From the NCBI GenBank assembly GCA_905233895.1, contig CAJOFL010000001.1:1-64000 (forward strand): a DNA stretch of 64,000 nucleotides, given 5' to 3'. Below, piece after piece: positions 1 to 64,000 of the stretch (its first letter is position 1; every line of letters starts with the position of its first letter). The notes beneath the pieces were generated by a model, which was given only the letters and a program-made list of their open reading frames with translations, did not search any database and was not told where the DNA came from. The stretch is from an uncultured Bacteroidales bacterium (GTDB lineage: Bacteria; Bacteroidota; Bacteroidia; Bacteroidales; P3). The position numbers were made by a program, and so were the translations under genes.

Positions 1-483
1 GATAGGCTTCACGTCAATCTGAGAACCTGGGAGGAATGCCTCTGTGCCGAGCACGTCAACAATCATACCGCCCTTTGTGCGGCACTTCACGAAGCCGTTC
101 ACGATTTCGTCGTTTTCGAGGGCTGCATTCACGCGATCCCAAGAGCGAGCCTGGCGAGCCTTCTTGTGAGAGAGCACAAGTTGACCCTTCTTGTCTTCCT
201 GATTCTCAATGTAAACCTCTACGGTGTCACCCACCTTGAGGTCGGGAGCATAGCGGAACTCGCTGCGTGCGATGATACCTTCGCTCTTGTAGCCGATGTT
301 CACAACAACTTCGCGATCGTTGATGCTGGTGACAGTACCGTCAACTACCTCGTTGTCGTTCACATTATTGAGCGTGCCTTCGTAGGCAGCCTGCTGAGCC
401 GCTTTGTCTGCTGCGCTCACACCGTCGTTTTCGAATGCTTCCCAATCGAAACCTTCCAGCGGTTTAATGTCTTTTGTTTCCAT
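1..483 (-). CDS. rpsA: 30S ribosomal protein S1, N-terminal part (runs off the window)
   Basis: The minus-strand frame opens with ATG at 483 (METKDIKPLEGFDWEAFEND) and stays open to base 1, giving about 161 residues without a stop. After an acidic N-terminal arm come two S1/OB-fold repeats: one starts near VVDGTVTSINDREVVVNIGY, with the typical KSEGIIARSEF core, and the second near DEIVNGFVKCRTKGGMIVDV. S1 binds mRNA and helps load it on the 30S subunit, which matters in Bacteroidetes because they use few Shine-Dalgarno sequences. The start is supported by a good promoter upstream. The C-terminal repeats lie outside the window. Confidence 0.95.
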   Translation of the reverse strand, partial: METKDIKPLEGFDWEAFENDGVSAADKAAQQAAYEGTLNNVNDNEVVDGTVTSINDREVVVNIGYKSEGIIARSEFRYAPDLKVGDTVEVYIENQEDKKGQLVLSHKKARQARSWDRVNAALENDEIVNGFVKCRTKGGMIVDVLGTEAFLPGSQIDVKPI

Positions 484-574
484 AAATAATAAAATAGTTT
501 GTTTTTAATTAATAAAGTTAGACATTATGTTGATAAAATCTAATTTCTGTCTGCGGTCAAACCACAAAACGGCT

Positions 575-607
575 GCAAAGTTAGTGATTTTCTTCTTACT
601 AACCAAA
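575..607 (-). promoter_or_regulatory. Bacteroidetes-type promoter of rpsA
   Basis: On the minus strand a -33 TTTG is followed after 20 bases by TAACTTTGC, matching the phylum consensus TTTG-(19-21)-TAnnTTTG. It lies about 90 bases upstream of the rpsA start. The rest of the 484-691 gap shows no convincing gene; the overlapping ORFs there have no recognisable features. Confidence 0.75.
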
Positions 608-691
608 CATTTGGCTCGAAAATCCACCACTGATGCAAGATTTGAACAAGAAATGAACTTGTGGGGCAGACAATACGTGTTCATATATTTC

Positions 692-1756
692 CTATTTTGT
701 TGTTTCCAGAACTGGCCAACCTTTCTCGTCAAAGTTCATCTTGCGGAGGAAAATTTTGGCTTGTCCGTTACGGGCTTTCTCATAAGCATGTGAAAGGAAA
801 TACCATTGACCGTCGAACTGATAGGCTGAACAATGGCCTAAACCGAAGAAGTCGGCATTGGGACCGATGAGGGTGTCGCCACCGCCTTTTTCCATGGGCT
901 GTCCCATACTATCCAAGTAGGGACCTGTCACCTTCTTGCTTCTGCCCACCACGGTGCGGTAGGTGCTGCGTTCACCTCGGCAGCAGTAGTCGAAACTGAC
1001 GAAGAGGTAATAGTATTTGCCGTTCTTGATGATGAACGGGGCTTCCACTGCATTGTCACCAGCCTCTATGGTGTCGTTGCCTTCGATTGTGTAGTGCTCT
1101 ATGTTGTCAATCTCGGCAAGAGTGACTTTTCTGCCAACACGGCGGGAGATAGTCTTTGGGGTGCCATCAAGTGTCTTGAAGTCTTTTTTCAGTTTCACGA
1201 TTTGGATACCATCCCAAAAAGATCCGAAAGTGAGCCATGGGGTGCCTTTCTCGTCAACAATCAGGTTGGGGTCTATGCAGTTGTAGTGATCCACATGTTG
1301 ATGGGAGACGATGACGGGGCCTTGGTCAACCCACAGAAAATCTGGTGACGTAGGGTCGAGCGTCTTGTTAGTGGCAAGTCCGATGGCAGATCCATTCTTG
1401 CCGAAGGAGGAACATGAGTAATAGAGCAGCCATTTGCCGTCGTGGTAGGAAATGTCGGGTGCCCATGTGTGTCCGCGATAACCACGGATGGAATCCAATG
1501 CCCATTGTGGGATAGGGTTGAGCGCTGACTTTTCGGGTTGCCAGGTTTTCAGGTCGGCAGACGAAATGCTGCCCACTCCCATGCCTGTTGAGAAAATGTA
1601 GTACCGGCCATTCTCGCCACGTGCCATCACGGGGTCGTGCACGTCGGGGTGCTCAGTGTCGAAATAGAATCTTGGGCGACGCTGTAACTGTTCGCCTTCT
1701 TGCGCTGCAGCATGAAGTGTCATGGCTGCAAAAAGCATCATGAATAGTTGTTTCAT
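692..1756 (-). CDS. GH43 glycoside hydrolase, probable arabinan endo-1,5-alpha-L-arabinosidase
   Basis: This 354-residue protein has a signal peptide (about 1-18, ending AAAQ) and a single five-bladed-propeller GH43 catalytic domain. Visible motifs fit the family: HDPVMA with the general-base Asp41, WAPDISYHDGKW near 98-109, IDPNLI with Asp162 as likely pKa modulator, and VEAPF with Glu238 as the likely general acid. By family knowledge the enzyme hydrolyses alpha-1,5-linked arabinan, here probably in the periplasm. It follows the Omp28-like gene by 30 bases on the same strand. No SusC/SusD pair is nearby, so it is not in a classical polysaccharide utilisation locus. The exact substrate specificity is inferred. 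Confidence 0.85.
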   Translation of the reverse strand: MKQLFMMLFAAMTLHAAAQEGEQLQRRPRFYFDTEHPDVHDPVMARGENGRYYIFSTGMGVGSISSADLKTWQPEKSALNPIPQWALDSIRGYRGHTWAPDISYHDGKWLLYYSCSSFGKNGSAIGLATNKTLDPTSPDFLWVDQGPVIVSHQHVDHYNCIDPNLIVDEKGTPWLTFGSFWDGIQIVKLKKDFKTLDGTPKTISRRVGRKVTLAEIDNIEHYTIEGNDTIEAGDNAVEAPFIIKNGKYYYLFVSFDYCCRGERSTYRTVVGRSKKVTGPYLDSMGQPMEKGGGDTLIGPNADFFGLGHCSAYQFDGQWYFLSHAYEKARNGQAKIFLRKMNFDEKGWPVLETTK

Positions 1757-1786
1757 GTTAGGAGCATGATTGGTTAATAAATGTCT

Positions 1787-2734
1787 TTAGTTAGAATGGG
1801 TCAGCAACATGACTGCCCAGTTGTTTAATTCGACGACCTTTGTAACGGATAGTTTATTCTGCTGCGCCACTTTTTTCATTTCTGGCACATCGTCGGTGAA
1901 GAAGCCGGAGAGGATGAGGGTGCCTTGGGGGGCGAGGTGCTGGACGTAGGTGGGCAGGTCGGCGGTGAGGATGTTCTTGTGGGTCTCGGAGACGAAGACT
2001 ATGATTTCGAGGTCGCTGAAGTCGGCGATGGGAACGGCTCCGATGGCCTGGGGAATCTGGTAGGTATAGGTGCGCTCCATGAAGGTGCCGACGGTAAGAC
2101 CGGTGATTTCCTCACCCCACTGGCCGGTCAGCAGGTCGCGGAACATGTGCATGTGGCGGTAGCTACCGTCTGACAGGACGTATTCTGAGTTGTAAGGGGG
2201 ATTTCCATAGTTGCTCTGGGGTCCGATGATATTGTTCTGAACCAGGGCGACGTTGAGGAAGTTGCTGCTAACGGTCTGGGTGCCGGTGACGTAGAGTTCG
2301 ACGTTGACAACCAACTCGCGGGTGTTGGGGTCGATGGTGGCAGTGGCAGCCACGTTGATGGGCGAATCCTGTCCGCGGACAGTTGATGCCTGGCTGGCCC
2401 AGTCGCCACGGCCCGACATGGCGCCGCGGTTCACAGTGCCGCAGGGATAGCCGCTGATGTTGTACTGGCTGGCGAGGCCGTCGCCAAAGGTCGTTTCGTA
2501 ACCGGAACCGGAAGCATAGCCACCCTCGTGGATGTTGATTGCCCAAGCGTGGCCGGAATACTGGGTGCAGATGGAGTTGGCACGGGCGTGGCCGTCGGGG
2601 CAATAGCCGCAACCGACGCCGGTGTACTCCTCGATGATGACGTTGCGCTTCTCGACCTGGGTCGAAACGATGGTTTGAGCCATCATGGTGCCTGCGAACA
2701 ACAGGGCGATGGCAGCGGATAATACTTTCTTCAT
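1787..2734 (-). CDS. Omp28-like secreted protein with CxxC motif
   Basis: A 315-residue protein with a signal peptide (about 1-20, ending MMAQ). Directly after it comes RNVIIEEYTGVGCGYCPDGH, a thioredoxin-like strand followed by Cys42-Gly-Tyr-Cys45. This arrangement is characteristic of Omp28-related proteins of Bacteroidetes, whose best-known member is an outer-membrane lipoprotein of Porphyromonas. A redox or folding role is suggested by the CxxC but not proven. The C-terminal part (about 150-315) is beta-rich. No lipobox is visible here. It has its own -7 box at 2805-2813, and GH43 may be read through from it. Confidence 0.8.
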   Translation of the reverse strand: MKKVLSAAIALLFAGTMMAQTIVSTQVEKRNVIIEEYTGVGCGYCPDGHARANSICTQYSGHAWAINIHEGGYASGSGYETTFGDGLASQYNISGYPCGTVNRGAMSGRGDWASQASTVRGQDSPINVAATATIDPNTRELVVNVELYVTGTQTVSSNFLNVALVQNNIIGPQSNYGNPPYNSEYVLSDGSYRHMHMFRDLLTGQWGEEITGLTVGTFMERTYTYQIPQAIGAVPIADFSDLEIIVFVSETHKNILTADLPTYVQHLAPQGTLILSGFFTDDVPEMKKVAQQNKLSVTKVVELNNWAVMLLTHSN

Positions 2735-2804
2735 AAAATGCTATTTTAGGTTTAATATTTTTATTATTAGCGGTTTGCGTCGGTTTATGTTGCGCTTTTA
2801 CAAT

Positions 2805-2813
2805 GCAAATATA
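2805..2813 (-). promoter_or_regulatory. -7 box of the Omp28-like gene
   Basis: The minus strand reads TATATTTGC, matching TAnnTTTG, 71 bases upstream of the start codon at 2734. No clear TTTG is seen at the -33 distance, so the match is partial. Confidence 0.55.
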
Positions 2814-2871
2814 CGTATTTTTTTCGATACATAGAGTTTTTTTTGACATTTAATTACTTTTTCATGTCGGA

Positions 2872-2922
2872 GTAGGGCAGGCGTTGATCAGGCGTTGATC
2901 AGGCGTTGATCAGGCGAAGGTT
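2872..2922 (+). repeat. 11-bp tandem repeat array, copy 1 (GGCGTTGATCA units)
   Basis: Three full units of GGCGTTGATCA plus a partial one, entered by GTAGGGCA and left through GGCGAAGG. Each unit contains the palindrome TGATCA. The same array with the same edges recurs at 27527-27579 and, inverted, at 51033-51082, each time in a divergent intergenic region. Here it lies between the Omp28-like gene and serS. The rest of the 2735-3077 gap holds the -7 box at 2805 and AT-rich sequence; I found no canonical serS promoter. Confidence 0.9.
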
Positions 2923-3077
2923 CCTTCCGAATCAGTACTTGTAAGGCGCTTAACGTTTTTTAACGCTGGAAACGTCACAGTATCAGCACTATCGTGTTTT
3001 TGGATTTTTTTTGTTGATTTGTGATACAATATTTCCGCTACGGGAGCGTTAAACCAAAGTTAAAATACATAAATCAG

Positions 3078-4352
3078 ATGCTGCAACTGCAATATATCAA
3101 GGATCATACCGAGGAGTGTATCTCCCGTCTGAAAATCAAGAATGTGAAGGATGTTGAGGCCAAGGTGGCCGAGATAGTCGACCTCGACTCCAAGCGTCGC
3201 GCCTTCCAGGTGAAAGCCGATGCCGCCAAGGCGGAACAGAACCGCATTGCCAAGGAGATTGGCATGCTGATGAAGCAGGGCCGTCGTGACGAAGCCGAGG
3301 CCGCCAAGGCCGAGAGCGCCCGTTGGAAGGCTGAAAGCGAGGAACTTTCGACCAAGTTGGCCGAGACGGAACAACTGCTCAACGAGCGGCTTCTTGCGCT
3401 CCCCAACGCCCCCCATCCCTCCGTTCCTGTAGGAAAAAGCGAGGCCGACAATGTTGTTGTCGCCGAATTCGGTGTGAAGCCAGACCTGCCGGCCGACGCA
3501 CTTCCACACTGGGAACTCTGTGCCAAGTACAATATCGTTGATTTCGAACTTGGTAACAAGATTACTGGTGCCGGTTTCCCTGTCTACAAAGGAAAGGGAG
3601 CCCGCCTTCAGCGTGCCCTGATTAACTTCTTCCTCAACGAGGCCGTCGATGCCGGGTTCCTTGAAATCCAGCCTCCGTTGATGGTCAACGAGGCCAGTGG
3701 CCTCGGTACCGGCCAGTTGCCGGACAAGGAGGGCCAGATGTATGCCATCCCGCTCGACGGTTTCTACATGATTCCTACCGCCGAAGTGCCCATAACCAAC
3801 ATCTACCGTGACTGCATCGTTGATGCCAAGCAGTTCCCCATCAAGCATGTGGGCTACTCTGAATGTTTCCGCCGTGAGGCCGGTAGTTACGGCAAGGATG
3901 TGCGCGGCTTGAATCGCCTGCACGAGTTCAGTAAGGTGGAAATCGTTGTCATTGAGCATCCTGACCGTTCCTATGCCCAGTTAGAGGAGATGAAACTTCA
4001 CGTTGGCGGTCTGCTCGACAAACTTGGATTGCCCTACCATATCCTCAAGCTCTGCGGTGGCGACATCAGCTTCACTTCTGCTATGACATTCGATTTCGAG
4101 GTGTGGAGCGCTGCCCAGAAGCGTTGGCTTGAGGTGAGTTCCGTATCCAATTTCGAGACTTTCCAGGCCAATCGCATGAAACTTCGCTTCCGTGACGAGC
4201 AGGGCAAGACACAGCTTTGCCATACTCTCAACGGCAGTGCCCTAGCCCTTCCGCGCATTGTTGCCGCCTTGTTGGAGAACAACCAGACTCCCGACGGTAT
4301 CGTAATGCCGGAGTGCCTGCGGCCGTATCTCGGTTTCGACAAGATTGACTAG
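3078..4352 (+). CDS. serS: Seryl-tRNA synthetase
   Basis: A 424-residue class II aminoacyl-tRNA synthetase that charges tRNA-Ser with serine. I place the start at the ATG at 3078 (MLQLQYIKDHTEECISRLKI); the upstream in-frame ATG at 3021 would add 19 residues not seen in the family. Residues up to about 110 form the antiparallel coiled-coil arm that holds the long variable arm of tRNA-Ser. Motif 2 is visible as FRREAGSYGKDVRGLNRLHE and motif 3 as LNGSALALPRIVAALLENNQ. The gene stands alone on the plus strand and ends in a strong terminator. Confidence 0.97.
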   Translation: MLQLQYIKDHTEECISRLKIKNVKDVEAKVAEIVDLDSKRRAFQVKADAAKAEQNRIAKEIGMLMKQGRRDEAEAAKAESARWKAESEELSTKLAETEQLLNERLLALPNAPHPSVPVGKSEADNVVVAEFGVKPDLPADALPHWELCAKYNIVDFELGNKITGAGFPVYKGKGARLQRALINFFLNEAVDAGFLEIQPPLMVNEASGLGTGQLPDKEGQMYAIPLDGFYMIPTAEVPITNIYRDCIVDAKQFPIKHVGYSECFRREAGSYGKDVRGLNRLHEFSKVEIVVIEHPDRSYAQLEEMKLHVGGLLDKLGLPYHILKLCGGDISFTSAMTFDFEVWSAAQKRWLEVSSVSNFETFQANRMKLRFRDEQGKTQLCHTLNGSALALPRIVAALLENNQTPDGIVMPECLRPYLGFDKID

Positions 4353-4370
4353 CCGTTAAAAGGATACTAA

Positions 4371-4398
4371 AAAAGCCCGCTCATCAGAGCGGGCTTTT
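4371..4398. terminator. Bidirectional intrinsic terminator between serS and the convergent gene
   Basis: A perfect hairpin with stem AGCCCGCTC/GAGCGGGCT and loop ATCA, flanked by A and T runs on both sides. It lies between the serS stop at 4352 and the stop of the minus-strand gene at 4413, so it can serve both transcripts. Confidence 0.9.
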
Positions 4399-4412
4399 AT
4401 TTTTTCGGTTGT

Positions 4413-5150
4413 TTAGAAATGGAAACCGATGCGTAGGGCGAGCGACCCGATGTTGCGTGTTTCGCGACCGTGGTTGAGGGCGTTGTTTGCAGCCAACTGT
4501 GCGGCGGCGATAGAATTCTTGTCGAGGGTGCGCTTGGTGTAGTCGATGGGGTGGGTTCCGAGTCCGTAGTAGTAGAGACCTGCGCTCACATGGCGACCGA
4601 ACCAGGCTCCTGCACCGACCATCCATGCCAGCGCGAAGTTGGGCTTGTATGCATAGTAAAGGGTACCGTTGTTTTCCTTGACACCTTTTCCTTCACGGGT
4701 GATCATTAGCAGGTCAGTGCCAACACCGAATTCGCCGAACGGGGTGATGTCGTTCCACAGTTCATCGTAGAAGTAGCTGACACCGGCAAGCACCGGGATA
4801 TTGAAGTAGGTCGGGGTTTTGTAGTCGTAGTCAAGGTATTGCTTGCGCCAATTGCTGCCGATCATGTTCCAGATGAAGTCGGCTTGAGCCCAGGGAGCAA
4901 CTTCGCCAACACCAACATCAAATCGGTAACTAGCACGGTAGCCAAGTCCGAATCCGATGGCTGCGTCCTTGCCTATTTCCTCATATCCGAGAGGAACGTT
5001 GCTGTGTGACGAACTTACGTTGCCAGCAAACGAGCCAGTGGGCAGGTTGCCATTTAGGTAAATAGACTGGCGGAACTGAGCGTTGGACACGTTTCCGAGA
5101 CCCATTGTGAGGGCAGCTACGCAGATGAGTTTTACAATGCTGTTCTTCAT
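4413..5150 (-). CDS. Outer-membrane beta-barrel protein, uncharacterised
   Basis: A 245-residue protein with signal peptide (about 1-25, ending VSNAQ). The rest alternates polar and aromatic residues as in small porin-like barrels, with many Gly/Tyr strands such as WMVGAGAWFGRHVSAGLYYY, and it ends SLALRIGFHF. A terminal Phe preceded by alternating hydrophobics is the usual signal for outer-membrane insertion. No enzyme motif is visible. It starts 19 bases after the end of the polyampholytic protein gene and is probably co-transcribed with it. Function unknown. Confidence 0.7.
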   Translation of the reverse strand: MKNSIVKLICVAALTMGLGNVSNAQFRQSIYLNGNLPTGSFAGNVSSSHSNVPLGYEEIGKDAAIGFGLGYRASYRFDVGVGEVAPWAQADFIWNMIGSNWRKQYLDYDYKTPTYFNIPVLAGVSYFYDELWNDITPFGEFGVGTDLLMITREGKGVKENNGTLYYAYKPNFALAWMVGAGAWFGRHVSAGLYYYGLGTHPIDYTKRTLDKNSIAAAQLAANNALNHGRETRNIGSLALRIGFHF

Positions 5151-5169
5151 ATCCTTATTATTTACTTGT

Positions 5170-5964
5170 TTATTTCTTCTTTTTTGTTGAGGAAGAGGTT
5201 TTGGTAGTCGATTTTACAGTGGTTTTGGTAGTCGGTTTTGCGGGAACTTTTACTGTTGGTTTTGCGGCAACCTTATTTTTAACCGTAGGTTTTGCTTTTG
5301 GTGAGGCTGGCTTTGAAGCGGGCTTCTTAACGCTTTTTTTCTCCGGTTTGGCTGGTATCGCCACGGCCTCTTCGTCAGGGATTGTGGCGTCAAGCGGGGG
5401 TATTTCGGCGTCGAGGTATTCTTCTTCAATGCCGCGCAGGTCTTCGTCGCTGGGCTCGAATTCGTCATCGTTAGTCTCGTCGTCGTCCAGCCGTTCGTAG
5501 CTGTCCATCTCGTCGGCGTCCTCTTCGTCGCCGAAGGCTTCCTTGAATTCCTCTTTGTTGATTCCGAGCGTAAGTTTTTTCTTCTTGTCCTCGTCTATAA
5601 TGTCTTCGAAGTCTCCATGGCGAAGGTGGCGTTCGCGGTGCGAGGTGTTCTCTTCCTCTTTCTCCAGTGCCTCGCTGAGGGGGGCGAACTCGTCCTCTTT
5701 GGTCTCCACGTCGTCATCGTCGAAGAGGGCCTTGTCAAGATCTTCACCGAGGGTGTCGATCTTCACTTCGAATTTAATCATGTAGGCGGTATCTTCGGTT
5801 TCGAAGGGAACGACGAAAATTGCTTCTCCGTTGGGTTTGATATACTTCTGCAAGTAGTTGCTGTAACCCTCGGGATAGGCTACTTTGAACTTTTCTTTGA
5901 GGTCGTCAGTGAGATTTTTGTAGCTGACAATCAGATTCTTTTTGTGTTTTCTGGTAGTTAACAT
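5170..5964 (-). CDS. Conserved protein with acidic middle and Lys/Pro-rich tail
   Basis: Start chosen at 5964 (MLTTRKHKKNLIVSYKNLTD), giving 264 residues; the earlier ATG at 6012 lies inside the promoter. Residues 1-73 look like a small folded domain of the kind conserved in Bacteroidales (YPEGYSNYLQKYIKPNGEAI). Residues 74-200 are strongly acidic, with runs of Asp and Glu. Residues 205-264 are a basic tail of PAKPTVK/TTKTTVK-type repeats resembling histone H1 tails. The charge split suggests nucleic-acid or protein binding, but the function is not known. It sits just downstream of parE with its own promoter. Confidence 0.75.
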   Translation of the reverse strand: MLTTRKHKKNLIVSYKNLTDDLKEKFKVAYPEGYSNYLQKYIKPNGEAIFVVPFETEDTAYMIKFEVKIDTLGEDLDKALFDDDDVETKEDEFAPLSEALEKEEENTSHRERHLRHGDFEDIIDEDKKKKLTLGINKEEFKEAFGDEEDADEMDSYERLDDDETNDDEFEPSDEDLRGIEEEYLDAEIPPLDATIPDEEAVAIPAKPEKKSVKKPASKPASPKAKPTVKNKVAAKPTVKVPAKPTTKTTVKSTTKTSSSTKKKK

Positions 5965-5981
5965 GGTAGTATGATTTGAGT

Positions 5982-6013
5982 GCAAGTATAGTAAAAAATA
6001 AATAACTGGCAAA
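5982..6013 (-). promoter_or_regulatory. Promoter of the polyampholytic protein gene
   Basis: On the minus strand TTTG, 19 bases, then TATACTTGC: a -33/-7 pair with one mismatch in the -7 box (C for T). It lies between the parE stop (6021) and the chosen start (5964), which supports that start. Confidence 0.65.
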
Positions 6014-6020
6014 ATTTTTT

Positions 6021-7922
6021 TTATGCCACCACAATGCTTTCGTCGTCCTCAATACGGAGATTCCGCATGATGAATTCGCGGCGTTCCAGTGTGTTCTCAC
6101 CCATGTAGAAACTTAAAACCCCTTGAGTGTCAAATTCCTTGTGTAGCAAAACGGGGTCCAATCGCATATCGTTCCCGATGAAGTTTTTGAACTCGTCGGG
6201 GCTGATTTCACCAAGGCCTTTGAATCGGGTGATTTCAGCGTTTGGGGTGGCGTTCAGTGCTGTAATGCGTTCTTCGTCGGAGTAGCAGTAGATGGTCTTC
6301 TGCTTGTTCCGCACACGGAAGAGAGGAGTCTGCAGGATATAGACGTGTCCTGAGGATATTAGTTCCGGATAGAATCGCAGGAAGAAGGTGAGCAGCAGCA
6401 ATCGGATGTGCATTCCGTCGACATCGGCATCGGTGGCAATGACTACGTTGTTGTAGCGCAGGTTCTCAATGCCGTCGTCAATATCGAGGGCGTTGTGGAG
6501 AAGGTTGAGCTCTTCGTTCTTGTAGACGTCTACCTTTCCTATGGAGTAAGTGTTTTTGGGCTTGCCGCGAAGTGAGAATACGGCTTGGGTGTCGACATCT
6601 CGAGATTTGGTTATGGAGCCGGAAGCCGAGTCGCCTTCGGTGATGAAGATGGTGCTTTCGAGGCGACGGGCGTGATTGGTGTTGTAGTGGACGTGGCAGT
6701 CTCGCAATTTTCGGTTGTTGATGCTGGCTTTCTTGCCGGCTTCACGGGCCACCTTTTTTATGCCGGCGATGTCCTTGCGCTCTTTCTCGTTGGCGTTGAT
6801 TTTTGCCAGAAGGGCTTCGGCGGTGTCGGCGTGGATATGGAGGTAGTTGTCGAGATTGCGTTTGAGGATGTCAAGTACGTAGGTCTTGAGCAGCGGCGAG
6901 TCGTTGGTGCCGTCCACTTTGTTTGGCTCCAGGTGGGTGGACCCGAGTTTGGTTTTGGTTTGTGCCTCAAATACTGGTTCCTGGATGCGGACACATAGGG
7001 CGCATACCAGTCCTCCTCGGATTACTTCGGGTGTATAGTCTTTCCTGATAAACTCTTTGACCACTCGGGCATAGGCTTCACGGAAAGCGCTTTGGTGGGT
7101 TCCGCCTTCGGTGGTGTGTTGTCCGTTGACGAAAGAGTAGTAGTAGTCGTTGCTCTGTCCGTTGATGTGGGTAAAGGCGGCTTCAAAGTCGCCTTCCTTG
7201 ATGTGGATGACAGGGTACAAGGGTTCGGCTTGCAGGTTGTTCTCCAGTAGGTCGAGCAGTCCGTTCTTTGAATAGTAGCGGCGGTCGTTGTAGTACATGG
7301 TGAGACCACGGTTGAGGTAGGCGTAGTTCCAAATACGCTTCTCGACATATTCGCTTATGAAGTGGTAGTTGCCAAAGAGTTTACTGTCTGGTATGAATTC
7401 GACCATAGTACCGCTCTCTGAACGGTTGTCGGTCAACAGGCCTGAATCGTTGGTCAGTTTTCCTTCGGCGAACTCGGCCCAGCGGGTCTTTCCGTCACGG
7501 AAACTCTGTACGCGGAAATAGGATGAGAGGGCATTGACGGCTTTTGTACCTACACCGTTGAGACCCACAGACTTTTGGAATACCTTGCTGTCGTATTTGG
7601 CTCCGGTGTTCAGCTTGCTGACAGCCTCGACAAGTTTCCCCAGCGGTATGCCGCGACCGTAGTCGCGTATGCTTACCTTGCGTTCAGCAAAGTTGATTTT
7701 CACCTCGATTTTTTTTCCGAAGCCGGATGTGAATTCGTCAATGGAGTTGTCGATAACTTCCTTGATGAGCACATAAATGCCGTCGTCGTGAGAGGATCCG
7801 TCACCCAATTTGCCAATGTACATGCCGGGGCGGAGACGGATGTGCTCCATGTCTTCAAGATGGACGATAGAGTCGTCGTTATAGTCAGCTGTGGTTTGTG
7901 GGGTGAAAATATCGTCTGCCAT
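6021..7922 (-). CDS. parE: DNA topoisomerase IV subunit B
   Basis: A 633-residue type IIA topoisomerase ATPase subunit. The GHKL ATP-binding fold is visible in [16 protein letters not shown] and [14 protein letters not shown] in the first 125 residues. The Toprim domain follows with [11 protein letters not shown] and [13 protein letters not shown], carrying the acidic residues that hold Mg2+. It decatenates daughter chromosomes together with ParC (not in this window). I prefer ParE over GyrB because of its resemblance to Bacteroides ParE (for example [18 protein letters not shown]); GyrB cannot be excluded by eye. It starts 9 bases after the AsmA-like gene. Confidence 0.88.
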
Positions 7923-7931
7923 AGGGATGTG

Positions 7932-9908
7932 TTAGTCTTCCAGTTTGAGTTCGGAACTTACGCTGTAGCCGGTCGGCTCACCTGCTACCGGTGCGGTACC
8001 GGTACGGACATTCATCTTTGACTCGCTGACGCCTTGCTCCTTGAGGTAGTCGCGTACGTGGCGGTTGAGGCGTGTGGCATGTGAAGTGTCGGGTGTGTGG
8101 AGTTCCAGGTTGAGCACTATCAGTGAGTCGGAGTTTGCAATGCTGGCTAGGGCCGAGAGGATATGGTACTGCTCCGAGGTGAGACTCCGTTGGTCGGGTT
8201 CTACGGCTATGAATTCCAGATCCTCTTCATTGAGCCCCATAGCACCGGCAACGGCACGGGCCGGGGAGGTGGCCACCTTCACGAGCAGGTTGCCCAGAGT
8301 CTTCCAGACGGCCTTCATATAGTTGAATTCTGGGTCTGAGACGTTGCCTTTGACGGGCATCTCGATAAGTATCTTGTCGTCTTTGTCTTTGAGTACATAG
8401 AGGGCGGCCTTGAGCGGTATCTTCTGGCGGGGCTCGATGTCTTTGCGGCGATCACCGACGGTGGCCTTGAAAATGTCAATCTTGTTCTCGTTGTCGAGTT
8501 GCGAGTTGTTGATGGCCAGGCGGGAGGAGAGTCCGAACACGCCGTCTTCCATCGGATAGCCGGTATAGGCCAGGATGAGCGGGGAGAGCAGCTTCATGTC
8601 GAGGCCTTTGATGCTGAGGCCAAGGTCCTGGAAGGCCTGCCAGTTGTTAATGTTGCCTTGCCAGCGCATGGCCAATGTACCTCCGCCGGGGAGGGTGGCC
8701 CGCATACGGGCATTGTTGTTGCCATAACTGCTGATATTGGTCGCCTCGATGCCGAGGGCGGTGACGGGGAAGGAGAAATCGTAGGGTAGGGTATGGTCGT
8801 TGTAGGTCAGCGAGCAGTTGCTCACCTTCAGGTTGTCCACCTTGAGTTGCATGTCAGGCTTCTTTGCATTGGGCTCCTGTGGCTCTTCTTTGGTGTTTTT
8901 TGCGATTGGCTGTTGCTTCTTTGCCTTGAGGCGGCTCATGGTGTTGCCGTCGTTCCATTGGTTGTAGTTCACCGCGAGACCGTCGAGGGCTACGGTGCCG
9001 AAGGCGAAGCGGTTGGCGTCGATATTGACGTCGGTTATGTCGACCGAGAGGTTTTGCATTGCGGCGACGGAGTTGCCGTCGGCATCGGTGAGATTGACAC
9101 CGTCGATGGAAATATTGCCACTGAAGTGGCTCTGCATCACCTCACTGACATTGCCTGCGGCCTTGATGTGGGCGTCAAGTGTGCCGGCGAGGTCGCCGAT
9201 GCGTAGGTTGTCCTCGAGGTATTCCTTGACGTTGCGCAGGGCGAAGCCCGTGAGTTGCACGTTTGCCACGAAGTCGTTGCTGGCGGCGTCATAATCGGTG
9301 GTTAGGTTGAGGCGGCCGCCGTCCGCAAGTTCGAGATTTAGGCCGGCCTGGGTGGCCTCCTTGCCTCCAATTACGAAGCCCGGTACGCGTAGGTTCATGT
9401 CGGCGATGCGCCACTCTTTGCCGCGTCCGAGGTCGTGGTAGGAGGCATGGGCATGACTCAGCCTGATGTCGCCCAGTCGGATGACCCACTCGCTCGGGGT
9501 GGTGTCTTTCTCCTTGTCTGGGTCGCTCTTGAAATGGTCGAGCATGGACGTGAAGTTGAACTGCTCGCCGTCCTGCAATACGTTGACATTCAGGCCAGAC
9601 AGCACCAGGCTGCGAATGTCGACCGTCTTGGCTGCAAGTTTCAGCAGGCGGGCTCGTACATCAAGGGTGTCGAATCCGGCAAACGGGGTGGTGCCGTCGG
9701 CTTCATAGACTTCCAGACCGCGCAGGTTTATGTGGCCGTTGAAGAGGTTTATCCCTGCATGGTTGAGGTGCATCTGCCGACCGACGAATTTCTCGCCGTT
9801 CGCGTTGACCACTCCTTTGGCTATCGGGCCGGCCAGCAGTGAGAGCAAAAGAACGACAGCCAGCAGTATGCCGACTATCCAGAGGATTATTTTGATTGCT
9901 TTTTTCAT
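7932..9908 (-). CDS. AsmA-like / DUF748 membrane-anchored protein
   Basis: A 658-residue protein with one N-terminal membrane helix (about 5-30) and a long beta-rich periplasmic part. The opening after the helix (GINLFNGHINLRGLEVYEADG) and repeated strands such as VDIRSLVLSGLNVNVLQDG are typical of DUF748/AsmA proteins, now regarded as relatives of bridge-like lipid-transfer proteins. A low-complexity linker rich in Lys, Glu and Pro lies near 330-355 (NTKEEPQEPNAKKPD). A role in envelope lipid transport is inferred from the family only. It is tightly placed between nadD (12 bases) and parE (9 bases). Confidence 0.75.
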   Translation of the reverse strand: MKKAIKIILWIVGILLAVVLLLSLLAGPIAKGVVNANGEKFVGRQMHLNHAGINLFNGHINLRGLEVYEADGTTPFAGFDTLDVRARLLKLAAKTVDIRSLVLSGLNVNVLQDGEQFNFTSMLDHFKSDPDKEKDTTPSEWVIRLGDIRLSHAHASYHDLGRGKEWRIADMNLRVPGFVIGGKEATQAGLNLELADGGRLNLTTDYDAASNDFVANVQLTGFALRNVKEYLEDNLRIGDLAGTLDAHIKAAGNVSEVMQSHFSGNISIDGVNLTDADGNSVAAMQNLSVDITDVNIDANRFAFGTVALDGLAVNYNQWNDGNTMSRLKAKKQQPIAKNTKEEPQEPNAKKPDMQLKVDNLKVSNCSLTYNDHTLPYDFSFPVTALGIEATNISSYGNNNARMRATLPGGGTLAMRWQGNINNWQAFQDLGLSIKGLDMKLLSPLILAYTGYPMEDGVFGLSSRLAINNSQLDNENKIDIFKATVGDRRKDIEPRQKIPLKAALYVLKDKDDKILIEMPVKGNVSDPEFNYMKAVWKTLGNLLVKVATSPARAVAGAMGLNEEDLEFIAVEPDQRSLTSEQYHILSALASIANSDSLIVLNLELHTPDTSHATRLNRHVRDYLKEQGVSESKMNVRTGTAPVAGEPTGYSVSSELKLED

Positions 9909-9920
9909 ATCGCTGATATG

Positions 9921-10502
9921 TTAATTTTCGTAGAAGTGCATTTCTGTCAAGTATTTGTGTACGGGCTCGGTGAGCAGGTAGCGCACGTCTTTGCGCTCGT
10001 GTATCAGGTTGCGGATGTAACTGCTCGAAATGTCAATCATGGGCACGTCGACTATCGTCACGTTAGGATGTGTTGCCAGCGGGCAACGCTCCGACCCCGG
10101 ACGGGGATAGACCAGAATATGGTAATGCTCAAGGATATATTCGTAGTTGCGCCAGCGGTTGAATGTCTGCAGGTTGTCGCCCCCCATGACGAGGCAGAAC
10201 TCGCGGTCGGGATATTTCTCATGCAAGGCGGCGAGGGTGACCACCGTGTAGCTGGGTATCGGCAGGCTCATCTCGATATCGCACACGCGGAGGCGGTAGT
10301 TGTCGTCCACCGCGAGGCGGGCCATTGCCAGTCGGTGGTGGTCGGCAAGCAGGGTTCCGCGCTCCTTCAATGGGTTCTGGGGTGATACAACAAGCCACAC
10401 CTCATCGATGCCTTCCTGCTGTAGCATGGTATTGGCAATGATGAGGTGCCCGACATGTATCGGATTGAAGGATCCGAAGAAAAGAGCGGTGCGTTTCATC
10501 AA
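9921..10502 (-). CDS. nadD: Nicotinate-nucleotide adenylyltransferase
   Basis: A 193-residue nucleotidyltransferase that joins nicotinate mononucleotide and ATP to deamido-NAD in NAD+ synthesis. The (T/H)xGH signature is visible as FGSFNPIHVGHL (about 9-20), and the second motif as ISSSYIRNLI near residues 161-170, matching ISST/SxIR. The length is normal for the family. It overlaps the upstream gene by four bases (ATGA), implying translational coupling. A second ATG follows directly (MMKRTALFF), so the true start may be one codon later. Confidence 0.93.
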   Translation of the reverse strand: MMKRTALFFGSFNPIHVGHLIIANTMLQQEGIDEVWLVVSPQNPLKERGTLLADHHRLAMARLAVDDNYRLRVCDIEMSLPIPSYTVVTLAALHEKYPDREFCLVMGGDNLQTFNRWRNYEYILEHYHILVYPRPGSERCPLATHPNVTIVDVPMIDISSSYIRNLIHERKDVRYLLTEPVHKYLTEMHFYEN

Positions 10503-11095
10503 TAGTACTTGTACGCCGTCTCGATTTTTATATGGCGCAGCTTGGTGCCTTTGAAGGTGTATATTTCGGCCACTTCGCCGGCACCGCTTATCACTTTGAG
10601 CACCAGTATGTCGGCCGTGTAGGATTTTGGATAACGCTTGAAGAAGACGTTCATCACTTCGTCCTTGGTCATGCCGGTATGTATACCGTTGGCCAGTCGC
10701 ACCTCGTTGTCAAGTATGTAGCCGGCAAGCAGTTCCACCTTGTTGGTCCAAATCGAGTAGTACATATCGATATAACTGCCGTCGAGGCGGCTCATGCGGT
10801 TGACGCTCACCTCCATCGAGTCGAAGTACTTCTTGTATCCGATGTCGCGGTACCAGGAGAGTTGGTTGTCAGTGATATACTGCTCCACCGACGCCCATTC
10901 GCCGAAGGGGTAGATCACGTAGTTAGCCAGCGAATATACGGTCATGGTGTCGGCATAGACCTTGATGTCCTTGATTTGGTATTCGGGTCGGCTGAAACTC
11001 ATCATGCGCATGGCTTTAGCCCTTGAGGCCACCTGCTGCGCCGTTCCGCTGAGGGCAATGAGTACCATTGCCGCAATCATAACTGCCTTTTTCAT
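10499..11095 (-). CDS. Secreted protein, uncharacterised
   Basis: A 198-residue protein with a clear signal peptide (about 1-20, ending SGTAQQ). The mature part has no motif I recognise; it is Tyr-rich with alternating strands (YGSYI/YYSIW type) and contains GMTKDEVMNVFFKRYPKSY, reminiscent of SmpA/OmlA-like small beta domains, but that resemblance is weak. It is the first gene of a run with nadD, with a four-base overlap. Confidence 0.6.
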   Translation of the reverse strand: MKKAVMIAAMVLIALSGTAQQVASRAKAMRMMSFSRPEYQIKDIKVYADTMTVYSLANYVIYPFGEWASVEQYITDNQLSWYRDIGYKKYFDSMEVSVNRMSRLDGSYIDMYYSIWTNKVELLAGYILDNEVRLANGIHTGMTKDEVMNVFFKRYPKSYTADILVLKVISGAGEVAEIYTFKGTKLRHIKIETAYKYY

Positions 11096-11112
11096 ATCTT
11101 GTTATTCGTTTT

Positions 11113-11134
11113 TTGCATTGTTTATTCAATGCAA
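11113..11134. repeat. Perfect inverted repeat in the 11096-11192 gap
   Basis: Arms TTGCATTG and CAATGCAA around a 6-base loop. It lies between the end of the radical SAM pseudogene and the next start. It could act as a weak hairpin, but no T-run follows on the minus strand, so I do not call it a terminator. Confidence 0.45.
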
Positions 11135-11192
11135 TAACGCGCTTCGTTAGGTTTTATTGCGCGCGTGTGATGATTTTTTGTTTTTTGCCCGA

Positions 11193-12823
11193 TTAACGAC
11201 CGCCAGTGGGCTTCGGAACGCGGATGGGGAACCACGAGCGTAGTGGCTGATCGAGGCCTAATCCGTTCATATAGTTGTAAGTCGCCAGTCGGAGGGCGGC
11301 GCCGACGGCGTCGATGTCGTAGTCGAAACGTGGTTCCCAATCAACCTCGTTGTTGCAGAATGGGTTGGGTTCCAGAGTGATGCGCTGTGCTCCGTAGGCC
11401 TCGGGATGGTGACCGCTAGGCGAGTGGCAGGTCATTGCGTAGCGGTGCCAGAAGGCGCTCTGCACAATACCCTCGTCGAACATACGCCGAACATTCTCCA
11501 GTGCATCGACCGTCTCCTGCAGGGTCTCGGTCGGGAAACCATACATTAGGTATGTATGTACCATTATTCCAGCGGAGTGCAGGTTGCGGCAAGCATCTAC
11601 CGTCTGCTGTATTGTAACCCCTTTGTCGATGAGTTTCAGCAGACCCCACCGCTGACGGCTACCATGCCGGCTTCCGCAAGCAAGTCGCACAACTCGGCGG
11701 TATAAGCCCGTTCAAACCGTATATTACCCCAGAAACTCACCGTAAGTCCGCGTCGCAGAATCTCTTCGGCTACCTCGCGCAACAACTTCGGAGGGAGTGC
11801 TTCGTCGACGAAATGGAATCCCGTGCGGCCTGTCTGCTTCACGATGCGCTCCATGTGGTCCACCACTGTTGAAGCCTCCGGCGCACGGTAACGGCCTATG
11901 TAGTCGAGCGTTGTATCGCAGAATGCGCAGCGGTGCCAGTAGCATCCGTGGGCCATTACCATTTTGTTCCACCGCCCCATGCTCCATAGGCGGTGCATCG
12001 GGTTGGTCATTTCGGTGAGGGAAAGGTACTTGTCGAGCGGCAAGTCGCTGAAATCGGGGCAGTAAAGGTCGCCGTCCTTGCAGCCGTCGATAGCCACCTC
12101 GTGGCAGAACTCGTAGATGCGCTCGTCGGTCAGTTGGCGCCATTCGGTGTTGGGAAATCCCCCGCCAATCTCGACGGTGGCCTGAGTGTTGGCCTTGAGC
12201 CACTGCCCACAGCGCAACGCACCGTAAAGGCATCCAGGAAATGGCACCGAGAGACATACTCGGTCGGGTTGGAAAGCGGCGACCGTCTGCTCCAAAAGCG
12301 AGAGCATGATACGGTCGACGGGCGAAGGCTCTTGTTGCAGTTCGGTGTAGAGCGGGTCGAAGGTGGGTGCGTCGTTGCTGAGGTATTCGGCGTAGCGTAC
12401 AAGGTCGAAGTGAGAGTCGATATGTTCTCGGATATAGTCAGTTATGTCCTCGATGAACAGGGTTGCCAGATGGAGGGCTTTGTCGGTGGTGCCGCTTGTT
12501 CCAAACGACCATTCCAGATTGTCCTCGTCCAGTTGTGCGAACCGTTCTCCTTCAGGCAGTAGGCTTCTGTTGGCAATCCTCGGGCCCAGGGTGTCGTCCT
12601 GCCCGCGGAGGAAGCGTTTGACGGGTTCTATCAGCCGAGCCTGCTTGTCGAGTCCGATGCTTGCAAGGAACTCGCTGCCCAGTACGCGGTCGGCCACTTC
12701 TATCCCGAGGTCCAACTGCCTCACCTCATGGCCCATCGCGGTGTAATACCCTTTGAGGTAGGCCGTTGCCGGGTAGGGGGTATTGAGTTGTGTGAGCGGC
12801 GGTGTGATGAGTAGTATTCGCAT
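11193..12823 (-). pseudogene. B12-binding-type radical SAM protein, frameshifted
   Basis: The gene begins MRILLITPPLTQLNTPYPAT, a start typical of cobalamin-binding-type radical SAM proteins, and contains the cluster motif HGCYWHRCAFCD (spacing CX4CX2C). The frame stops at 11636 just after MVAVSGG. The remainder continues in another frame from LLKLIDKGVTIQQTVDACRN to 11193 and clearly completes the same protein (YLMYGFPTETLQETVDALEN). At the junction the family normally has about seven more residues including a conserved Glu (my recollection: SGGLEVASDRLL). This fits loss of about 19 bases near 11643-11647. Either a recent pseudogene or a sequencing/assembly error. The intact function is unknown. 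Confidence 0.75.
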
Positions 12824-12826
12824 GGG

Positions 12827-13978
12827 CTATTCCCTTTCAAGAAGATAAACACGCAGTTCGTCGGGGGTAATGGTTACGGTCGAGGTGCGTCGGGTGGTGC
12901 GGCTCTGCATGCGGAACTCCATTCCCAAGCCAACTTCGGCCATTCCTTCGAGGAACTCCTTTTGTTCGGGATTCATCATCAGGGTGTTAAGTATCATGAT
13001 TTTATATTGTCCTTCGTGTCCTTGGTTGTTGAGGATGGTGAGCTCGTCCGTCAGCGTGGTGAATGCAAGCATCTTCAGCTCCTGGTCGTACGAACAGCTC
13101 TCCCATGTGCCGTTACCGACCTGCATGGGCAGGCTGGCTGCGGTGGTTTGAGCCAGTCGTCGACCTACGAGGTCGATGTCGATTGCAGGTTCGTCGCCAA
13201 GCAGTTGCGCCGGTGAGAAATCAAAGGAGAACGTGTCGGTCAATCCCACCGCGGTGATTACGAAGCGCGCTGTGGTGCCGTCCATACCGATGTAGTTCAT
13301 GAATTCCCTTTCCTCCACAATTCCGGCGCAGTATGCCATACAGAGGATATATGGGTCGTACTCCGCATCAAGTGGCTCGTCCGAGTGCAGGTGGATGGTC
13401 CACAGGTGGTTGCAATAGTTCACGCCGGTACATGTCACACCATCGTCGAAAGGGAAGGGCACCTGTTTGCGCCGAGCGACCGCATCGGCGTAGATTGCTG
13501 CCGACATGGGGCTCTCAAGCGACATGATATGGCGCAACGTGGCGTTGTTGTAGACGTAATATTGTGTTGTGCCTCCCGGTTGGAAAGTTGCGTGTATCAC
13601 CACATGGTAGCCTAGATTGGCCACGGTGTTGAAGATATCGCCGAGTCGCTTGGTGGCATCGTACATAACCATCACTCGCATCCAGTCGTACTGCTCCGCA
13701 GCGTGGCTCGCGGCGCTGTCGTCCAGGTTATAGTCGGCGCCGACCACAATGCGCTCGCTGTTCAAGTCTTTGAATGTCAGTGCCGGATTGTTCCCCGAAG
13801 GTCCCTGCTTCTTCCAGTCCTTGCATATAGCGTTGAGGAAATCATTCCACTCGTGTTGCTCGTTTGTGCTGAGCTTCTCGAGGGGAGGCATGCAGCCGTC
13901 GTCCGTCGGTGTCTCCTGCGCCTGGACGCCGGAAGCAAGACAGAGAAGTACTAATATAATATGTATATGTTTAGACAT
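12827..13978 (-). CDS. Secreted protein, uncharacterised
   Basis: Start placed at 13978 (MSKHIHIILVLLCLASGVQA), which gives a standard signal peptide; the upstream ATG at 14044 lies beyond the promoter. The 383-residue product has no motif I recognise. Five or more Cys residues are scattered in the middle (VTCTGVNYCNHLW, ILCMAYCAG). It ends three bases before the radical SAM gene, so the two are probably one transcript. Confidence 0.6.
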   Translation of the reverse strand: MSKHIHIILVLLCLASGVQAQETPTDDGCMPPLEKLSTNEQHEWNDFLNAICKDWKKQGPSGNNPALTFKDLNSERIVVGADYNLDDSAASHAAEQYDWMRVMVMYDATKRLGDIFNTVANLGYHVVIHATFQPGGTTQYYVYNNATLRHIMSLESPMSAAIYADAVARRKQVPFPFDDGVTCTGVNYCNHLWTIHLHSDEPLDAEYDPYILCMAYCAGIVEEREFMNYIGMDGTTARFVITAVGLTDTFSFDFSPAQLLGDEPAIDIDLVGRRLAQTTAASLPMQVGNGTWESCSYDQELKMLAFTTLTDELTILNNQGHEGQYKIMILNTLMMNPEQKEFLEGMAEVGLGMEFRMQSRTTRRTSTVTITPDELRVYLLERE

Positions 13979-13998
13979 ATCATGTCTCACTACAGAAT

Positions 13999-14032
13999 GC
14001 AAAAGTACAACTTTTTTTTGACATGGGTCAAA
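13999..14032 (-). promoter_or_regulatory. Promoter of the 12827-13978 gene, with internal palindrome
   Basis: The minus strand has TTTG, 21 bases, then TACTTTTGC. Between the two boxes lies an inverted repeat at 14014-14035 with arms TTTTTTGAC and GTCAAAAAA and a 4-base centre. Its position over the spacer is what an operator would have, but no regulator is known. Confidence 0.55.
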
Positions 14033-14049
14033 AAACAATTGCAAAGCAA

Positions 14050-14171
14050 GTTACCAGTTACCGGTTACCGGTAGCATCCAACAAGCCGTTAACACCGGGT
14101 TCGGTAGCAGATAAGTGCGAGTTACCCCTATCTTAACACGGAGTCATCACGGACTTAACACGGAGTTATCC
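14050..14171 (+). repeat. Composite intergenic repeat: heptamer block plus 22-bp tandem block
   Basis: 14050-14074 holds three heptamers of the type GTTACCA/GTTACCG. 14132-14171 holds nearly two 22-bp units beginning CTTAACACGGAGTCATCACG. The same two blocks occur in the same order, inverted, at 46538-46694. The 13979-14285 gap contains nothing else I can identify apart from the promoter. Confidence 0.75.
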
Positions 14172-14285
14172 TCTTGGATTTGGAAAAAAAAAATAGTAAA
14201 ATAAATGATATGGAATAGTTTTTGTACAATCCACCAGGTATCCACAAAAAAGCAGGACTTGCGTCCTGCTCACTTTTGATTTAGG

Positions 14286-14357
<72 letters not shown>

Positions 14358-14385
14358 CTCTGGCATTTCATCGCTGAAATCGGGT

Positions 14386-14418
14386 GCAAAGATACGAACT
14401 TTCCCCAAATCTACCAAA
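14386..14418 (-). promoter_or_regulatory. Promoter of tRNA-fMet
   Basis: The minus strand reads TTTG, 20 bases, TATCTTTGC: a full match to the Bacteroidetes consensus, 28 bases upstream of the tRNA 5' end. Confidence 0.8.
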
Positions 14419-14438
14419 TTTTTCTTGAAGTTTTTTCG

Positions 14439-16322
14439 TTATATCTTGACTATTTGCTTCTTATATACTCCATCGCTTGTGGCGACCATCACCGTGTAGG
14501 TGCCGGCCGAGAGGTGTTCGAGCGATATTTTCGCACGTCCGCCAATGGTGCGTCTTTGAATGAGCACTCGGCCGAATGCGTCGATGATTGTGATGTCGGC
14601 CTCTTCGTCGTTGGAGAGCACTATGTTGATTACTCCGTCGGTGGGTTGTGGATAGAGGTTGATGCCGAACTCGTTGTCGGGCTCGGTGATTGCTAGGGTC
14701 GCCGAATCGCGCCACTGGGCGTAGAGGGTACGGCTGTTGCGCCAGTTGACGGTGTCGCCCGGATGGTAGATGACGCTGTTGTTTGCGCGTTTGTCACCCC
14801 ATCCGGTGAATGCATACCCAGCACGATGGAATGGGTTTTCGGGAATCACCAGCACTTCGGTGGGGCAGAAGGTATACTGCTGCTCGAAGCCGTCTCCGCC
14901 GTTGGGCTGGAGGCGAAGTGTACGTGCGTTGAGTACGTTGAGGTGGATGGTGAATACGGTGTCGAGCCATACGGCCTGCAGGGTGTCGCTGACGGCTGGG
15001 AACTCATATCCGTGGAAACGGTAGACATAGGTGTTATTGCAGATGGTATCGTAGATGGTAGCGCTGTCGAAATGTTCCTCGAGGGGCACGATACCAAAGA
15101 TGACTCCCTGGTCGCGATTGAAGGTGTAGGTTGCGTTTGCACCGTCGCCGCCACCTCCGAGATTGAGACGGTTGGTGGGATAGTAGCCGTCGTATGAACC
15201 GGCCCATCCCCAGTTGAAGTGATAGCGACCGTTAAGGTCGGAACCGTCGCACACGAAAGCGTGTCCACCAGTTGAGTCGGAACCGTCGTAGTACATCGGG
15301 CGACCGTTGGCCAGCTCGATGTCAATCATTGCGTTCCAGGCGCTGTCGGAATAGTAGTAGGTCTCAACGTAATGTCCGTTGTACCATACGTTGCTGTTGC
15401 GCTCACGATATACGAGGTCGGGGCTGTATTTGAAGTATTCGTAGAACGCATGTTCTGCACAAGCCGTAGTCCATTCACCGCAGGAGGAGTAGGCTCCGCT
15501 GCCACCGGTGGCCGAAGGGCCGTACATCATGTCGACAGCCACTCCGCAGTGGTAGGAGAGGAGGGCGACAGCATGTTCGTTTTTCTCATCGCTGCTAATC
15601 ATCGAGTTGTAGCTGTTCAGCATGTATTCCCAGATATAGGTCGTGTCGCCGAAGTTGGCGGTCTGTTCACCGTAGGAGCTGCTGGAGTTCCATCCCATTC
15701 CGCGAGGGGTGTAGGAGTGAGAGCCGATACCGGTCGAGGGGTGGTTCCAGTATTTCATGATTTGGGCCATTGCTGTTGCCACGCAGCCCACCACTGTGCG
15801 AGCGTGATGGTTCTCGTCGAATGGGCAGTACTTGTTGTAAGGGTGACTTTGGTTCCAGCGGGTCTGCAAAAGGGCCGGAACGTTCTGGAGCGATACGGGA
15901 ACCGGCGGCACGGGGGCCGTCAGCAGGGTGTTCCATTCTTCGGTGGCTTCTTCGTTGCGGAGTCCACGGTATTGGGCGTCGGCAATTTCGGCATTGATAC
16001 CGCGCAGCCAGAAAGCCGCTTCGGGGTTAATATCGTCGCTTGCGGGCGAGTCGAACGAATAGCCCACTACAGGCTGCACCCCGTCGTAGGCCGAGATAAT
16101 AACAAATCCTTCAGTGCCGACGGCAAAGACGCGGAGCATCGGCATTTCGGCGAAGGTGTAGAGTACGGGTTCGTCGAAGGTGATGGACTTGTTCGCTTCG
16201 GTACGGTGGCTGTTCCAGAAGTTTACGGCCGCACGACGGCTCTGGTCGTTGGTTACCGTCTGTGCCATGCTGATGGCTCCTAAGATGAGTAGCGTTATTA
16301 CGCTTGCTGCAATACGTTTCAT
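14439..16322 (-). CDS. C10 (streptopain-type) cysteine protease with T9SS C-terminal domain
   Basis: A 627-residue secreted protease. Signal peptide about 1-20; a pro-region with the Spi/C10 propeptide look to about 140. The catalytic domain carries GCVATAMAQIMKYW with Cys180 as nucleophile, and GGHAFVCDG with His354, followed by HFNWGWAG. After it comes an InlB-like Listeria-Bacteroides repeat (YAFTGWGDK to RTLYAQW, about 500-545). The last 70 residues (NLYPQPTDGVINIVLSND to KKQIVKI) are a type A sorting domain for type IX secretion. The start abuts the DsbD stop. Likely an outer-surface or released protease. Confidence 0.88.
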   Translation of the reverse strand: MKRIAASVITLLILGAISMAQTVTNDQSRRAAVNFWNSHRTEANKSITFDEPVLYTFAEMPMLRVFAVGTEGFVIISAYDGVQPVVGYSFDSPASDDINPEAAFWLRGINAEIADAQYRGLRNEEATEEWNTLLTAPVPPVPVSLQNVPALLQTRWNQSHPYNKYCPFDENHHARTVVGCVATAMAQIMKYWNHPSTGIGSHSYTPRGMGWNSSSSYGEQTANFGDTTYIWEYMLNSYNSMISSDEKNEHAVALLSYHCGVAVDMMYGPSATGGSGAYSSCGEWTTACAEHAFYEYFKYSPDLVYRERNSNVWYNGHYVETYYYSDSAWNAMIDIELANGRPMYYDGSDSTGGHAFVCDGSDLNGRYHFNWGWAGSYDGYYPTNRLNLGGGGDGANATYTFNRDQGVIFGIVPLEEHFDSATIYDTICNNTYVYRFHGYEFPAVSDTLQAVWLDTVFTIHLNVLNARTLRLQPNGGDGFEQQYTFCPTEVLVIPENPFHRAGYAFTGWGDKRANNSVIYHPGDTVNWRNSRTLYAQWRDSATLAITEPDNEFGINLYPQPTDGVINIVLSNDEEADITIIDAFGRVLIQRRTIGGRAKISLEHLSAGTYTVMVATSDGVYKKQIVKI

Positions 16323-18389
16323 TTACTGTTTGTTATAATTGTTGAGGCCCTCGTTGAGCCAGTTTATGAATTTCTGTACGTCGCGGTCGTATTTGTAGTT
16401 CTCCTTGGTGAGCACCTTCCCGTCGGCGTCGATGATGACGTAGTAGGGTTGGGCGTTCATGTTGAAGGCGGTCTTTTGGTAGTTGAGGTTACGCCGGCCG
16501 AGGGTTTTGAGCACACGGCCTTTGTCGTCGGTAACCCATTCGTCCTCGGGTAGCTCGATGGTGTTTTCGTCGGCGTAGAGCGACACCATGACGAACTCCT
16601 CGTTTAGGATTCGTTTCACCTCAGGGTCGGTCCACACGTAGTGTTCCATCTCGCGGCAGTTGGCGCATGTTTTACCGGTGAAGTCGATGAACACAGGCTT
16701 ACCCTCTTTACGGGCATAGTCTTTTGCTTCGTTGAGGTCGAAGAATGCTTCGAAGCCCAGCGGCACGTGCAGTTTATCGACATACTTGCGGTCAGCTGGC
16801 AATTTGCCAATCTGAATGGTACTTTCGCTGGCAACGGGCGTATTCTCTGCCACTATCTTCTCGATGTTGAAACTCTGGCTCTCCATTGGAGGGAGGAATC
16901 CGCTGATGCCTTTAAGTGGAGCGCCCCATAGGCCGGGAATCATCCACACCACAAATGCCAGGTCGGCGATAGCGATGAAGAGCCGCAGGGTGCTGATTTC
17001 CTTCACCTCGTCGTCTCCTTTGAATCGCAGTTTGCCGAGCAGATAGAAACCCAGCAGGCCGAAGATGACAATCCACAAGGCCAGATAGGTGTCGCGCGGC
17101 AGCAGGCCCCAGTTGCAGTAGAGGTCGGCCTGCTGGAGGAATTTGAGGCCAAAGGCCAGTTCGAGGAAGGCGAATGTTACTTTGACGGTGTTGAGCCACG
17201 AGCCGCTCTTCATCTTCTTTACGACTTGCGGGAACATGGCCAGCAAGGTGAACGGCGCTGCAAAACCTATGCCGAAGCCCAGCATGGTGACGAGGCTCAC
17301 CCAGCGGTCGGTAGAACTGGTAGTGAGACCAACCAGTGCGGCGCCGAGGATGGGGCCGGTGCAGCTGAACGACACCAGTACGGTGGTCAGTGCCAGGAAG
17401 AATGGTGCCAGCCAGCCGCCCTTGTCCACCTGTTCGTCGCTGCTGTTAATCCACTTCTCCGGCATGGTGATTTCAAACAGGCCGAAGAAACTCAATGCGA
17501 AAACGAAGAAGATGACGAAGAACAGCAGGTTTGGTATCCAGTGTGTACCTAGGGTGTAGAGGGCTTCTGGTCCGAATATTCCGCTCAAGATGGCACCCAT
17601 CACAGCGAAGAGGAACACTATCGAGAAGCCGAACATCCATGCCTGGCGACGGTTCTTACGCTTGTTGTCGCTACTGTGCATGAAGAAGTTGACCGTCATC
17701 GGAATCATCGGGAACACACAGGGGGTGAACATTGTGAGGATACCGCCGCCGATGGCCAGCAGGAAGATGAGCAACAGGCTCTGTTTTTTCTTTTTAGGCT
17801 CGGCGGGCTGGGATGGTTCTGAATTTTCGGGGTTTTCGGAGTTTTCGGAATATTCAGAATCCTCAGAATTCTCTGAGACCTCTGGCTCTTCCGGAGTCTC
17901 CTCGGCTGGGGCTGCTGCCATCTCTTCAGCCTTTGCGCCAGATACCGTGAAGCTGAAGTCGTGGTCCTCGGGGGCTATGCAGCTACCCTCGTTGCAGAGT
18001 TGGTAGCTGACCGTGCCGGTTACCTTGAAGTCTTTCCCCGAGAGGCGTTTTACTTTCTGGCGGAACACCACGGTGCCGCTGAACGACTTGACCTCGCAGC
18101 CGAATTCCTTCTCGAACTCCACGTGCGGCTTGGGCTCGCTCACCTTGCCGATGCGCTGGTAGTCTTTGCTTTCGTTGAATTCAAAACTGATGGCTATCGG
18201 CCCCATGGGGTCAGTGTATTGTGAGTAGAGGTGCCAGCCGGCGTCCAGTTTGGCGGTGAACACCAACTCGGCTTCGGTGGCGGAGGTCTCGTTGACCGAG
18301 TAGGTCCACTTTACAGGGTCTAGCAGCCCCTGTGCCTGCAGCCCGAATGCCATCGTGATGCCCAGAAGGGCTAGAAAGAACTTCTTCAT
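16323..18389 (-). CDS. dsbD: Thiol:disulfide interchange protein DsbD
   Basis: A 688-residue inner-membrane reductant transporter. The N-terminal periplasmic domain (about 20-150) has the Cys pair LCNEGSCIAP (Cys132, Cys137). The CcdA-like membrane domain (about 205-455) has FTPCVFP (Cys224) and SFSCTGP (Cys343). The C-terminal thioredoxin domain has TGKTCANCRE (Cys575, Cys578). It moves electrons from cytoplasmic thioredoxin to periplasmic thiol proteins. The linker at 157-198 is a Ser/Glu/Asn repeat encoded by 9-base units at 17818-17880. It lies between the propeller protein (6 bases) and the C10 protease (adjacent), consistent with helping exported Cys proteins fold. Confidence 0.92.
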   Translation of the reverse strand: MKKFFLALLGITMAFGLQAQGLLDPVKWTYSVNETSATEAELVFTAKLDAGWHLYSQYTDPMGPIAISFEFNESKDYQRIGKVSEPKPHVEFEKEFGCEVKSFSGTVVFRQKVKRLSGKDFKVTGTVSYQLCNEGSCIAPEDHDFSFTVSGAKAEEMAAAPAEETPEEPEVSENSEDSEYSENSENPENSEPSQPAEPKKKKQSLLLIFLLAIGGGILTMFTPCVFPMIPMTVNFFMHSSDNKRKNRRQAWMFGFSIVFLFAVMGAILSGIFGPEALYTLGTHWIPNLLFFVIFFVFALSFFGLFEITMPEKWINSSDEQVDKGGWLAPFFLALTTVLVSFSCTGPILGAALVGLTTSSTDRWVSLVTMLGFGIGFAAPFTLLAMFPQVVKKMKSGSWLNTVKVTFAFLELAFGLKFLQQADLYCNWGLLPRDTYLALWIVIFGLLGFYLLGKLRFKGDDEVKEISTLRLFIAIADLAFVVWMIPGLWGAPLKGISGFLPPMESQSFNIEKIVAENTPVASESTIQIGKLPADRKYVDKLHVPLGFEAFFDLNEAKDYARKEGKPVFIDFTGKTCANCREMEHYVWTDPEVKRILNEEFVMVSLYADENTIELPEDEWVTDDKGRVLKTLGRRNLNYQKTAFNMNAQPYYVIIDADGKVLTKENYKYDRDVQKFINWLNEGLNNYNKQ
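17818..17880 (-). repeat. 9-bp in-frame repeat array inside dsbD
   Basis: About six degenerate 9-base units of the type GAATATTCC/GAAAACTCC code for a Ser-Glu-Asn repeat in the linker between the N-terminal domain and the membrane domain. Related 9-base units occur in dihydroorotase (49341-49373) and the YfhO-type gene. Confidence 0.7.
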
Positions 18390-18395
18390 TGTCGG

Positions 18396-19676
18396 TTATT
18401 TGAGGTTGAATTTGATTTTCTTCTCGCCACGCACGGTCTTCACACCCACTGTGTACATGCCTTTTGCCATATTGCGGATGTTGATTTTCTGTCCGTTGCG
18501 GTAGGTGGGGATGGTTTTGACCACCTTGCCGGCGCTGTTGGTGAAGGTGATTGCTGCCGAGGGGCTTTCGATGGTGATGGTTACGTAGCCCTCCTCAAGG
18601 TGTGGGTTGATGCGCACGTTCTCCTCGCCTTCGGGCATCTGGTCGCCGGCTCCCTGGCGGGTCACCGGTTGACGTTGTGACTGTTGCGAGGTGGTGGCCG
18701 ACGAACTTTCGGGCATGTGGAAGCCGCTCAACTTGGCCAGTCCGCGCGCGTCGTTGCCGAACCAGTGGTTGCCGCGCGCGTCGCTGCGCACCTTGTAGAT
18801 ATTGCCTTCGGGCAGCGGGCTGTTCTTCGAGGTGAATACCACCCAGCGGTCCACCCCGTCGAATACGGCAGCGCCCTTCGAGGTGCCTATCCATAGTAGG
18901 CCGTCGGCGTCGATGTCGATGTCGTTGATCTGGTTCGACGGCAGGGGGCTGTTCTGCATGTTCCAAACCTGCCAGTTCTCGCCGTCAAAGGAGCAGAGAC
19001 CGTTCAGAGTACCGAACCATTTCACATTGTTGCGGTCGATGGCGATGGCCGGCACGATGTCGTCGGGCAGGCCGCTGTCGTGCGAGGTGTAGGAAGTCCA
19101 GCGGCGGTCGTTGTAGACGCTCACGCCGGCGTTGGTGGTAATCCACTTGCGGTTGGCGCGGTCCACGGCGATGTCAAGGATGAAGTCGCTAACCAGCTCA
19201 CAGTCCTCAGGGGTGAACTTCTCCCACATCGAGCCGTCATAGCGTACTATGCCTCCGAGAGTCACTCCAATCCACACCACACCGTCCTGGTCCTTGACAA
19301 TCTCCTTGACGAATTTCATCTTCAGGCGGCGTGTTTCGGCGCTGTGTTCTGTCCAGTGGGTACCGTCGAACTCAATGACGCCATAGTCGTCCGTTCCAAT
19401 CCATACCACCCCCCGTTCGTCAGTCATCAGGCAGTTGATGGACTGGTCCTTGAGTTTTTCGTTGAACATCGAATAGTCCATCCACTGTCCGCCATTCAGG
19501 CGGCTGAGACCTTGGAAAGTACCTACCCATACCCCCTTCTGGTCAGGGGCTATGGCGGCTATGTTGTTGCCTCCGATGTCCGAGGTGCGGGTGTCGTAGA
19601 CCACCCACGCGCCGTTCTGCGCCATTGCGGTAACGGCCAGTACCAGAAATGCCAATGTGGCTATAGTGTGTTTCAT
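18396..19676 (-). CDS. Two-component-regulator-type propeller protein with sorting-domain-like C terminus
   Basis: Start at 19676 (MKHTIATLAFLVLAVTAMAQ) gives a standard signal peptide; the ORF extends further upstream but that part overlaps the previous gene. The 426-residue protein has about eight beta-propeller blades with the Reg_prop signature, such as GVWVGTFQGLSRLNGGQW, VVWIGTDDYGVIEFDGTHW and GLLWIGTSKGAAVFDG. Residues after about 350 form a beta-sandwich-like end (GKVVKTIPTYRNGQKINIRN to KIKFNLK) resembling a type IX sorting domain. It lacks kinase parts, so it is a secreted propeller rather than a hybrid sensor. Ligand unknown. Overlaps the upstream gene by four bases. Confidence 0.75.
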   Translation of the reverse strand: MKHTIATLAFLVLAVTAMAQNGAWVVYDTRTSDIGGNNIAAIAPDQKGVWVGTFQGLSRLNGGQWMDYSMFNEKLKDQSINCLMTDERGVVWIGTDDYGVIEFDGTHWTEHSAETRRLKMKFVKEIVKDQDGVVWIGVTLGGIVRYDGSMWEKFTPEDCELVSDFILDIAVDRANRKWITTNAGVSVYNDRRWTSYTSHDSGLPDDIVPAIAIDRNNVKWFGTLNGLCSFDGENWQVWNMQNSPLPSNQINDIDIDADGLLWIGTSKGAAVFDGVDRWVVFTSKNSPLPEGNIYKVRSDARGNHWFGNDARGLAKLSGFHMPESSSATTSQQSQRQPVTRQGAGDQMPEGEENVRINPHLEEGYVTITIESPSAAITFTNSAGKVVKTIPTYRNGQKINIRNMAKGMYTVGVKTVRGEKKIKFNLK

Positions 19677-20980
19677 GTCTTGTGTTTTTCTTTCTTTGCT
19701 GCTGGGAAAAGTATATTGTTCAAAATCAGCCGGTATCCGGGTGAATTGGGGTAGAGCGAGAGATCTGTCGGCGGGTCGCCCACAAAATGTCGATAGTCCT
19801 CCGGGTCGTGGCCGCCGAGGAATGTCCAGGTGCCCTTGCCGTACTCGCCATGCAGGTAGCGCACCTCGCCCAGTTCTTTGTTCTCGGCCAGGATGACACA
19901 GCCGCTCTTGACCGTCTCGCGGCGGAAAGCGGTGGTCTGCCCCATAAAGCCGTGCACCACTCGTGTGTGGTTTTGCGTCAGCATAGTGGGAATCCAATCC
20001 CACTTGGCCGAGAAGTCGAACAGCACGAAAAAGTCGTTCTTCTCGCTTACCGCCCGTTGGCGGTTACGGTCATCAATGTCGATGGTCGATATCTCATATT
20101 CGGCGGGGTTGGTGCTTATGCGGAAGTCCTTGAAAGCAAAACAGCGGCTGTAGTCGAGGGCCTCCTGGGCGCCCGGCTGTATTGGGTCGCCGTCGAACAT
20201 CTCGGCGCAGATGTCCACCCCCTCGGCAGCCAACGCCACATCGTAGCTGTCGGGGGCCGAGCACATGGCGAAGAGGAATCCGCCGCCGCTCACAAAGTCG
20301 CGAATCTTCTTCGCCACCGCCAGCTTCAGCTGGCTCACCTTGACGAAGCCCAGCTTCGCAGCCATCGCCTCCTGCTGCCTCACATCCTCCACATACCACT
20401 GCTGGTTGCGGTAGTTGGCCCAGAACTTGCCGTATTGGCCCGTAAAGTCCTCGTGGTGCAGGTGCAGCCAGTCGTAGGTGGGCAGCACGCCAGCCATAAC
20501 CTCCTCGTCGTAGACCACGTCGTAGGGAATCTCGGCATAAGTGAGCACCAGCGTCACCGCGTCATCCCACGGAAGCTTGTTCTTCGGCGAGTAGACTGCA
20601 ATCCGCGGGGCCTTCTGCAGCCTCACCGCATCCATGTTCACGCTTGGATCGGCCACATGGCTCAGGATAGCGCTGCTCTGCCCGTCGGCAATCACCTCGC
20701 AGGTGACCCCCCGCAGGCGGCACTCGCGCTCTATACCCTCGGCATACTTCGTCATGAACGAGCCGCCGCGGTAGTTGAGCAGCCATGTCACCTCCGCCTC
20801 GCGCTCCAGCGCCCAGTAGGCCACACCGTAGGCCTTCAGGTGGTTGCGCTGAGTCTCGTCCATTGGAACCACAATATACGCCGCATGCGCCTGCGCGTAT
20901 AAAAAAAGGGAAAGCAACAACACACCCGCCTTTCTTAGCCAGGTTCCACAAATCCCTGTATGTCCTTTTCCGTTTTTCAC
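19673..20980 (-). CDS. Conserved Bacteroidetes secreted protein (family often labelled asparagine synthetase B)
   Basis: A 435-residue protein with signal peptide (about 1-34, ending AQAHA). The mature start YIVVPMDETQRNHLKAYG is highly typical of a family in Bacteroidetes that databases often call asparagine synthetase B, although I see neither the N-terminal Cys glutaminase nor the synthetase PP-loop. Segments such as AVYSPKNKLPWDDAVTLVL, DWLHLHHEDFTGQYGKF, FVSGGGFLFAMCSAPDSYD and FLGGHDPEDYRHFVGDPPT suggest a flavodoxin/glutamine-amidotransferase-like fold. The function is unproven. It heads the operon with the propeller protein, DsbD and C10 protease. Confidence 0.7.
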   Translation of the reverse strand: MKNGKGHTGICGTWLRKAGVLLLSLFLYAQAHAAYIVVPMDETQRNHLKAYGVAYWALEREAEVTWLLNYRGGSFMTKYAEGIERECRLRGVTCEVIADGQSSAILSHVADPSVNMDAVRLQKAPRIAVYSPKNKLPWDDAVTLVLTYAEIPYDVVYDEEVMAGVLPTYDWLHLHHEDFTGQYGKFWANYRNQQWYVEDVRQQEAMAAKLGFVKVSQLKLAVAKKIRDFVSGGGFLFAMCSAPDSYDVALAAEGVDICAEMFDGDPIQPGAQEALDYSRCFAFKDFRISTNPAEYEISTIDIDDRNRQRAVSEKNDFFVLFDFSAKWDWIPTMLTQNHTRVVHGFMGQTTAFRRETVKSGCVILAENKELGEVRYLHGEYGKGTWTFLGGHDPEDYRHFVGDPPTDLSLYPNSPGYRLILNNILFPAAKKEKHKT

Positions 20981-20995
20981 TATTCACCTCACTTG

Positions 20996-21077
20996 TGCGG
21001 ATAGGGGGGCTCGAACCCCCACCCCTTGCGGGACAAGATCCTAAGTCTTGCGCGGCTGCCAATTACGCCATATCCGC
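20996..21077 (-). tRNA. tRNA-Leu (anticodon UAG)
   Basis: The minus strand folds with acceptor GCGGATA/TATCCGC, anticodon stem CAAGA/TCTTG with loop CTTAGGA (anticodon TAG, reading CUA), a long variable arm (TCCCGCAAGGGG) as expected for class II Leu tRNAs, and T arm GGGGTTCGAGCCCC. Discriminator A73 is present and CCA is not encoded. Confidence 0.95.
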
Positions 21078-21093
21078 GTGGTCGAAACAAATT

Positions 21094-21102
21094 GCAAAAA
21101 TA
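21094..21102 (-). promoter_or_regulatory. -7 box of tRNA-Leu
   Basis: TATTTTTGC on the minus strand, 16 bases upstream of the tRNA. The -33 position is T-rich but not a clear TTTG. Confidence 0.55.
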
Positions 21103-21133
21103 CACACTTTTTTTCACATACACGAAAAAAAAA

Positions 21134-21161
21134 CACCTGCCACCTAATTCCTGGTGCCTAA
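21134..21161. repeat. Degenerate heptamer array at the 3' end of msrA
   Basis: Four 7-base units (CACCTGC, CACCTAA, TTCCTGG, TGCCTAA) span the msrA stop codon. They resemble the other heptamer arrays of the window (48132-48156, 56094-56128, 56307-56341). Confidence 0.45.
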
Positions 21162-21659
21162 CTTCTTGGCCATCAAGAACAACCCTTCGGGTATATGGCA
21201 GTAGCCGCCCGGGTGTTTCTCCAGGTAGTCCTGATGGTATTCGTCGGCAGGGTGGAACACCTCGAGGGGCTCCACCTCTACAGCCACTGGGCTCGAGTAG
21301 CCCTGCTGTACCCGTCGGCGCGCCTCCAGGGCCGTCAGCCGGTCGGCCGGGTCCACATAATAGATGCCCGTACGGTAGCGTGTGCCTTCGTCCTCGCCCT
21401 GCCGGTTCACCGACGTGGGGTCGATACAAAGGAAATAGAGTTCCAGCAGGCGCTCGAGCTGTAGCCGCTCAGGGTCGTATTCCACCATTACCGCCTCGGC
21501 GTAGCCTGTCCGGTCGGTATACACCTCCTCGTAAGTCACCGCCTGCGGTTCATTACCGTTTGCGAACCCAGTCACCGTGCGCACCACCCCCGGAATCTGC
21601 TTCAGGTAGTGCTGCGCACCCCAGAAACATCCCGCTGCCAGATATATAGTCTTCGTCAT
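21144..21659 (-). CDS. msrA: Peptide-methionine (S)-S-oxide reductase
   Basis: A 171-residue MsrA that repairs S-methionine sulfoxide in proteins. The active-site motif AAGCFWGAQHYL is at residues 8-19, with the catalytic Cys in GCFWG. EEVYTDRTGYAEAVMVEYDP and the C-terminal HPADEYHQDYLEKHPGGYC are further hallmarks. The length matches the core domain; there is no MsrB fusion. It begins 9 bases after the last gene of the RyR/ART operon and may be transcribed with it. The stop codon lies within a degenerate heptamer array (21134-21161), so the last residues may derive from the repeat. Confidence 0.95.
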   Translation of the reverse strand: MTKTIYLAAGCFWGAQHYLKQIPGVVRTVTGFANGNEPQAVTYEEVYTDRTGYAEAVMVEYDPERLQLERLLELYFLCIDPTSVNRQGEDEGTRYRTGIYYVDPADRLTALEARRRVQQGYSSPVAVEVEPLEVFHPADEYHQDYLEKHPGGYCHIPEGLFLMAKKLGTRN

Positions 21660-21668
21660 GATTACAGA

Positions 21669-22217
21669 TTATTTTTCGATTTGCATGATAGTGTCAGTTG
21701 TGTCGCGGACGCTATCGCCGGCAGGAGCAGGTGGATTGGCCAGGCTGTGTATTCCCAGGCTGGGCGGTAAAGTCGGTTGGGGATAAAAATGTAGCGTCAG
21801 AATGCGTTCAGCATGACTTTTTTTCATTGGCCTTTTGGAAGAGCAGGGGAATCCCCCCAATACAACCTCGTCGGAACACGTGACGTAGATGCATACCTTC
21901 GCAAATGTTCCCGTCTTTTCCCGGCTTATGGTTATTTTGTAGGGGGCTGTTTTGTTGCCGCAATCGATAGTGGAAAAATTAAGTTGCCCCGTTACTTCCA
22001 CTTGATTGTCGTTGATTCTTGTTACTTGGTCAATGGTCATGGGCACATAGGCTGGATTGAAAGTGCCGTCTTGACTCAAGATAAAAGACCTTAAAGGTCC
22101 GGCGATTAAAGGCTTGATACCGTTTTTCTCGTCCTCAGAAAGATCAATGACGGTCTGGGCTGTTGCGAATGTGGATATGAGGAAGAGAATGGCCAGTATG
22201 CTTGCTTTTCTTTTCAT
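21669..22217 (-). CDS. Small secreted protein at the end of the RyR/ART operon
   Basis: A 182-residue protein with signal peptide (about 1-20, ending FATAQ). It has three Cys residues in the middle (TIDCGNK, YVTCSDE, GFPCSSK) and a Pro-rich tail. I do not recognise the family. It overlaps the Rossmann-RyR gene by four bases (ATGA), so it belongs to the same translational chain; it could be an envelope-side partner of the module, which is inference from context only. Confidence 0.6.
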   Translation of the reverse strand: MKRKASILAILFLISTFATAQTVIDLSEDEKNGIKPLIAGPLRSFILSQDGTFNPAYVPMTIDQVTRINDNQVEVTGQLNFSTIDCGNKTAPYKITISREKTGTFAKVCIYVTCSDEVVLGGFPCSSKRPMKKSHAERILTLHFYPQPTLPPSLGIHSLANPPAPAGDSVRDTTDTIMQIEK

Positions 22218-23353
22218 TTGATGTTTTGATTTCTGATTTTGTTCAGTTTGCCTAAGATAACGGGAATGGCGAGTATCATGAAGCTGTCGTATTTCAGACC
22301 GTCGGGGCTGATGCGGCGAAGTTCAGCGTAAGAACACAGGCAGATGTGGGTGGGGTCCTCAGCATTGTTTTTCAGAGAATTGCGGTAGGTCTTCTTCAAG
22401 TCGCCGAAAGTGCGTTCGTCGCGGATTAGTTCAGCATTGGTTGGTGTGCGGTAGCCCATTATAAGCCGTTCTGCAATCCAGCGTGAATGTTCGCATTTGG
22501 AGAGAGCTTCGATGCAATCGTCCCAGTGTTCGCTGTGTTGGTAGTTCTTTCCGCAGTATTGAATCATAGTGCGGTATCTGGCCTCGAATGTGTCGGAACA
22601 GAATATGTTGGAGATGTCTCCCTTGACTTTTAAGGGGTTGTTAAGCCAGGTGGATTCGTCGACAAGGGGCATGATTGTTTTGCCCAGCAGGTTGTATTTG
22701 AAGCTGTCCATGGCCATCCCGTACCGGTGAGTGGAGTGGATGTTTTCGGCGGGAAGGTTTTCGATGGTTACTCCCAGGTTGTATATCCTGCTGGAAAGCA
22801 CGGCTTTGCGTGTGTCGATGCTGAAGATTTTTTCTGCCTCGCAAGTGTTGGCATACGAGATGACCTCCTTTTCGGTTATCGTTATGGTGTCAGGTGTTGA
22901 CGAAGGTTGCCAGTCGCGTACTATCTCCAGCTCGATGTCGATAAAGGAGTCGCTGTTTGTGACCTGTCCGTCGATTGTGTATTTGCAGTGGTCGATCAGG
23001 TTGCACAGGTATTCCTCGGCGTGGAGGGCCTGTATGATGTCGTTGCGATTGCTGACGATGGTTACTACAGTGCGGTTGCGGTGCGACGGGTTGCCATAAA
23101 CGTTGGTCTCCTCGTAGTTCGCGAAGTGGGCATAAAGAGCCAGTTGGCGCACGACGGAGAGCATCAGGGGAGAGTCGCCCATGACGACGGCGTGGAGATG
23201 GCTGTTTGAGTCGATGCCGATGAGGGTGTCGTTCAGCTTGTCGAGGATATAGGCGCGGGAAATGTACCAGTTTTTTACGGTCTCGGCAGGGAAGTTGCTG
23301 CCGTCTTTCCTGGTGAGGTATTCGAAGGGTTTCTCCAACTGTGGCTTTTTCAT
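22214..23353 (-). CDS. Rossmann-like (TrkA-N-type) protein with C-terminal RyR-like domain
   Basis: Start at 23353 (MKKPQLEKPFEYLTRKDGSN) because it overlaps the upstream stop as ATGA; the longer ORF runs into the previous gene. Of 379 residues, about 50-230 look like a nucleotide-binding Rossmann region (LHAVVMGDSPLMLSVVRQLA, then TVVTIVSNRNDI). Residues 283-345 carry LSKCEHSRWIAERLIMGYR (Glu288, His289, Arg291, Trp292), the core EHxRWxAE of prokaryotic RyR-related domains that follow TrkA-N-like folds. RyR domains in bacteria have been proposed to bind nucleotide-derived ligands. No membrane segment is obvious, so it is probably a cytosolic sensor for the channel encoded just upstream. Confidence 0.7.
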   Translation of the reverse strand: MKKPQLEKPFEYLTRKDGSNFPAETVKNWYISRAYILDKLNDTLIGIDSNSHLHAVVMGDSPLMLSVVRQLALYAHFANYEETNVYGNPSHRNRTVVTIVSNRNDIIQALHAEEYLCNLIDHCKYTIDGQVTNSDSFIDIELEIVRDWQPSSTPDTITITEKEVISYANTCEAEKIFSIDTRKAVLSSRIYNLGVTIENLPAENIHSTHRYGMAMDSFKYNLLGKTIMPLVDESTWLNNPLKVKGDISNIFCSDTFEARYRTMIQYCGKNYQHSEHWDDCIEALSKCEHSRWIAERLIMGYRTPTNAELIRDERTFGDLKKTYRNSLKNNAEDPTHICLCSYAELRRISPDGLKYDSFMILAIPVILGKLNKIRNQNIK

Positions 23354-24396
23354 ATTTCTGTATTTTGGTCGGTGCTGGAGTCGTCGTCGCTGGACATTTT
23401 CTGGAAGAGACGCAGGTTGAACCAGGCGAGCGAATTGATGATGTGTTCGATGATTTGCGACTGTTGCCACTCGAAGGCTTGGAGGCCGCTATCCATGATG
23501 TAGGCGTAGATTTGGAGTTGCAGACCCCATTCCACATGGTCGAGCCACCTGACTGTCAGGAATGGCCGCTGCGAGACGTGCGGGTGCCCCATCATCCAGT
23601 GGTAGAGGTAGATGCGATAGAGTTTGGCGTTGAGTTCGCCTTCTTTTATTTCCTCTTCCGGAAGGTAGCGGAAGTCGACATGGCTTTTGATTTGTTCGGC
23701 TTCGTTGGCCGAGATGGGGTGAAAGCACGTGGTGTCGAGTACGAGGGTTTTGAGCATCCGCCGGCCATAAGTGTTGCCGTTCATCATGTTCTGGAAGTTG
23801 ATGAAATGGTCGGAATGCAGTGCATTTATGGGTATGGTGGATGTGGTGGTATCCCAGTTGTAGATGGTCACCGTGGTGAGTGTCACGCGGGTGACGGTTC
23901 CGTCGACATCGTATTTAGGCACCTGTATCCAGTCGTCGATGGAGAGCAGGTGGTGGCTGCGCAGGTGGATGAATGCCAGCACACCTTTGACTTTATCTTG
24001 GAAAATCCACGCCAGCAGTGTGCCGATGATGCCAAGGGCGATGTAGTAGTGGGAGTCGGATTTGATGTCGAAGATGATGAGGAATGCCAGTATCCAGATA
24101 CCTATGACGATGAGGATGGAAATCTGGCACCATGTGATGTGGGTCTCTTGCCTGCGGAGATTGAAGATGTTGGTGAGAGTCTGGCACGTTGTCGAGGTGA
24201 GGATGACTAAGAGTGTGATACTTGCAATCCACAGCACTTGGCGCAATGCCCATTCATACTGGGTGAGGAGGGCCAGCGCCATAAGGGCCAGCATGCACAG
24301 CATCAGCCATCTGGATTTCAGCAGTGCTCCGAGAATCTGGATGCCAAGGGTGTTGGAGGCAAGCCACCGGCTGCTTAGTGATTTGATTGGGTTCAT
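23350..24396 (-). CDS. MscS-family mechanosensitive-type ion channel
   Basis: I prefer the start at 24396 (MNPIKSLSSRWLASNTLG), which overlaps the RyR stop as ATGA; the ATG at 24417 is an alternative. The 348-residue protein has about four to five membrane helices between 28 and 165, then the beta domain of MscS proteins: DDWIQVPKYDVDGTVTRVTL and VTIYNWDTTTSTIPINAL, close to the YbdG/YnaI subgroup. Residues to the end form a cytoplasmic vestibule. MscS channels release solutes; in an operon with nucleotide-sensor domains it may be ligand-gated and act as an effector, which is inference. Confidence 0.85.
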   Translation of the reverse strand: MNPIKSLSSRWLASNTLGIQILGALLKSRWLMLCMLALMALALLTQYEWALRQVLWIASITLLVILTSTTCQTLTNIFNLRRQETHITWCQISILIVIGIWILAFLIIFDIKSDSHYYIALGIIGTLLAWIFQDKVKGVLAFIHLRSHHLLSIDDWIQVPKYDVDGTVTRVTLTTVTIYNWDTTTSTIPINALHSDHFINFQNMMNGNTYGRRMLKTLVLDTTCFHPISANEAEQIKSHVDFRYLPEEEIKEGELNAKLYRIYLYHWMMGHPHVSQRPFLTVRWLDHVEWGLQLQIYAYIMDSGLQAFEWQQSQIIEHIINSLAWFNLRLFQKMSSDDDSSTDQNTEI

Positions 24397-24686
24397 GGCT
24401 TTTTTTCTATTGTCCATCCAAGTTTCAGGATGAGTTTCAGGGTTTGTATGGCGGTGTCGCGGTCATAAGCCTTCTCGCTCTCGGGAAGGTCGCCGTAGTC
24501 GACAAGGCATGGGTTGGTCTTCGCCTGATCGTCGCGCGCGGGGCCGTAGGTCCAGCCGTCGTTGAGCCGTCCGGCGGCCCATACGTCATGAACGTTCCGC
24601 GCCATTTCCTCGGTCAGTTCCTCCAGCTCTTTTGTCAGGACGATATCTGAGGTGTCGATAGGGGAGGGTGTGTATTCGCCGGTCAT
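24393..24686 (-). CDS. Stand-alone RyR domain protein
   Basis: A 97-residue protein that is nearly all one ryanodine-receptor repeat domain. The pattern is clear: LTEEMARNVHDVWAAGRLND, then GWTYGPARDDQAKTNPCLVD and LPESEKAYDRDTA, with His33, Trp36, Arg40, Trp45, Pro59, Glu71 and Asp75 in the expected places. Eukaryotic RyR domains sit in calcium-release channels; free bacterial ones occur in predicted signalling and conflict operons. It overlaps the MscS gene by four bases, which suggests it makes one complex with the channel. Confidence 0.85.
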   Translation of the reverse strand: MTGEYTPSPIDTSDIVLTKELEELTEEMARNVHDVWAAGRLNDGWTYGPARDDQAKTNPCLVDYGDLPESEKAYDRDTAIQTLKLILKLGWTIEKKP

Positions 24687-24699
24687 GTTGTCGTGGGGA

Positions 24700-26136
24700 T
24701 TAGTTGTTGTTGAGGTACTGGTCCATGTAGACGATGACGCGCTCGTTGTCGCGGGGGAGTTTGTCGTGTTTGATGATATTGCCGAACTCGGGGTTGATTT
24801 GCTTGAGTAGGGTGGTCATCTTGCCGGGTATCTGGTAACAGGTACCGTTGTCGGTGTTGTAGCCGGCGAAGTAGAGGTAGATGGGCTTGCTGATGGCGGT
24901 ACCGTCCTCGCGGGTTATGGAGATGGCGCGGCAATCGCCGGATTTGTAGACTTCTTTCGCCACGTAGTAGCGGCTGCCGAACATGATGTATGGCGTTTCG
25001 TCTTTGCGTATCTTGCTTTTGGGGGTCTGGTCGGAGAACCGTTCTATCTGGTTGCCGAGCGTGGATTTCGAGATGTCCACCCCGTAAGGCTCCAGGAATC
25101 GTCTGTAGTAGGTCAGTGTTCCGCTGCCTTCGTCGGTGGTGTAGAGCGCGATGTTGGTTCCGGTTACGTCGCGTATGAATGATGCCAGTTCGCGCGTTGT
25201 TATGCTGGTCTTGCCGTCAATGATGGGGTTCTGGTAGTTTTTCTTCACGTAGATTGTCAGGGTGTCCTCACCTAGGTGTAAGCCGAGCACTGAGCATTTG
25301 CTTGTGAACTGCTCTTTGTTGGCCATCATCAGGAAGTCCTCATCGGTGGCCTCCATGGCCGAGAGGGCGATGGGGTAGAAACGCTTGCCGTTGTCGTTGC
25401 TGCGGAGTGCGTGCTGGTGTAGGAATTCGCCCGAGATTATGGGCCATGAGGCTTTGGTGGGCACGGGGAGGTTGATGGCGTCGTCCAGGAAATGGCTTTC
25501 GCGGACTCCTTCGTATTCTGTCAGGCAGTTCAATGCCGAGCCGCCGCCGACGAGAAGCATCGTGACGTCGTTCTTGCCCACCAGTGCGAACAGCAGCAAT
25601 ATGATGGCCATGATTGATGCTATGAGACCTATCCGTAGTCCGCGAATTTTTTTCTTGGGCGACTGGCTGGAGTTCCCCTCGAGCTTGTCAATCTCCTGGT
25701 TGAGGCGTTCCTTGACCTTGGTCTCAAGGTCCTCGAGGTTGGAATATTCGATGTAGTAAGAGTCGCAGTGTTCGTTGACGAGCTGCTCGACTTCTCTGAT
25801 TTCGTCAGTTTTTGTCTCGTGCTCTTTCAGGAACACGTACATGCGCGGGGTTCCGGTCTTACGGAATGATTTCGAGGCGAGTATGAATTCGTCGCGGGTC
25901 TTGTCACCGATTCGGTCTTCGATGATGTAGAGCACGATGTCGGCCTGGTTCTCGATGAAGTCGTTGTAGTCGGCCTGGTTGTCGCCGAGGTTCATGTAGG
26001 AGAACATGTTCAGCGATATTTTCTTGCCCTTCAGACGGTTCTCGGCGTTCATGTTGTTGGCCAGTGCCTTGAGCCGCATTCGGTGTTCGCGGAGGCGTTT
26101 GGCGCCGGAGACGAATATTGTTATTGATGTTTTCAT
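24700..26136 (-). CDS. TIR-like domain – transmembrane helix – PstS-like binding-protein fusion
   Basis: A 478-residue three-part protein. Residues 1-150 form an alpha/beta domain (TSITIFVSGAKRLREHRM, then QADIVLYIIEDRIGDKTRDE and PRMYVFLKEHE) that resembles TIR-like or nucleoside-deoxyribosyltransferase-like folds; Glu83 follows the DRIGDKTRDE turn. A membrane helix spans about 167-187. Residues 190-478 look like a type 2 periplasmic binding protein (LLVGGGSALNCLTEY, TTDEGSGTLTYYRRFLEPYG, YLYFAGYNTDN), similar to the phosphate-binding PstS type. The topology would sense a ligand outside and pass it to a cytosolic domain that may act on NAD+. The first domain assignment is tentative. Confidence 0.65.
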   Translation of the reverse strand: MKTSITIFVSGAKRLREHRMRLKALANNMNAENRLKGKKISLNMFSYMNLGDNQADYNDFIENQADIVLYIIEDRIGDKTRDEFILASKSFRKTGTPRMYVFLKEHETKTDEIREVEQLVNEHCDSYYIEYSNLEDLETKVKERLNQEIDKLEGNSSQSPKKKIRGLRIGLIASIMAIILLLFALVGKNDVTMLLVGGGSALNCLTEYEGVRESHFLDDAINLPVPTKASWPIISGEFLHQHALRSNDNGKRFYPIALSAMEATDEDFLMMANKEQFTSKCSVLGLHLGEDTLTIYVKKNYQNPIIDGKTSITTRELASFIRDVTGTNIALYTTDEGSGTLTYYRRFLEPYGVDISKSTLGNQIERFSDQTPKSKIRKDETPYIMFGSRYYVAKEVYKSGDCRAISITREDGTAISKPIYLYFAGYNTDNGTCYQIPGKMTTLLKQINPEFGNIIKHDKLPRDNERVIVYMDQYLNNN

Positions 26137-26138
26137 TT

Positions 26139-27188
26139 TTATGATGTTTCTTGTTTGAAAGTTCTCGCTAAATCACTCAGAACCATTTTGTTGAAGAGCC
26201 AGTGCGACATGCCGCCGCTAATGCGGTGGACGTGTATGTCGCCGAGTTCCTCGATGTAGAGCGGGCGGATGCGCCAGCTGTAGTTGTAGCGGTTCTTCCA
26301 GTCGTACATGCAGTATTCCCACCATTCGCGGCTTTTTCGCCACCACTCGCCGGTGGTAAATCCGTTCTTGAGGCCCCATTCGGTGGCGAGGTGGGCGTTG
26401 GCGTGGCCGCAACTGTCGAACACGGCCTTGGGCGCCATGCCGAGGTCGAGCACTTTGCCCAGCGACACGCGGCATACGATGATGGCTTTCTGGTCGTAGC
26501 CCCGTGCGTAGTGCTCGGCCGTACTCCTGATGGGCGCGAAATAGATGCCGTCGCCGGCCCAGTTGCCCTTGCCTACCATCCAGACACCCGAGGCGTTGCT
26601 GTCGTCCTTGATGCGGTTGGGGCATTTGGTGATGCTTTCGCTGGCGTTGTAGTTGGTGCCATGGTAGAGAGTCAGGGCCGGCACGAAGGTGTCGATTACC
26701 GTCCAGACAATGCTCTCAACTAGCGTTTGGAGTAAGTGCCACGTGTATTTTAACAATCGCCAGGGCAGCAGCAGTACCCAAAGGAAGATGTTTTTGCCGC
26801 CTTCGCCTTTGGCTGAGGGGTCCAGAACTTCAGCAATGTAGTTGAAGAGTTCAAACCCCAGGTGCACTATGATGTTGTAAAATGCGGCGTTGACGAGTCG
26901 CAACGGGGTTAGTGCCACATAGAGAGGAACCTTCATTATTGTCCAGAAGCCTCGGCGGAAATGGTTGAAGCCGTCCGATCCGCTGTGTCCTTTGAAGAAT
27001 ATTCGCCAGGGTTTGGCCAGGAAGCGCTGGAACCAGTTGAGTATACTGAATGGGAAACAAAGTATCCTGAATAGGATGTAGAAGGTGCGGTTTAGCGTCT
27101 TTACACCCCACCGGAGGATGATTCTCAACAGGTAGGCTCCGCCAATGCCCAGCAGGGCATACAGGATATACTGTACGATTGGAGCCAC
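26139..27188 (-). CDS. Membrane-anchored PARP-like ADP-ribosyltransferase
   Basis: A 349-residue protein. The first 170 residues hold several hydrophobic segments (about 3-25, 35-55, 85-115, 133-170) that should tether it to the membrane. From 172 on the PARP-type ART fold is recognisable: LYHGTNYNASESI with His176, GDGIYFAPIRSTAEHYARG with Tyr216 and Tyr227, then AIIVCRVSLGKVLDLG, which matches the strand after the catalytic loop in PARPs. The last strand (RIRPLYIEELGDI) has Leu310 where poly-ADP-ribosylating enzymes have Glu, which would fit a mono-transferase (H-Y-hydrophobic). Target unknown. It starts one base after the stop of the upstream small protein gene and is followed two bases later by the TIR-like fusion gene. 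Confidence 0.7.
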   Translation of the reverse strand: MAPIVQYILYALLGIGGAYLLRIILRWGVKTLNRTFYILFRILCFPFSILNWFQRFLAKPWRIFFKGHSGSDGFNHFRRGFWTIMKVPLYVALTPLRLVNAAFYNIIVHLGFELFNYIAEVLDPSAKGEGGKNIFLWVLLLPWRLLKYTWHLLQTLVESIVWTVIDTFVPALTLYHGTNYNASESITKCPNRIKDDSNASGVWMVGKGNWAGDGIYFAPIRSTAEHYARGYDQKAIIVCRVSLGKVLDLGMAPKAVFDSCGHANAHLATEWGLKNGFTTGEWWRKSREWWEYCMYDWKNRYNYSWRIRPLYIEELGDIHVHRISGGMSHWLFNKMVLSDLARTFKQETS

Positions 27189-27189
27189 G

Positions 27190-27417
27190 TCAATCTATGT
27201 AGATAACGATTCGACCGGCTATTTCGCCGTGGTGGACGCTGCGGCCGCCGATGTAGATGTCGCCTCGGCCGTTGTCTTCGGTGAAATGGGCTTCGCCCAT
27301 AGAGTCGGTGTACTGGTCGCGGGCGCATCCGCGGAAGAGGCCTTCGAATATGACGGACACTTTCTTGTCCTTGACGGGCTTGCCGTCGCGACGGCTGACT
27401 ACTTTTACTGTGAACAT
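27190..27417 (-). CDS. Small beta-sandwich protein, first gene of the RyR/ART operon
   Basis: Start at 27417 (MFTVKVVSRRDGKPVKDKKV), downstream of the promoter at 27465; an ATG at 27507 lies upstream of that promoter. The 75-residue product looks like one transthyretin or carboxypeptidase-regulatory-like beta-sandwich: VKVVSRRDGKPV, then TDSMGEAHFTEDNGRGDIYI and GEIAGRIVIYID. No signal peptide, so it is probably cytosolic. It may be a small adaptor or sensor of the module; its role is not known. Confidence 0.65.
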   Translation of the reverse strand: MFTVKVVSRRDGKPVKDKKVSVIFEGLFRGCARDQYTDSMGEAHFTEDNGRGDIYIGGRSVHHGEIAGRIVIYID

Positions 27418-27464
27418 GGTGTTTTGGTTTTTGAAAACAGTGTTGATTGTCGATATTTGAGAAT

Positions 27465-27496
27465 GCAAAATTACAAAATTTTTATTAAACGGCAAA
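27465..27496 (-). promoter_or_regulatory. Promoter of the RyR/ART operon
   Basis: On the minus strand TTTG, 19 bases, TAATTTTGC: a complete -33/-7 pair 47 bases upstream of the first start. No other comparable site is seen inside the operon. Confidence 0.75.
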
Positions 27497-27526
27497 ATTT
27501 TTTTCATGGCACCTCCACCTGCTATA

Positions 27527-27713
27527 GTAGGGCAGGCGTTGGTCAGGCGTTGATCAGGCGTTGATCAGGCGAAGGTGGGTTTAAATTGCTGGCATTGTTG
27601 TGGTTATGTGATTTTTAACATTGTATATTATTGAAAATGAGTGGTATGAATGTTTTGTTTTAACATTTCATTTTGACCGTTTTTGGGGTTCCAAAAGGCG
27701 GGGCGGCGGATAT
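27527..27713 (+). repeat. Composite intergenic repeat, copy 2 (11-bp array plus downstream blocks)
   Basis: 27527-27579 is the GGCGTTGATCA array with the same edges as copy 1 (one unit has GGTCA). It is followed by TTTTTAACATTGTATAT (27613-27629), TTTTGTTTTAACATTTCA (27653-27670) and GGCGGGGCGGCGGATAT (27697-27713). The same blocks in the same order, inverted, make up 50921-51082. The element ends 13 bases before the -33 box of the plus-strand gene. The 27418-27819 gap otherwise holds only the two promoters. Confidence 0.8.
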
Positions 27714-27726
27714 TTTGTAAAATAAT

Positions 27727-27759
27727 TTTGCAATGTAACGAATTTAGTTGTATCTTTGC
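27727..27759 (+). promoter_or_regulatory. Promoter of the decarboxylase gene
   Basis: TTTG, 20 bases, TATCTTTGC: a perfect consensus match 60 bases upstream of the start at 27820. Confidence 0.82.
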
Positions 27760-27819
27760 ATTTGGTATCCGAGTGAGTCGGATTGGTGAAAATGTTGTAA
27801 ACTAATTAAATCGGTTGTT

Positions 27820-29220
27820 ATGAAAAACAAGTATTACGACTTGATTGAACAGACGTTTGATTTTCCGCAGGACGAATTCCGGACTGAGGAAGGGGAGTTG
27901 TATTTCCATGACATTCCCTTGATGGAAATTATCAAACAGTACGGCACTCCGTTGAAGGTGACATACTTGCCTAAGATTAGCCAGCAGATTCAACGGGCGA
28001 AGCGTCTGTTCAACGTGGCTATAGCCAAGACCGATTACCGTGGTACATATAATTATTGCTACTGTACAAAGAGCAGCCATTTCGCTTTTGTGCTGGAGGA
28101 GGCGCTGAAGAACGACATTAATCTCGAGACGTCGTCTGCGTTCGATATCAACCTGATTCAGGAACTGCATGCCCAGGGCTTGGTGGATAAGGAAAAGGTT
28201 GTGGTGTGCAACGGCTTCAAGAAAGAGCAGTATATCGAGAATATTGTTGGTTTGTTTAACGACGGTTTCCGTAATGTGATTCCTGTTTTGGACAACAAGA
28301 ATGAGTTCGCGACGCTTGACCGTGCGCTGGGTGATGCGGCTGAGCCGATGCTGTTGGGCATCCGCATCGCCGCCGAGGAGGAGCCGAAGTTTGACTTTTA
28401 CACTTCGAGGCTCGGCATCCGTTATCACGATATCGTGAGTTTCTACGAGGAGCAGGTGAAGGCGAACCGTAGGTTCCGATTCAAGATGCTGCATTTCTTT
28501 ATCAATACAGGCATCCGCGACACGGCCTATTACTGGAACGAGTTGTCGAAGTGCGTCAATGTTTACTGTGACCTGAAGCGTGTTTGCCCCGAGCTGGATT
28601 CGCTCAATATCGGTGGCGGTTTCCCATGCAAGGTGAGCCTGGCGGCCAACTACGACTATGAGTACATGGCCGAGGAGATTCTGGCCCAGATAAAAAATAT
28701 CTGTGCGTTGCGGGGTGTGGAGGAACCGAATATCTTCACAGAGTTCGGCAGTTTCACGGTGGGTGAGAGCGGTGCCACTCTATATAGTATCCTTGACCAG
28801 AAGCAGCAGAACGACCGCGAGTTGTGGTATATGATTGACTCGAGTTTTATCACCACTCTGCCAGATACTTGGGGTATTAACCAGAGGTTTATCATGCTTC
28901 CCATCAACCACTGGGATAGCGAGTACCAGCGGGTGTTCCTCGGTGGATTGACTTGCGATTCAGAGGATTACTACAATGCCGACAGCCACGCCAACGCCAT
29001 TTTCCTCCCGAAACTACAGAAGGACGACCCGTTGTATATCGGTTTCTTCCATACTGGTGCCTATCAAGAGTCGATTGGCGGCTACGGCGGTATTCAGCAC
29101 TGTCTGATTCCCGCTCCGAAACATGTGATTATCGACCGCGACGTGGACGGCGAGTACACGACGAAACTTTTCGCCAAGGAGCAGAGCTATAAGTCGATGC
29201 TGAAGATTCTGGGATACTGA
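27820..29220 (+). CDS. PLP-dependent decarboxylase, probable arginine decarboxylase
   Basis: A 466-residue fold-type III (alanine-racemase-like) decarboxylase. The N-terminal barrel carries YNYCYCTKSSHFAF with Lys84 as likely PLP lysine, LNIGGGFP as the phosphate-binding glycine loop, and TEFGSFTVGESG. The C-terminal beta domain has FLGGLTCDSEDYY, matching the GPxCxSxD active-site pattern. Close relatives in Bacteroidetes are annotated as arginine decarboxylase, the first step of agmatine/polyamine synthesis; other diamine-precursor substrates in this family cannot be excluded. It is a single gene on the plus strand, abutting the convergent C25 protease. Confidence 0.75.
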   Translation: MKNKYYDLIEQTFDFPQDEFRTEEGELYFHDIPLMEIIKQYGTPLKVTYLPKISQQIQRAKRLFNVAIAKTDYRGTYNYCYCTKSSHFAFVLEEALKNDINLETSSAFDINLIQELHAQGLVDKEKVVVCNGFKKEQYIENIVGLFNDGFRNVIPVLDNKNEFATLDRALGDAAEPMLLGIRIAAEEEPKFDFYTSRLGIRYHDIVSFYEEQVKANRRFRFKMLHFFINTGIRDTAYYWNELSKCVNVYCDLKRVCPELDSLNIGGGFPCKVSLAANYDYEYMAEEILAQIKNICALRGVEEPNIFTEFGSFTVGESGATLYSILDQKQQNDRELWYMIDSSFITTLPDTWGINQRFIMLPINHWDSEYQRVFLGGLTCDSEDYYNADSHANAIFLPKLQKDDPLYIGFFHTGAYQESIGGYGGIQHCLIPAPKHVIIDRDVDGEYTTKLFAKEQSYKSMLKILGY

Positions 29221-29221
29221 T

Positions 29222-31534
29222 TTAATTGACAATTATTTTCTGTGCCGCTTCGCCGTTGGGGGTGGAGATGCGGAGAATGTATACTCCGTGGACGAGCCCC
29301 TGCAGGTCTAGTTCGGTGCGGTCTCCGCTGGCGGTCACGGTGCGGACTGTCTGCCCCACGCTGTTGACGATGCGGATGCCTTGCATATTCTCGCAGGCCA
29401 CTGTGCAGCGGTCGGCGGCGGGGTTGGGCCAGACCTCAGCGCTAACGGCGTTGGGTTCTCTGATGGCGAGGTTGTTGAAGGTGTAGTGGAAGGGTTTATG
29501 CCCCTGGGCGGTGACAGAGAGCATGAGTGCGGAGTGGCTGGAGGGCAGGCTGAGGGTGGCATTACCGTCGGCGTCGGCAAAGACGGCGTTGATGACTTGC
29601 ATGTCGTTTGATGGGTCGACTACGGCGATGTAGGCGCCACTGACAGTGCCGATGTAGATGGTGGTGCCGGCGTCGTTAACTACAACGTAGGGTTCCTCGG
29701 CACGGCCGAGCCATGGCATGAGGGTCGGATCGCCCATCAGGTGGTAGACTTCCCAATAGTATTCGGTGAGGCTCGAGCCGGAGTTCTGGACGGCCATATT
29801 GCCGTAGAACATCATCTTGGAGGCGGTAGCGGCACGGTTGTTGAGGCTTTCGTTATGGGTGTGGAAAAGTCGGTCGTAGCAGCCGAGTTTGCTTGGGGTG
29901 TAAGTGGGTGTCATGGTTCCGCTGATGTTGTTGCGGACACCGACAGCCCAGTAGAAGTCCTCGCTCCAGTAGGTATAGTTGGAGCCGCCAATGTATCCGA
30001 CGGCGCCGGCGTTATTACCTTTGCGCAGAAGTGCTTCGCCGAGGCAGGTCGATTTGTCGAACTTGTTGGAGAGGCAGCAGTTGCCAATCATGAAGGATGG
30101 CATATTGTTGTTGGTCATTGCATTGGCATTGTTGACGGTGAATGCGGGGATGGACCATTCGTTCCAGTCGCCGTGGGCGCTGTAGTTTATCCAGCCGGCG
30201 CCGGCGTTGTAGTAGTTGCGGAGGGTAGTTGCGGTGGCGTTGTCGCGGCTGCTGCCAGTGACGGGGATGCCGTTGGGAGCGTAGTTGGTACGATTCTTGT
30301 AGTAGGTGACAGTGTCATATCCGTTTGCGTGATTGACGTAGAAGGAGGCGATATAATCCATGGCTGGGTCGGCATAAGTGTAGGCGTTGTCGCTGGTGTT
30401 GACGCTCCATGATTGGTCGACACCGGCGATGAGGGCTGCGCGGGCCAGGTAATTGTCGTCGGAGAACTGGTAGCGTTCGTAGAGGAGTATCTTGTTGAGG
30501 ATGTCGGTAAGTGAGGAGCTGCTGGTGGCTGAGATGCGGCCATGGTAGCAGTCTGGCACCTTATCGCCTGACGACCAGGTGGTGTAGTAGAGGTCAGTGT
30601 AGTGGTCATTATAGACGTTGCCACTGAGTTTGCTGGCGTGGACAGGAACTTGGGCCACGTCGCCTATAATGAGAAGGTAGGCCGGAGCGGGGTCGGCTTC
30701 GGTAGCGCCGGTGTAGAGTCCGGTGAGCATGTTTGCGATGGCTGCTGTGGACTGGATGCCAAGCTCGTCAATGTAGTAGACGTCGACACGGAGTCCCTGC
30801 TGGCGTTTCCAGGTGAGGAATTCCTCCAGTTTGTCGCAGCGCAGTGAGCTGTGGGCCAGTACAGCCATGCGTACTGGCGTGGCATTGGAGACGTACTTGG
30901 GTGAAAGGAGGTTGTTCAGTTTGGTTCCGATGCTGTAGGCGGGGGTGTAGTGACAGCGGAAGAGGTCAAGGGTTGCCTCCTCGTCGGCGCCGATGTATTC
31001 AACGGTCACAGTGGCGCTACGGCAGACGATGGCCTTGTTCTGCACAGGGTTTACGCGGACCGGAGAGAAGACCAATCGTGCGATGTGGCGGTCGCGGGCA
31101 ATACCGATATATTCAATACGGGCCACTTCCCCGAGGTAGGCGTCGGTGGAGTAGGCGTTGCGGTCAACGACCAGGTGCAGTGTAGAGGTGTCGCTCTTGC
31201 TGCGGCTGGGCTGAACCGGAGTAACTGGCAAGGGAAGACTGACAGTGTCGTAGACAGCATTAGAGACTGTCACGTTGAAACCTTTGCAGACAGGTACTTC
31301 AATTATCGAGCCGAATTGTGGCAAGGCAGGTGATCCTATTTTGCCTCCGAGGATAGATCCCTCGATATCGAGGGTACAAAAGATATTGCCATCGATGTTT
31401 ACGTCGGTGGTCCTCATCTCTGGAGTCTGGTAGTTCACGCTCAGACGGGAGAAGTTGTCCTCACATACTTGCTGTGCTTTCAACGGCATTGCAGCCAAAA
31501 GAATGACGGCCAATAAGATTGTTGCTTTTTTCAT
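29222..31534 (-). CDS. C25 (gingipain-type) cysteine protease with T9SS C-terminal domain
   Basis: Start at 31534 (MKKATILLAVILLAAMPLKA), overlapping the upstream stop as ATGA; the longer ORF is spurious. The 770-residue protein has a signal peptide, an N-terminal pro-region to about 215, and the C25 catalytic domain with WINYSAHGDWNEW (His454) and FMIGNCCLSNKFD (Cys486 or Cys487), followed by STCLGEALLRKG. The Ig-like and sorting part runs from about 600; the last 70 residues (VWPNPAADRCTVACENMQGI to AQKIIVN) are a type A domain for type IX secretion. Cleavage specificity cannot be told. It probably degrades peptides outside the cell or matures other surface proteins. Confidence 0.88.
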   Translation of the reverse strand: MKKATILLAVILLAAMPLKAQQVCEDNFSRLSVNYQTPEMRTTDVNIDGNIFCTLDIEGSILGGKIGSPALPQFGSIIEVPVCKGFNVTVSNAVYDTVSLPLPVTPVQPSRSKSDTSTLHLVVDRNAYSTDAYLGEVARIEYIGIARDRHIARLVFSPVRVNPVQNKAIVCRSATVTVEYIGADEEATLDLFRCHYTPAYSIGTKLNNLLSPKYVSNATPVRMAVLAHSSLRCDKLEEFLTWKRQQGLRVDVYYIDELGIQSTAAIANMLTGLYTGATEADPAPAYLLIIGDVAQVPVHASKLSGNVYNDHYTDLYYTTWSSGDKVPDCYHGRISATSSSSLTDILNKILLYERYQFSDDNYLARAALIAGVDQSWSVNTSDNAYTYADPAMDYIASFYVNHANGYDTVTYYKNRTNYAPNGIPVTGSSRDNATATTLRNYYNAGAGWINYSAHGDWNEWSIPAFTVNNANAMTNNNMPSFMIGNCCLSNKFDKSTCLGEALLRKGNNAGAVGYIGGSNYTYWSEDFYWAVGVRNNISGTMTPTYTPSKLGCYDRLFHTHNESLNNRAATASKMMFYGNMAVQNSGSSLTEYYWEVYHLMGDPTLMPWLGRAEEPYVVVNDAGTTIYIGTVSGAYIAVVDPSNDMQVINAVFADADGNATLSLPSSHSALMLSVTAQGHKPFHYTFNNLAIREPNAVSAEVWPNPAADRCTVACENMQGIRIVNSVGQTVRTVTASGDRTELDLQGLVHGVYILRISTPNGEAAQKIIVN

Positions 31535-32208
31535 ATATTGAACATTTTTTCGATTTCGGGATTTGGGGCGGTAATAGTTATAGAGAGATGGGTTACAGGG
31601 TGCTCGAAAGAAATGGAGTGGGCGTGTAGCGAGATACTGCCGTCGGGATTGCTCCGTTCGGCACCGTACTTGAGGTCGCCCTTGATGGGGCAGCCAATAT
31701 TGGCCAGCTGACACCGGATTTGATGGTGGCGACCGGTGTGGAGGTTGATGTCGAGCAGGTGGTATCCGCCGGCGCTGACAGCGACTTCGTGATATTCGAG
31801 ACGGGCTAACTTGGCGTTGGAGCGAGCCGTGCCGAATACATAGCTCTTGTTGCGCTCTTCGTTTTTTATGAGCCAGTTCTCCAATGCTCCGCAAGGCTGT
31901 GGAGGGGCGTTCTTGACCACAGCCCAGTAATGTTTCTCGAACTCACGGGTCCGAACCTTCTCCACCATACGACTTAGTGCCTTTGATGTCTTGGCCAGCA
32001 GCACGACTCCCGAGACAGGTCGGTCAAGTCGGTGTATAACGCCGCAGTAGACCTGTCCGGGCTTGTGGTCGCGTATCTTGATATACTCCTTTACAAGGTC
32101 AGCCAAACAGGGGTCGCCTGTCTTGTCTCCCTGGGTAATTTGGCCGGGTAGTTTGTTTATGGCCAGCAGGTGATTGTCCTCGTAGAGTATTTGGTCGGCA
32201 ATTGACAT
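31531..32208 (-). CDS. RluA-family pseudouridine synthase
   Basis: A 225-residue enzyme that isomerises uridine to pseudouridine in RNA. The catalytic motif is visible as HRLDRPVSGVVLLAKTSKAL with the nucleophilic Asp in RLD, preceded by YEDNHLLAINKLPGQITQGD and followed by LHTGRHHQIRCQLANIGCPI. No S4 domain is present, so it is a short RluA-type protein rather than full RluD; the target position in RNA is not predictable. It starts two bases after the cdsA stop and overlaps the C25 gene by four bases. Confidence 0.92.
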   Translation of the reverse strand: MSIADQILYEDNHLLAINKLPGQITQGDKTGDPCLADLVKEYIKIRDHKPGQVYCGVIHRLDRPVSGVVLLAKTSKALSRMVEKVRTREFEKHYWAVVKNAPPQPCGALENWLIKNEERNKSYVFGTARSNAKLARLEYHEVAVSAGGYHLLDINLHTGRHHQIRCQLANIGCPIKGDLKYGAERSNPDGSISLHAHSISFEHPVTHLSITITAPNPEIEKMFNI

Positions 32209-32210
32209 TC

Positions 32211-33056
32211 TTAGTGAACGAAGAGTGTTATATAGACAAATACAAATGGGGTGGCGATAAGGAGACTGTCGAAACGGTCGAGAAATCCTCCATGGCCGGG
32301 CATGATGTTTCCGCTGTCCTTCATGCCGACAGAGCGTTTGAGCATACTCTCAACCAGGTCGCCGAGTGTGTCGATGACGCTGCATATAAGACCTATCACT
32401 AGCCAGTGGTACCAAGCGATGCTGTTGTTGAACAAAGGACCGACGATAAGGGCAGTTGCGATGGTGAATGCCACTCCGATGGCGGTACCTTCCCAGGTTT
32501 TTCCTGGCGAGTGGCGTTCCCACATCTTGTGTTTTCCAAGTAGCGAACCTCCCATATAGGCTCCGTTGTCATTCATCCATACCATGATGAGTACCATTAC
32601 GAGTACATTGTGGCTTACATGTAGTAACGGCATCAATCCAAGAGGGATAGCTACGTAAAACAAGGGAATCAAGGTATATGCGGCATCGCGGAAAGGTTGC
32701 TCGCTGTGGTTCCAAAGTTGAACAATTGCCGAGAGGCCAAATGCGATGGGAAGCAGAGTCATAGCGATGCCGAACGCGGCAAAGCCGATGTTACTATTGA
32801 ACGCCGAGATTCCAGTTAGAGACAACAGTGCAATGCTGGTGTATGCGTAGCCCAGCGGGCGGCATGGGGATGCCCCTTGCTTGCCAACGATGCGGAAAAA
32901 CTCGAAGGTGCATCCGCAGGTCACGAAAAGGAGAAAGGCGGTGAAGATTATGCCGCCCGCTAGTCGGTTGTGCAGAAGGTCGCCGCTGTAGATGCAGCTG
33001 ATGAATAGTGCCACGTAGACGACGGCACTTGCCGCACGTACCCAGAAATTCTTCAT
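32211..33056 (-). CDS. cdsA: Phosphatidate cytidylyltransferase
   Basis: A 281-residue inner-membrane enzyme with about eight helices that makes CDP-diacylglycerol from phosphatidate and CTP. The family signature is clear near the C terminus: SMLKRSVGMKDSGNIMPGHG followed by GFLDRFDS. The gene overlaps ftsH by four bases (ATGA). Its position between ftsH and an rRNA-type pseudouridine synthase looks like a conserved housekeeping cluster. Confidence 0.95.
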   Translation of the reverse strand: MKNFWVRAASAVVYVALFISCIYSGDLLHNRLAGGIIFTAFLLFVTCGCTFEFFRIVGKQGASPCRPLGYAYTSIALLSLTGISAFNSNIGFAAFGIAMTLLPIAFGLSAIVQLWNHSEQPFRDAAYTLIPLFYVAIPLGLMPLLHVSHNVLVMVLIMVWMNDNGAYMGGSLLGKHKMWERHSPGKTWEGTAIGVAFTIATALIVGPLFNNSIAWYHWLVIGLICSVIDTLGDLVESMLKRSVGMKDSGNIMPGHGGFLDRFDSLLIATPFVFVYITLFVH

Positions 33057-35101
33057 ACCTCTTCTATATCTTGGTTAGTGTTTTCGGTTTCATGCTCCTC
33101 TTCCTCCTCGGAGGGATGGGGGAGAGTACTTTCCCACGGGCGTGGTCCATAGATGCGCTCGAGGTCTTCTCGGAAGAGCACCTCCTTGTCGTAGAGCTGC
33201 GAGGCCAGTTGGTCGAGTTGTTCACGGTGGTTGAGGAGCAGATCCTTTGCTTTGGAGTAGGCCTCATCGACTATACGGCACACCTCGCGGTCGATGGTTT
33301 CGGCAGTCTTCTCGCTGAACGGCTTGGTGAGCCCCCATTCGCTCTGTCCGGTAGAGTCGTAGAAACTGATATTGCCAAGTTCGGAACTCATGCCGTAGTA
33401 GGTCACCATAGCTTGTGCCATCTTGGTGGCGCGTTCGATGTCGTTGAGGGCGCCGGTGCTTATCTTGCCGTAGACAATTTCCTCAGAAGCTCGACCGGCC
33501 ATGAGCGACGTCACCTCGTCGAACATCTGCTCGTATGTAGTAATTTGGCGCTCTTCTGGCAGGTACCAAGCAGCGCCGAGGGCTTTGCCGCGCGGCACGA
33601 TGGTGACTTTGACGAGTGGGTTGGCCCAACGCAGCAGCCAGCTGACCGATGCGTGACCAGACTCGTGGTAGGCGATGGTATGCTTCTCCTGGTCGGTAAG
33701 CACTTTGGTGCGTTTCTCCAATCCTCCGACGATGCGGTCTACGGCATCGAGGAAGTCCTGCTTGTCAATCACTTTCTTGTTCTTGCGGGCAGCGCAAAGG
33801 GCGGCCTCGTTGCATACGTTGGCGATATCTGCACCGCTGAATCCGGGTGTCTGCTTGGCCAAAAAGGCGCGGTCGACATATTGTTCACTGGATTTGTCCT
33901 TATTGAGCTTGAGGTTCTTCATGTGTACGGCGAAGATGGCCTTGCGCTCTTCCAGGTCGGGAAGTTCGACATAAATCTGACGGTCGAAACGTCCGGCACG
34001 CAGTAAGGCTTTGTCTAGAACGTCGGCACGGTTGGTGGCGGCGAGCACGATGACGTTGGTGGTGCTGGAGAAGCCGTCCATCTCGGTGAGCAGTTGGTTG
34101 AGGGTGCTTTCGCGCTCGTCGTTTCCGCCGGTCAGGCCGTTCTTGCCTCGGGCGCGCCCCACAGCATCAATCTCGTCGATGAAAACGATGCAAGGGGCTT
34201 TCTTCTTGGCCTCTTCGAACAGTCCTCTCACACGCGAGGCACCGACGCCGACGAACATCTCGACGAAGTCGGAGCCGGACATAGAGAAGAACGGTACGCT
34301 GGCTTCGCCAGCAACGGCTTTGGCGAGAAGAGTCTTACCTGTACCCGGAGGGCCGACGAGCAGCACGCCTTTGGGGATTTTTCCACCGAGGTCGGTATAA
34401 TGCTTAGGGTTCCTCAGAAAGTCAACCACCTCCATCACCTCCTCCTTGGCTCCTGCCAATCCGGCTACATCCTTGAAGGTTACGTTGTTCTGCTTGGTGG
34501 CGTCGTATTGTTTCGCGGTAGAGCGACCGAATCCGAAGATACCACCGAATCCGCCGCCGTTACCTTCGCCACCCATCTGTCGGCGGGTTATGAGGCTCAT
34601 CATCCAGAAGAAGAAAATGAGCATCAGCAGCGGGCCGAACCATACAAGTAGTTCGCGCCAGGCGTTGCTTCGTTTCTCGATTTTATAACTGATATGGTTG
34701 CCGGTACGGGCTTCAACGATGGAGAGTTCTTTGTCGAAATGCTCGAGGTTGCCGATATTGTAGGTATATAATCCCAAGGCACCCTGTCCGCCGGTGAAGT
34801 TGCGGCCGATGATATCGCGGTAGGTGATGGTGTCTCGTTTGGCGATTTCGCGTTTGATGCGGATTTCGGCCACCTCCTGGTTGATGACGGTGATTGACTC
34901 ATAATCGTGCCGCTCGAGGATAGGTTCCAAACGTTCCCAGGTGATGGGCTGTTTGGAGGAGGAGTTCCCACCATTGAAGAAAGAGAAGGCAAGCGCCACT
35001 AGGATTGCGATATAGATGATGTTCATCACCCGAATGCCTTTGGGCTTGCGGTTGTTCGGATTCTGAACAGGACGTTGGTTCTTATTTTGCTGGTCGGCCA
35101 T
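33053..35101 (-). CDS. ftsH: ATP-dependent zinc metalloprotease FtsH
   Basis: A 682-residue membrane AAA+ protease. One helix near 27-45 and a second near 166-186 flank the periplasmic domain. The AAA module shows Walker [19 protein letters not shown], Walker [14 protein letters not shown] and the second region of homology with [20 protein letters not shown]. The zinc site is HESGH (in [12 protein letters not shown]), with the distal acid in the following helices. It degrades membrane and short-lived proteins. The C-terminal tail is acidic and low in complexity. Starts 9 bases after rsfS. Confidence 0.97.
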
Positions 35102-35110
35102 ATCGGTCAG

Positions 35111-35497
35111 TTACTGTTTTGCGTTCGTGTTTTGAGTTATTGCTATTTCTTCGCCGTCGCTCCAAAGCTCATCGAGGCGGTAGAAGTTGCGTTTGTCTTT
35201 CTGGAATATATGAATCACCACATCGAAGTAGTCCATCAGAATCCATTCGGCGTTCTGGTAGCCCTCGATCTTGTGCGGGTTCAGTCCGGTGGCTTTCTTG
35301 ATGATTTCAAACACCTGGTCGCTCAACGCGCTTACATGCGACGGAACGTTACCCGATGCAATTACAAAATATTCAGAGGGTGCATCGTGAACCTTGCGCA
35401 GGTCAAGGATGCGAACGTCGTCGGCTTTCTTTTCTTCCAATGCCTGTGCGGCGAGGCGGGCCAGCACTTCTGATTCTTTATTGTTGTTTCTTGTCAT
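35111..35497 (-). CDS. rsfS: Ribosomal silencing factor RsfS
   Basis: A 128-residue RsfS/Iojap protein that binds L14 (uL14) of the 50S subunit and prevents subunit joining when nutrients are short. Typical segments are ADDVRILDLRKVHDAPSEYF, VIASGNVPSHVSALSDQV and EGYQNAEWILMDYFDVVIHI. The length is normal. It overlaps tsaE by four bases. Confidence 0.94.
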   Translation of the reverse strand: MTRNNNKESEVLARLAAQALEEKKADDVRILDLRKVHDAPSEYFVIASGNVPSHVSALSDQVFEIIKKATGLNPHKIEGYQNAEWILMDYFDVVIHIFQKDKRNFYRLDELWSDGEEIAITQNTNAKQ

Positions 35498-35916
35498 TTG
35501 TCGATGATGTTAGCGCTTAAGTGTCGCTTTCCGTTGGTTTCGGTGATTTCCACCCTCACATAATGTTTTGGCAGGAGATCTTCGATTTTCTCTGTCCATT
35601 CGGTGAAACAGTAGTTGCCGCTGTAGAAATACTCCTCGTAGCCGATATCGTAGGCTTCGGCTTGCGATTTCATCCGGTAGAAGTCGAAATGGTATACGGG
35701 GGCGTTGTGGCGGTCGGAGTATTCGTTCACTATGGCGAATGTCGGGCTGCAAACATTGTCTTCCACTCCAAGTTCGGCGCACAACTCCTTGATTAGAGCT
35801 GTTTTTCCCACACCCATCTTACCGAAGAAGGCAAAGAAACGTTCGTCGGGGAAAGTGGACAGTAGGGTTTGTGCCACTTGTGGCAGTTGCTCGATATGGA
35901 GTATTTCGACGTTCAT
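35494..35916 (-). CDS. tsaE: tRNA threonylcarbamoyladenosine synthesis ATPase TsaE
   Basis: A 140-residue P-loop ATPase that works with TsaB and TsaD to place t6A at position 37 of ANN-decoding tRNAs. The Walker A motif is FGKMGVGKTALIKELC (about 31-46), followed by SPTFAIVNEYSD, HFDFYRMKS and CFTEWTEKIEDLLP, all standard for the family. Length normal. It starts six bases after the DUF4293 gene. Confidence 0.95.
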   Translation of the reverse strand: MNVEILHIEQLPQVAQTLLSTFPDERFFAFFGKMGVGKTALIKELCAELGVEDNVCSPTFAIVNEYSDRHNAPVYHFDFYRMKSQAEAYDIGYEEYFYSGNYCFTEWTEKIEDLLPKHYVRVEITETNGKRHLSANIIDK

Positions 35917-35922
35917 GTTTTT

Positions 35923-36465
35923 TTATCTTAATCTGTCGGCAGCACGTACTTTGGCTTCGTCTTTGCGGATGGCCCGTTGTGCGAGGAAGAGGAAGAGGAG
36001 CGATGCGAGCGGGAGGTAGGCGCCGATATGCCAGGATACCGTCATATCGTTGAGGTGCATATAGTTTTTCACGGTGTCGGCGTACTGGTCGACCGCCCAG
36101 AAGAACACCAAGAAGGCGTATGCAAGATTTAGCATAAAGCCCACCATAACCATTTTCACCTGACGTGTTCGACGGCTGAAAAGGAAAATACTGAGGGTGG
36201 AAACAGCGATGGTCAGGCCGGCAAGCAAAATCAGCGGCCATGCCTTGAATCCGGAATCTTTTTGGCTGAAAGTGACTACCGGTTCAAGATTGGCTATCTC
36301 GTTGAGCATCTCAGGGTTGCTTTTTGCAATGAGGTCGAGCTGCGCCTCGGTCGTCTGGGGAAGTACGGGGTCTACGAGACTGTAGCTGGCCGTCGGGAAG
36401 AGGAAGCACAATGCCATACAGGCAGTAGCGAAGAGGAGCCACAGGGTTTGGATTCGTTGTATCAT
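35923..36465 (-). CDS. DUF4293-type four-helix membrane protein
   Basis: A 180-residue protein with four predicted membrane helices (about 7-27, 76-96, 103-128, 142-160) and a start, MIQRIQTLWLLFATACMALC, characteristic of the DUF4293 family found in Bacteroidetes. Function unknown. It overlaps the DoxX-type gene by four bases and precedes tsaE by six, so it belongs to the same run. Confidence 0.75.
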   Translation of the reverse strand: MIQRIQTLWLLFATACMALCFLFPTASYSLVDPVLPQTTEAQLDLIAKSNPEMLNEIANLEPVVTFSQKDSGFKAWPLILLAGLTIAVSTLSIFLFSRRTRQVKMVMVGFMLNLAYAFLVFFWAVDQYADTVKNYMHLNDMTVSWHIGAYLPLASLLFLFLAQRAIRKDEAKVRAADRLR

Positions 36466-37595
36466 AGGTTGTTCTCGATTTTCAGTTCTCTGATTTTTCT
36501 AGTCTTGTCGATGACGGTGGCATTCTTGACAAACATGAAGCCGGGATTGCCACGCATCATGGTTTCGATGGCGGTAGCGTCGGCGAAGAGATAGTCGAGA
36601 CCGCTGATCTTGTTCTGGTAGAGCCAGAACTGAACCTCTTCGGGTAGAGCGGCGGTAAGCATCACTATCTGAATATCGTTCTCACGAGCGAGCGCAAGCG
36701 CCGCTGTGATATCACGAGCACCCTTTTCGTCGATGTCGTTCAGGTGATGTACGGTTATAATGATCAGTCCGTCTTCAGCGGGAAGTAGCTCGGTGGCGTG
36801 GTCGTTGCTCTCGAAGTCCATCATGGAGAATCCCGGAGCCATAATCTCGAACGGTTCGTCGCTGGTGGAGCTAATGATCTCCCATTTCTCGAAATCTTTG
36901 TATTCTGCCGGAACCTCATCCCAATGGCCGTTAAGGTAGTCAACGGTCGTTTCTTCGCCAGTTGCGTTGTTCTTCATCACCATGTGGTTCATCGCTTCAC
37001 GCTCAACAATCATCTTGTTGCCAATCTTCCAGGGACGGAAGTCGATGATTGGTTCGTGTTTGATGTTGTAGATGGCGAATATGATCATTGCGGCGGTGGC
37101 GAATATGAAGATAAGACCATCGCGCTCGAAGCGGCGTTTGCGTCGCAGGTTGCGGGTGAGGACAATCCATACGGTCGGGATGTCGAGTGCTATGTTCTTC
37201 CAGAAGGTCTGCCAGTTGGTGAGCTTAACGGCGTCACCGAAGCAGCCACAGTCGGTTACCTTGTTGGTGATAGCGTCTATAAGCGTGGTGACTGTGAAAA
37301 AAAACATCATGGCGGCGAGGCCCCATGCGCTCAATCGGCGGTAGGCGTTTGTTATTAGCAGCATGCCGATGAGAAACTCGGCACAGACGAGTCCCACCGA
37401 AAGAAATTCCGCCAGTGGGAGTGCCCATTCAAATGTGAGACCGCCGATGCTCCAAGCCGTCATGTATTCTTGCACCTTGAAGGTGGTACCCATTGGGTCG
37501 ACCCCCTTCACAAACGATGAGAAAAGGAACACCAGTCCTACGACCCAGCGGGCCACTACGTTGAGAATGTAATTCTTTTTTGTGTCTTTTACCAT
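36462..37595 (-). CDS. DoxX/MauE-type membrane protein with thioredoxin-like C-terminal part (BT_3928-like)
   Basis: A 377-residue protein. The first 170 residues hold four helices and the motif VTDCGCFGDAVKLTNWQTF, a Cys pair seen in MauE/DoxX-like redox proteins. The remaining soluble part (about 200-377) has a thioredoxin-like pattern (DGLIIITVHHLNDIDEKGAR, then NPGFMFVKNATVIDKTRKIR) but no CxxC. The family is common in Bacteroidetes, where it is named after BT_3928. A role in periplasmic thiol balance is plausible but unproven. Overlaps the DUF4293 gene. Confidence 0.78.
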   Translation of the reverse strand: MVKDTKKNYILNVVARWVVGLVFLFSSFVKGVDPMGTTFKVQEYMTAWSIGGLTFEWALPLAEFLSVGLVCAEFLIGMLLITNAYRRLSAWGLAAMMFFFTVTTLIDAITNKVTDCGCFGDAVKLTNWQTFWKNIALDIPTVWIVLTRNLRRKRRFERDGLIFIFATAAMIIFAIYNIKHEPIIDFRPWKIGNKMIVEREAMNHMVMKNNATGEETTVDYLNGHWDEVPAEYKDFEKWEIISSTSDEPFEIMAPGFSMMDFESNDHATELLPAEDGLIIITVHHLNDIDEKGARDITAALALARENDIQIVMLTAALPEEVQFWLYQNKISGLDYLFADATAIETMMRGNPGFMFVKNATVIDKTRKIRELKIENNL

Positions 37596-37600
37596 ATATT

Positions 37601-38149
37601 TCAGTTGCTGTTGTTTTCCGTGAGCCTTACAAGGCAGAAGAGGGAGTAGTTGATAATGTCCATATAACCACCCTCTACGCCTTCGGATGCGATTGTTTTC
37701 CCATTATTGTCTTCTATTTGTTTTATGCGACGCAGTTTCATCAGTATGAGGTCGACCATCGAACTGACTCGCATTTGGCGCCACGCTTCACCATAGTCAT
37801 GATTCTTGTCCATCATAAGGTCAAGGGTGCGGTTCAGGTGGTGGTTGTAAAGTTCCATAGACTTCTCAAGCGGTAGGTCGTTTCCGCTGGCATCTATGGG
37901 CAGTTTCTGCTGGATAAGGGCCATAACGGCATAGTTGACCATTGCTACGAATTCGTCGCGTATGTCGTCACCCACGCGGTTCTCGCCGCTCTCTTGGATG
38001 CTTCGAATGCGGTTGGCCTTGATGAATATCTGGTCGGTCAGCGACGGTAGCCGCATAACGCGCCAGGAGGTGCCGTAGTCGCGAGTCTTATTCTCGAACA
38101 GTGTGCGGCATACTGCAGCTTCGTTTAGTATCTCTTCCCGGGTGTTCAT
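37601..38149 (-). CDS. DUF1599 protein
   Basis: A 182-residue protein made of two similar halves: ENKTRDYGTSWRVMRLPSLT (about 19-38) and MDKNHDYGEAWRQMRVSSMV (about 112-131), the mark of DUF1599, whose fold is related to MazG/dUTPase-like all-alpha nucleotide pyrophosphohydrolases. Enzymatic activity is not established. It precedes the DoxX-type gene by five bases, an arrangement I recall from other Bacteroidales genomes. Confidence 0.85.
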   Translation of the reverse strand: MNTREEILNEAAVCRTLFENKTRDYGTSWRVMRLPSLTDQIFIKANRIRSIQESGENRVGDDIRDEFVAMVNYAVMALIQQKLPIDASGNDLPLEKSMELYNHHLNRTLDLMMDKNHDYGEAWRQMRVSSMVDLILMKLRRIKQIEDNNGKTIASEGVEGGYMDIINYSLFCLVRLTENNSN

Positions 38150-38151
38150 GG

Positions 38152-39963
38152 TTATTTCAGTCCTATTACGAGACGGATCTTTTCGATATCGTTCTCTCGC
38201 TTGAGCTTATTGTCGCTTTCAGCGGCAGTTGTGCTACGCATAGTTTTGATAAAGGCATCTTGCATCTCAATTATGTAGTCACATTGGCGGCTGTAGCGGC
38301 GAAGGTCTTCTGTATTGGTGATTTCCTCAACGCCGTTGTATGCCTTGCGGATTCGTTGATATGCCTTGTTGATATTGCGGTAGCGATTGTCTTTGCTGGT
38401 GATGAAGTTTTCGTTATCATCTATGACTTTGAGTTTAGCCAACGTTGATAAACACAGTTGTTGTATCTCTATATGCTCGTTGAGCATGTCGATGAAACTA
38501 CGACCGCGTTCGTGGTTTGTAAACTGTGGCTTGAGATCCACCTGTCTTCGTAGCAGTCGGTAACCGTTGTAGAGTATCCGGTCGTCCTTTTTGGCGTTGG
38601 TTAGGGTGTCTTCGTTACGTGCAATTATTTCGCGGAGCTTGATTACCTGCAGGTAGCATTGTTGTACGTTGCGAACCTCTTCTAGTTCGTGCTCGTATTG
38701 CACAGCACCTTCTGCGTCCTTGAATTTGGGTATAGGTCGCAGGTTCCCTTCAATAATGCGATAGGCATCAACCACGTCGCGGAAACGGCTCTGCGTTCCA
38801 CGTGTTATGGAGTCGCTTCGAGACGAGATGTCCTCCAATAATGAGTAGTCGTCAAGGTATATTTGCTGAGCTTCGATGAATTCTTCAAGACTCTTGATGA
38901 AAAGAATGCTTTCGGCGTTGGTAGTGAATGAAGGAAGTTGATTGACAGTGGACAGAACTTCTCGATATGCGTTCACAATATCGCGATATTTTTTTCCATA
39001 TCGTGTTGCTATAGCCTCGTTGCCGGATGCAATTGTGGCGCGCAATTCAAGAGTCTGCAGGTATCGGGCCTGGATAGTCGTTATTGTGCGTAGCCGATTG
39101 ACGTAATCCGAGTACTCTTTTACATCGGCGAATGAAACAGGAACCGAGGTGTGTTTGAATACCTTGGTGTAGCTTCGATAAACGTCATTGTTGCCATTTT
39201 CGCACCTGACTTTCAGGATATTCTTGAAGTTCTCAATCTGGTTTGGAAGTGAGTTTTGTCCAAGGACGTTCTCCAACATATCGTTCTGGAAAGCGTTCAG
39301 TTCGTCGAGTTTGGCAATACCTTCGTTAGTCGCGTGGCTTGGGGAAAGATCGTATTTGTTGTAAACCATCAAGTAGGAATAGTAGAGGTCTTTCAACTCC
39401 TTCAGCTTAGTTTTGTTGCTGATTCCAGCCCCGTCGCAAGCGGTGATGATGGCTCGGTGGTGTAACTCGATATTCGAACGTAGGTCGTCAGCGATACGGT
39501 CGCGCTCTTCCTGCTGGCGACGGGCTTCTTCAATGGCGCGTAGACGTGCCGCTTCCTTCTCTGCCTCGATGCGTTGCTGCTCCAATCTGCTATATTTGAT
39601 ACTCATACGGCCCATGAACTCAGCAAGTCTCCGCAGGCGGTACTCGTAAATTGGATAGTCAGCAAGAACGGTGGTGGAGTCAATCCAAATGATGCTGTCA
39701 CGGAACTGGTAGTCGGTCTCTATTGATTTCAGGACGCTTTGGGCTTTGGTTCTTATTGAAACGCAAAGATTTGTCAGCGCTACGTAGTCCTGGGGCTGCT
39801 CGTTGAGGTACTGCATTGCGCGGGCTGTATCATCGACCCATGCGGTGTCAAGTCCATAGTTGCCCAATATGTCTTTGACCGATAATACCGACGGTAGAAC
39901 CGGTTTTTGTGCGTTCACCGCTAGTGGCAAGATTATCAGCAATGCAAGAACGAGACGTTTCAT
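38152..39963 (-). CDS. Secreted coiled-coil protein, uncharacterised
   Basis: Start at 39963 (MKRLVLALLIILPLAVNAQ), which gives a signal peptide; the ORF continues upstream without evidence of use. The 603-residue product is almost wholly helical and charged (for example LEQQRIEAEKEAARLRAIEE near 140), with several repeated stretches of the form RDVVDAYR..L followed by F..AE. I see no enzymatic motif. It could be a periplasmic scaffold. Placed 43 bases downstream of the purF homologue and 2 bases before the DUF1599 gene. Confidence 0.65.
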   Translation of the reverse strand: MKRLVLALLIILPLAVNAQKPVLPSVLSVKDILGNYGLDTAWVDDTARAMQYLNEQPQDYVALTNLCVSIRTKAQSVLKSIETDYQFRDSIIWIDSTTVLADYPIYEYRLRRLAEFMGRMSIKYSRLEQQRIEAEKEAARLRAIEEARRQQEERDRIADDLRSNIELHHRAIITACDGAGISNKTKLKELKDLYYSYLMVYNKYDLSPSHATNEGIAKLDELNAFQNDMLENVLGQNSLPNQIENFKNILKVRCENGNNDVYRSYTKVFKHTSVPVSFADVKEYSDYVNRLRTITTIQARYLQTLELRATIASGNEAIATRYGKKYRDIVNAYREVLSTVNQLPSFTTNAESILFIKSLEEFIEAQQIYLDDYSLLEDISSRSDSITRGTQSRFRDVVDAYRIIEGNLRPIPKFKDAEGAVQYEHELEEVRNVQQCYLQVIKLREIIARNEDTLTNAKKDDRILYNGYRLLRRQVDLKPQFTNHERGRSFIDMLNEHIEIQQLCLSTLAKLKVIDDNENFITSKDNRYRNINKAYQRIRKAYNGVEEITNTEDLRRYSRQCDYIIEMQDAFIKTMRSTTAAESDNKLKRENDIEKIRLVIGLK

Positions 39964-40006
39964 TGGATTGTATAGGGTGTCTTGGTGCAGTGGTTGTCGA
40001 ATTGTT

Positions 40007-41416
40007 TTAGTCGCCGTATGACGATGCGTCGAAGCAATGGGTACAGATGCGCTCTTTTGGCAAACCAATAGCTTCGCATATATCGTCGATGGTATTGAAT
40101 TTCAGGGTGTCGACTCCGATATGACGGCGGATCACCTCCACCATCTTTGCATATTCGGGGGTTGAAGCGTTGTGGTAAGCTTCGAGGTTGCGCACGGTGC
40201 CACCTTCCAATTCTTCTATGACTCGACGTGTGATGAGCTCGCGATCGGTCTTGCTTTCACTGAAGTTCAGGAAAGTGCAGCCGTGAACCAGTGGCGGACA
40301 GCTGATACGTACATGCACTTTGCGGGCACCATAGTCGTAGAGCATCTTCACATTGTCGCGCAGCTGTGTGCCGCGAACTATGGAGTCGTCGCAGAACACC
40401 ACCTCCTTGCCTTCAAGCATAGCGCGGCTGGGGATAAGTTTCATCTTTGCCACCAAGAAACGGTCGGTTTGGGAAACGGGCATAAACGAACGGCTCCAGG
40501 TGGGGGTGTATTTCAGCAATCCACGCTTGTAGGGTATCTTGCGGCCGTTGCTGTAACCAAGAGCCATACCGATACCAGAGTCAGGTATCGGGCTTACGAA
40601 GTCGGGTTCCACGTCGTCTCGTTCGCCCATAATACGGCCAAGGTTATAACGTACCTCTTCGGCGTTGATTCCTTCATATTCGGTGCAGGGATATCCGTAG
40701 TAAATCCACAGGAATGAACATATCTGCAACTTGTCTTCGGCCGAGCGAAGTGTTTTGATTCCGCCATCTATGGTAATCTTCACTATCTCGCCTGGCCCGA
40801 CAAAACGGCAGGTCTCAAAGCCCAGATTGACGTACGAGTGGCTCTCCGAAGCCAGCGCATAGTCGTTACCACGGCGGCCAATGACAATGGGGGTGCGGCC
40901 GTAACGGTCGCGGGCGGCAATGATACCGTCGGGGGTCAGTATCAGCATCGTGCAACTGCCCTTTACCTTGTTGTATACGTTTTCAATGCCGTCAACGAAA
41001 TCCTTGCCTTGCGAAATGAGCAATGCCACTAGTTCGGTGGGGTTGGTACGGCCGATGCTCAAGTCGGTAAACTGCTGGTGGCGTTCCAGACATTCTTGCT
41101 CGAGTTCGTTGATGTTGTTGATTTTGCTTACTGTAGCGATTGCGAAACGGCCCAGATGCGAGTTGACCATCACGGGTTGCGCCTCGGTATCGCTGATTAC
41201 GCCAATGCCCACATTGCCCTTCATCTCGTCCAAATCTTTCGAGAATTTCGGGCGGAAATGCGAGTTTTGGATATTGTGGATGTTCTGGTGAGCCTGCGCA
41301 CCGTCAAAGGTGGCCATGCCTGCACGCTTGGTGCCAAGATGTGAATGATAGTCCGTTCCGTAGAACAGGTCGGTGATGCAGGGGCGCTCACTGACAACGC
41401 CAAAGAATCCGCTCAT
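40007..41416 (-). CDS. purF: Amidophosphoribosyltransferase homologue lacking the N-terminal Cys
   Basis: A 469-residue PurF-family protein (phosphoribosylamine synthesis from PRPP). The C-terminal phosphoribosyltransferase part is intact, with EVVFCDDSIVRGTQLRDNVK as PRPP loop. The N-terminal Ntn-glutaminase part opens MSGFFGVVSERPCITDLFYG, so Ser stands where active glutaminases have a Cys directly after Met (MCGIxG). I recall that Bacteroidetes carry a second PurF-like protein of this MxGFFG type next to a normal one. It may therefore use ammonia or be regulatory. The symbol is a family label. A -7 box lies at 41497. Confidence 0.8.
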   Translation of the reverse strand: MSGFFGVVSERPCITDLFYGTDYHSHLGTKRAGMATFDGAQAHQNIHNIQNSHFRPKFSKDLDEMKGNVGIGVISDTEAQPVMVNSHLGRFAIATVSKINNINELEQECLERHQQFTDLSIGRTNPTELVALLISQGKDFVDGIENVYNKVKGSCTMLILTPDGIIAARDRYGRTPIVIGRRGNDYALASESHSYVNLGFETCRFVGPGEIVKITIDGGIKTLRSAEDKLQICSFLWIYYGYPCTEYEGINAEEVRYNLGRIMGERDDVEPDFVSPIPDSGIGMALGYSNGRKIPYKRGLLKYTPTWSRSFMPVSQTDRFLVAKMKLIPSRAMLEGKEVVFCDDSIVRGTQLRDNVKMLYDYGARKVHVRISCPPLVHGCTFLNFSESKTDRELITRRVIEELEGGTVRNLEAYHNASTPEYAKMVEVIRRHIGVDTLKFNTIDDICEAIGLPKERICTHCFDASSYGD

Positions 41417-41496
41417 GTTGTTTTTTGTTTTTTAAGATTATAATTAATATATTGGTTTTATTATGCTTGCGTGGTTTTGCGAACAACAATAACTTT

Positions 41497-41505
41497 GCAA
41501 AGATA
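41497..41505 (-). promoter_or_regulatory. -7 box of the purF homologue
   Basis: TATCTTTGC on the minus strand, 80 bases upstream of the start codon. The -33 region is AT-rich without a well-placed TTTG. Confidence 0.6.
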
Positions 41506-41552
41506 CAAAATTTTTTGCAAATAAATAAAAAAAAGACGCCCCGCAATAAAAC

Positions 41553-41686
41553 ATCCGCCGCACCGGTATTACCCATATCCAACATCTTTGATTCCAAGGG
41601 TAATACAATCTCTAGGTTTTACTCACCCCTTGCACAACCTCAGCACAACCTATGTGGCACCGTATTAAGTCCGTGATAAGTCCGTC
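41553..41686 (-). repeat. Intergenic repeat modules upstream of the purF homologue
   Basis: Read on the minus strand this stretch contains two 11-bp units of the ACTTATCACGG type (41660-41686), a long inverted repeat (arms GTATTACCC at 41566-41574 and GGGTAATAC at 41598-41606, 23-base loop), and the block GGTGCGGCGGATG (41553-41565). The last block also occurs in 50921-50933 and, with one change, at 27700-27713. The repeat ends close to the promoter. Confidence 0.6.
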
Positions 41687-42562
41687 CTATCGCCGTAGTG
41701 CTCGGGTGATTTTCCGTTCGTTTATGTTGCGGTAGTGGAAGGTGGCGCTTACCGTACCCTCCTCAATCAGCAGCACCAGCGGGCTTGCGCCGCGGGTGGT
41801 CTCGAGGAAGAGACGGCTTCCAATGTCGCCAGGCTCTATGTAGATAATTGATTCTGTGGGCAGATGGTGTCGTGCCGCTATGTAGTCGAGTTTCTGTCGA
41901 GTCATGTGGCAGTAGGGGCATCCGGGGGTGACGAAGGCGATGATTTTATTGCTGTTGCGTGGTTCGAGGCTGTCCAGTTTCTCGTCGAGCACTTCGGCAA
42001 GCGCCTTTTCGTCGTAGATTTCGCCCGTGGCGCCGAACATCCAGTTGTCCGGTACCGACACCGCGAACGGCACTGCGAGTGCGGCAGCAGCTATTACGGC
42101 AGCTGCCCATCTGTGCCAACGTCGCCCTTCGGCGGATGCGGAGAGTCGTGTGCATAAGAGCGTGAGAACCAGTAGTAAGGCGTTCTTTAAGAGCGACACT
42201 GCAGGCGGCATGTCTGCCAGTTGTCCGAAACATTGGCACGAGTCTGTTCTGCCCACGAGTGCAGCAAAGCCCAGGAAGATGCTGAATGCTAGCAGTATCA
42301 ATGCCACAAGGGTTAATGTCAGCCGTCTCAGCCAGCCTGTAAGCAGCAGTACGCCAAGTGCCAACTCGACCCCGATGCATATTCGCGCCACGAGGAACGA
42401 GAGGTTCAGCGATACGAAACCGTAGGAGAAGATGTATAGTTCAAACCGGTCGATCGACCAAAGTTTAGCTGCTGCCGACGCGACAAATATCACCCCAAGC
42501 AATAGCCTAATAATCAGCCCTATCATGTGGCTGATACGGTCGCGACGAGGCGTGTTTTTCAT
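41687..42562 (-). CDS. MauE/DoxX-like membrane protein with thioredoxin-like CPYC domain
   Basis: A 291-residue protein. Residues 1-165 hold four to five helices and the pair DSCQCFGQ (about 110) typical of MauE-like redox membrane proteins. The C-terminal domain (about 205-291) carries VTPGCPYCHMTRQ, a thioredoxin-type CPYC site, and SPLVLLIEEGTV at the cis-Pro position. It may pass reducing equivalents across the membrane to the periplasm. It is the last gene of a run that includes two small Cys-containing lipoproteins, which could be its partners (inference). Confidence 0.75.
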   Translation of the reverse strand: MKNTPRRDRISHMIGLIIRLLLGVIFVASAAAKLWSIDRFELYIFSYGFVSLNLSFLVARICIGVELALGVLLLTGWLRRLTLTLVALILLAFSIFLGFAALVGRTDSCQCFGQLADMPPAVSLLKNALLLVLTLLCTRLSASAEGRRWHRWAAAVIAAAALAVPFAVSVPDNWMFGATGEIYDEKALAEVLDEKLDSLEPRNSNKIIAFVTPGCPYCHMTRQKLDYIAARHHLPTESIIYIEPGDIGSRLFLETTRGASPLVLLIEEGTVSATFHYRNINERKITRALRR

Positions 42563-42565
42563 GGG

Positions 42566-42823
42566 TTATTTTTCGGCGTAATCGCGGCAGGAGACGGTGT
42601 GCATGTCAACCCGCTGTAGGGTCTGGCCATCTTCGGTGACGACCTTCTGCTCGAAGCCCATCTCGGTGATTGACTCGCATTTGAGGCTGTGGTCTACCAC
42701 AAGCACCTTGAGGATGCCGTCGTCGGGCACGTCTGTGGTCATGCATTTGCACTGGCGCTCCTTGCCACATGAGCAGAGTGCGAGCGACACGAGGGCTGCC
42801 AAGGGTAACAGTTTCTTGGTCAT
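42566..42823 (-). CDS. Small Cys-rich lipoprotein (paralogue 1)
   Basis: Start at 42823 (MTKKLLPLAALVSLALCSCG), four bases after the upstream stop. The 85-residue product has a lipobox (LALC or LCSC), then GKERQCKCMTTDV and, at the end, HTVSCRDYAEK. The upstream neighbour has the same layout (KQKTCRCSV ... SLICTDYEF), so the two are tandem paralogues. No known domain. Likely periplasmic, lipid-anchored. Confidence 0.65.
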   Translation of the reverse strand: MTKKLLPLAALVSLALCSCGKERQCKCMTTDVPDDGILKVLVVDHSLKCESITEMGFEQKVVTEDGQTLQRVDMHTVSCRDYAEK

Positions 42824-42827
42824 GGTT

Positions 42828-43076
42828 TTAGTCGTTATAGATTGAATCAATCATGAACTCGTAGTCGGTGCAAATCAATGAGTCGACCAACTGCTCGTCG
42901 AGTGGCGAGTGGTAGTTGAGATGGCTGAGCTGGGTGCATTCGCCCTTCTCGATTTTGATGATGCGCACCGTCGACGTGCCGCGCACCGAGCAGCGGCAGG
43001 TCTTCTGTTTCGAGCAGCCAGCGAGGGTGGCGAGGAGCACTGCGGCTGCGGTAAGTGCTATGATTTTGTGCTTCAT
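42828..43076 (-). CDS. Small Cys-rich lipoprotein (paralogue 2)
   Basis: An 82-residue lipoprotein with lipobox LAGC (about 18-21), then KQKTCRCSVRGTSTVRIIKI and near the end LVDSLICTDYEFM. The C+C pair after the lipobox and the late C-x-D-Y motif are shared with the next gene. It starts three bases after ftsK ends, and both may be transcribed with ftsK. Confidence 0.65.
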   Translation of the reverse strand: MKHKIIALTAAAVLLATLAGCSKQKTCRCSVRGTSTVRIIKIEKGECTQLSHLNYHSPLDEQLVDSLICTDYEFMIDSIYND

Positions 43077-43079
43077 AGG

Positions 43080-45605
43080 CTATAATGTTTTCAATAATTC
43101 TTCGAGGCTTACCTCGTCGTGGATAAGCACGTCGCGCGGTTTCGAACCGTTGCTTGGTCCAACGATACCGGCCGCTTCCAGTTGGTCGATAATTCGTCCG
43201 GCACGGTTATAACCTAATTGTAACTTTCGCTGCAACAGCGAGGTGCTTCCAAACTGTGAGGCCACTACCAGTCGGGCGGCGTCGTTGAAGAATTCGTCCT
43301 TGCTTTTGGCGTCGAATTCCTTGTTCGGCTCCTCGTTTTCGTCGAGGTATTCGGGCAGTATGAACCCGTCGGCATAGCCGCGCTGGTCGCCGATGTAGTG
43401 GACCAGTTTGTCGATTTCCGGCGTGTCAATAAGGGCACACTGCAGACGAATCATGTCTTTGCCGGCCAGCGAGATAAGCATGTCGCCGCGACCGATGAGC
43501 TGCTGCGCGCCCCCAGTGTCGAGGATGGTCTTTGAGTCGATACCGGAAGTGACACGGAAGGCTACGCGGGCGGGGAAGTTGGCCTTGATGGTTCCAGTGA
43601 TTATGTTTGTCGTAGGGCGCTGGGTGGCGATGATAAGGTGGATGCCTACGGCGCGGGCCAGCTGGGCGAGACGGGCGATGGGGAGTTCTACCTCCTTGCC
43701 GGCGGTCATGATAAGGTCGCCAAATTCGTCGATAACAACCACGATATAAGGTAAGTAGCGGTGTCCGTCCTCGGGGTTGAGCATCCGCTTGCAGAACTTT
43801 TCGTTGTATTCCGTGATCTTTCGCACCTGAGCCTGCTTGAGCAGGTCGTAACGGCTGTCCATCTCGATACAGAGCGAGTTGAGTGTGCGTACCACCTTCT
43901 TGACGTCGGTTATTACAGCCTCCTCTTCGTCGGGCATCTTGGCTAGGTAGTGACGCTCCAATGAGGAATATAGAGAGAACTCTACCTTTTTCGGGTCAAC
44001 CAGTACCAGTTTTAGTTCCGAGGGGTGCTTCGTGTAGAGTAGTGAGGCTAGTACGGCATTGAGCCCCACTGACTTACCGGTACCAGTGGCACCAGCCATG
44101 AGCAGGTGCGGCATTTTGGCTAGGTCAGTCACAAAGCATTCGTTGGAAATGGTCTTGCCGAATGCGATGGGCAATTCCATCTTCTCCTTAGCTTTCTGGA
44201 ACGCCTCGCTTTCAAGCATCGTCTTCATCGACACAATCTGCGGTTTTGCGTTCGGAACCTCTATACCTACGTTGCTCTCACCCGGGATGGGGGCTATGAT
44301 GCGGATACCGAGGGCGGCAAGCGATAGGGCTATATCGTCTTCGAGGTTCTTTATCTTGCTGATTCTTACGCCTGGAGCGGGCTTTATCTTGTAGAGGGTC
44401 ACCGTCGGGCCGGGAATGGCCGAGATGTCGGTAATCTCGATACCATAGTCGCGCAGGGTCTGCACGATGCGGTCTTTGTTTGCAATCAGTTCCTCCTTTG
44501 TGACCTTGACGTTCGATATTTCCCAGTCTTCCAGTATATCCGTCTCGGGCATAATGTAATCCTTCAGGTCGAGGTGCGGGTCGTAGGGTTCGTCGAGGCC
44601 TATATGACGACGGTAGTCGTCGGGTTCCAGATCCTCGTTTTCCGGTTCCTGAGTCTCCGACTGGTCGGTCACATCGGTTTCGGAGGCCAGATCCGACTCT
44701 TCGATTGTGAAGTTTATGCCGTCGGTGTCAGTGGTTTCCGGCTTGCCTTGGGCTCGAGCGTTGACCTGTTCGAAAGCCTGGTCAATGTCGAACGGAATCT
44801 CTTCTGTAGGTGCTGACTTGGGCTCATCCGTCTCGATGTCAGTAGGTTTGCTGTTGAAAAGTTTCATAGCCTCATCGTCGAAGTCGGCTCCCGGGTCGTC
44901 GACGGCTGCCTCTGTGGCCGATTCGGCGGCTGTGACTGACGCTGCTGCAACTGGCTTTGTGATTTCGTCGGTATGGTCGGTGGCGGCGTTGATTAGGCCG
45001 TCCTCCACAGTTTTCACCGCTTTCCGGACATCCACCTTGGGCATGTGAACCTCCGGTAGTTGCATCTTGTGTACCAGAACCATGAAAAGAACGGCAGCGA
45101 ACACCAGCAGCACCAGTGTCCACCAGCGCAGCCAATGGTGCAATGGAGCTGCCATCTGGAGGCCAATACCTGCAAAGCGTTCGAAATCGGGGTCTTTCAC
45201 CCATGCACCGCCTATGTAGCCCAGTGTCAGTGAGCACCAGAGCATCCAGAACATCGTGGCTCCGAATGTCTTCCACCACGGCATTACGGGGCTTTCCCAC
45301 AGGCGCATGCCGTAGACGAAGAACAGAAGCACGAATCCGAGACTTCCGATACCGAAGAGGTTGATTGCGAAGAATTCGGCCAGTCCGTGGCCGGCAATTC
45401 CGAGCCAGCGCCCAGTGGCTCCGCCGTCGGTGGCGAAATACCCCACAAGGGAGATAAGCAAAAATGCCGCAAACAGGATATATACCGCACCGCGGATACA
45501 GGCGAATCGTTTGCTCTTTAAGAAAACGACAAAGCCGCCCGAAGATTTCTTCTTCGCAGCGGTCTTGCCTTTCTTCTTGGAACTCTTTTTCTTAACTGTG
45601 GCCAC
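43080..45605 (-). CDS. ftsK: DNA translocase FtsK
   Basis: An 841-residue septal DNA pump that clears and aligns chromosome ends at division. Four helices lie in the first 185 residues; a long acidic linker follows (to about 350). The motor shows Walker A in AGATGTGKSVGLNAV, Walker B in YIVVVIDEFGDLIMTAG, and LIIATQRPTTNIITG. The last 65 residues form the winged-helix gamma domain (STSLLQRKLQLGYNRAGRII, EAAGIVGPSNGSKPRDVL) that reads KOPS-like sites. Length normal. Confidence 0.96.
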   Translation of the reverse strand: MATVKKKSSKKKGKTAAKKKSSGGFVVFLKSKRFACIRGAVYILFAAFLLISLVGYFATDGGATGRWLGIAGHGLAEFFAINLFGIGSLGFVLLFFVYGMRLWESPVMPWWKTFGATMFWMLWCSLTLGYIGGAWVKDPDFERFAGIGLQMAAPLHHWLRWWTLVLLVFAAVLFMVLVHKMQLPEVHMPKVDVRKAVKTVEDGLINAATDHTDEITKPVAAASVTAAESATEAAVDDPGADFDDEAMKLFNSKPTDIETDEPKSAPTEEIPFDIDQAFEQVNARAQGKPETTDTDGINFTIEESDLASETDVTDQSETQEPENEDLEPDDYRRHIGLDEPYDPHLDLKDYIMPETDILEDWEISNVKVTKEELIANKDRIVQTLRDYGIEITDISAIPGPTVTLYKIKPAPGVRISKIKNLEDDIALSLAALGIRIIAPIPGESNVGIEVPNAKPQIVSMKTMLESEAFQKAKEKMELPIAFGKTISNECFVTDLAKMPHLLMAGATGTGKSVGLNAVLASLLYTKHPSELKLVLVDPKKVEFSLYSSLERHYLAKMPDEEEAVITDVKKVVRTLNSLCIEMDSRYDLLKQAQVRKITEYNEKFCKRMLNPEDGHRYLPYIVVVIDEFGDLIMTAGKEVELPIARLAQLARAVGIHLIIATQRPTTNIITGTIKANFPARVAFRVTSGIDSKTILDTGGAQQLIGRGDMLISLAGKDMIRLQCALIDTPEIDKLVHYIGDQRGYADGFILPEYLDENEEPNKEFDAKSKDEFFNDAARLVVASQFGSTSLLQRKLQLGYNRAGRIIDQLEAAGIVGPSNGSKPRDVLIHDEVSLEELLKTL

Positions 45606-45623
45606 CGTCAGTTGCTTCTAGTG

Positions 45624-46394
45624 TTAATCCCGCAGCAGTTCGAAGGCGTCGATGATTTCCTGGATGAAATCCTTGAACTCGTCGTCCGTCATGGTGGAGT
45701 ATCCATCGGGCAGCAGGAAGTCGACATCCTTCACCTTGCCTTTTACAATCTCGGTGGCGGTGTAGGTCAGTGCGCGTCCTTCGCCTGCATCCATGGTGCA
45801 CTGCAGGGGCATCCCCTTGATACCGTTGAACAGGATGTTGATTGACGGGCCTATCTCATCGGTGTACCACATCTCCATCGGGTGGTCTACTCCTTCGTCG
45901 TCATACGAGTGGCGGATTACCTTCTTGGCAGTCATTCCGGCTACCTGCTTGGTTTCACCGGCCACATATTCGTAGTAGAAATGGCCCGGCTCAGTGTCGA
46001 CGATGTCCACACTGTCGAAATCTTTGGCCTCGTATACATCCTTGCGGAGCATCTTGCCGTTGCCGTCGTAGTTCAGTTCGATACCTTCACCGCCCAGGTA
46101 GCCAATAAGGCGCTCGGCGTTCAGACAGAGCGTACGGGTGAGGTTCTGCACAAGCAGGTACTCGGTCTGGATGCCAATCATGGCGTACTCCGAGTTGGTG
46201 AAGATAGCACTTTTGGTGAACATGTCGTTGCCCGAAACTTTAATTTCAGCAACGGCCACCTCGTCGGGGATGGTCATTGCCACCTGACCGGTCGACTCGA
46301 CCTTGTATTTCACTATTCCCTTGAATGTGTTCTGGGCCTCTGCGGCTCCGATGCAGAGCAGCGCTGCGGCTGCAAGTGCAAAGATTTTCTTCAT
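45624..46394 (-). CDS. Secreted protein, DUF4412-like
   Basis: A 256-residue protein with signal peptide (about 1-20, ending GAAEAQ). The mature part starts NTFKGIVKYKVESTG and contains VAGMTAKKVIRHSYDDEG and a late LPDGYSTMTDDEF, a pattern like DUF4412/GLPGLI-type proteins that form curved beta-sheets in the periplasm. Function unknown. It ends 18 bases before ftsK. Confidence 0.65.
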   Translation of the reverse strand: MKKIFALAAAALLCIGAAEAQNTFKGIVKYKVESTGQVAMTIPDEVAVAEIKVSGNDMFTKSAIFTNSEYAMIGIQTEYLLVQNLTRTLCLNAERLIGYLGGEGIELNYDGNGKMLRKDVYEAKDFDSVDIVDTEPGHFYYEYVAGETKQVAGMTAKKVIRHSYDDEGVDHPMEMWYTDEIGPSINILFNGIKGMPLQCTMDAGEGRALTYTATEIVKGKVKDVDFLLPDGYSTMTDDEFKDFIQEIIDAFELLRD

Positions 46395-46537
46395 ATCAGT
46401 GATGTTGTTTTAAGTTTCTTTTTCTAATTTAGTATAACTAGGAATATATTTATTTATTGTGTGGGGTGAAAAATTTTCTTTCCATCGGTGCAAGTCTGGT
46501 TGAAAAAATGTTTTCGGTCGCCGCCGTTTTGAAGGGA

Positions 46538-46694
46538 TGACTCCGTGATAAGTCCGAGGTGACTCCGTGATAAGTCCGAGTCAGGATAGGGTAATCGCGC
46601 ACCGGATTGCTACCTGTTCCTATAGTAACCCGATGTTATGAGCAGGGTGGATGCCTCCTCACGGCTCACCGGTAACTGGTAACCGGTAACTCAC
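46538..46694 (-). repeat. Composite intergenic repeat: 22-bp tandem block plus heptamer block
   Basis: 46538-46580 holds two perfect 22-bp periods beginning TGACTCCGTGATAAGTCCGA. 46666-46690 holds heptamers of the GGTAACT/GGTAACC type. Inverted, this is the same order as at 14050-14171. A GC-rich GGCGGCGACC block (46516-46526, minus strand) follows. Nothing else is recognisable in the 46395-46702 gap; I saw no canonical promoter for the gene at 46394. Confidence 0.75.
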
Positions 46695-46702
46695 ATTGCA
46701 AT

Positions 46703-47551
46703 CTACTTTAGCGAGAAGTAGAATTCGAGGCCTGTGTCACCGTCGGATCGGTTCTTGGCGTAGATTTCGCCTCCGTGGAAGAGGACGGCGTGCTTGACTA
46801 TGGATAGACCGAGGCCGGTACCGCCGTTGCGTCGCGAACGGCCATCGTCGATGCGGACGAAGCGGTCGAACAACCGTGCCAGGTCGGAATCGGGCACTCC
46901 TCGACCGGTGTCGTAAAGGTGTATGTGGTAGGTGGGAAGAGGAGAACGGTAGGTCTCAATTACCACGCTGACACCTTCTCCGGCATAGGCTATTGAGTTC
47001 TCAATCAGGTTGCGGAACACGGCATAGAGCAGTTCGCGGTTGCCTTGAATCGGCATCGGCTCGGGCAGTCGGTTCTCGACGGTAATCGAGGCGGCAGCGG
47101 CTTTGTCGGCTAGGTCGTCGACGGCCTCCTGCGCTATAGCGCGCACATCGATGTCCTCTTTGGGAAAGAGTTCGGCACTCTCCTCAATCTTGTTGATGAG
47201 CGACACATCCTGGATGAGGTCGGAGAGGCGCAGTGTCTGCCTGTAGCAGCGCTCAAGGTAGTAATGTCGGCGCTCGTCGTCGACAGGCTTTGGTCCGAGC
47301 AGTATCTCGAGGTATCCGCGGATGGAACTGACGGGGGTCTTTAGTTCGTGGGCTATGTTGGAGGTCATCTCCTGCTTTATCTGCCGATTGCGCTGTTGCT
47401 CCTCGGCGGCCTCGCGGCGCAAGCGGTTCGACTCGTCGGCCAGCTGACGCAGGCGCCTGTTCTTGAGCATAAGCCTGATATACAGGAAGAGGATGGCCGC
47501 AACGGCGGCTATCAGAAGCCATATCGCCCAGTCAGACCAGTCCATATCCAA
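46703..47551 (-). CDS. Sensor histidine kinase without extracellular sensor
   Basis: A 282-residue kinase. One membrane helix (about 8-28), a short coiled coil, then the HisKA box EMTSNIAHELKTPVSSIRGY with the phospho-accepting His, and the ATPase boxes NLIENSIAYA (N), DTGRGVP (G1) and GGTGLGLSIVKHA (G2). There is no periplasmic loop, HAMP or PAS domain, so the input must come from the membrane or a partner. It overlaps the response regulator gene by 20 bases; together they form a PhoR/PhoB-like pair. Confidence 0.88.
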   Translation of the reverse strand: MDMDWSDWAIWLLIAAVAAILFLYIRLMLKNRRLRQLADESNRLRREAAEEQQRNRQIKQEMTSNIAHELKTPVSSIRGYLEILLGPKPVDDERRHYYLERCYRQTLRLSDLIQDVSLINKIEESAELFPKEDIDVRAIAQEAVDDLADKAAAASITVENRLPEPMPIQGNRELLYAVFRNLIENSIAYAGEGVSVVIETYRSPLPTYHIHLYDTGRGVPDSDLARLFDRFVRIDDGRSRRNGGTGLGLSIVKHAVLFHGGEIYAKNRSDGDTGLEFYFSLK

Positions 47552-48131
47552 ATCCGGTTTTGTTTACGATACGGCAGCCGTCGGCACCCATTTTCTTGCG
47601 CAGGCGGGCGATATGCACGTCGACGCTGCGCTCGCCTACACAGGTGTCGTCGGGCCATACGGCATCAAGAATCTCTTCGCGCGTGAAGTAGCGTCCGGGG
47701 TTGTCGGTAAAGAGGTGTAGTATGAGCAGTTCCCTTTTGGTGAGCGAGTTTGGGGCATTCTGAATAATCGGAGTGTTCTGGGTCCTGCGCAGGACGGCTT
47801 TGACGCGGGCCAGCACGGTGTCGAACGAGAAGGGTTTGGCTATATAGTCGTCGGCCCCGACGTTGAAGCCGCGCAGCTGGTCGTCGTGCCCGTCGAGGGC
47901 GGTGAGGAAGATGATTGGGGTGTTGTCGCCGCGCGAGCGGAGCCGTTCGGCCATCTCAAATCCCGACATGCGGTCCATCATCACGTCGAGCAGCATCAAG
48001 TCGTATGGGCCATGCAGGGTTAGAGCCTCCTCGGCCGAGGTGGCGGTATCCACCTCGTAGCCCTCGGTCTCCAGGTTGAAACGGAGTATTTCACAGAGGT
48101 CCTGCTCGTCGTCGACCACCAGTATTCTCAT
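47532..48131 (-). CDS. OmpR/PhoB-family response regulator
   Basis: A 199-residue regulator. The receiver domain has the acidic pocket ILVVDDEQD, phospho-acceptor Asp in LMLLDVMM and Lys in AKPFSF. The winged-helix DNA-binding domain has LTKRELLILHLFTDNPGRYF and ERSVDVHIARLRKKMG, ending GFGYGLV. It is shorter than the usual 225-235 residues because the first beta-strands of the winged helix are reduced. The 20-base gap to dihydroorotase upstream consists of heptamer repeats. Confidence 0.9.
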   Translation of the reverse strand: MRILVVDDEQDLCEILRFNLETEGYEVDTATSAEEALTLHGPYDLMLLDVMMDRMSGFEMAERLRSRGDNTPIIFLTALDGHDDQLRGFNVGADDYIAKPFSFDTVLARVKAVLRRTQNTPIIQNAPNSLTKRELLILHLFTDNPGRYFTREEILDAVWPDDTCVGERSVDVHIARLRKKMGADGCRIVNKTGFGYGLV

Positions 48132-48156
48132 CAGTGTTTGGTGTTCAGTGTTTAGT
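48132..48156 (-). repeat. Heptamer array between dihydroorotase and the response regulator
   Basis: Read on the minus strand the gap is made of units CACTAAA, CACTGAA, CACCAAA, CACTGAT, running from the last codon of dihydroorotase to the ATG of the regulator. The unit matches the array inside the glycosyltransferase gene at 56307-56341. Confidence 0.65.
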
Positions 48157-49474
48157 GGGTGAACATAAGGGGTTCGGCGCTGCCGTCCTCTTTGCCGTTA
48201 ATCCATACTCGCTCGATGCGAGTGTGGAAAGTCTGCCCTTCGAGAGGGCTCCATCCGCAACCGTAGAGGAGGCTTTCACGGGTCACTTTCTGCTCCACTC
48301 CCGTGCGCACCAGCACCAGGTCGGCCTTGTATCCCTGACGGATGAAACCGCGTCCTTCGATGCCGAAGAGCAGGGCCGGGTTGTGGCACATCTTGCCGAC
48401 GATGAGTGTCATCAGCTCTTCGTTGCTTATGGCGGCTTCGAGCATCATCTGCAGCGAGTGCTGTATTGATGGGATGCCACTTGGAGCGTCGAAATATGGG
48501 CGCTGCTTGGCACCGAGAGGGTGGGGGGCATGGTCGGTGGCGATGGTATCGATAAGGCCGTCTTCAAGGGCCGCCCAGAGGGCCAGCCGATCGTCGTTAC
48601 TCTTGATGGCTGGGTTGCACTTGATAAGGTTGCCCAACTCGGCATAGTCGCGGTCGTCGAAGAAGAGATGGTTGGGAGTGACTTCGGCAGTGACATGCTT
48701 CTTCCCCAGGTCGAAGTTGGAAAGCAGCGAGAGTTCCGTGGCCGTCGAAAGGTGGGCTATATGCAGGCGGGTACCGTATTTGCGGGCCCGCTCGATGGCC
48801 TTGTATGTCGAGAGGAAGCAGGCTTCGGTATTGCGAATCTGGGGGTGCAGGGTTGCAGTCTCTGTAGGCTTGCCCTGGTGTTCCAACTTGAAGTTGTGCA
48901 GGTTGGCCTGTACCACGGCCTCCTCCTCGCAGTGTGCCACGATAAGTTTGCGGGCCTCGCTGAAGAGCCGGTCGAGCATTGCGGGGTCTGAGAGGAGCAT
49001 GTTGCCGGTGGACGAGCCGAGGAAAAGCTTTATGGCGGCATATCGGGTAGGCTCCATTGAGAGGAGCCAGTCGAGGTTGTCGGCGGTTGCTCCGAGCATG
49101 AAACCGTAGTTCACGACACTCACGGCAGCAGCGCGCGCCTCCTTCGCCTCGAGGGCTTCGAGGCTGATGGTCTGGGGATTGGTGTTAGGCATGTCGATTA
49201 CCGACGTGACGCCGCCTGCACGTGCGGCGCGGCTTTCGGTGGCGAAGTTGCCCGCCGGATTGTCGGCTAGCCCGCCGTCGCGGAAATGTACATGGGTGTC
49301 GATGACTCCGGGAAGGAGTAGCATGCCTGTGGCGTCGATTCCGGAACAATCGGGATATTCAGAATAATCAGGTGTTTCCGATATGTTGGCAATCTTGTCG
49401 CCGTCAATCAATACCGAACCAACGAAAATGCGACCCTCGTTGACGATGGTCGCATTCTTTATGAGTGTCTTCAT
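48152..49474 (-). CDS. pyrC: Dihydroorotase
   Basis: Start at 49474 (MKTLIKNATIVNEGRIFVGS), which overlaps the upstream stop as TAATG; the longer ORF lies inside the WG-repeat gene. The 440-residue amidohydrolase closes carbamoyl-aspartate to dihydroorotate in pyrimidine synthesis. Metal-binding residues are visible in GVIDTHVHFRDGG (His61, His63), MLGATADN near the carboxylated-Lys region and ATDHAPH. A Tyr/Pro/Asp-rich insertion at 33-46 is encoded by 9-base repeats (49341-49373). It leads into the two-component pair. Confidence 0.9.
   Translation of the reverse strand: MKTLIKNATIVNEGRIFVGSVLIDGDKIANISETPDYSEYPDCSGIDATGMLLLPGVIDTHVHFRDGGLADNPAGNFATESRAARAGGVTSVIDMPNTNPQTISLEALEAKEARAAAVSVVNYGFMLGATADNLDWLLSMEPTRYAAIKLFLGSSTGNMLLSDPAMLDRLFSEARKLIVAHCEEEAVVQANLHNFKLEHQGKPTETATLHPQIRNTEACFLSTYKAIERARKYGTRLHIAHLSTATELSLLSNFDLGKKHVTAEVTPNHLFFDDRDYAELGNLIKCNPAIKSNDDRLALWAALEDGLIDTIATDHAPHPLGAKQRPYFDAPSGIPSIQHSLQMMLEAAISNEELMTLIVGKMCHNPALLFGIEGRGFIRQGYKADLVLVRTGVEQKVTRESLLYGCGWSPLEGQTFHTRIERVWINGKEDGSAEPLMFTH
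49341..49373 (-). repeat. 9-bp in-frame repeat array inside dihydroorotase
   Basis: Units GATTATTCT, GAATATCCC and GATTGTTCC on the coding strand insert about ten residues in the N-terminal beta part. They resemble the 9-base units of dsbD. Confidence 0.6.
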
Positions 49475-50826
49475 TAGAACTTCCTCCCTTCGGCCCAACG
49501 GCGTCCGGCAATCTGCGCTTCGGCCGAGGTGTTGTACTGATTGTGTACCACGAACTGTCCCGTATGGTCCACACAGCCCCACTTGCCGTCCATCTTGGCC
49601 GGAGCCACTCGGTTGTTCCACACATAGGAGAAAGGCATGGCCTCCTCGAGGGTGGGCTGTATTACGTACATGCCTTTGTAGTCGACATAGCCCCAGGCAC
49701 CGGTCGAAGGCTCCTGCACAGGCCAGAGCCAATGGCCCAGTTCCTGGCCAGTATCCCACTCATTGCCTGCATGCCAGGCGTCGATACTGAGCACGAAGCA
49801 GTTGCGCGAGAGGTCGTCGCCGGTGTCGGAGATGGCCATCCAGTAGCCGTCGAGTTTGGCGGTGGCGAAGAGTCCGGTGTCGTTGGCGAAGTGTGTGGCA
49901 TCCTCGTAGATGGGTTTGATGCGCCATTCGCCGCTCCAATCCACCCAACCCCATTTGCCACTGGCGGGGTTGGTTACCGGCAGGCGCCAGCCTTCGAGGG
50001 TACGGCCGTGCTCGAACTGCTGCAGGGCGTAGGCGGCATCCTCGGCGGTAAAGAATATGGGGGTGGAAATAATGGCTCCATTACGGTCGATGTTGGCCCA
50101 GCGGCCTTCCTGTTTCACCTGGGTGTAGGGGTAGTTGTTGTCCGAACCGAAGGGGCGGTAGTCGGTATAAAGCGGTTGGACCGCCCAGCGACCCAGATAG
50201 TCGACGAAGCCCCAGAGGCCAGTCTTGGGATTGGTGACAGCCACTCGCCAAGTGTAGTAGTTGCGGCCAACGGCCCATTGTGCACCGGCATCCTCGGCCT
50301 GTTCGGCGCTGAGAAAGATGTTGTTGCACACCATCACTCCGCGACCGTCGATACATCCCCAGCGGCCGTCCTTGAGCACCGAGGCATAGCTCTTCGGGTC
50401 ACGCCCCTGGTGCGGGTTGGCTTTTTCGTAGACAGGCTGGTATTTCCAGCGGCCATAGTAGTCCACGTAGCCCCAACGGCCGTCGCTGGCGTTGCGGGCG
50501 GGGTAGACCCATTTGCCTGGTTCTGACATGATTTCCCACTCGTGGCCGGCGGCTTGGGCCACCTCCTTGGTGGGGAACAGGTTGCGGCACACCATGTTGC
50601 CGTCGATGTCGATGCAGCCCCATTGACCGTCGAACTTGACGGGAGCCCAGCGGCGGACACCGCCTTCGAACTCGCCGGCCCGTTGGTAGCGGGGGGCTAT
50701 CTTCCACGAACCATCGTCGTTTTTATAGCCGAAACTCTGCAGCGCGCTCTCGTAGGTGAGCTTCTGAGCTATGCCGCATACGGGGGCTAACAGCGCGAGG
50801 ATGAGTATTATAGCTGTTTTCTTCAT
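49474..50826 (-). CDS. Secreted WG-repeat protein
   Basis: Start at 50826 (MKKTAIILILALLAPVCGIA), because an ATG at 50850 lies only a few bases from the -7 box at 50854. The 450-residue protein has a signal peptide and then about ten WG (beta-hairpin) repeats, for example WGCIDIDGNMVCRNLF, WGYVDYYGRWKYQPVYEKA and WGFVDYLGRWAVQPLY, alternating with a partner motif AGHEWEIMSEPGKWVYPA that recurs. WG-repeat proteins are common in Bacteroidetes; the function is unknown, with binding the most likely role. It precedes dihydroorotase by a one-base overlap. Confidence 0.82.
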   Translation of the reverse strand: MKKTAIILILALLAPVCGIAQKLTYESALQSFGYKNDDGSWKIAPRYQRAGEFEGGVRRWAPVKFDGQWGCIDIDGNMVCRNLFPTKEVAQAAGHEWEIMSEPGKWVYPARNASDGRWGYVDYYGRWKYQPVYEKANPHQGRDPKSYASVLKDGRWGCIDGRGVMVCNNIFLSAEQAEDAGAQWAVGRNYYTWRVAVTNPKTGLWGFVDYLGRWAVQPLYTDYRPFGSDNNYPYTQVKQEGRWANIDRNGAIISTPIFFTAEDAAYALQQFEHGRTLEGWRLPVTNPASGKWGWVDWSGEWRIKPIYEDATHFANDTGLFATAKLDGYWMAISDTGDDLSRNCFVLSIDAWHAGNEWDTGQELGHWLWPVQEPSTGAWGYVDYKGMYVIQPTLEEAMPFSYVWNNRVAPAKMDGKWGCVDHTGQFVVHNQYNTSAEAQIAGRRWAEGRKF

Positions 50827-50853
50827 TGCTTGTTGTGTGTTATATTTCAAACT

Positions 50854-50885
50854 GCAAAGATACGTTAAATAATTGGTACGGCAAA
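50854..50885 (-). promoter_or_regulatory. Promoter of the WG-repeat / pyrC / two-component run
   Basis: The minus strand has TTTG, 19 bases, TATCTTTGC: a full consensus match. The predicted transcription start falls just before 50846, supporting the start codon at 50826. Confidence 0.8.
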
Positions 50886-50920
50886 ATTTATTTTTCTTGC
50901 ATCGATTTTATATATAGAAT

Positions 50921-51082
50921 ATATCCGCCGCACCGCCATTTTGAAATGTTAAAACAAAATACTTATCTTGTTGATTTATAGCATGATATAATGTTAAAAT
51001 TTATATAACTCGCAGAGTATCAACGGTTAGAACCCACCTTCGCCTGATCAACGCCTGATCAACGCCTGATCAACGCCTACCC
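50921..51082 (-). repeat. Composite intergenic repeat, copy 3 (inverted)
   Basis: Read on the minus strand: the GGCGTTGATCA array (51033-51082) between AGGGTA and GGCGAAGGTGGG, then TTTTAACATTATAT (50987-51000), TTTTGTTTTAACATTTCA (50942-50959) and GGCGGTGCGGCGGATAT (50921-50937). The order and orientation toward the nearby promoter are the same as in copy 2. Apart from promoters and a palindrome the 50827-51156 gap holds nothing else. Confidence 0.8.
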
Positions 51083-51100
51083 TAATTAGCACCTTGAACT

Positions 51101-51124
51101 TTTTTTCCGGAGGTTCGGAAAAAT
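51101..51124. repeat. Inverted repeat over the -33 region of the PgpH-type gene
   Basis: Arms TTTTTTCCG and CGGAAAAAA around a 6-base loop, directly upstream of the -7 box at 51131. It could be an operator or a weak upstream terminator; only three G:C pairs support the hairpin. Confidence 0.45.
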
Positions 51125-51130
51125 TTTCGT

Positions 51131-51139
51131 ATTTTTGCA
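51131..51139 (+). promoter_or_regulatory. -7 box of the PgpH-type gene
   Basis: TATTTTTGC, 17 bases upstream of the ATG at 51157. The -33 position is covered by the inverted repeat and has no TTTG. Confidence 0.6.
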
Positions 51140-51156
51140 GTTCGATTTAGACTGAA

Positions 51157-53145
51157 ATGAGCAATATTTTATCAGGAACAATCCGTCGCTTGACGCTGTT
51201 GTACAGGGTGTTGGCCATGTTGGTCACTGCTACGCTGGTGGTGGTCATTTTCCCCCACACGCGACAGGGTATGCACTATGACTACAAGGTGGGTGCCATC
51301 TGGCGCGACGCCGACCTCATGGCACCATTCGACTTCGCGGTGATGAAATCGACCGACGAAATCAACGACGAGCAGGAGGCCGAGCGGCAGAAGGCCATCC
51401 TCTACTATCGAGTGAACGACTCGGCCCACGCCGTGGCCGCCGCGCGACTGGCCACCGTCGGTCGCAACCTCAACGCTGCCGACCGCCAGCATATGCGCCG
51501 CCAGATGGATAGCATCTACCGCATTGGCTATATTGCCACTCCGCATGGCACCAGCGACCTCCGTCAGCACAACATTGTGCTTCTCGACGGCAACGTGGGC
51601 AGCGAGCACCGTGCCCGCGAGTTTATATGCGAGGCCGACCTTGAGCCGTCGCTCCTGCGCGACAGTGTACTGGTGCCCGACATCGTTCTCGACGAGGCCC
51701 GCACCTCGCTCGAACTCGACTCGCGCCTCTCGCAGGTGAGCTACAGCAGCCGCATGGTGATGGCTGGCGAGCGTATTGTGGCCCGCGGCGAGGAGGTGAC
51801 CGAGGAGAAGGCTCAGGTCATTGCCAGCCTCGAGGCTGAGAACGACCGCCGCTTTTCCGACAGCTACAGCCTCTTTGGCCAGTTGCTTGGCCAGATTATG
51901 CTGGCCGCTATGGCCCTTACTGCCCTCTACCTTTTCCTCCTCAACACACGTCACTCCATCCTCGGCGACAACCGTAAGGTGACCTTCGTGCTGGTTGTCA
52001 TCATCTTTATCGCGGCCTTCACGGCATTGGTGGTGCGGGTGAACGACGCCTGGGTGCTGCTGGTGCCGATATGTATTGTGCCTATCCTTATGCGTGTCTT
52101 CTTCGACATGCGTGTTGCCCTTTACATCCACCTCACCACTGTCATCATCCTCGCCAGCCTGGTGCCCAATTCCTACGAATTCATCTTCTACCAGTTGGTT
52201 ACCGGCATAATGAGCATCATCACCGTTCGCGAACTTGATAGGCGCAGCCAGTTCTTTATACTCGCCGGTGTGATATTCCTCAGTTACTCTATGATTTACA
52301 CCTTTGGTGTGCTCAGCCAGGAGAGCAACCTGCAGCTCATCAACCCCGAACGCTACCTGATGTTCTTCCTCAACGCTCTGCTCACCCTGATGGCCTACCC
52401 GCTTATCTACCTCTTCGAGAAACTTTTCGGCATGACCACCAATCTGACCCTCATGGAACTTTCCAGCACCGGCCATCCCGCCCTGCGTGAGCTCTCGCGC
52501 CGTGCTCCGGGAACATTCCAGCATTCGATGCAGGTGGCCAACATTTCGGAGGATATGGTCAGCGAACTCGGCGGCAACGCCCTCCTTGCCAAAGTCGGCG
52601 CCCTCTACCACGACATCGGCAAGATGGAGAACCCTCTGTATTTCACCGAAAACCAGTCGTCCGACTTCAATCCACATGACGAACTGGACTACGGCGAGAG
52701 TGCGCAGATAATCACTCGCCACGTGACCGACGGCCTCGACCTGGCCCGCAAGTACCGCCTCCCGTCCGAGGTGCAGGATTTCATCCGCACCCACCACGGT
52801 ACCACATACACGGGCTACTTCTATGCCAAGGAACTGGAACGCCATCCCGACGGCGGTTTCGACCAGGGCCTCTTCCGCTATCCCGGTCCGCGTCCTTACT
52901 CGCGCGAGACTGCAGTAGTAATGATTGTCGATACCGTCGAGGCCGCCTGCCGCAGCCTCAAGGTGCACACCAAGGAGAACACCGACCGGATGATTGACAG
53001 CCTTATCGACGCAAAGGTAAATGAGGGCCAGCTCGACAACAGTCCGCTAACCTACGGTGATCTGGCCCGTATTCGCCAGATACTGAAAAACAAGATGATG
53101 AGCATCTACCACGTCCGTGTGGAGTACCCCACCATGAAGAAATGA
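51157..53145 (+). CDS. 7TM-HD family phosphohydrolase, probable c-di-AMP phosphodiesterase (PgpH type)
   Basis: A 662-residue membrane enzyme. After one N-terminal helix (about 15-33) comes an extracellular region (about 35-250), then seven helices (about 255-440), then the HD domain: TFQHSMQVANISEDMVSELG, LYHDIGKMENPLYFTENQ and IRTHHGTTYTGYF, with the metal-binding His-Asp pair in YHDIGK. This layout is that of PgpH, which hydrolyses the second messenger c-di-AMP; this activity is inferred from the family. It is followed 33 bases later by a YfhO-type gene. Confidence 0.88.
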   Translation: MSNILSGTIRRLTLLYRVLAMLVTATLVVVIFPHTRQGMHYDYKVGAIWRDADLMAPFDFAVMKSTDEINDEQEAERQKAILYYRVNDSAHAVAAARLATVGRNLNAADRQHMRRQMDSIYRIGYIATPHGTSDLRQHNIVLLDGNVGSEHRAREFICEADLEPSLLRDSVLVPDIVLDEARTSLELDSRLSQVSYSSRMVMAGERIVARGEEVTEEKAQVIASLEAENDRRFSDSYSLFGQLLGQIMLAAMALTALYLFLLNTRHSILGDNRKVTFVLVVIIFIAAFTALVVRVNDAWVLLVPICIVPILMRVFFDMRVALYIHLTTVIILASLVPNSYEFIFYQLVTGIMSIITVRELDRRSQFFILAGVIFLSYSMIYTFGVLSQESNLQLINPERYLMFFLNALLTLMAYPLIYLFEKLFGMTTNLTLMELSSTGHPALRELSRRAPGTFQHSMQVANISEDMVSELGGNALLAKVGALYHDIGKMENPLYFTENQSSDFNPHDELDYGESAQIITRHVTDGLDLARKYRLPSEVQDFIRTHHGTTYTGYFYAKELERHPDGGFDQGLFRYPGPRPYSRETAVVMIVDTVEAACRSLKVHTKENTDRMIDSLIDAKVNEGQLDNSPLTYGDLARIRQILKNKMMSIYHVRVEYPTMKK

Positions 53146-53178
53146 AAAAACATTAATGAGAAACAGGAAAATCAGGAT

Positions 53179-55710
53179 ATGAAAAAGAATGTTTGGATAC
53201 ATTTGGCAATGATAGTGGCCATGTTCGCAGTGGCGTGCATCTACTTCTCGCCGGCCCTCTCCGGCAAGGTGGTGCGCCAGGGCGATACCCAGAAATTTGA
53301 GGCTATGGTCAAAGAAACCAAGGATTTCCATGCCAAGACCGGTGAATATGCTCTGTGGAACAGTTCGATGTTCGGCGGCATGCCTATCTACCAGGTTGGC
53401 GGCAACCCGCCGATGAAGAGCCTCTTCGCACCCCTCCGCGCCGTGGTTAACCTCGAAGTGCTTGGTCTCGGCCGCAGTGTCGGTGTGCTCTTCCTCTACC
53501 TGCTTGGCTTCTACCTTGCTTTGATTGTCCTGGGCTGCTCCCCGTGGTTGGCGCTCTTCGGCTCGTTGGCCTTCGGCCTCGGAAGCTATAACATAATCAT
53601 CGTCGAAGCCGGACATATCTCCAAGGCGTGGGCTATGGCCATGATGGCTCCCATCCTGGCCGGCATGATACTCTGCTTCCGTAAGCCCAAGGAGGGCTGC
53701 GACAAAAAGAAAGACTGGCTCTGGGGCGGCCTCCTTTTCACACTTGCCCTTGGACTGCAGCTCAACTTCAACCACATCCAGATTACCTACTATACCATTA
53801 TAGGAGCTTTCTTCTTGGGCCTTGTCCACTTCATATACTCGCTCAAGGACAAGCGCCTGCCTGGCTTCGCCGCCGGACTGGGTGTGTTGCTCCTCGGCTG
53901 CGCACTTGCTTTCGCTGGCAATGCCCGTTCGCTGATGGTCAGCCAGCAATATGCCAAGCAGACTATGCGCGGCGGCAACGCCATCACCGTCACCCCCGAA
54001 GACCTTTACCACGACGGTGAGCCTGCCTCAATCAGTGGCAAGAAGAGCGGACTCGACATCGACTACGCCTTTTCGTGGAGCTATGGGGTGGGAGAGACCT
54101 ACACCCTCCTTGTGCCCGGTGCCATGGGCGGAGGCAGCGGTGAACCCGTGAGTACCGAAAGCGCCTCGTACAAAAACTTCCGTATCGACCAGGCACCCCT
54201 CTACTGGGGCAACCAGCCCTTCACCTCAGGCCCCGTATACTTTGGCGCCATAGTGGTGTTCCTCTTCATCATGGGTCTCATTCTGGTGAAAGGCCCCGAA
54301 CGCTGGTGGATTCTGGCCGCTACGATACTGGCCATCCTGATGTCGTGGGGGCGTAACCTTATGCCCTTCAACGAGTGGCTCTTCAACCACCTGCCGCTCT
54401 ACAACAAGTTCCGCACCCCCAGTATGAGCCTCGTCCTGGCCAATGTCTGCATGGTGCTTCTGGGAGTGCTTGGTATTCGCGAACTTTTCTCCTCCGAGGT
54501 TGATGCCAAGCGTAAGAAACTGGCGCTATATATTTCTGGAGGCGTCACTGCTGCGATGCTCCTCGTCGGCTTGCTGGTCAGCGGATCGCTTTCCTTCAGC
54601 GGAAGTGCCGACAGCCAGATGGCCGCACAGTACGGCGAGCAGTGGCCGCGGATTCAGGATATCTTCATCCAGGACCGCAAACACCTTTTCACCGCCGACA
54701 CATGGCGCAGCCTCCTCTTTGTGGCCTTGGCTTTCGGTGCGCTGTGGTTCTACCTCTGGCGGAGCAACCGGAGTAATCAGAAGAGTCAGACTACTTCGGC
54801 TACCGTCGTAAGCCTTGTCCTGATACTCCTCGTGGTCGTCGACCTTTGGGGTGTCGACCGCCGTTATCTTAACGACAAGAACTACATCACCGAGATGCAG
54901 GACCGCCTGCGCCCCGACCAGTGGGATCCCGTTATCGACCAGATGGCCGACCAATACGGCGACTGCGACTACCGTGTGCTCAACCTTGCCACCAACACAT
55001 TCAATGACTCGAAGCCTGCCGCATTCCACCACCAGATTGGCGGCTACAGCGCTGTCAAAATGCGCCGCTATCAGGATATTATCGACTTCTACCTCTCGCG
55101 CCATATCAACATGAATGTGCTCAATATGCTCAACGCTCGCTATGTCGTCGTTAACAACGGGCAGGTGCAGCGCAATCCCCAGGCGCTGGGCAACGCATGG
55201 TTCGTCGGGAGCGCCAGAATGGTAGGCGATGCCAACGGCGAGATATTGGCTCTGAACACCATCAATCCCGCCACCGAGGCAGTGGTGAACTGGGCCGACG
55301 AGAAAAAACTTGACGAAATCGGCAAATCAGTCGTTGTTGAGGATGACACTGTATTCTCGCTAGCCTTCGACAGCACCGCCACCATCGTCATGGAGCACCA
55401 GAAGCCCTACAACCCCGACTATCTGAAGTACACCACCCACTCGCAGATCGCCCAACTGGCTGTCTTTAGTGAGATATACTACGAGCCCGACTGGCGCGTC
55501 TATATCGATGGAAAGCCCGCCGAGTACTTCCGGGTCAACTACATCCTCCGCGGCATGGTTATCCCGGAAGGCGACCATGTTATTGAGTTTAAGGACGAGG
55601 CCCCACTGTTCCATAAGATGAATGCCGTCACCATTATAGGCTCAGTACTACTGGTGCTGCTGGCTGGTGGCGCGATATTCTTGGTTTACCGCAAGCGCAA
55701 AGAGGCATGA
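53179..55710 (+). CDS. YfhO-family polytopic membrane protein
   Basis: An 843-residue protein with about 12-13 membrane helices and a long periplasmic C-terminal part before a last helix (about 815-838). The N-terminal half resembles GT-C glycosyltransferase folds; the start AMIVAMFAVACIYFSPALSG followed by GDTQKF and FGGMPIYQ is typical of the bacterial YfhO family in Bacteroidetes. YfhO proteins have been linked to lipid-linked sugar transfer. A short 9-base repeat array (about 54759-54794) encodes a Ser/Asn/Gln loop between helices near residue 530. Overlaps the glycosyltransferase gene by four bases. Confidence 0.8.
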   Translation: MKKNVWIHLAMIVAMFAVACIYFSPALSGKVVRQGDTQKFEAMVKETKDFHAKTGEYALWNSSMFGGMPIYQVGGNPPMKSLFAPLRAVVNLEVLGLGRSVGVLFLYLLGFYLALIVLGCSPWLALFGSLAFGLGSYNIIIVEAGHISKAWAMAMMAPILAGMILCFRKPKEGCDKKKDWLWGGLLFTLALGLQLNFNHIQITYYTIIGAFFLGLVHFIYSLKDKRLPGFAAGLGVLLLGCALAFAGNARSLMVSQQYAKQTMRGGNAITVTPEDLYHDGEPASISGKKSGLDIDYAFSWSYGVGETYTLLVPGAMGGGSGEPVSTESASYKNFRIDQAPLYWGNQPFTSGPVYFGAIVVFLFIMGLILVKGPERWWILAATILAILMSWGRNLMPFNEWLFNHLPLYNKFRTPSMSLVLANVCMVLLGVLGIRELFSSEVDAKRKKLALYISGGVTAAMLLVGLLVSGSLSFSGSADSQMAAQYGEQWPRIQDIFIQDRKHLFTADTWRSLLFVALAFGALWFYLWRSNRSNQKSQTTSATVVSLVLILLVVVDLWGVDRRYLNDKNYITEMQDRLRPDQWDPVIDQMADQYGDCDYRVLNLATNTFNDSKPAAFHHQIGGYSAVKMRRYQDIIDFYLSRHINMNVLNMLNARYVVVNNGQVQRNPQALGNAWFVGSARMVGDANGEILALNTINPATEAVVNWADEKKLDEIGKSVVVEDDTVFSLAFDSTATIVMEHQKPYNPDYLKYTTHSQIAQLAVFSEIYYEPDWRVYIDGKPAEYFRVNYILRGMVIPEGDHVIEFKDEAPLFHKMNAVTIIGSVLLVLLAGGAIFLVYRKRKEA

Positions 55711-56843
55711 AGATTCTGATAATCCGCTACAAGAAGACCCTCGGTGTGCCGGAAGGCGGCGAACAGGGCAGCGAGAAGAACCTCGTGGTGCTTCAACAGA
55801 TTGCCGGCAAGGAGAATGTCGACACCTACTTCATCCACGACGAGGCTCACCGCCGCACCCCGCTGGAATACCTGCAAGGCATCCTCAATATGCCTTTCGG
55901 CTACTATTTCGGACTAACACCCAAACGTGTCCGTGAGATTGTCACCATGGCGCAGGACTACGACGTAGTCTTTGTCGACCGCTCCGTTTTCGGCATTGTT
56001 GCCAAACGTCTCAAAGAGACCGGCTACCGCGGCCATGTAGTGGCTTTCTTCCATAACGTCGAAGCCGTCTACTTCGCCGCCAAATATTCGAAATTCACCT
56101 TTCACCTTTCATCTTTCACCTTCCATCTCAATCCCCTCCGCTGGCTCGTGGTGTCCTGTGCCGACCGCAACGACCGCTGGAGTTGCCGCTATGCCGACCG
56201 CACCATAGCCCTCTCCCACCGCGACGACGACGAGCTCTTCCGCCGCTACCACCGCCGCGCCGACGTCCTCATCCCCGTCGCCTTCGTCGACCGCATGTCT
56301 ACCGAACACTTAACACTTAACACTGAGCACTTAACACTCACTTCGGTTCCACCGAAGTGCATGTTCCTCGGGGCCTACTTCCCCGCCAACGTCGAAGGCA
56401 TCGAGTGGTTCGTCCGCAACGTGCTCCCGCATGTCGACATCCGCATGCAGATTGTAGGCAAAGGTATGGAAAAACTGAAAGATGCCGACTGGATGCAGTC
56501 CGACATCGAGATACTCGCCAACGTGCCCGACCTCGACCCGCTCTTCCTCGCCGCTGACATCATGGTGTTGCCCATCTTCAAAGGCAGCGGAATGAAAGTG
56601 AAAACCTGCGAAAGCCTCATGTTCGGCAAGAATATCATAGGCACCCCCGAAGCCTGGAGCGGCTACGAACTCGACTACTCAAAAGCCGGTGCCTGCTGCT
56701 TCACCGCCGACGAGTTTATCGCTGCCATCAACGACTTCTGCGCCAGGCCCCGTCCTCGCTTCAACACCTACAGCCGACAAATATTCACAAGCCAATACTC
56801 CGCCGACCGCATGGTTGACAAATTCCGCTCAGTATTGATTTAG
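55707..56843 (+). CDS. GT4-like glycosyltransferase with heptamer repeats in the coding sequence
   Basis: A 378-residue GT-B protein. The C-terminal half shows MFLGAYFPANVEGIEWFVRN, MQIVGKGMEKL and KGSGMKVKTCESLMFGKNII, matching the donor-nucleotide side of GT4 enzymes. Two heptamer arrays interrupt it: 56094-56128 encodes KFTFHLSSFTFHL and 56307-56341 encodes STEHLTLNTEHLTL. Both lie in loops of the model family (linkers before the C-terminal domain) and each has five 7-base units, so gain or loss of one unit would shift the frame. In this copy the frame is open. Substrate unknown; it is coupled to the YfhO-type gene. Confidence 0.8.
   Translation: MKILIIRYKKTLGVPEGGEQGSEKNLVVLQQIAGKENVDTYFIHDEAHRRTPLEYLQGILNMPFGYYFGLTPKRVREIVTMAQDYDVVFVDRSVFGIVAKRLKETGYRGHVVAFFHNVEAVYFAAKYSKFTFHLSSFTFHLNPLRWLVVSCADRNDRWSCRYADRTIALSHRDDDELFRRYHRRADVLIPVAFVDRMSTEHLTLNTEHLTLTSVPPKCMFLGAYFPANVEGIEWFVRNVLPHVDIRMQIVGKGMEKLKDADWMQSDIEILANVPDLDPLFLAADIMVLPIFKGSGMKVKTCESLMFGKNIIGTPEAWSGYELDYSKAGACCFTADEFIAAINDFCARPRPRFNTYSRQIFTSQYSADRMVDKFRSVLI
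56094..56128 (+). repeat. Heptamer array 1 inside the glycosyltransferase gene
   Basis: Five units: TTCACCT, TTCACCT, TTCATCT, TTCACCT, TCCATCT. Two of the five differ from TTCACCT, so slippage would be slow but the period is exact. Confidence 0.75.
56307..56341 (+). repeat. Heptamer array 2 inside the glycosyltransferase gene
   Basis: Five units: CACTTAA, CACTTAA, CACTGAG, CACTTAA, CACTCAC. The same unit type forms the intergenic array at 48132-48156. Confidence 0.75.
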
Positions 56844-58178
56844 TCACCTCTCACCTTCAATCAGCTCCTCTATCGTCGTCATGATATTCTCCGACGGCAG
56901 TTTGCCTTTATACGGCCCTAGATACTCCTCGAAGAACCGTTCGCGCCCTTCCTTCATCGGGTCGTTACCTCCCAACACCACATCCTCGATGAAATGCTCT
57001 ATCTCCTCGCGTGTGCGGCCGTGATAATGCTGCCCGAACGACATGATGCCGAAGTCGTTGAACACCTCCTCCGGATTATTCTTCAGCAGATACATCACAG
57101 GCTTGCGCTGGTATAGATACTCCGTCGTGAAGCTGCAGCTGTCGTGCATCATCGCATCCGACCCGATAAAGAGGTCCTTATAGTCGCCCTCTTCCAGCTG
57201 GCAGTTCGGCATATCCACCCACTTGCGGTAATAGGCCTCCGTACGCTCCTCGCCCCACATCTCGATAAGCTTGAACTTCAAGAACTGATGCGGCTTGAAG
57301 GCAAACTGCACCCTGTCGGCATACTTCTCAGCCATCTCCAGCATCGTGTCACACACATCCAGGAACGTCGAAACAGTGAATGTTCCGTCAATCGTGTGAT
57401 GCGGAGCCCAGATGATGCGCTTCTTCGCCACCTCCTGCTTCCGCCACACATCCTTTGGAGTATAGTCGTTCCTCAGATACACCTCACACCCAGGGTAACC
57501 TGTCACATAGCAGTTCCTCCCCTTCGCGTGACTGTACTGCTCCGCAAAACGCTTGTGGATCGGAGTCTCCAGGAAATAGCATCCGGCCATATTGATGGCC
57601 AGCTTGTCGAAATTGTTCTTGAACAGCTTCATCGACGTGAAACCGTACGATACATAGCATGTCAGCCTGTCCACAAAATGATACGCGTGGTACTTCCTCT
57701 CCATATCTTTGTATGGACAGGTGAAGAAGACTATATCGGGGTTCAGAGTCTTCTTAATATCGACCCATTTCCCCGTCCTCTCGTCACGTGGAATTACATA
57801 TTCGAAACCCCTCTCCTCCGCAAACTCGGCCGTGCGGCGCATTGTCTTCTCGTTCTCCTCCTCCGAGTAATTCTTAAAGACAGTGTATGGAATGATGACG
57901 ATATACGGATGATACCTCTCGCTCTCCTGCATCGCTTTGAACACATAGTCCAACTTCCACATTCCAGGCACCGCTAGGATGAATGCCACCTCCAGCTGCT
58001 CCTTGCCCTGCAGCTTTCTTGTACCGCGCAGCGTGCGCTTCCTCGCCCATTTTATCCACCAGTGGTACAAAAAGGGAACATGCGTCCTTATCACGTCAGG
58101 ATAATGAAACAGAATGCGGAACTCGTAAATCAACGGCGACTCCACATTCCTCTTCTTCAATGTAGCCAGCAGCGACAT
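56844..58178 (-). CDS. CDP-glycerol/CDP-ribitol-type polyol-phosphate transferase
   Basis: A 444-residue protein of the TagB/TagF/TarL-like family that moves polyol-phosphate from a CDP donor to an acceptor. It lacks a membrane anchor. The family core is visible: KKRIIWAPHHTIDGTFTV (about 263-280), VQFAFKPHQFLKFKL, and the Asp-Ser-x-Ser loop GSDAMMHDSCSFTTEYLYQR followed by KPVMYL. Family members build teichoic-acid-like chains in Gram-positives and capsules in Gram-negatives. The two genes upstream fit supply of CDP-ribitol, so ribitol-phosphate is my preferred substrate; glycerol-phosphate is the alternative. Confidence 0.85.
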   Translation of the reverse strand: MSLLATLKKRNVESPLIYEFRILFHYPDVIRTHVPFLYHWWIKWARKRTLRGTRKLQGKEQLEVAFILAVPGMWKLDYVFKAMQESERYHPYIVIIPYTVFKNYSEEENEKTMRRTAEFAEERGFEYVIPRDERTGKWVDIKKTLNPDIVFFTCPYKDMERKYHAYHFVDRLTCYVSYGFTSMKLFKNNFDKLAINMAGCYFLETPIHKRFAEQYSHAKGRNCYVTGYPGCEVYLRNDYTPKDVWRKQEVAKKRIIWAPHHTIDGTFTVSTFLDVCDTMLEMAEKYADRVQFAFKPHQFLKFKLIEMWGEERTEAYYRKWVDMPNCQLEEGDYKDLFIGSDAMMHDSCSFTTEYLYQRKPVMYLLKNNPEEVFNDFGIMSFGQHYHGRTREEIEHFIEDVVLGGNDPMKEGRERFFEEYLGPYKGKLPSENIMTTIEELIEGER

Positions 58179-58187
58179 ACCAACACT

Positions 58188-58901
58188 CTATTTTCTCATT
58201 TGTTTGCGGATGACGATGTTCTGTCCGTCAAGACAGCGTTCCTCAGGGCTTAGGAGGTTGCAAATAACATCAGCCACTTCTTCTGGTTGCATGATGGTTG
58301 TGGGATCCTCGTCTGGGGCAAGGCGGCGACGTAACTTTGTAGCGCAACGACCTGGTGAGACGCAGTATACCATAATACCGTATTCCGACAGTTCGGCTGT
58401 TAGAGTTTCAGACATTGAGATTACTGCTGCTTTGGACGAGGCATAACTTAGCCAGCCTGGACGCGGTGTCATGCCGGCCGTAGAGGCTACGTTGAGAATC
58501 TTGCCACCATTTTGGCGCATATGCTTTACACATTCACGCATAAACATGAATGGGGCATATACATTCACCTTGTAGGTTAATTCGAAACTATCGAGAGTGG
58601 TAGTCAGTAGCGGTTGCGGGTCGGTATAGCCTGCTATGTTCAGCAAGGCTTCAATGTCACCGAAGTCGTTGGCTATATTAGTGACAAGGCTGGGTATCTC
58701 TTCAGGAGTGGAAAGGTCAATATAGTATAATTTCATGCTTTCGGCAGGAATGTATTTGGCCATCTCCTTTGCCGTAACGTCCATGTCTTCACGGTTTCGG
58801 CCAATAAGTGCATAATGGCTATAGTAACCGCACTGTGCCAGTTTTATGGCTGTGGCTCTTCCGATGCCGGAGCCAATGCCTGTAATGATGCAAGTAGCCA
58901 T
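58188..58901 (-). CDS. SDR-family oxidoreductase, possible ribulose-5-phosphate reductase
   Basis: Start at 58901 (MATCIITGIGSGIGRATAIK), four bases after the upstream stop; the longer ORF overlaps it. The 237-residue short-chain dehydrogenase has the cofactor motif TGIGSGIGRA (about 7-16), NIAG, and the catalytic Ser-Tyr-Lys in NVASTAGMT and YASSKAA. In the Haemophilus Acs1/Bcs1 proteins an IspD-type cytidylyltransferase is joined to an SDR that reduces ribulose-5-phosphate to ribitol-5-phosphate; here the two are separate neighbours. That function is inferred from the gene order. Confidence 0.8.
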   Translation of the reverse strand: MATCIITGIGSGIGRATAIKLAQCGYYSHYALIGRNREDMDVTAKEMAKYIPAESMKLYYIDLSTPEEIPSLVTNIANDFGDIEALLNIAGYTDPQPLLTTTLDSFELTYKVNVYAPFMFMRECVKHMRQNGGKILNVASTAGMTPRPGWLSYASSKAAVISMSETLTAELSEYGIMVYCVSPGRCATKLRRRLAPDEDPTTIMQPEEVADVICNLLSPEERCLDGQNIVIRKQMRK

Positions 58902-58905
58902 AGTA

Positions 58906-59589
58906 TTATTTCCTCCTTCTGAATATATCGTCGTAAATCTGTTCTCCGGCAAGCATGTCGATACGGGTTGTGAGTTTTACGTTGTATGGCATGCCTTCGC
59001 ATATCTTGATTGGCACCTCTGGGTGATATTTGTATACCATGGCGGCATCTTCTGTGAACTCCGAGCCATCGGCGGCTGCCTTCTCATGCACTTCGCGCAG
59101 CAGTGAGGTCTGGAACTTCTGCGGAAGTTGTACGTTTACCAGGCTTGACCGGTCCAGCAGGCCTTCGACATATTCATGCCCTTTCAGCACCGAGAACGGA
59201 ATGCTGTAGCCAAGCATTGCGTTGCGCTCCTTGACGGCAATCAAGCGCTCGAAATCTTCAATCTTCACGAACGGTCTGGCAGCTTCGTGAACAATGACAT
59301 CGTCGTTCGTGACGAGTGCAAGGCCATTGCGCACGGATTCCTGCCTTGTTGCGCCTGCGGGGGCAAACCGAACAGGAACATGCACTCCATACTGGTCAAG
59401 CATCAATGATATGGAGGATTCATACTCTTTAGCACAGACAATTACTACATCGGAAATGCTGTTGATTTGGTCAACACGTTCAAGAATGTGCATGATTACA
59501 GGTTTGCCAGCCAAGAGCATGTATTGCTTGGGAACGGAATTCTGCATCCGACTTCCGGTTCCACCCGACAAGAAGAGAAGTGTATACAT
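58906..59589 (-). CDS. IspD/TarI-family cytidylyltransferase
   Basis: Start at 59589 (MYTLLFLSGGTGSRMQNSVP), because the earlier ATG at 59667 is upstream of the promoter. The 227-residue enzyme transfers CMP to a sugar-phosphate or polyol-phosphate. Motifs: LLFLSGGTGSRM with VPKQY for CTP binding, GATRQESVRNGL and DDVIVHEAARPFV. Either IspD (isoprenoid pathway) or ribitol-5-phosphate cytidylyltransferase (TarI) fits by sequence; the SDR and polyol-phosphate transferase that follow in the same run favour the TarI role. Confidence 0.85.
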   Translation of the reverse strand: MYTLLFLSGGTGSRMQNSVPKQYMLLAGKPVIMHILERVDQINSISDVVIVCAKEYESSISLMLDQYGVHVPVRFAPAGATRQESVRNGLALVTNDDVIVHEAARPFVKIEDFERLIAVKERNAMLGYSIPFSVLKGHEYVEGLLDRSSLVNVQLPQKFQTSLLREVHEKAAADGSEFTEDAAMVYKYHPEVPIKICEGMPYNVKLTTRIDMLAGEQIYDDIFRRRK

Positions 59590-59622
59590 ATTTCTCGTCA
59601 ATATTATGTGGTTTCTTCGGAT

Positions 59623-59654
59623 GCAAAGATACAATAAAAAATGTAATTGGCAAT
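59623..59654 (-). promoter_or_regulatory. Promoter of the cytidylyltransferase-SDR-transferase run
   Basis: Minus strand: ATTG, 19 bases, TATCTTTGC. The -7 box is perfect; the -33 has one mismatch from TTTG. Confidence 0.7.
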
Positions 59655-59803
59655 AAATAAAAAACATACGATAATTTCTTTTGTGCTAATAGGTTGATAT
59701 ATATGCTGTTGTGATAATTGTCTTGGAAACGCTGTGCGTCAGATAAATATTCAAAAATGTTCGTGAAGAAACGTTTTTTTAGGTATATTAGTGGAAAAAT
59801 GTG

Positions 59804-59812
59804 TATCTTTGC
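59804..59812 (+). promoter_or_regulatory. -7 box of the 59838 gene
   Basis: TATCTTTGC on the plus strand, 25 bases upstream of the ATG. No clear -33. The 59668-59837 divergent region lacks the 11-bp repeat found in the other three divergent regions. Confidence 0.65.
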
Positions 59813-59837
59813 ACCGAAATTGAAATAAGTTGAAAAA

Positions 59838-61919
59838 ATGAAACTAACAAATATTTTGCGTTGTAAAAAAAATATACCAAAGGTTTATGTCCTGATGAGA
59901 CTTTATTGCCCGGATGTGTTTCAGAGTGACGATTTTCTGGATGGCTTGAAAGGCGCGTTAATGTCGGTCAAAAGAAACAGGGATAGGTACAGGGGCGATC
60001 TGGTGCTACTGATAAATGACGATACAAGTCATAAGCAATTTGATGCATACATGAATTATGCCAAGGACAGGAACGCAATGTTGATAAACCTGATTGGCGA
60101 GGAAGGAAAGTGTTGGATACAGACTAATAGCCCTGGGGGAGAGGGGTCCGCTTGTGCGATGCTTAGACTCCGCAGGCTGTTCGTGTCATTGTCTGCTGAC
60201 GACAATGACATAGCAATAACTCTTGACCAGGATGACCGCTTGCGAAATGGTGCGGTCCGTAATATCGCACGGCGCATAAAACCACAGGGCATAGTTGTTA
60301 CTTCATTCGTTGAGAAGGGAGATGTGGGTCTGGATATTCTTGGAGACAAGGGCAAGTCTCATCGCCGATTGGTGCGCCATCTTGTATGCCCCAAATATGC
60401 ACGTTGTCTCATGAAGGGAAAGACTAAAAAGAGCATTGCGGACTTGGATAGTATTGGATGGACGAAGTCTTATACGAGGTATGTTATGAGGCAATACCTT
60501 GATGATATTGATTTGGCAATGGCAAATCGAGGAGGTGCTGAGGCCTTTTTCACAACGAATAAGGCTTACGAAGATTTTCTGGATTTTTATGTATTGTTGC
60601 TAAAGGATATAAAAATAGATGTAGTGTGGAGCAGAACGCATGTATATTTCAAAAATAAGAAATCCATAACCGCCCAACCGACTGTGGATGATTTCAGATA
60701 TTACCGTACGGCAATGCTTGTTGCGTTGGTTGACTTATGCAAAACATGTAAGAGTTCCCTACGCGATGACTATATGCCTTTGCTGCAGCGTTTTGTTACC
60801 ACGAAAGCTAGTAAGATTGAAGGCATTCTGGACGACTACAAAAAAAAGAATTTGTATCCAGAATTGACTACAAAAATCTATAGGCGTTTCTTTGTTAATA
60901 ACCTATGTCGGCTCGCAATGGGCGGTCCAATGGAGGAAAAGGAACGTTTTATTTTTGAAAGTAGCAGATGCAGTGACAGCAGAAGTAATTTCTATGAGTT
61001 AATAGAATGTGGCGAATGTCAACGCAATGAAGATTCTATGGCGGCAGAGATGCAGGTGGTATGTGGAAAGTTGGAATGCAGAGAAAAAGAGGACGCTGAC
61101 AAAGTAATATTGAAGTTGATGGGCAGTTACGACATACCTCGGCAAGTGCAACACAAAAATATCAACCGATGGATTGTCCGTACGTGGATATTCCTTGGCC
61201 TCTTCCTTTTGTGTGTGTCGCTTTTGCTACTATTAAAAGTACATAATATACCTGATTTTGTAGAGAACTATTCAGTTATTATTACAGGATTGTTCACAGT
61301 TTTTACGGCAGTCTTTACTTTTCTGTACACAGAAAGGAGTAAACTTGCTTTGTTGATGGATAACGAGATCGCGACCGTTAAACTGTATTATTCAGAGTTC
61401 CTTGACTTTATAAGGCATCTCGAGGCCAATATTAAAGTGATGCTCCAAATTAGGGATGATTTGTCAAATGGGAAGAGTAAAGTAGAGGATATTCATCTGG
61501 GTAATCTTAAATGGCCTGAAACATCGTCGCTGTTTTCACAAGAAATTGCAAAACTCATAGATCGTAACAGGGTAGATGATTTTGCGCGTCTGATGGTTAA
61601 TATGCGTAATGTTAACAATAGTGCAGTATGGTTACGACGCAAGGCAATGGCAGGAGGGAATTTGCGCGCATCGCTGGACTGGGAAATTATGAGGCATATT
61701 GGCTATTTGGTCAATCTCTATTATATGAGAGATAACGATTTCCAATTTGCAGAACAGTTTCAGCTGGAGAATTATATCAATGAAAACCAGATTAAGGCAA
61801 AACTCTCGAGTTTGTTTATGTGCTATGACGACGTCCAATCCCGACTCGAAGGGGTGGACTATTTTCTGAATAGGTACTACAATGACCGCAGGATAAGGCG
61901 GGATGTCCTTGTGGATTAA
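59838..61919 (+). CDS. Glycosyltransferase-like protein with two membrane helices and cytosolic C-terminal domain
   Basis: A 693-residue protein I cannot place in a named family. Residues 12-270 look GT-A-like: PKVYVLMRLYCPDVFQSDDF, DLVLLINDDTS, and IAITLDQDDRLRNGAVRNI, where DQDD could be the metal-binding DxD. Two closely spaced helices follow at about 447-468 and 478-500 (FLGLFLLCVSLLLLLKV; VIITGLFTVFTAVFTFLY). The last 190 residues are helical and charged. The base composition is visibly richer in A and T than in the neighbours, with codons such as AAA and ATA frequent, which suggests recent transfer. It ends overlapping the convergent kdsC-like gene. Confidence 0.6.
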   Translation: MKLTNILRCKKNIPKVYVLMRLYCPDVFQSDDFLDGLKGALMSVKRNRDRYRGDLVLLINDDTSHKQFDAYMNYAKDRNAMLINLIGEEGKCWIQTNSPGGEGSACAMLRLRRLFVSLSADDNDIAITLDQDDRLRNGAVRNIARRIKPQGIVVTSFVEKGDVGLDILGDKGKSHRRLVRHLVCPKYARCLMKGKTKKSIADLDSIGWTKSYTRYVMRQYLDDIDLAMANRGGAEAFFTTNKAYEDFLDFYVLLLKDIKIDVVWSRTHVYFKNKKSITAQPTVDDFRYYRTAMLVALVDLCKTCKSSLRDDYMPLLQRFVTTKASKIEGILDDYKKKNLYPELTTKIYRRFFVNNLCRLAMGGPMEEKERFIFESSRCSDSRSNFYELIECGECQRNEDSMAAEMQVVCGKLECREKEDADKVILKLMGSYDIPRQVQHKNINRWIVRTWIFLGLFLLCVSLLLLLKVHNIPDFVENYSVIITGLFTVFTAVFTFLYTERSKLALLMDNEIATVKLYYSEFLDFIRHLEANIKVMLQIRDDLSNGKSKVEDIHLGNLKWPETSSLFSQEIAKLIDRNRVDDFARLMVNMRNVNNSAVWLRRKAMAGGNLRASLDWEIMRHIGYLVNLYYMRDNDFQFAEQFQLENYINENQIKAKLSSLFMCYDDVQSRLEGVDYFLNRYYNDRRIRRDVLVD

Positions 61920-62395
61920 TCCTTACGTTCCAGTATAAACTCAATAAAGTCGCGGACGGCACCGTCACCACCGCGATGGGGGGCGACAAAATCGGCGATA
62001 TCGATAACCTGACGGCAGGAGTCGGCAGGACAGCCGACTAAGCCGCATTCACGCATGCATACAATATCGAGGATGTCGTCGCCGATATAGGCTACGTTTT
62101 CACGTGTACATCCATATTTCTGCATCAAGTTATGCAGTGTGTCAAGTTTGTCATGCTTACCTTGGTGAACTTCATCTATGTGCAGCTCTGCGGCACGATT
62201 GGCGACGATGTCAGAGGTTCGCCCAGTGATGATTGCAGAAACAATGCCTGCGGCTGGCAGCATCTCGTTGATGGCGTAGCCGTCTTTGATGTTGAACGAC
62301 TTGAATACTTCTCCTTTACAACCCATATTGATTTTGCCGTCGGTCAGAGTTCCGTCGACATCCATCACTAATAACTTAATCTTCCCGTTATTCAT
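61916..62395 (-). CDS. kdsC: HAD phosphatase, KdsC-like
   Basis: A 159-residue HAD phosphatase without cap domain. Motif I is LLVMDVDGTLTDG (Asp12, Asp14), motif II the Thr/Ser in IITGRTSD, motif III Lys in GKHDK and motif IV YIGDDILD. This is the size and pattern of 3-deoxy-D-manno-octulosonate-8-phosphate phosphatase (KdsC), which completes Kdo for LPS; relatives act on other 8- or 9-carbon sugar acids. It overlaps the epimerase gene by four bases. Confidence 0.8.
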   Translation of the reverse strand: MNNGKIKLLVMDVDGTLTDGKINMGCKGEVFKSFNIKDGYAINEMLPAAGIVSAIITGRTSDIVANRAAELHIDEVHQGKHDKLDTLHNLMQKYGCTRENVAYIGDDILDIVCMRECGLVGCPADSCRQVIDIADFVAPHRGGDGAVRDFIEFILERKD

Positions 62396-63045
62396 TTGCC
62401 ACAGTTCTTTTTTATTACATCAATGACCTCTTTGTATGGCTTGTTGAGTCCGAATAATGCTGCGGTACCTAGGACGAAACCATCCACTCCATCGGCACTC
62501 CATTTGCGCATACGTTCTAGTGAACATGCACCGTCGACAATTACTTCAAGTTTGAAACGTTCTTTTAGGTCCAGCAATCGTAGTAGTTTTTGGTCGACAT
62601 AGGAAAGGTATACCTGTCCGGCATGACCAGGGTTTACGCCCATGACAAGAACATTATTGACGATATAGAGAAGCTCACGAACGCTTTCGATGGATGTGCC
62701 GGGATTAAGCACGATACCTGGTTTTTTGCCAGCTTCCATAATTTTCTGAATGACCATTGTCGGGTGCCTGTCGGCGTCGGGATGGAAATAGATGATGTCA
62801 ACACCAGCTGATGCAAAGAGGTCAATGTATCGGCTGGGATTCAATATCATAAGATGAAGCTCGGTTTCGAGACGTGTGTTGTTACACACAGCTTTCACGT
62901 CGCCGAGACCCATGGCAAAATTGGAGACATATTGGCCGTCCATTACATCAAGGTGTAACCGATTGGCACCGGCATGCTCTAGATCGGCAATGGTCTGCCT
63001 AAGGTTGCTCGGTTCTAAACACATCAGCGAAGGCGAGTAAATCAT
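62392..63045 (-). CDS. rpe: Ribulose-phosphate 3-epimerase family protein
   Basis: A 217-residue TIM-barrel epimerase that interconverts ribulose-5-phosphate and xylulose-5-phosphate or similar ketose phosphates. The metal and catalytic residues are in place: HLDVMDGQYVSNFAMG (His and two Asp), TELHLMI (His) and VIVDGACSLE (Asp). The first residues, YSPSLMCLEPSNL, differ from the usual PSILSADF, so a different ketose substrate is possible. Its setting in a glycan region suggests supply of ribulose-5-phosphate for polyol synthesis or heptose/pentose formation (inference). Confidence 0.8.
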   Translation of the reverse strand: MIYSPSLMCLEPSNLRQTIADLEHAGANRLHLDVMDGQYVSNFAMGLGDVKAVCNNTRLETELHLMILNPSRYIDLFASAGVDIIYFHPDADRHPTMVIQKIMEAGKKPGIVLNPGTSIESVRELLYIVNNVLVMGVNPGHAGQVYLSYVDQKLLRLLDLKERFKLEVIVDGACSLERMRKWSADGVDGFVLGTAALFGLNKPYKEVIDVIKKNCGK

Positions 63046-63066
63046 TTGTTAGATTGGTTTAATGGG

Positions 63067-63969
63067 TTAATGGTTGATATTCGGACGTGCAACGAATGCA
63101 AGTTCTACATTGTTAGTTTGTACGGTTTCGCTAGGCCAGAGCATAACGGTAGAACCGGGCTTTACATTAAAGCCGTCGGCCTGCATCCGACCAGAGATAA
63201 ATGTAAAGCATTCCATGGTGGCACTCTCGTTTGTGTACTGGTATTGTTTTTTTATAAGTCGTGTTGCGTATGTGGCCTCTGCAATTTCGCCATCTTCAGG
63301 GTATTGACATGTTCTTGACTTTAGTTTCGGATGCAGAGCAATGGAGGCTTGCTCAATATGTAACTCTCTCGGATTGCCATGCTCATCGCGACGGTCATAG
63401 TCATAGAACCGGTAGGTTTGGTCAGATCCTTCTTCAATTTCATATACGAGACTACCTGCAGTGATGGCATGTAGTGTGCCAGGCTCAACAAAAACGTAGT
63501 CACCGGCGTTGACAGGAAGAGTGTCTGCCATTTCCATAAATCGCTTTCCGGCAATCATAGCCAGAACTTCGTCTTCGTTACGGCATGTGCAACCGTTTAT
63601 GATGGAGCCCGAGTCAGGTGTTTCAATGAAATACCACGACTCGCGTTTCCCTCTAGTGCCTGAGTGGATACTATCAGCCATGTTATCGTCTGGGTGTACC
63701 TGAATGCTTAAGTTTTGGTCGGCCTCCGTGAGTGCCAAAGTGAGTGGGAAGTATTTGTATTTGCTTAATCTTATGTCATCACGGAATAAAGGGAACACTT
63801 CATTGAGACATCGCCCTGCCCATTGTCCGTTAAGTATTTCGTTGGAGATTCCATCACGGCAATAGAGAGAATAAAGATGTCCTATGGTGCTCCCGACTAC
63901 ACCTGTGTATCGTTCAATCTTTGGGCCTCCCCAAATAGTGTCATGGCGTATGGTATTCAGCAGCAACAT
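63067..63969 (-). CDS. manA: Mannose-6-phosphate isomerase, class I
   Basis: A 300-residue zinc-dependent cupin that interconverts fructose-6-phosphate and mannose-6-phosphate, opening the route to GDP-mannose and fucose. Visible metal-site segments are LSIQVHPDDNMA (Gln, His) and DYVFVEPGTLHAITAGSLVYE (Glu, His). The short length is usual for the Bacteroidetes/Firmicutes form. The last 31 bases of the window, upstream of its start, show no gene I can support. Confidence 0.88.
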   Translation of the reverse strand: MLLLNTIRHDTIWGGPKIERYTGVVGSTIGHLYSLYCRDGISNEILNGQWAGRCLNEVFPLFRDDIRLSKYKYFPLTLALTEADQNLSIQVHPDDNMADSIHSGTRGKRESWYFIETPDSGSIINGCTCRNEDEVLAMIAGKRFMEMADTLPVNAGDYVFVEPGTLHAITAGSLVYEIEEGSDQTYRFYDYDRRDEHGNPRELHIEQASIALHPKLKSRTCQYPEDGEIAEATYATRLIKKQYQYTNESATMECFTFISGRMQADGFNVKPGSTVMLWPSETVQTNNVELAFVARPNINH

Positions 63970-64000
63970 ATTTCACGGATTTTCATTAATTGGTCCAAAA

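Follow-up and report, generated by a model that had tools for sequence, protein, structure and literature searches.

An MscS-type channel paired with a Rossmann/RyR-like protein in a seven-gene Bacteroidales operon, with TIR genes near most of its relatives

What could bring a free RyR domain and an MscS-type channel into one operon with a PARP-like ADP-ribosyltransferase (ART) in a gut-type bacterium? The window, meaning the whole 64,000-nucleotide stretch of DNA that was analysed, holds seven complete genes (g1 to g7), all on the minus strand and spanning 27417-21669 in the ORF reading of the window. Their junctions, in order, are gaps of 1, 2 and 13 bases followed by three 4-base overlaps, the one between g4 and g5 measuring 4 bases only with the g5 start at 24396. 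The gene count, strand and junction sizes given in the original prediction were borne out by these re-read ORF coordinates.

27466..27496, minus strand: putative promoter, TTTG (27496-27493), 19 bases, TAATTTTG (27473-27466)
27190..27417, minus strand: g1, small protein of 75 aa with sub-threshold Pfam matches alone
26139..27188, minus strand: g2, PARP-like ADP-ribosyltransferase (PF00644), 349 aa, GTG start
24700..26136, minus strand: g3, 478 aa, TIR-like from residue 1 to about 155, then one hydrophobic segment and a C-terminal putative binding-protein domain
24393..24686, minus strand: g4, free RyR domain (PF02026), 97 aa
23350..24417 or 23350..24396, minus strand: g5, MscS-type channel (PF00924) with three hydrophobic segments
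22214..23353, minus strand: g6, 379 aa, Rossmann domain and divergent RyR-like C-terminus, assigned from intermediates and a structural match
21669..22217, minus strand: g7, small protein of 182 aa with an N-terminal hydrophobic segment at residues 6-24
21144..21659, minus strand: msrA, ordinary methionine sulfoxide reductase (PF01625, 2.7e-54 in Pfam), a flanking gene outside the system

The labels first given to g2, g4 and g5 (PARP-like ART, free RyR domain and MscS channel) all hold in Pfam. The g4 protein matched PF02026 over the whole domain (1.6e-35; 121.6 bits, cut-off 27.4) and, in a PDB sequence search, matched animal RyR1-3 directly; g5 matched the MS_channel beta-domain of PF00924 (7.8e-10; 39.2 bits, cut-off 20.2), and g2 matched the PF00644 catalytic domain by a narrow margin (1.9e-6; 28.0 bits, cut-off 26.7). 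The N-terminal half of g2 is hydrophobic, and its residues H176, Y216 and E291, invariant in an alignment of three sequences (g2 and two relatives), are presumably the H-Y-E catalytic residues of PARP1, to which they were matched by eye. In g4, residues H33, W36, N58 and D75 are spaced as H75, W78, H100 and D117 are in RyDEP, and all 45 aligned RyR sequences retain H, W and D, among them the equivalents of H33 and D75. The 3'cADPR-binding residues of a phage RyR protein are largely conserved here. It was reported that H75 and D117 are the catalytic residues of RyDEP, that six of eight tested phage RyR homologues bound 2'/3'cADPR, and that, although highly conserved, the eight homologues tested besides the founding RyDEP left the signals uncleaved (PMC13232231). 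RyR-like matches were present in 176 phage records, two of these spanning 80% of g4, and a peptide-pattern search of viral contigs found no g4 relative.

The description of g6 as a Rossmann plus RyR-like protein is supported through intermediate sequences and a low-Z structural match rather than through Pfam, where the protein had no match over cut-off and its C-terminus gave none to PF02026. The C-terminus is assigned as RyR-like because a profile of g6-type C-termini, built with free RyR domains left out, still recovered 46 of 48 short RyR ORFs (E <=0.01) among 5948 ORFs; its 14 training C-termini include two from proteins that themselves match RyR, one over the cut-off (L109) and one below it (L125). 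Among the other matched ORFs, only 11 lacked both labels, RyR and g6, all of them large neighbours in RyR loci. The best VIA row for the g6 model was human RyR3 Repeat12, at low Z, and Foldseek gave no match for the model at E <=0.001. A PDB sequence search with the g6 profile returned nothing relevant, and direct profile-profile comparison of the C-terminus with RyR gave a P of 0.14, with controls scoring as well, and was set aside. Residues H289, W292 and D356 of g6 are found in 30 of 30 aligned g6-type sequences, and H336 in 28 of 30. It could be supposed, with low probability, that g4 is a signal terminator which, by RyDEP-like hydrolysis or soaking up of cADPR-type signals, shields the host from its own TIR or ART, the channel answering some other cue. 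The fully kept counterparts of the RyDEP catalytic pair in g4 favour such a role, but the eight non-cleaving phage homologues argue against it, as does the occurrence of the same residues in the RyR-like domain on the channel side.

The preferred reading, in which RyR domains gate the channel, draws on the neighbourhoods found in relatives. Of 32 independent loci, 30 have the MscS gene directly beside g6 and the remaining two stop at that point. A TIR gene lies within 8 kb of the MscS+g6 pair in 23 of the 32 groups, with none that near in nine; a free RyR domain is present in 13. Left out of this count are L045 and L069, which lie on the same contigs as L024 and L025, and L048, which shares genome and ORF coordinates with L047. 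As 13 TIR domains of these same loci had gone into training the locus TIR profile, Pfam TIR_2 served as the independent check, its background being 88 matches in 90.7 Mb, or 0.016 per 16 kb. With Pfam models and whole genomes, TIR_2 was found within 10 kb of RyR at 15 of 32 places and in 12 of 26 genomes, where uniform placement predicts 0.5 genomes (P about 1.6e-15), the test having taken the strongest 32 of 50 RyR places and 26 of 37 genomes. A chance cluster was rejected on the MscS-g6 adjacency, the TIR counts and this proximity. Partners in relatives also include SIR2_2+TIR_2 (L054) and Macro+TIR_2 (L049), and the families nearby comprise TIR, STAND, CHAT and NACHT, which are typical of conflict systems.

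Additionally, RyR-like ends occur on channel-type proteins themselves. A protein with a g6-type C-terminus lies within 5 kb in 18 of 26 free-RyR loci, of which seven gave training sequences, one (L134) is the same stretch as the training locus L033 and ten gave none. Some of the RyR-locus neighbours with such an end are recognisable RCK (GsuK/DMI1-like) channels. The C-terminal part of a profile of eight fused proteins matched an RyR1 chimera (1.7e-6), and the N-terminal part of the profile gave weak matches to RCK channels (GsuK 0.0061, DMI1 0.01, MthK 0.21). The L115 protein has Slo-like_RCK over the Pfam cut-off. Together with the neighbourhood counts, these fusions uphold the expectation that RyR, channel and NAD-directed pieces are linked.

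The NAD-directed piece in the window would include g3, which was described as a TIR-like domain fused to a PstS-like one, with a single strong hydrophobic segment at residues 169-187. In favour of the first part, E83 is invariant in six aligned sequences, the relative in L026 is just over the TIR_2 cut-off (28.6 vs 28), and the AF2 model of residues 1-165 (mean pLDDT 72.2, against 56.9 to 45.2 for the four lower-ranked models) has a TIR domain as its top VIA row, tied with GTPases. However, g3 itself has no Pfam TIR_2 or TIR match over cut-off. Direct profile-profile comparison of its N-terminus with TIR gave a probability of 15% (P 0.0018) and was likewise set aside; the one Foldseek match to the model at E <=0.001 was a pilin (7ba2), flavodoxins and TIR domains ranked lower, and PDB sequence searches with g3 profiles returned nothing relevant. 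A TIR-like N-terminus is supported, not proven, by alignment and model. The PstS-like C-terminus was not established: it has a motif only, with no sequence match to any binding-protein family in Pfam or PDB. The g3 architecture was met again in L115, near RyR, and in L026, where RyR is absent, and no relative of g3 was found on plasmids.

To the reading of the operon as a nucleotide-gated membrane effector with Thoeris-like logic, in which an NAD-derived nucleotide gates the channel via RyR domains, we tentatively assign a little less than an even chance. Upon a trigger, an NAD-directed enzyme would produce an ADP-ribose-type nucleotide, this enzyme being a nearby TIR protein in most relatives; in the window, g3 would fill the role with its TIR-like domain, perhaps aided by the ART g2. 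The RyR-like C-terminus of g6 would bind the nucleotide and the Rossmann part of g6 would then open the g5 channel, with the free RyR domain g4 either joining in binding or curbing the signal, which it would sequester or hydrolyse. In relatives, an equivalent output would be contained in a single chain, with an RCK-type channel, a second Rossmann domain and an RyR-like end. An order running from ART to TIR-like protein to channel is what we infer, and a stress or antiphage response through ion flux would be the likely purpose.

A metabolic or osmotic channel outside immunity, whose Rossmann and RyR-like domains sense the levels of NAD(H), ADP or ADP-ribose and tune MscS under stress while TIR and ART merely share the ligand pool, seems rather unlikely to us, although it has several points on its side. 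MscS is the classic osmotic channel, nine of the 32 MscS+g6 groups have no TIR within 8 kb, and the operon and the window are alike in GC content (52.7 and 52.8%), so that composition shows no sign of recent import. GsuK and similar RCK channels, moreover, are opened by ADP and NAD+ (PMC3510474). On the other hand, g6 is patchy, occurring near full length in two of 98 other genomes and in one of 395 genomes of a phylum sample, that one being the window's own, and the partners in relatives are of the conflict type.

The absence of a named system with this gene set, as first supposed, agrees with PADLOC and with the literature matches listed. PADLOC gave no match for the seven proteins, Thoeris with its ThsA and ThsB included, and weak ThsB matches for six of ten tested partner proteins of relatives. 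Thoeris resembles the proposal in its NAD-derived cyclic nucleotide logic and in the TIR genes near most relatives, but the output here is a channel, of MscS or RCK type, with RyR-like domains, and the window is without a TIR_2 match. In bCNG channels, which are bacterial cyclic-nucleotide-gated MscS channels, the idea of a ligand-gated MscS is the same, whereas g5 has no cyclic-nucleotide-binding domain (Pfam, E up to 1). GsuK, DMI1/POLLUX and MthK are weakly matched by the fused relatives over the TM and RCK parts; unlike them, the relatives bear an RyR-like C-terminus, and the window has an MscS pore with its regulator on a separate chain. The Repeat12 of animal ryanodine receptors is related through the direct RyR1-3 match of g4 and the RyR3 row of g6, but proteins of 97 or 379 aa stand against one of about 5000 aa, and the pore differs. 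The phage RyDEP and RyR proteins (PF02026; PMC13232231) have the H-W-(H/N)-D ligand set in common with g4, yet they counter defence, whereas the domains here are bacterial, often adjoin TIR, and either neighbour channel-type proteins or form part of them. Similarity to the DUF4062/Swarozyc TIR-like NADases (PMC13174449) lies in the Glu kept in the wider N-terminal family of g3, two proteins of which (L027, L028) match DUF4062 below cut-off, but g3 itself has no DUF4062 match in Pfam.

Since relatives of the channel part adjoin immune-type TIR genes in related bacteria, these data suggest control of bacterial channels by NAD-derived signals. A broader proposal, doubtful but quite possible, is a channel family gated by cyclic ADP-ribose-type signals via RyR domains. 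The family would have two builds: in one, the RCK channel carries an RyR-like domain on the same chain, and in the other a separate Rossmann-RyR regulator serves an MscS channel. Interchangeable NAD enzymes (TIR, SIR2-TIR, Macro-TIR and PARP-like ART) would drive these channels. If true, channels with RyR sensors would join the outputs of NAD-based bacterial signalling, and a prokaryotic parallel, perhaps a source, would exist for the cADPR control of animal ryanodine receptors. Direct cADPR action on ryanodine-receptor channels is a long-standing controversy. The link was raised in the 2026 report of phage RyR domains that bind 2'/3'cADPR off any channel (PMC13232231). Here, small bacterial proteins bring RyR or RyR-like domains next to a channel-type protein or into its own chain, often adjoining TIR, whereby nucleotide gating via RyR domains becomes testable on soluble proteins, in liposomes and in E. 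coli.

How far do the other genes belong to this channel? The MscS+g6 centre of the operon is conserved and the whole set is not. Co-conservation of all seven genes, for which neighbourhoods were inspected, was rejected: L050 alone comes close, having g1, ART, RyR, MscS and g6 but TIR genes where the window has g3, and relatives of ART and g3 occur apart. Therefore, the reading of an external ligand by a binding protein, as originally proposed, is at best a variant of this genome, the g3 architecture lying near RyR in a single relative (L115). In L050, the g1 relative (61% identical) adjoins the ART gene; the beta-sandwich ascribed to g1 was not established, Pfam giving DUF4198/bMG3 below threshold only. 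Such scatter might mean two or three independent modules at one variable site, co-transcribed and functionally unlinked, namely g1-g2 (ART), g3 (TIR-like sensor) and g4-g6 (RyR/channel), which we regard as improbable. The ART relatives in L077 and L078, with no RyR or TIR match within about 9 kb on each side, and the RyR-less L026 are in its favour, as is the absence of the operon upstream of msrA in all three same-genus loci where that DNA is visible (L135, L136 and L138, out of six compared). Against it stand L050, which also has TIR, L115, where RyR, TIR and an RCK-type protein accompany a relative of g3, and the tight gene junctions in the window.

The putative promoter has the arrangement that we take to be the Bacteroidales consensus. 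At the other end, g7 is probably secreted, judging from its N-terminal hydrophobic segment; it has no Pfam family over cut-off, and its profile had no match in the fetched loci. Because msrA begins 9 bases downstream of g7, the operon transcript may continue past g7. The window gene at 27820-29220, like the operon, has no match in L135, L136 and L138, so that these loci define no clean insertion boundary. The tRNA-Leu(tag) is retained in five of the six same-genus msrA loci.

In the window, seven complete genes were read from the sequence on the minus strand, from 27417 to 21669. The tight packing claimed for them was borne out, the junctions being gaps of 1, 2 and 13 bases followed by three 4-base overlaps. 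Upstream of the operon lies a site, TTTG-N19-TAATTTTG, which we take to resemble the promoter consensus, and 9 bases downstream msrA starts, followed by tRNA-Leu. Three labels of the original prediction, PARP-like ART, free RyR and MscS, held above the Pfam cut-offs:

g2, PARP: 1.9e-6, 28.0 bits against a cut-off of 26.7
g4, RyR: 1.6e-35
g5, MscS beta-domain: 7.8e-10

No Pfam family exceeded its cut-off in g1, g3, g6 or g7, no NCBIfam model did so for the operon proteins, and PADLOC gave zero matches among the seven. One strong hydrophobic segment was found in g3 (residues 169-187) and three in g5. Elsewhere, a relative of the ART (L077:9116-10463, minus strand) is spread across two overlapping reading frames, reflecting either a broken gene or an assembly error.

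A scan of genome contigs for the g6 family, which combines a Rossmann domain with a divergent RyR-like C-terminus, yielded 37 loci. All of them are labelled Bacteroidales, Bacteroidia, Bacteroidaceae or Prevotella-type MAGs, apart from L068 ('Bacterium') and the fragment L071 ('Clostridiales'). After genomes G061 and G026 were added and three duplicates removed, 36 loci formed 32 groups at 90% identity. MscS adjoins g6 in 30 of the 32 groups, and the remaining two (L057, L071) stop at a contig edge there. Within 8 kb of g6, a TIR gene was present in 23/32 groups, a free RyR in 13/32 and either of them in 25/32; the TIR_2 background, counted over the whole genomes of 36 of the 37 g6 loci with matches near g6 included, was 0.016 per 16 kb (88 matches in 90.7 Mb).

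Independently of g6, RyR (PF02026) was looked for in 393 genomes from the order and found in 37; among 14 control genomes it occurred in none. TIR_2 lay within 10 kb at 15 of the best 32 of 50 RyR places (26 genomes), so placed in 12/26 genomes versus 0.5 expected (P ~1.6e-15 under uniform placement). A protein with a g6-type C-terminus occurred within 5 kb of RyR at 18 of 26 loci (10 of these 18 gave no profile training sequence), and a TIR within 8 kb at 12; two loci (L113, L123) had neither neighbour.

The partners in or beside the operons included TIR_2 with FGE, Sel1 or NACHT (part of the TIR_2 matches being below cut-off), nSTAND1, CHAT and two fusions beside an MscS+g6 pair:

L049:11122-12213, Macro+TIR_2 fusion
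L054:11418-12803, SIR2_2+TIR_2 fusion

One Glu column, read from the alignment, was kept in 13/13 aligned TIR domains, and PADLOC returned TIR-type matches for 9 of 10 partner proteins tested, including ThsB models for 6. At L050:953-7776, three consecutive TIR proteins (455, 864 and 917 aa), two matching PADLOC HEAT-ARM_XIII, lie upstream of RyR-MscS-g6 genes. DUF4062 proteins are described as TIR-like NADases in PMC13174449.

According to PMC13232231, the phage protein RyDEP contacts 3'cADPR through H75, W78, H100 and D117, and 6 of 8 phage RyDEP relatives tested bound 2'/3'cADPR. The spacing of g4 H33, W36, N58 and D75 equals that of the RyDEP residues. Across 45 aligned RyR domains, H, W and D were each kept in 45/45, while the third position held H in 33, T in 6, N in 5 and D in 1; among 30 g6-type sequences, H289, W292 and D356 were kept in 30/30 and H336 in 28/30.

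ADP and NAD+ open the channel GsuK (PMC3510474). Against the PDB, an eight-sequence profile of fused relatives, channel-type proteins ending in a RyR-like domain, matched an RyR1 chimera through its C-terminus (1.7e-6), and its N-terminus gave weak matches to GsuK (4gx0, 0.0061), DMI1 (0.01) and MthK (0.21). Slo-like_RCK was above cut-off in the 629-aa protein of L115 and below it in five more (L033, L034, L120, L121, L122), and most fused relatives carry at least two N-terminal hydrophobic segments, the 518-aa protein of L043 having none. Because of these matches and segments, the fused relatives look, from sequence, like RCK-type channels with a RyR-like end; their likeness to GsuK, DMI1 and MthK lies in the N-terminus, whereas the RyR-like C-terminus is their own. 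In the window, MscS g5 appears to replace the pore and first RCK, leaving g6 as the remaining regulator.

RyR domains were reportedly proposed as nucleotide sensors by Burroughs in 2015. In the favoured but putative mechanism, that of a nucleotide-gated channel, an ADP-ribose-type nucleotide would be the signal, which g6, together with g4, would sense through its RyR-like domain; the g5 channel would then open. No description of a RyR-channel-TIR system was found among the literature matches listed, and Yirmiya 2025 and Burroughs 2015 may already list parts.

Among 98 further genomes close to that of the window, 14 match g6 somewhere and 2 do so near full length; across a phylum sample of 395 genomes, only the window's own matched the g6 profile. 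The operon is absent upstream of msrA in three same-genus genomes with at least 8 kb visible; in three others the contig stops within 725 bases upstream of msrA. Its GC is not unusual; its distribution is patchy, with no proven island. In 5 of the 6 same-genus genomes examined, msrA and tRNA-Leu(tag) (window 20995-21659) remain neighbours, and the DNA upstream of msrA in the three with visible sequence has no match to the window genes there; this is possibly a variable site.

Two faecal 'Bacteriophage sp.' records (MT836850.1:1153-1431 and MT837259.1:934-1209) carry RyR domains that share about 60% identity with g4 and, unlike the other phage matches listed, align to nearly all of it; either phage capture or bacterial contamination would account for them. 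At six loci the RyR domain ends proteins of ~310-360 aa:

L025:9661-10668, minus strand (neighbour L025:10675-11367, minus strand)
L064:11678-12616
L050:15868-16848
L126:8871-9959
L127:2020-3108
L128:8535-9536

In these proteins RyR might possibly control transcription, judging from domain matches: sub-threshold zf-HC2, RseA_N (anti-sigma-type) and peptidase C39 matches occur in that of L050, and that of L025 adjoins one in which sigma-70 region 4 matched below threshold.
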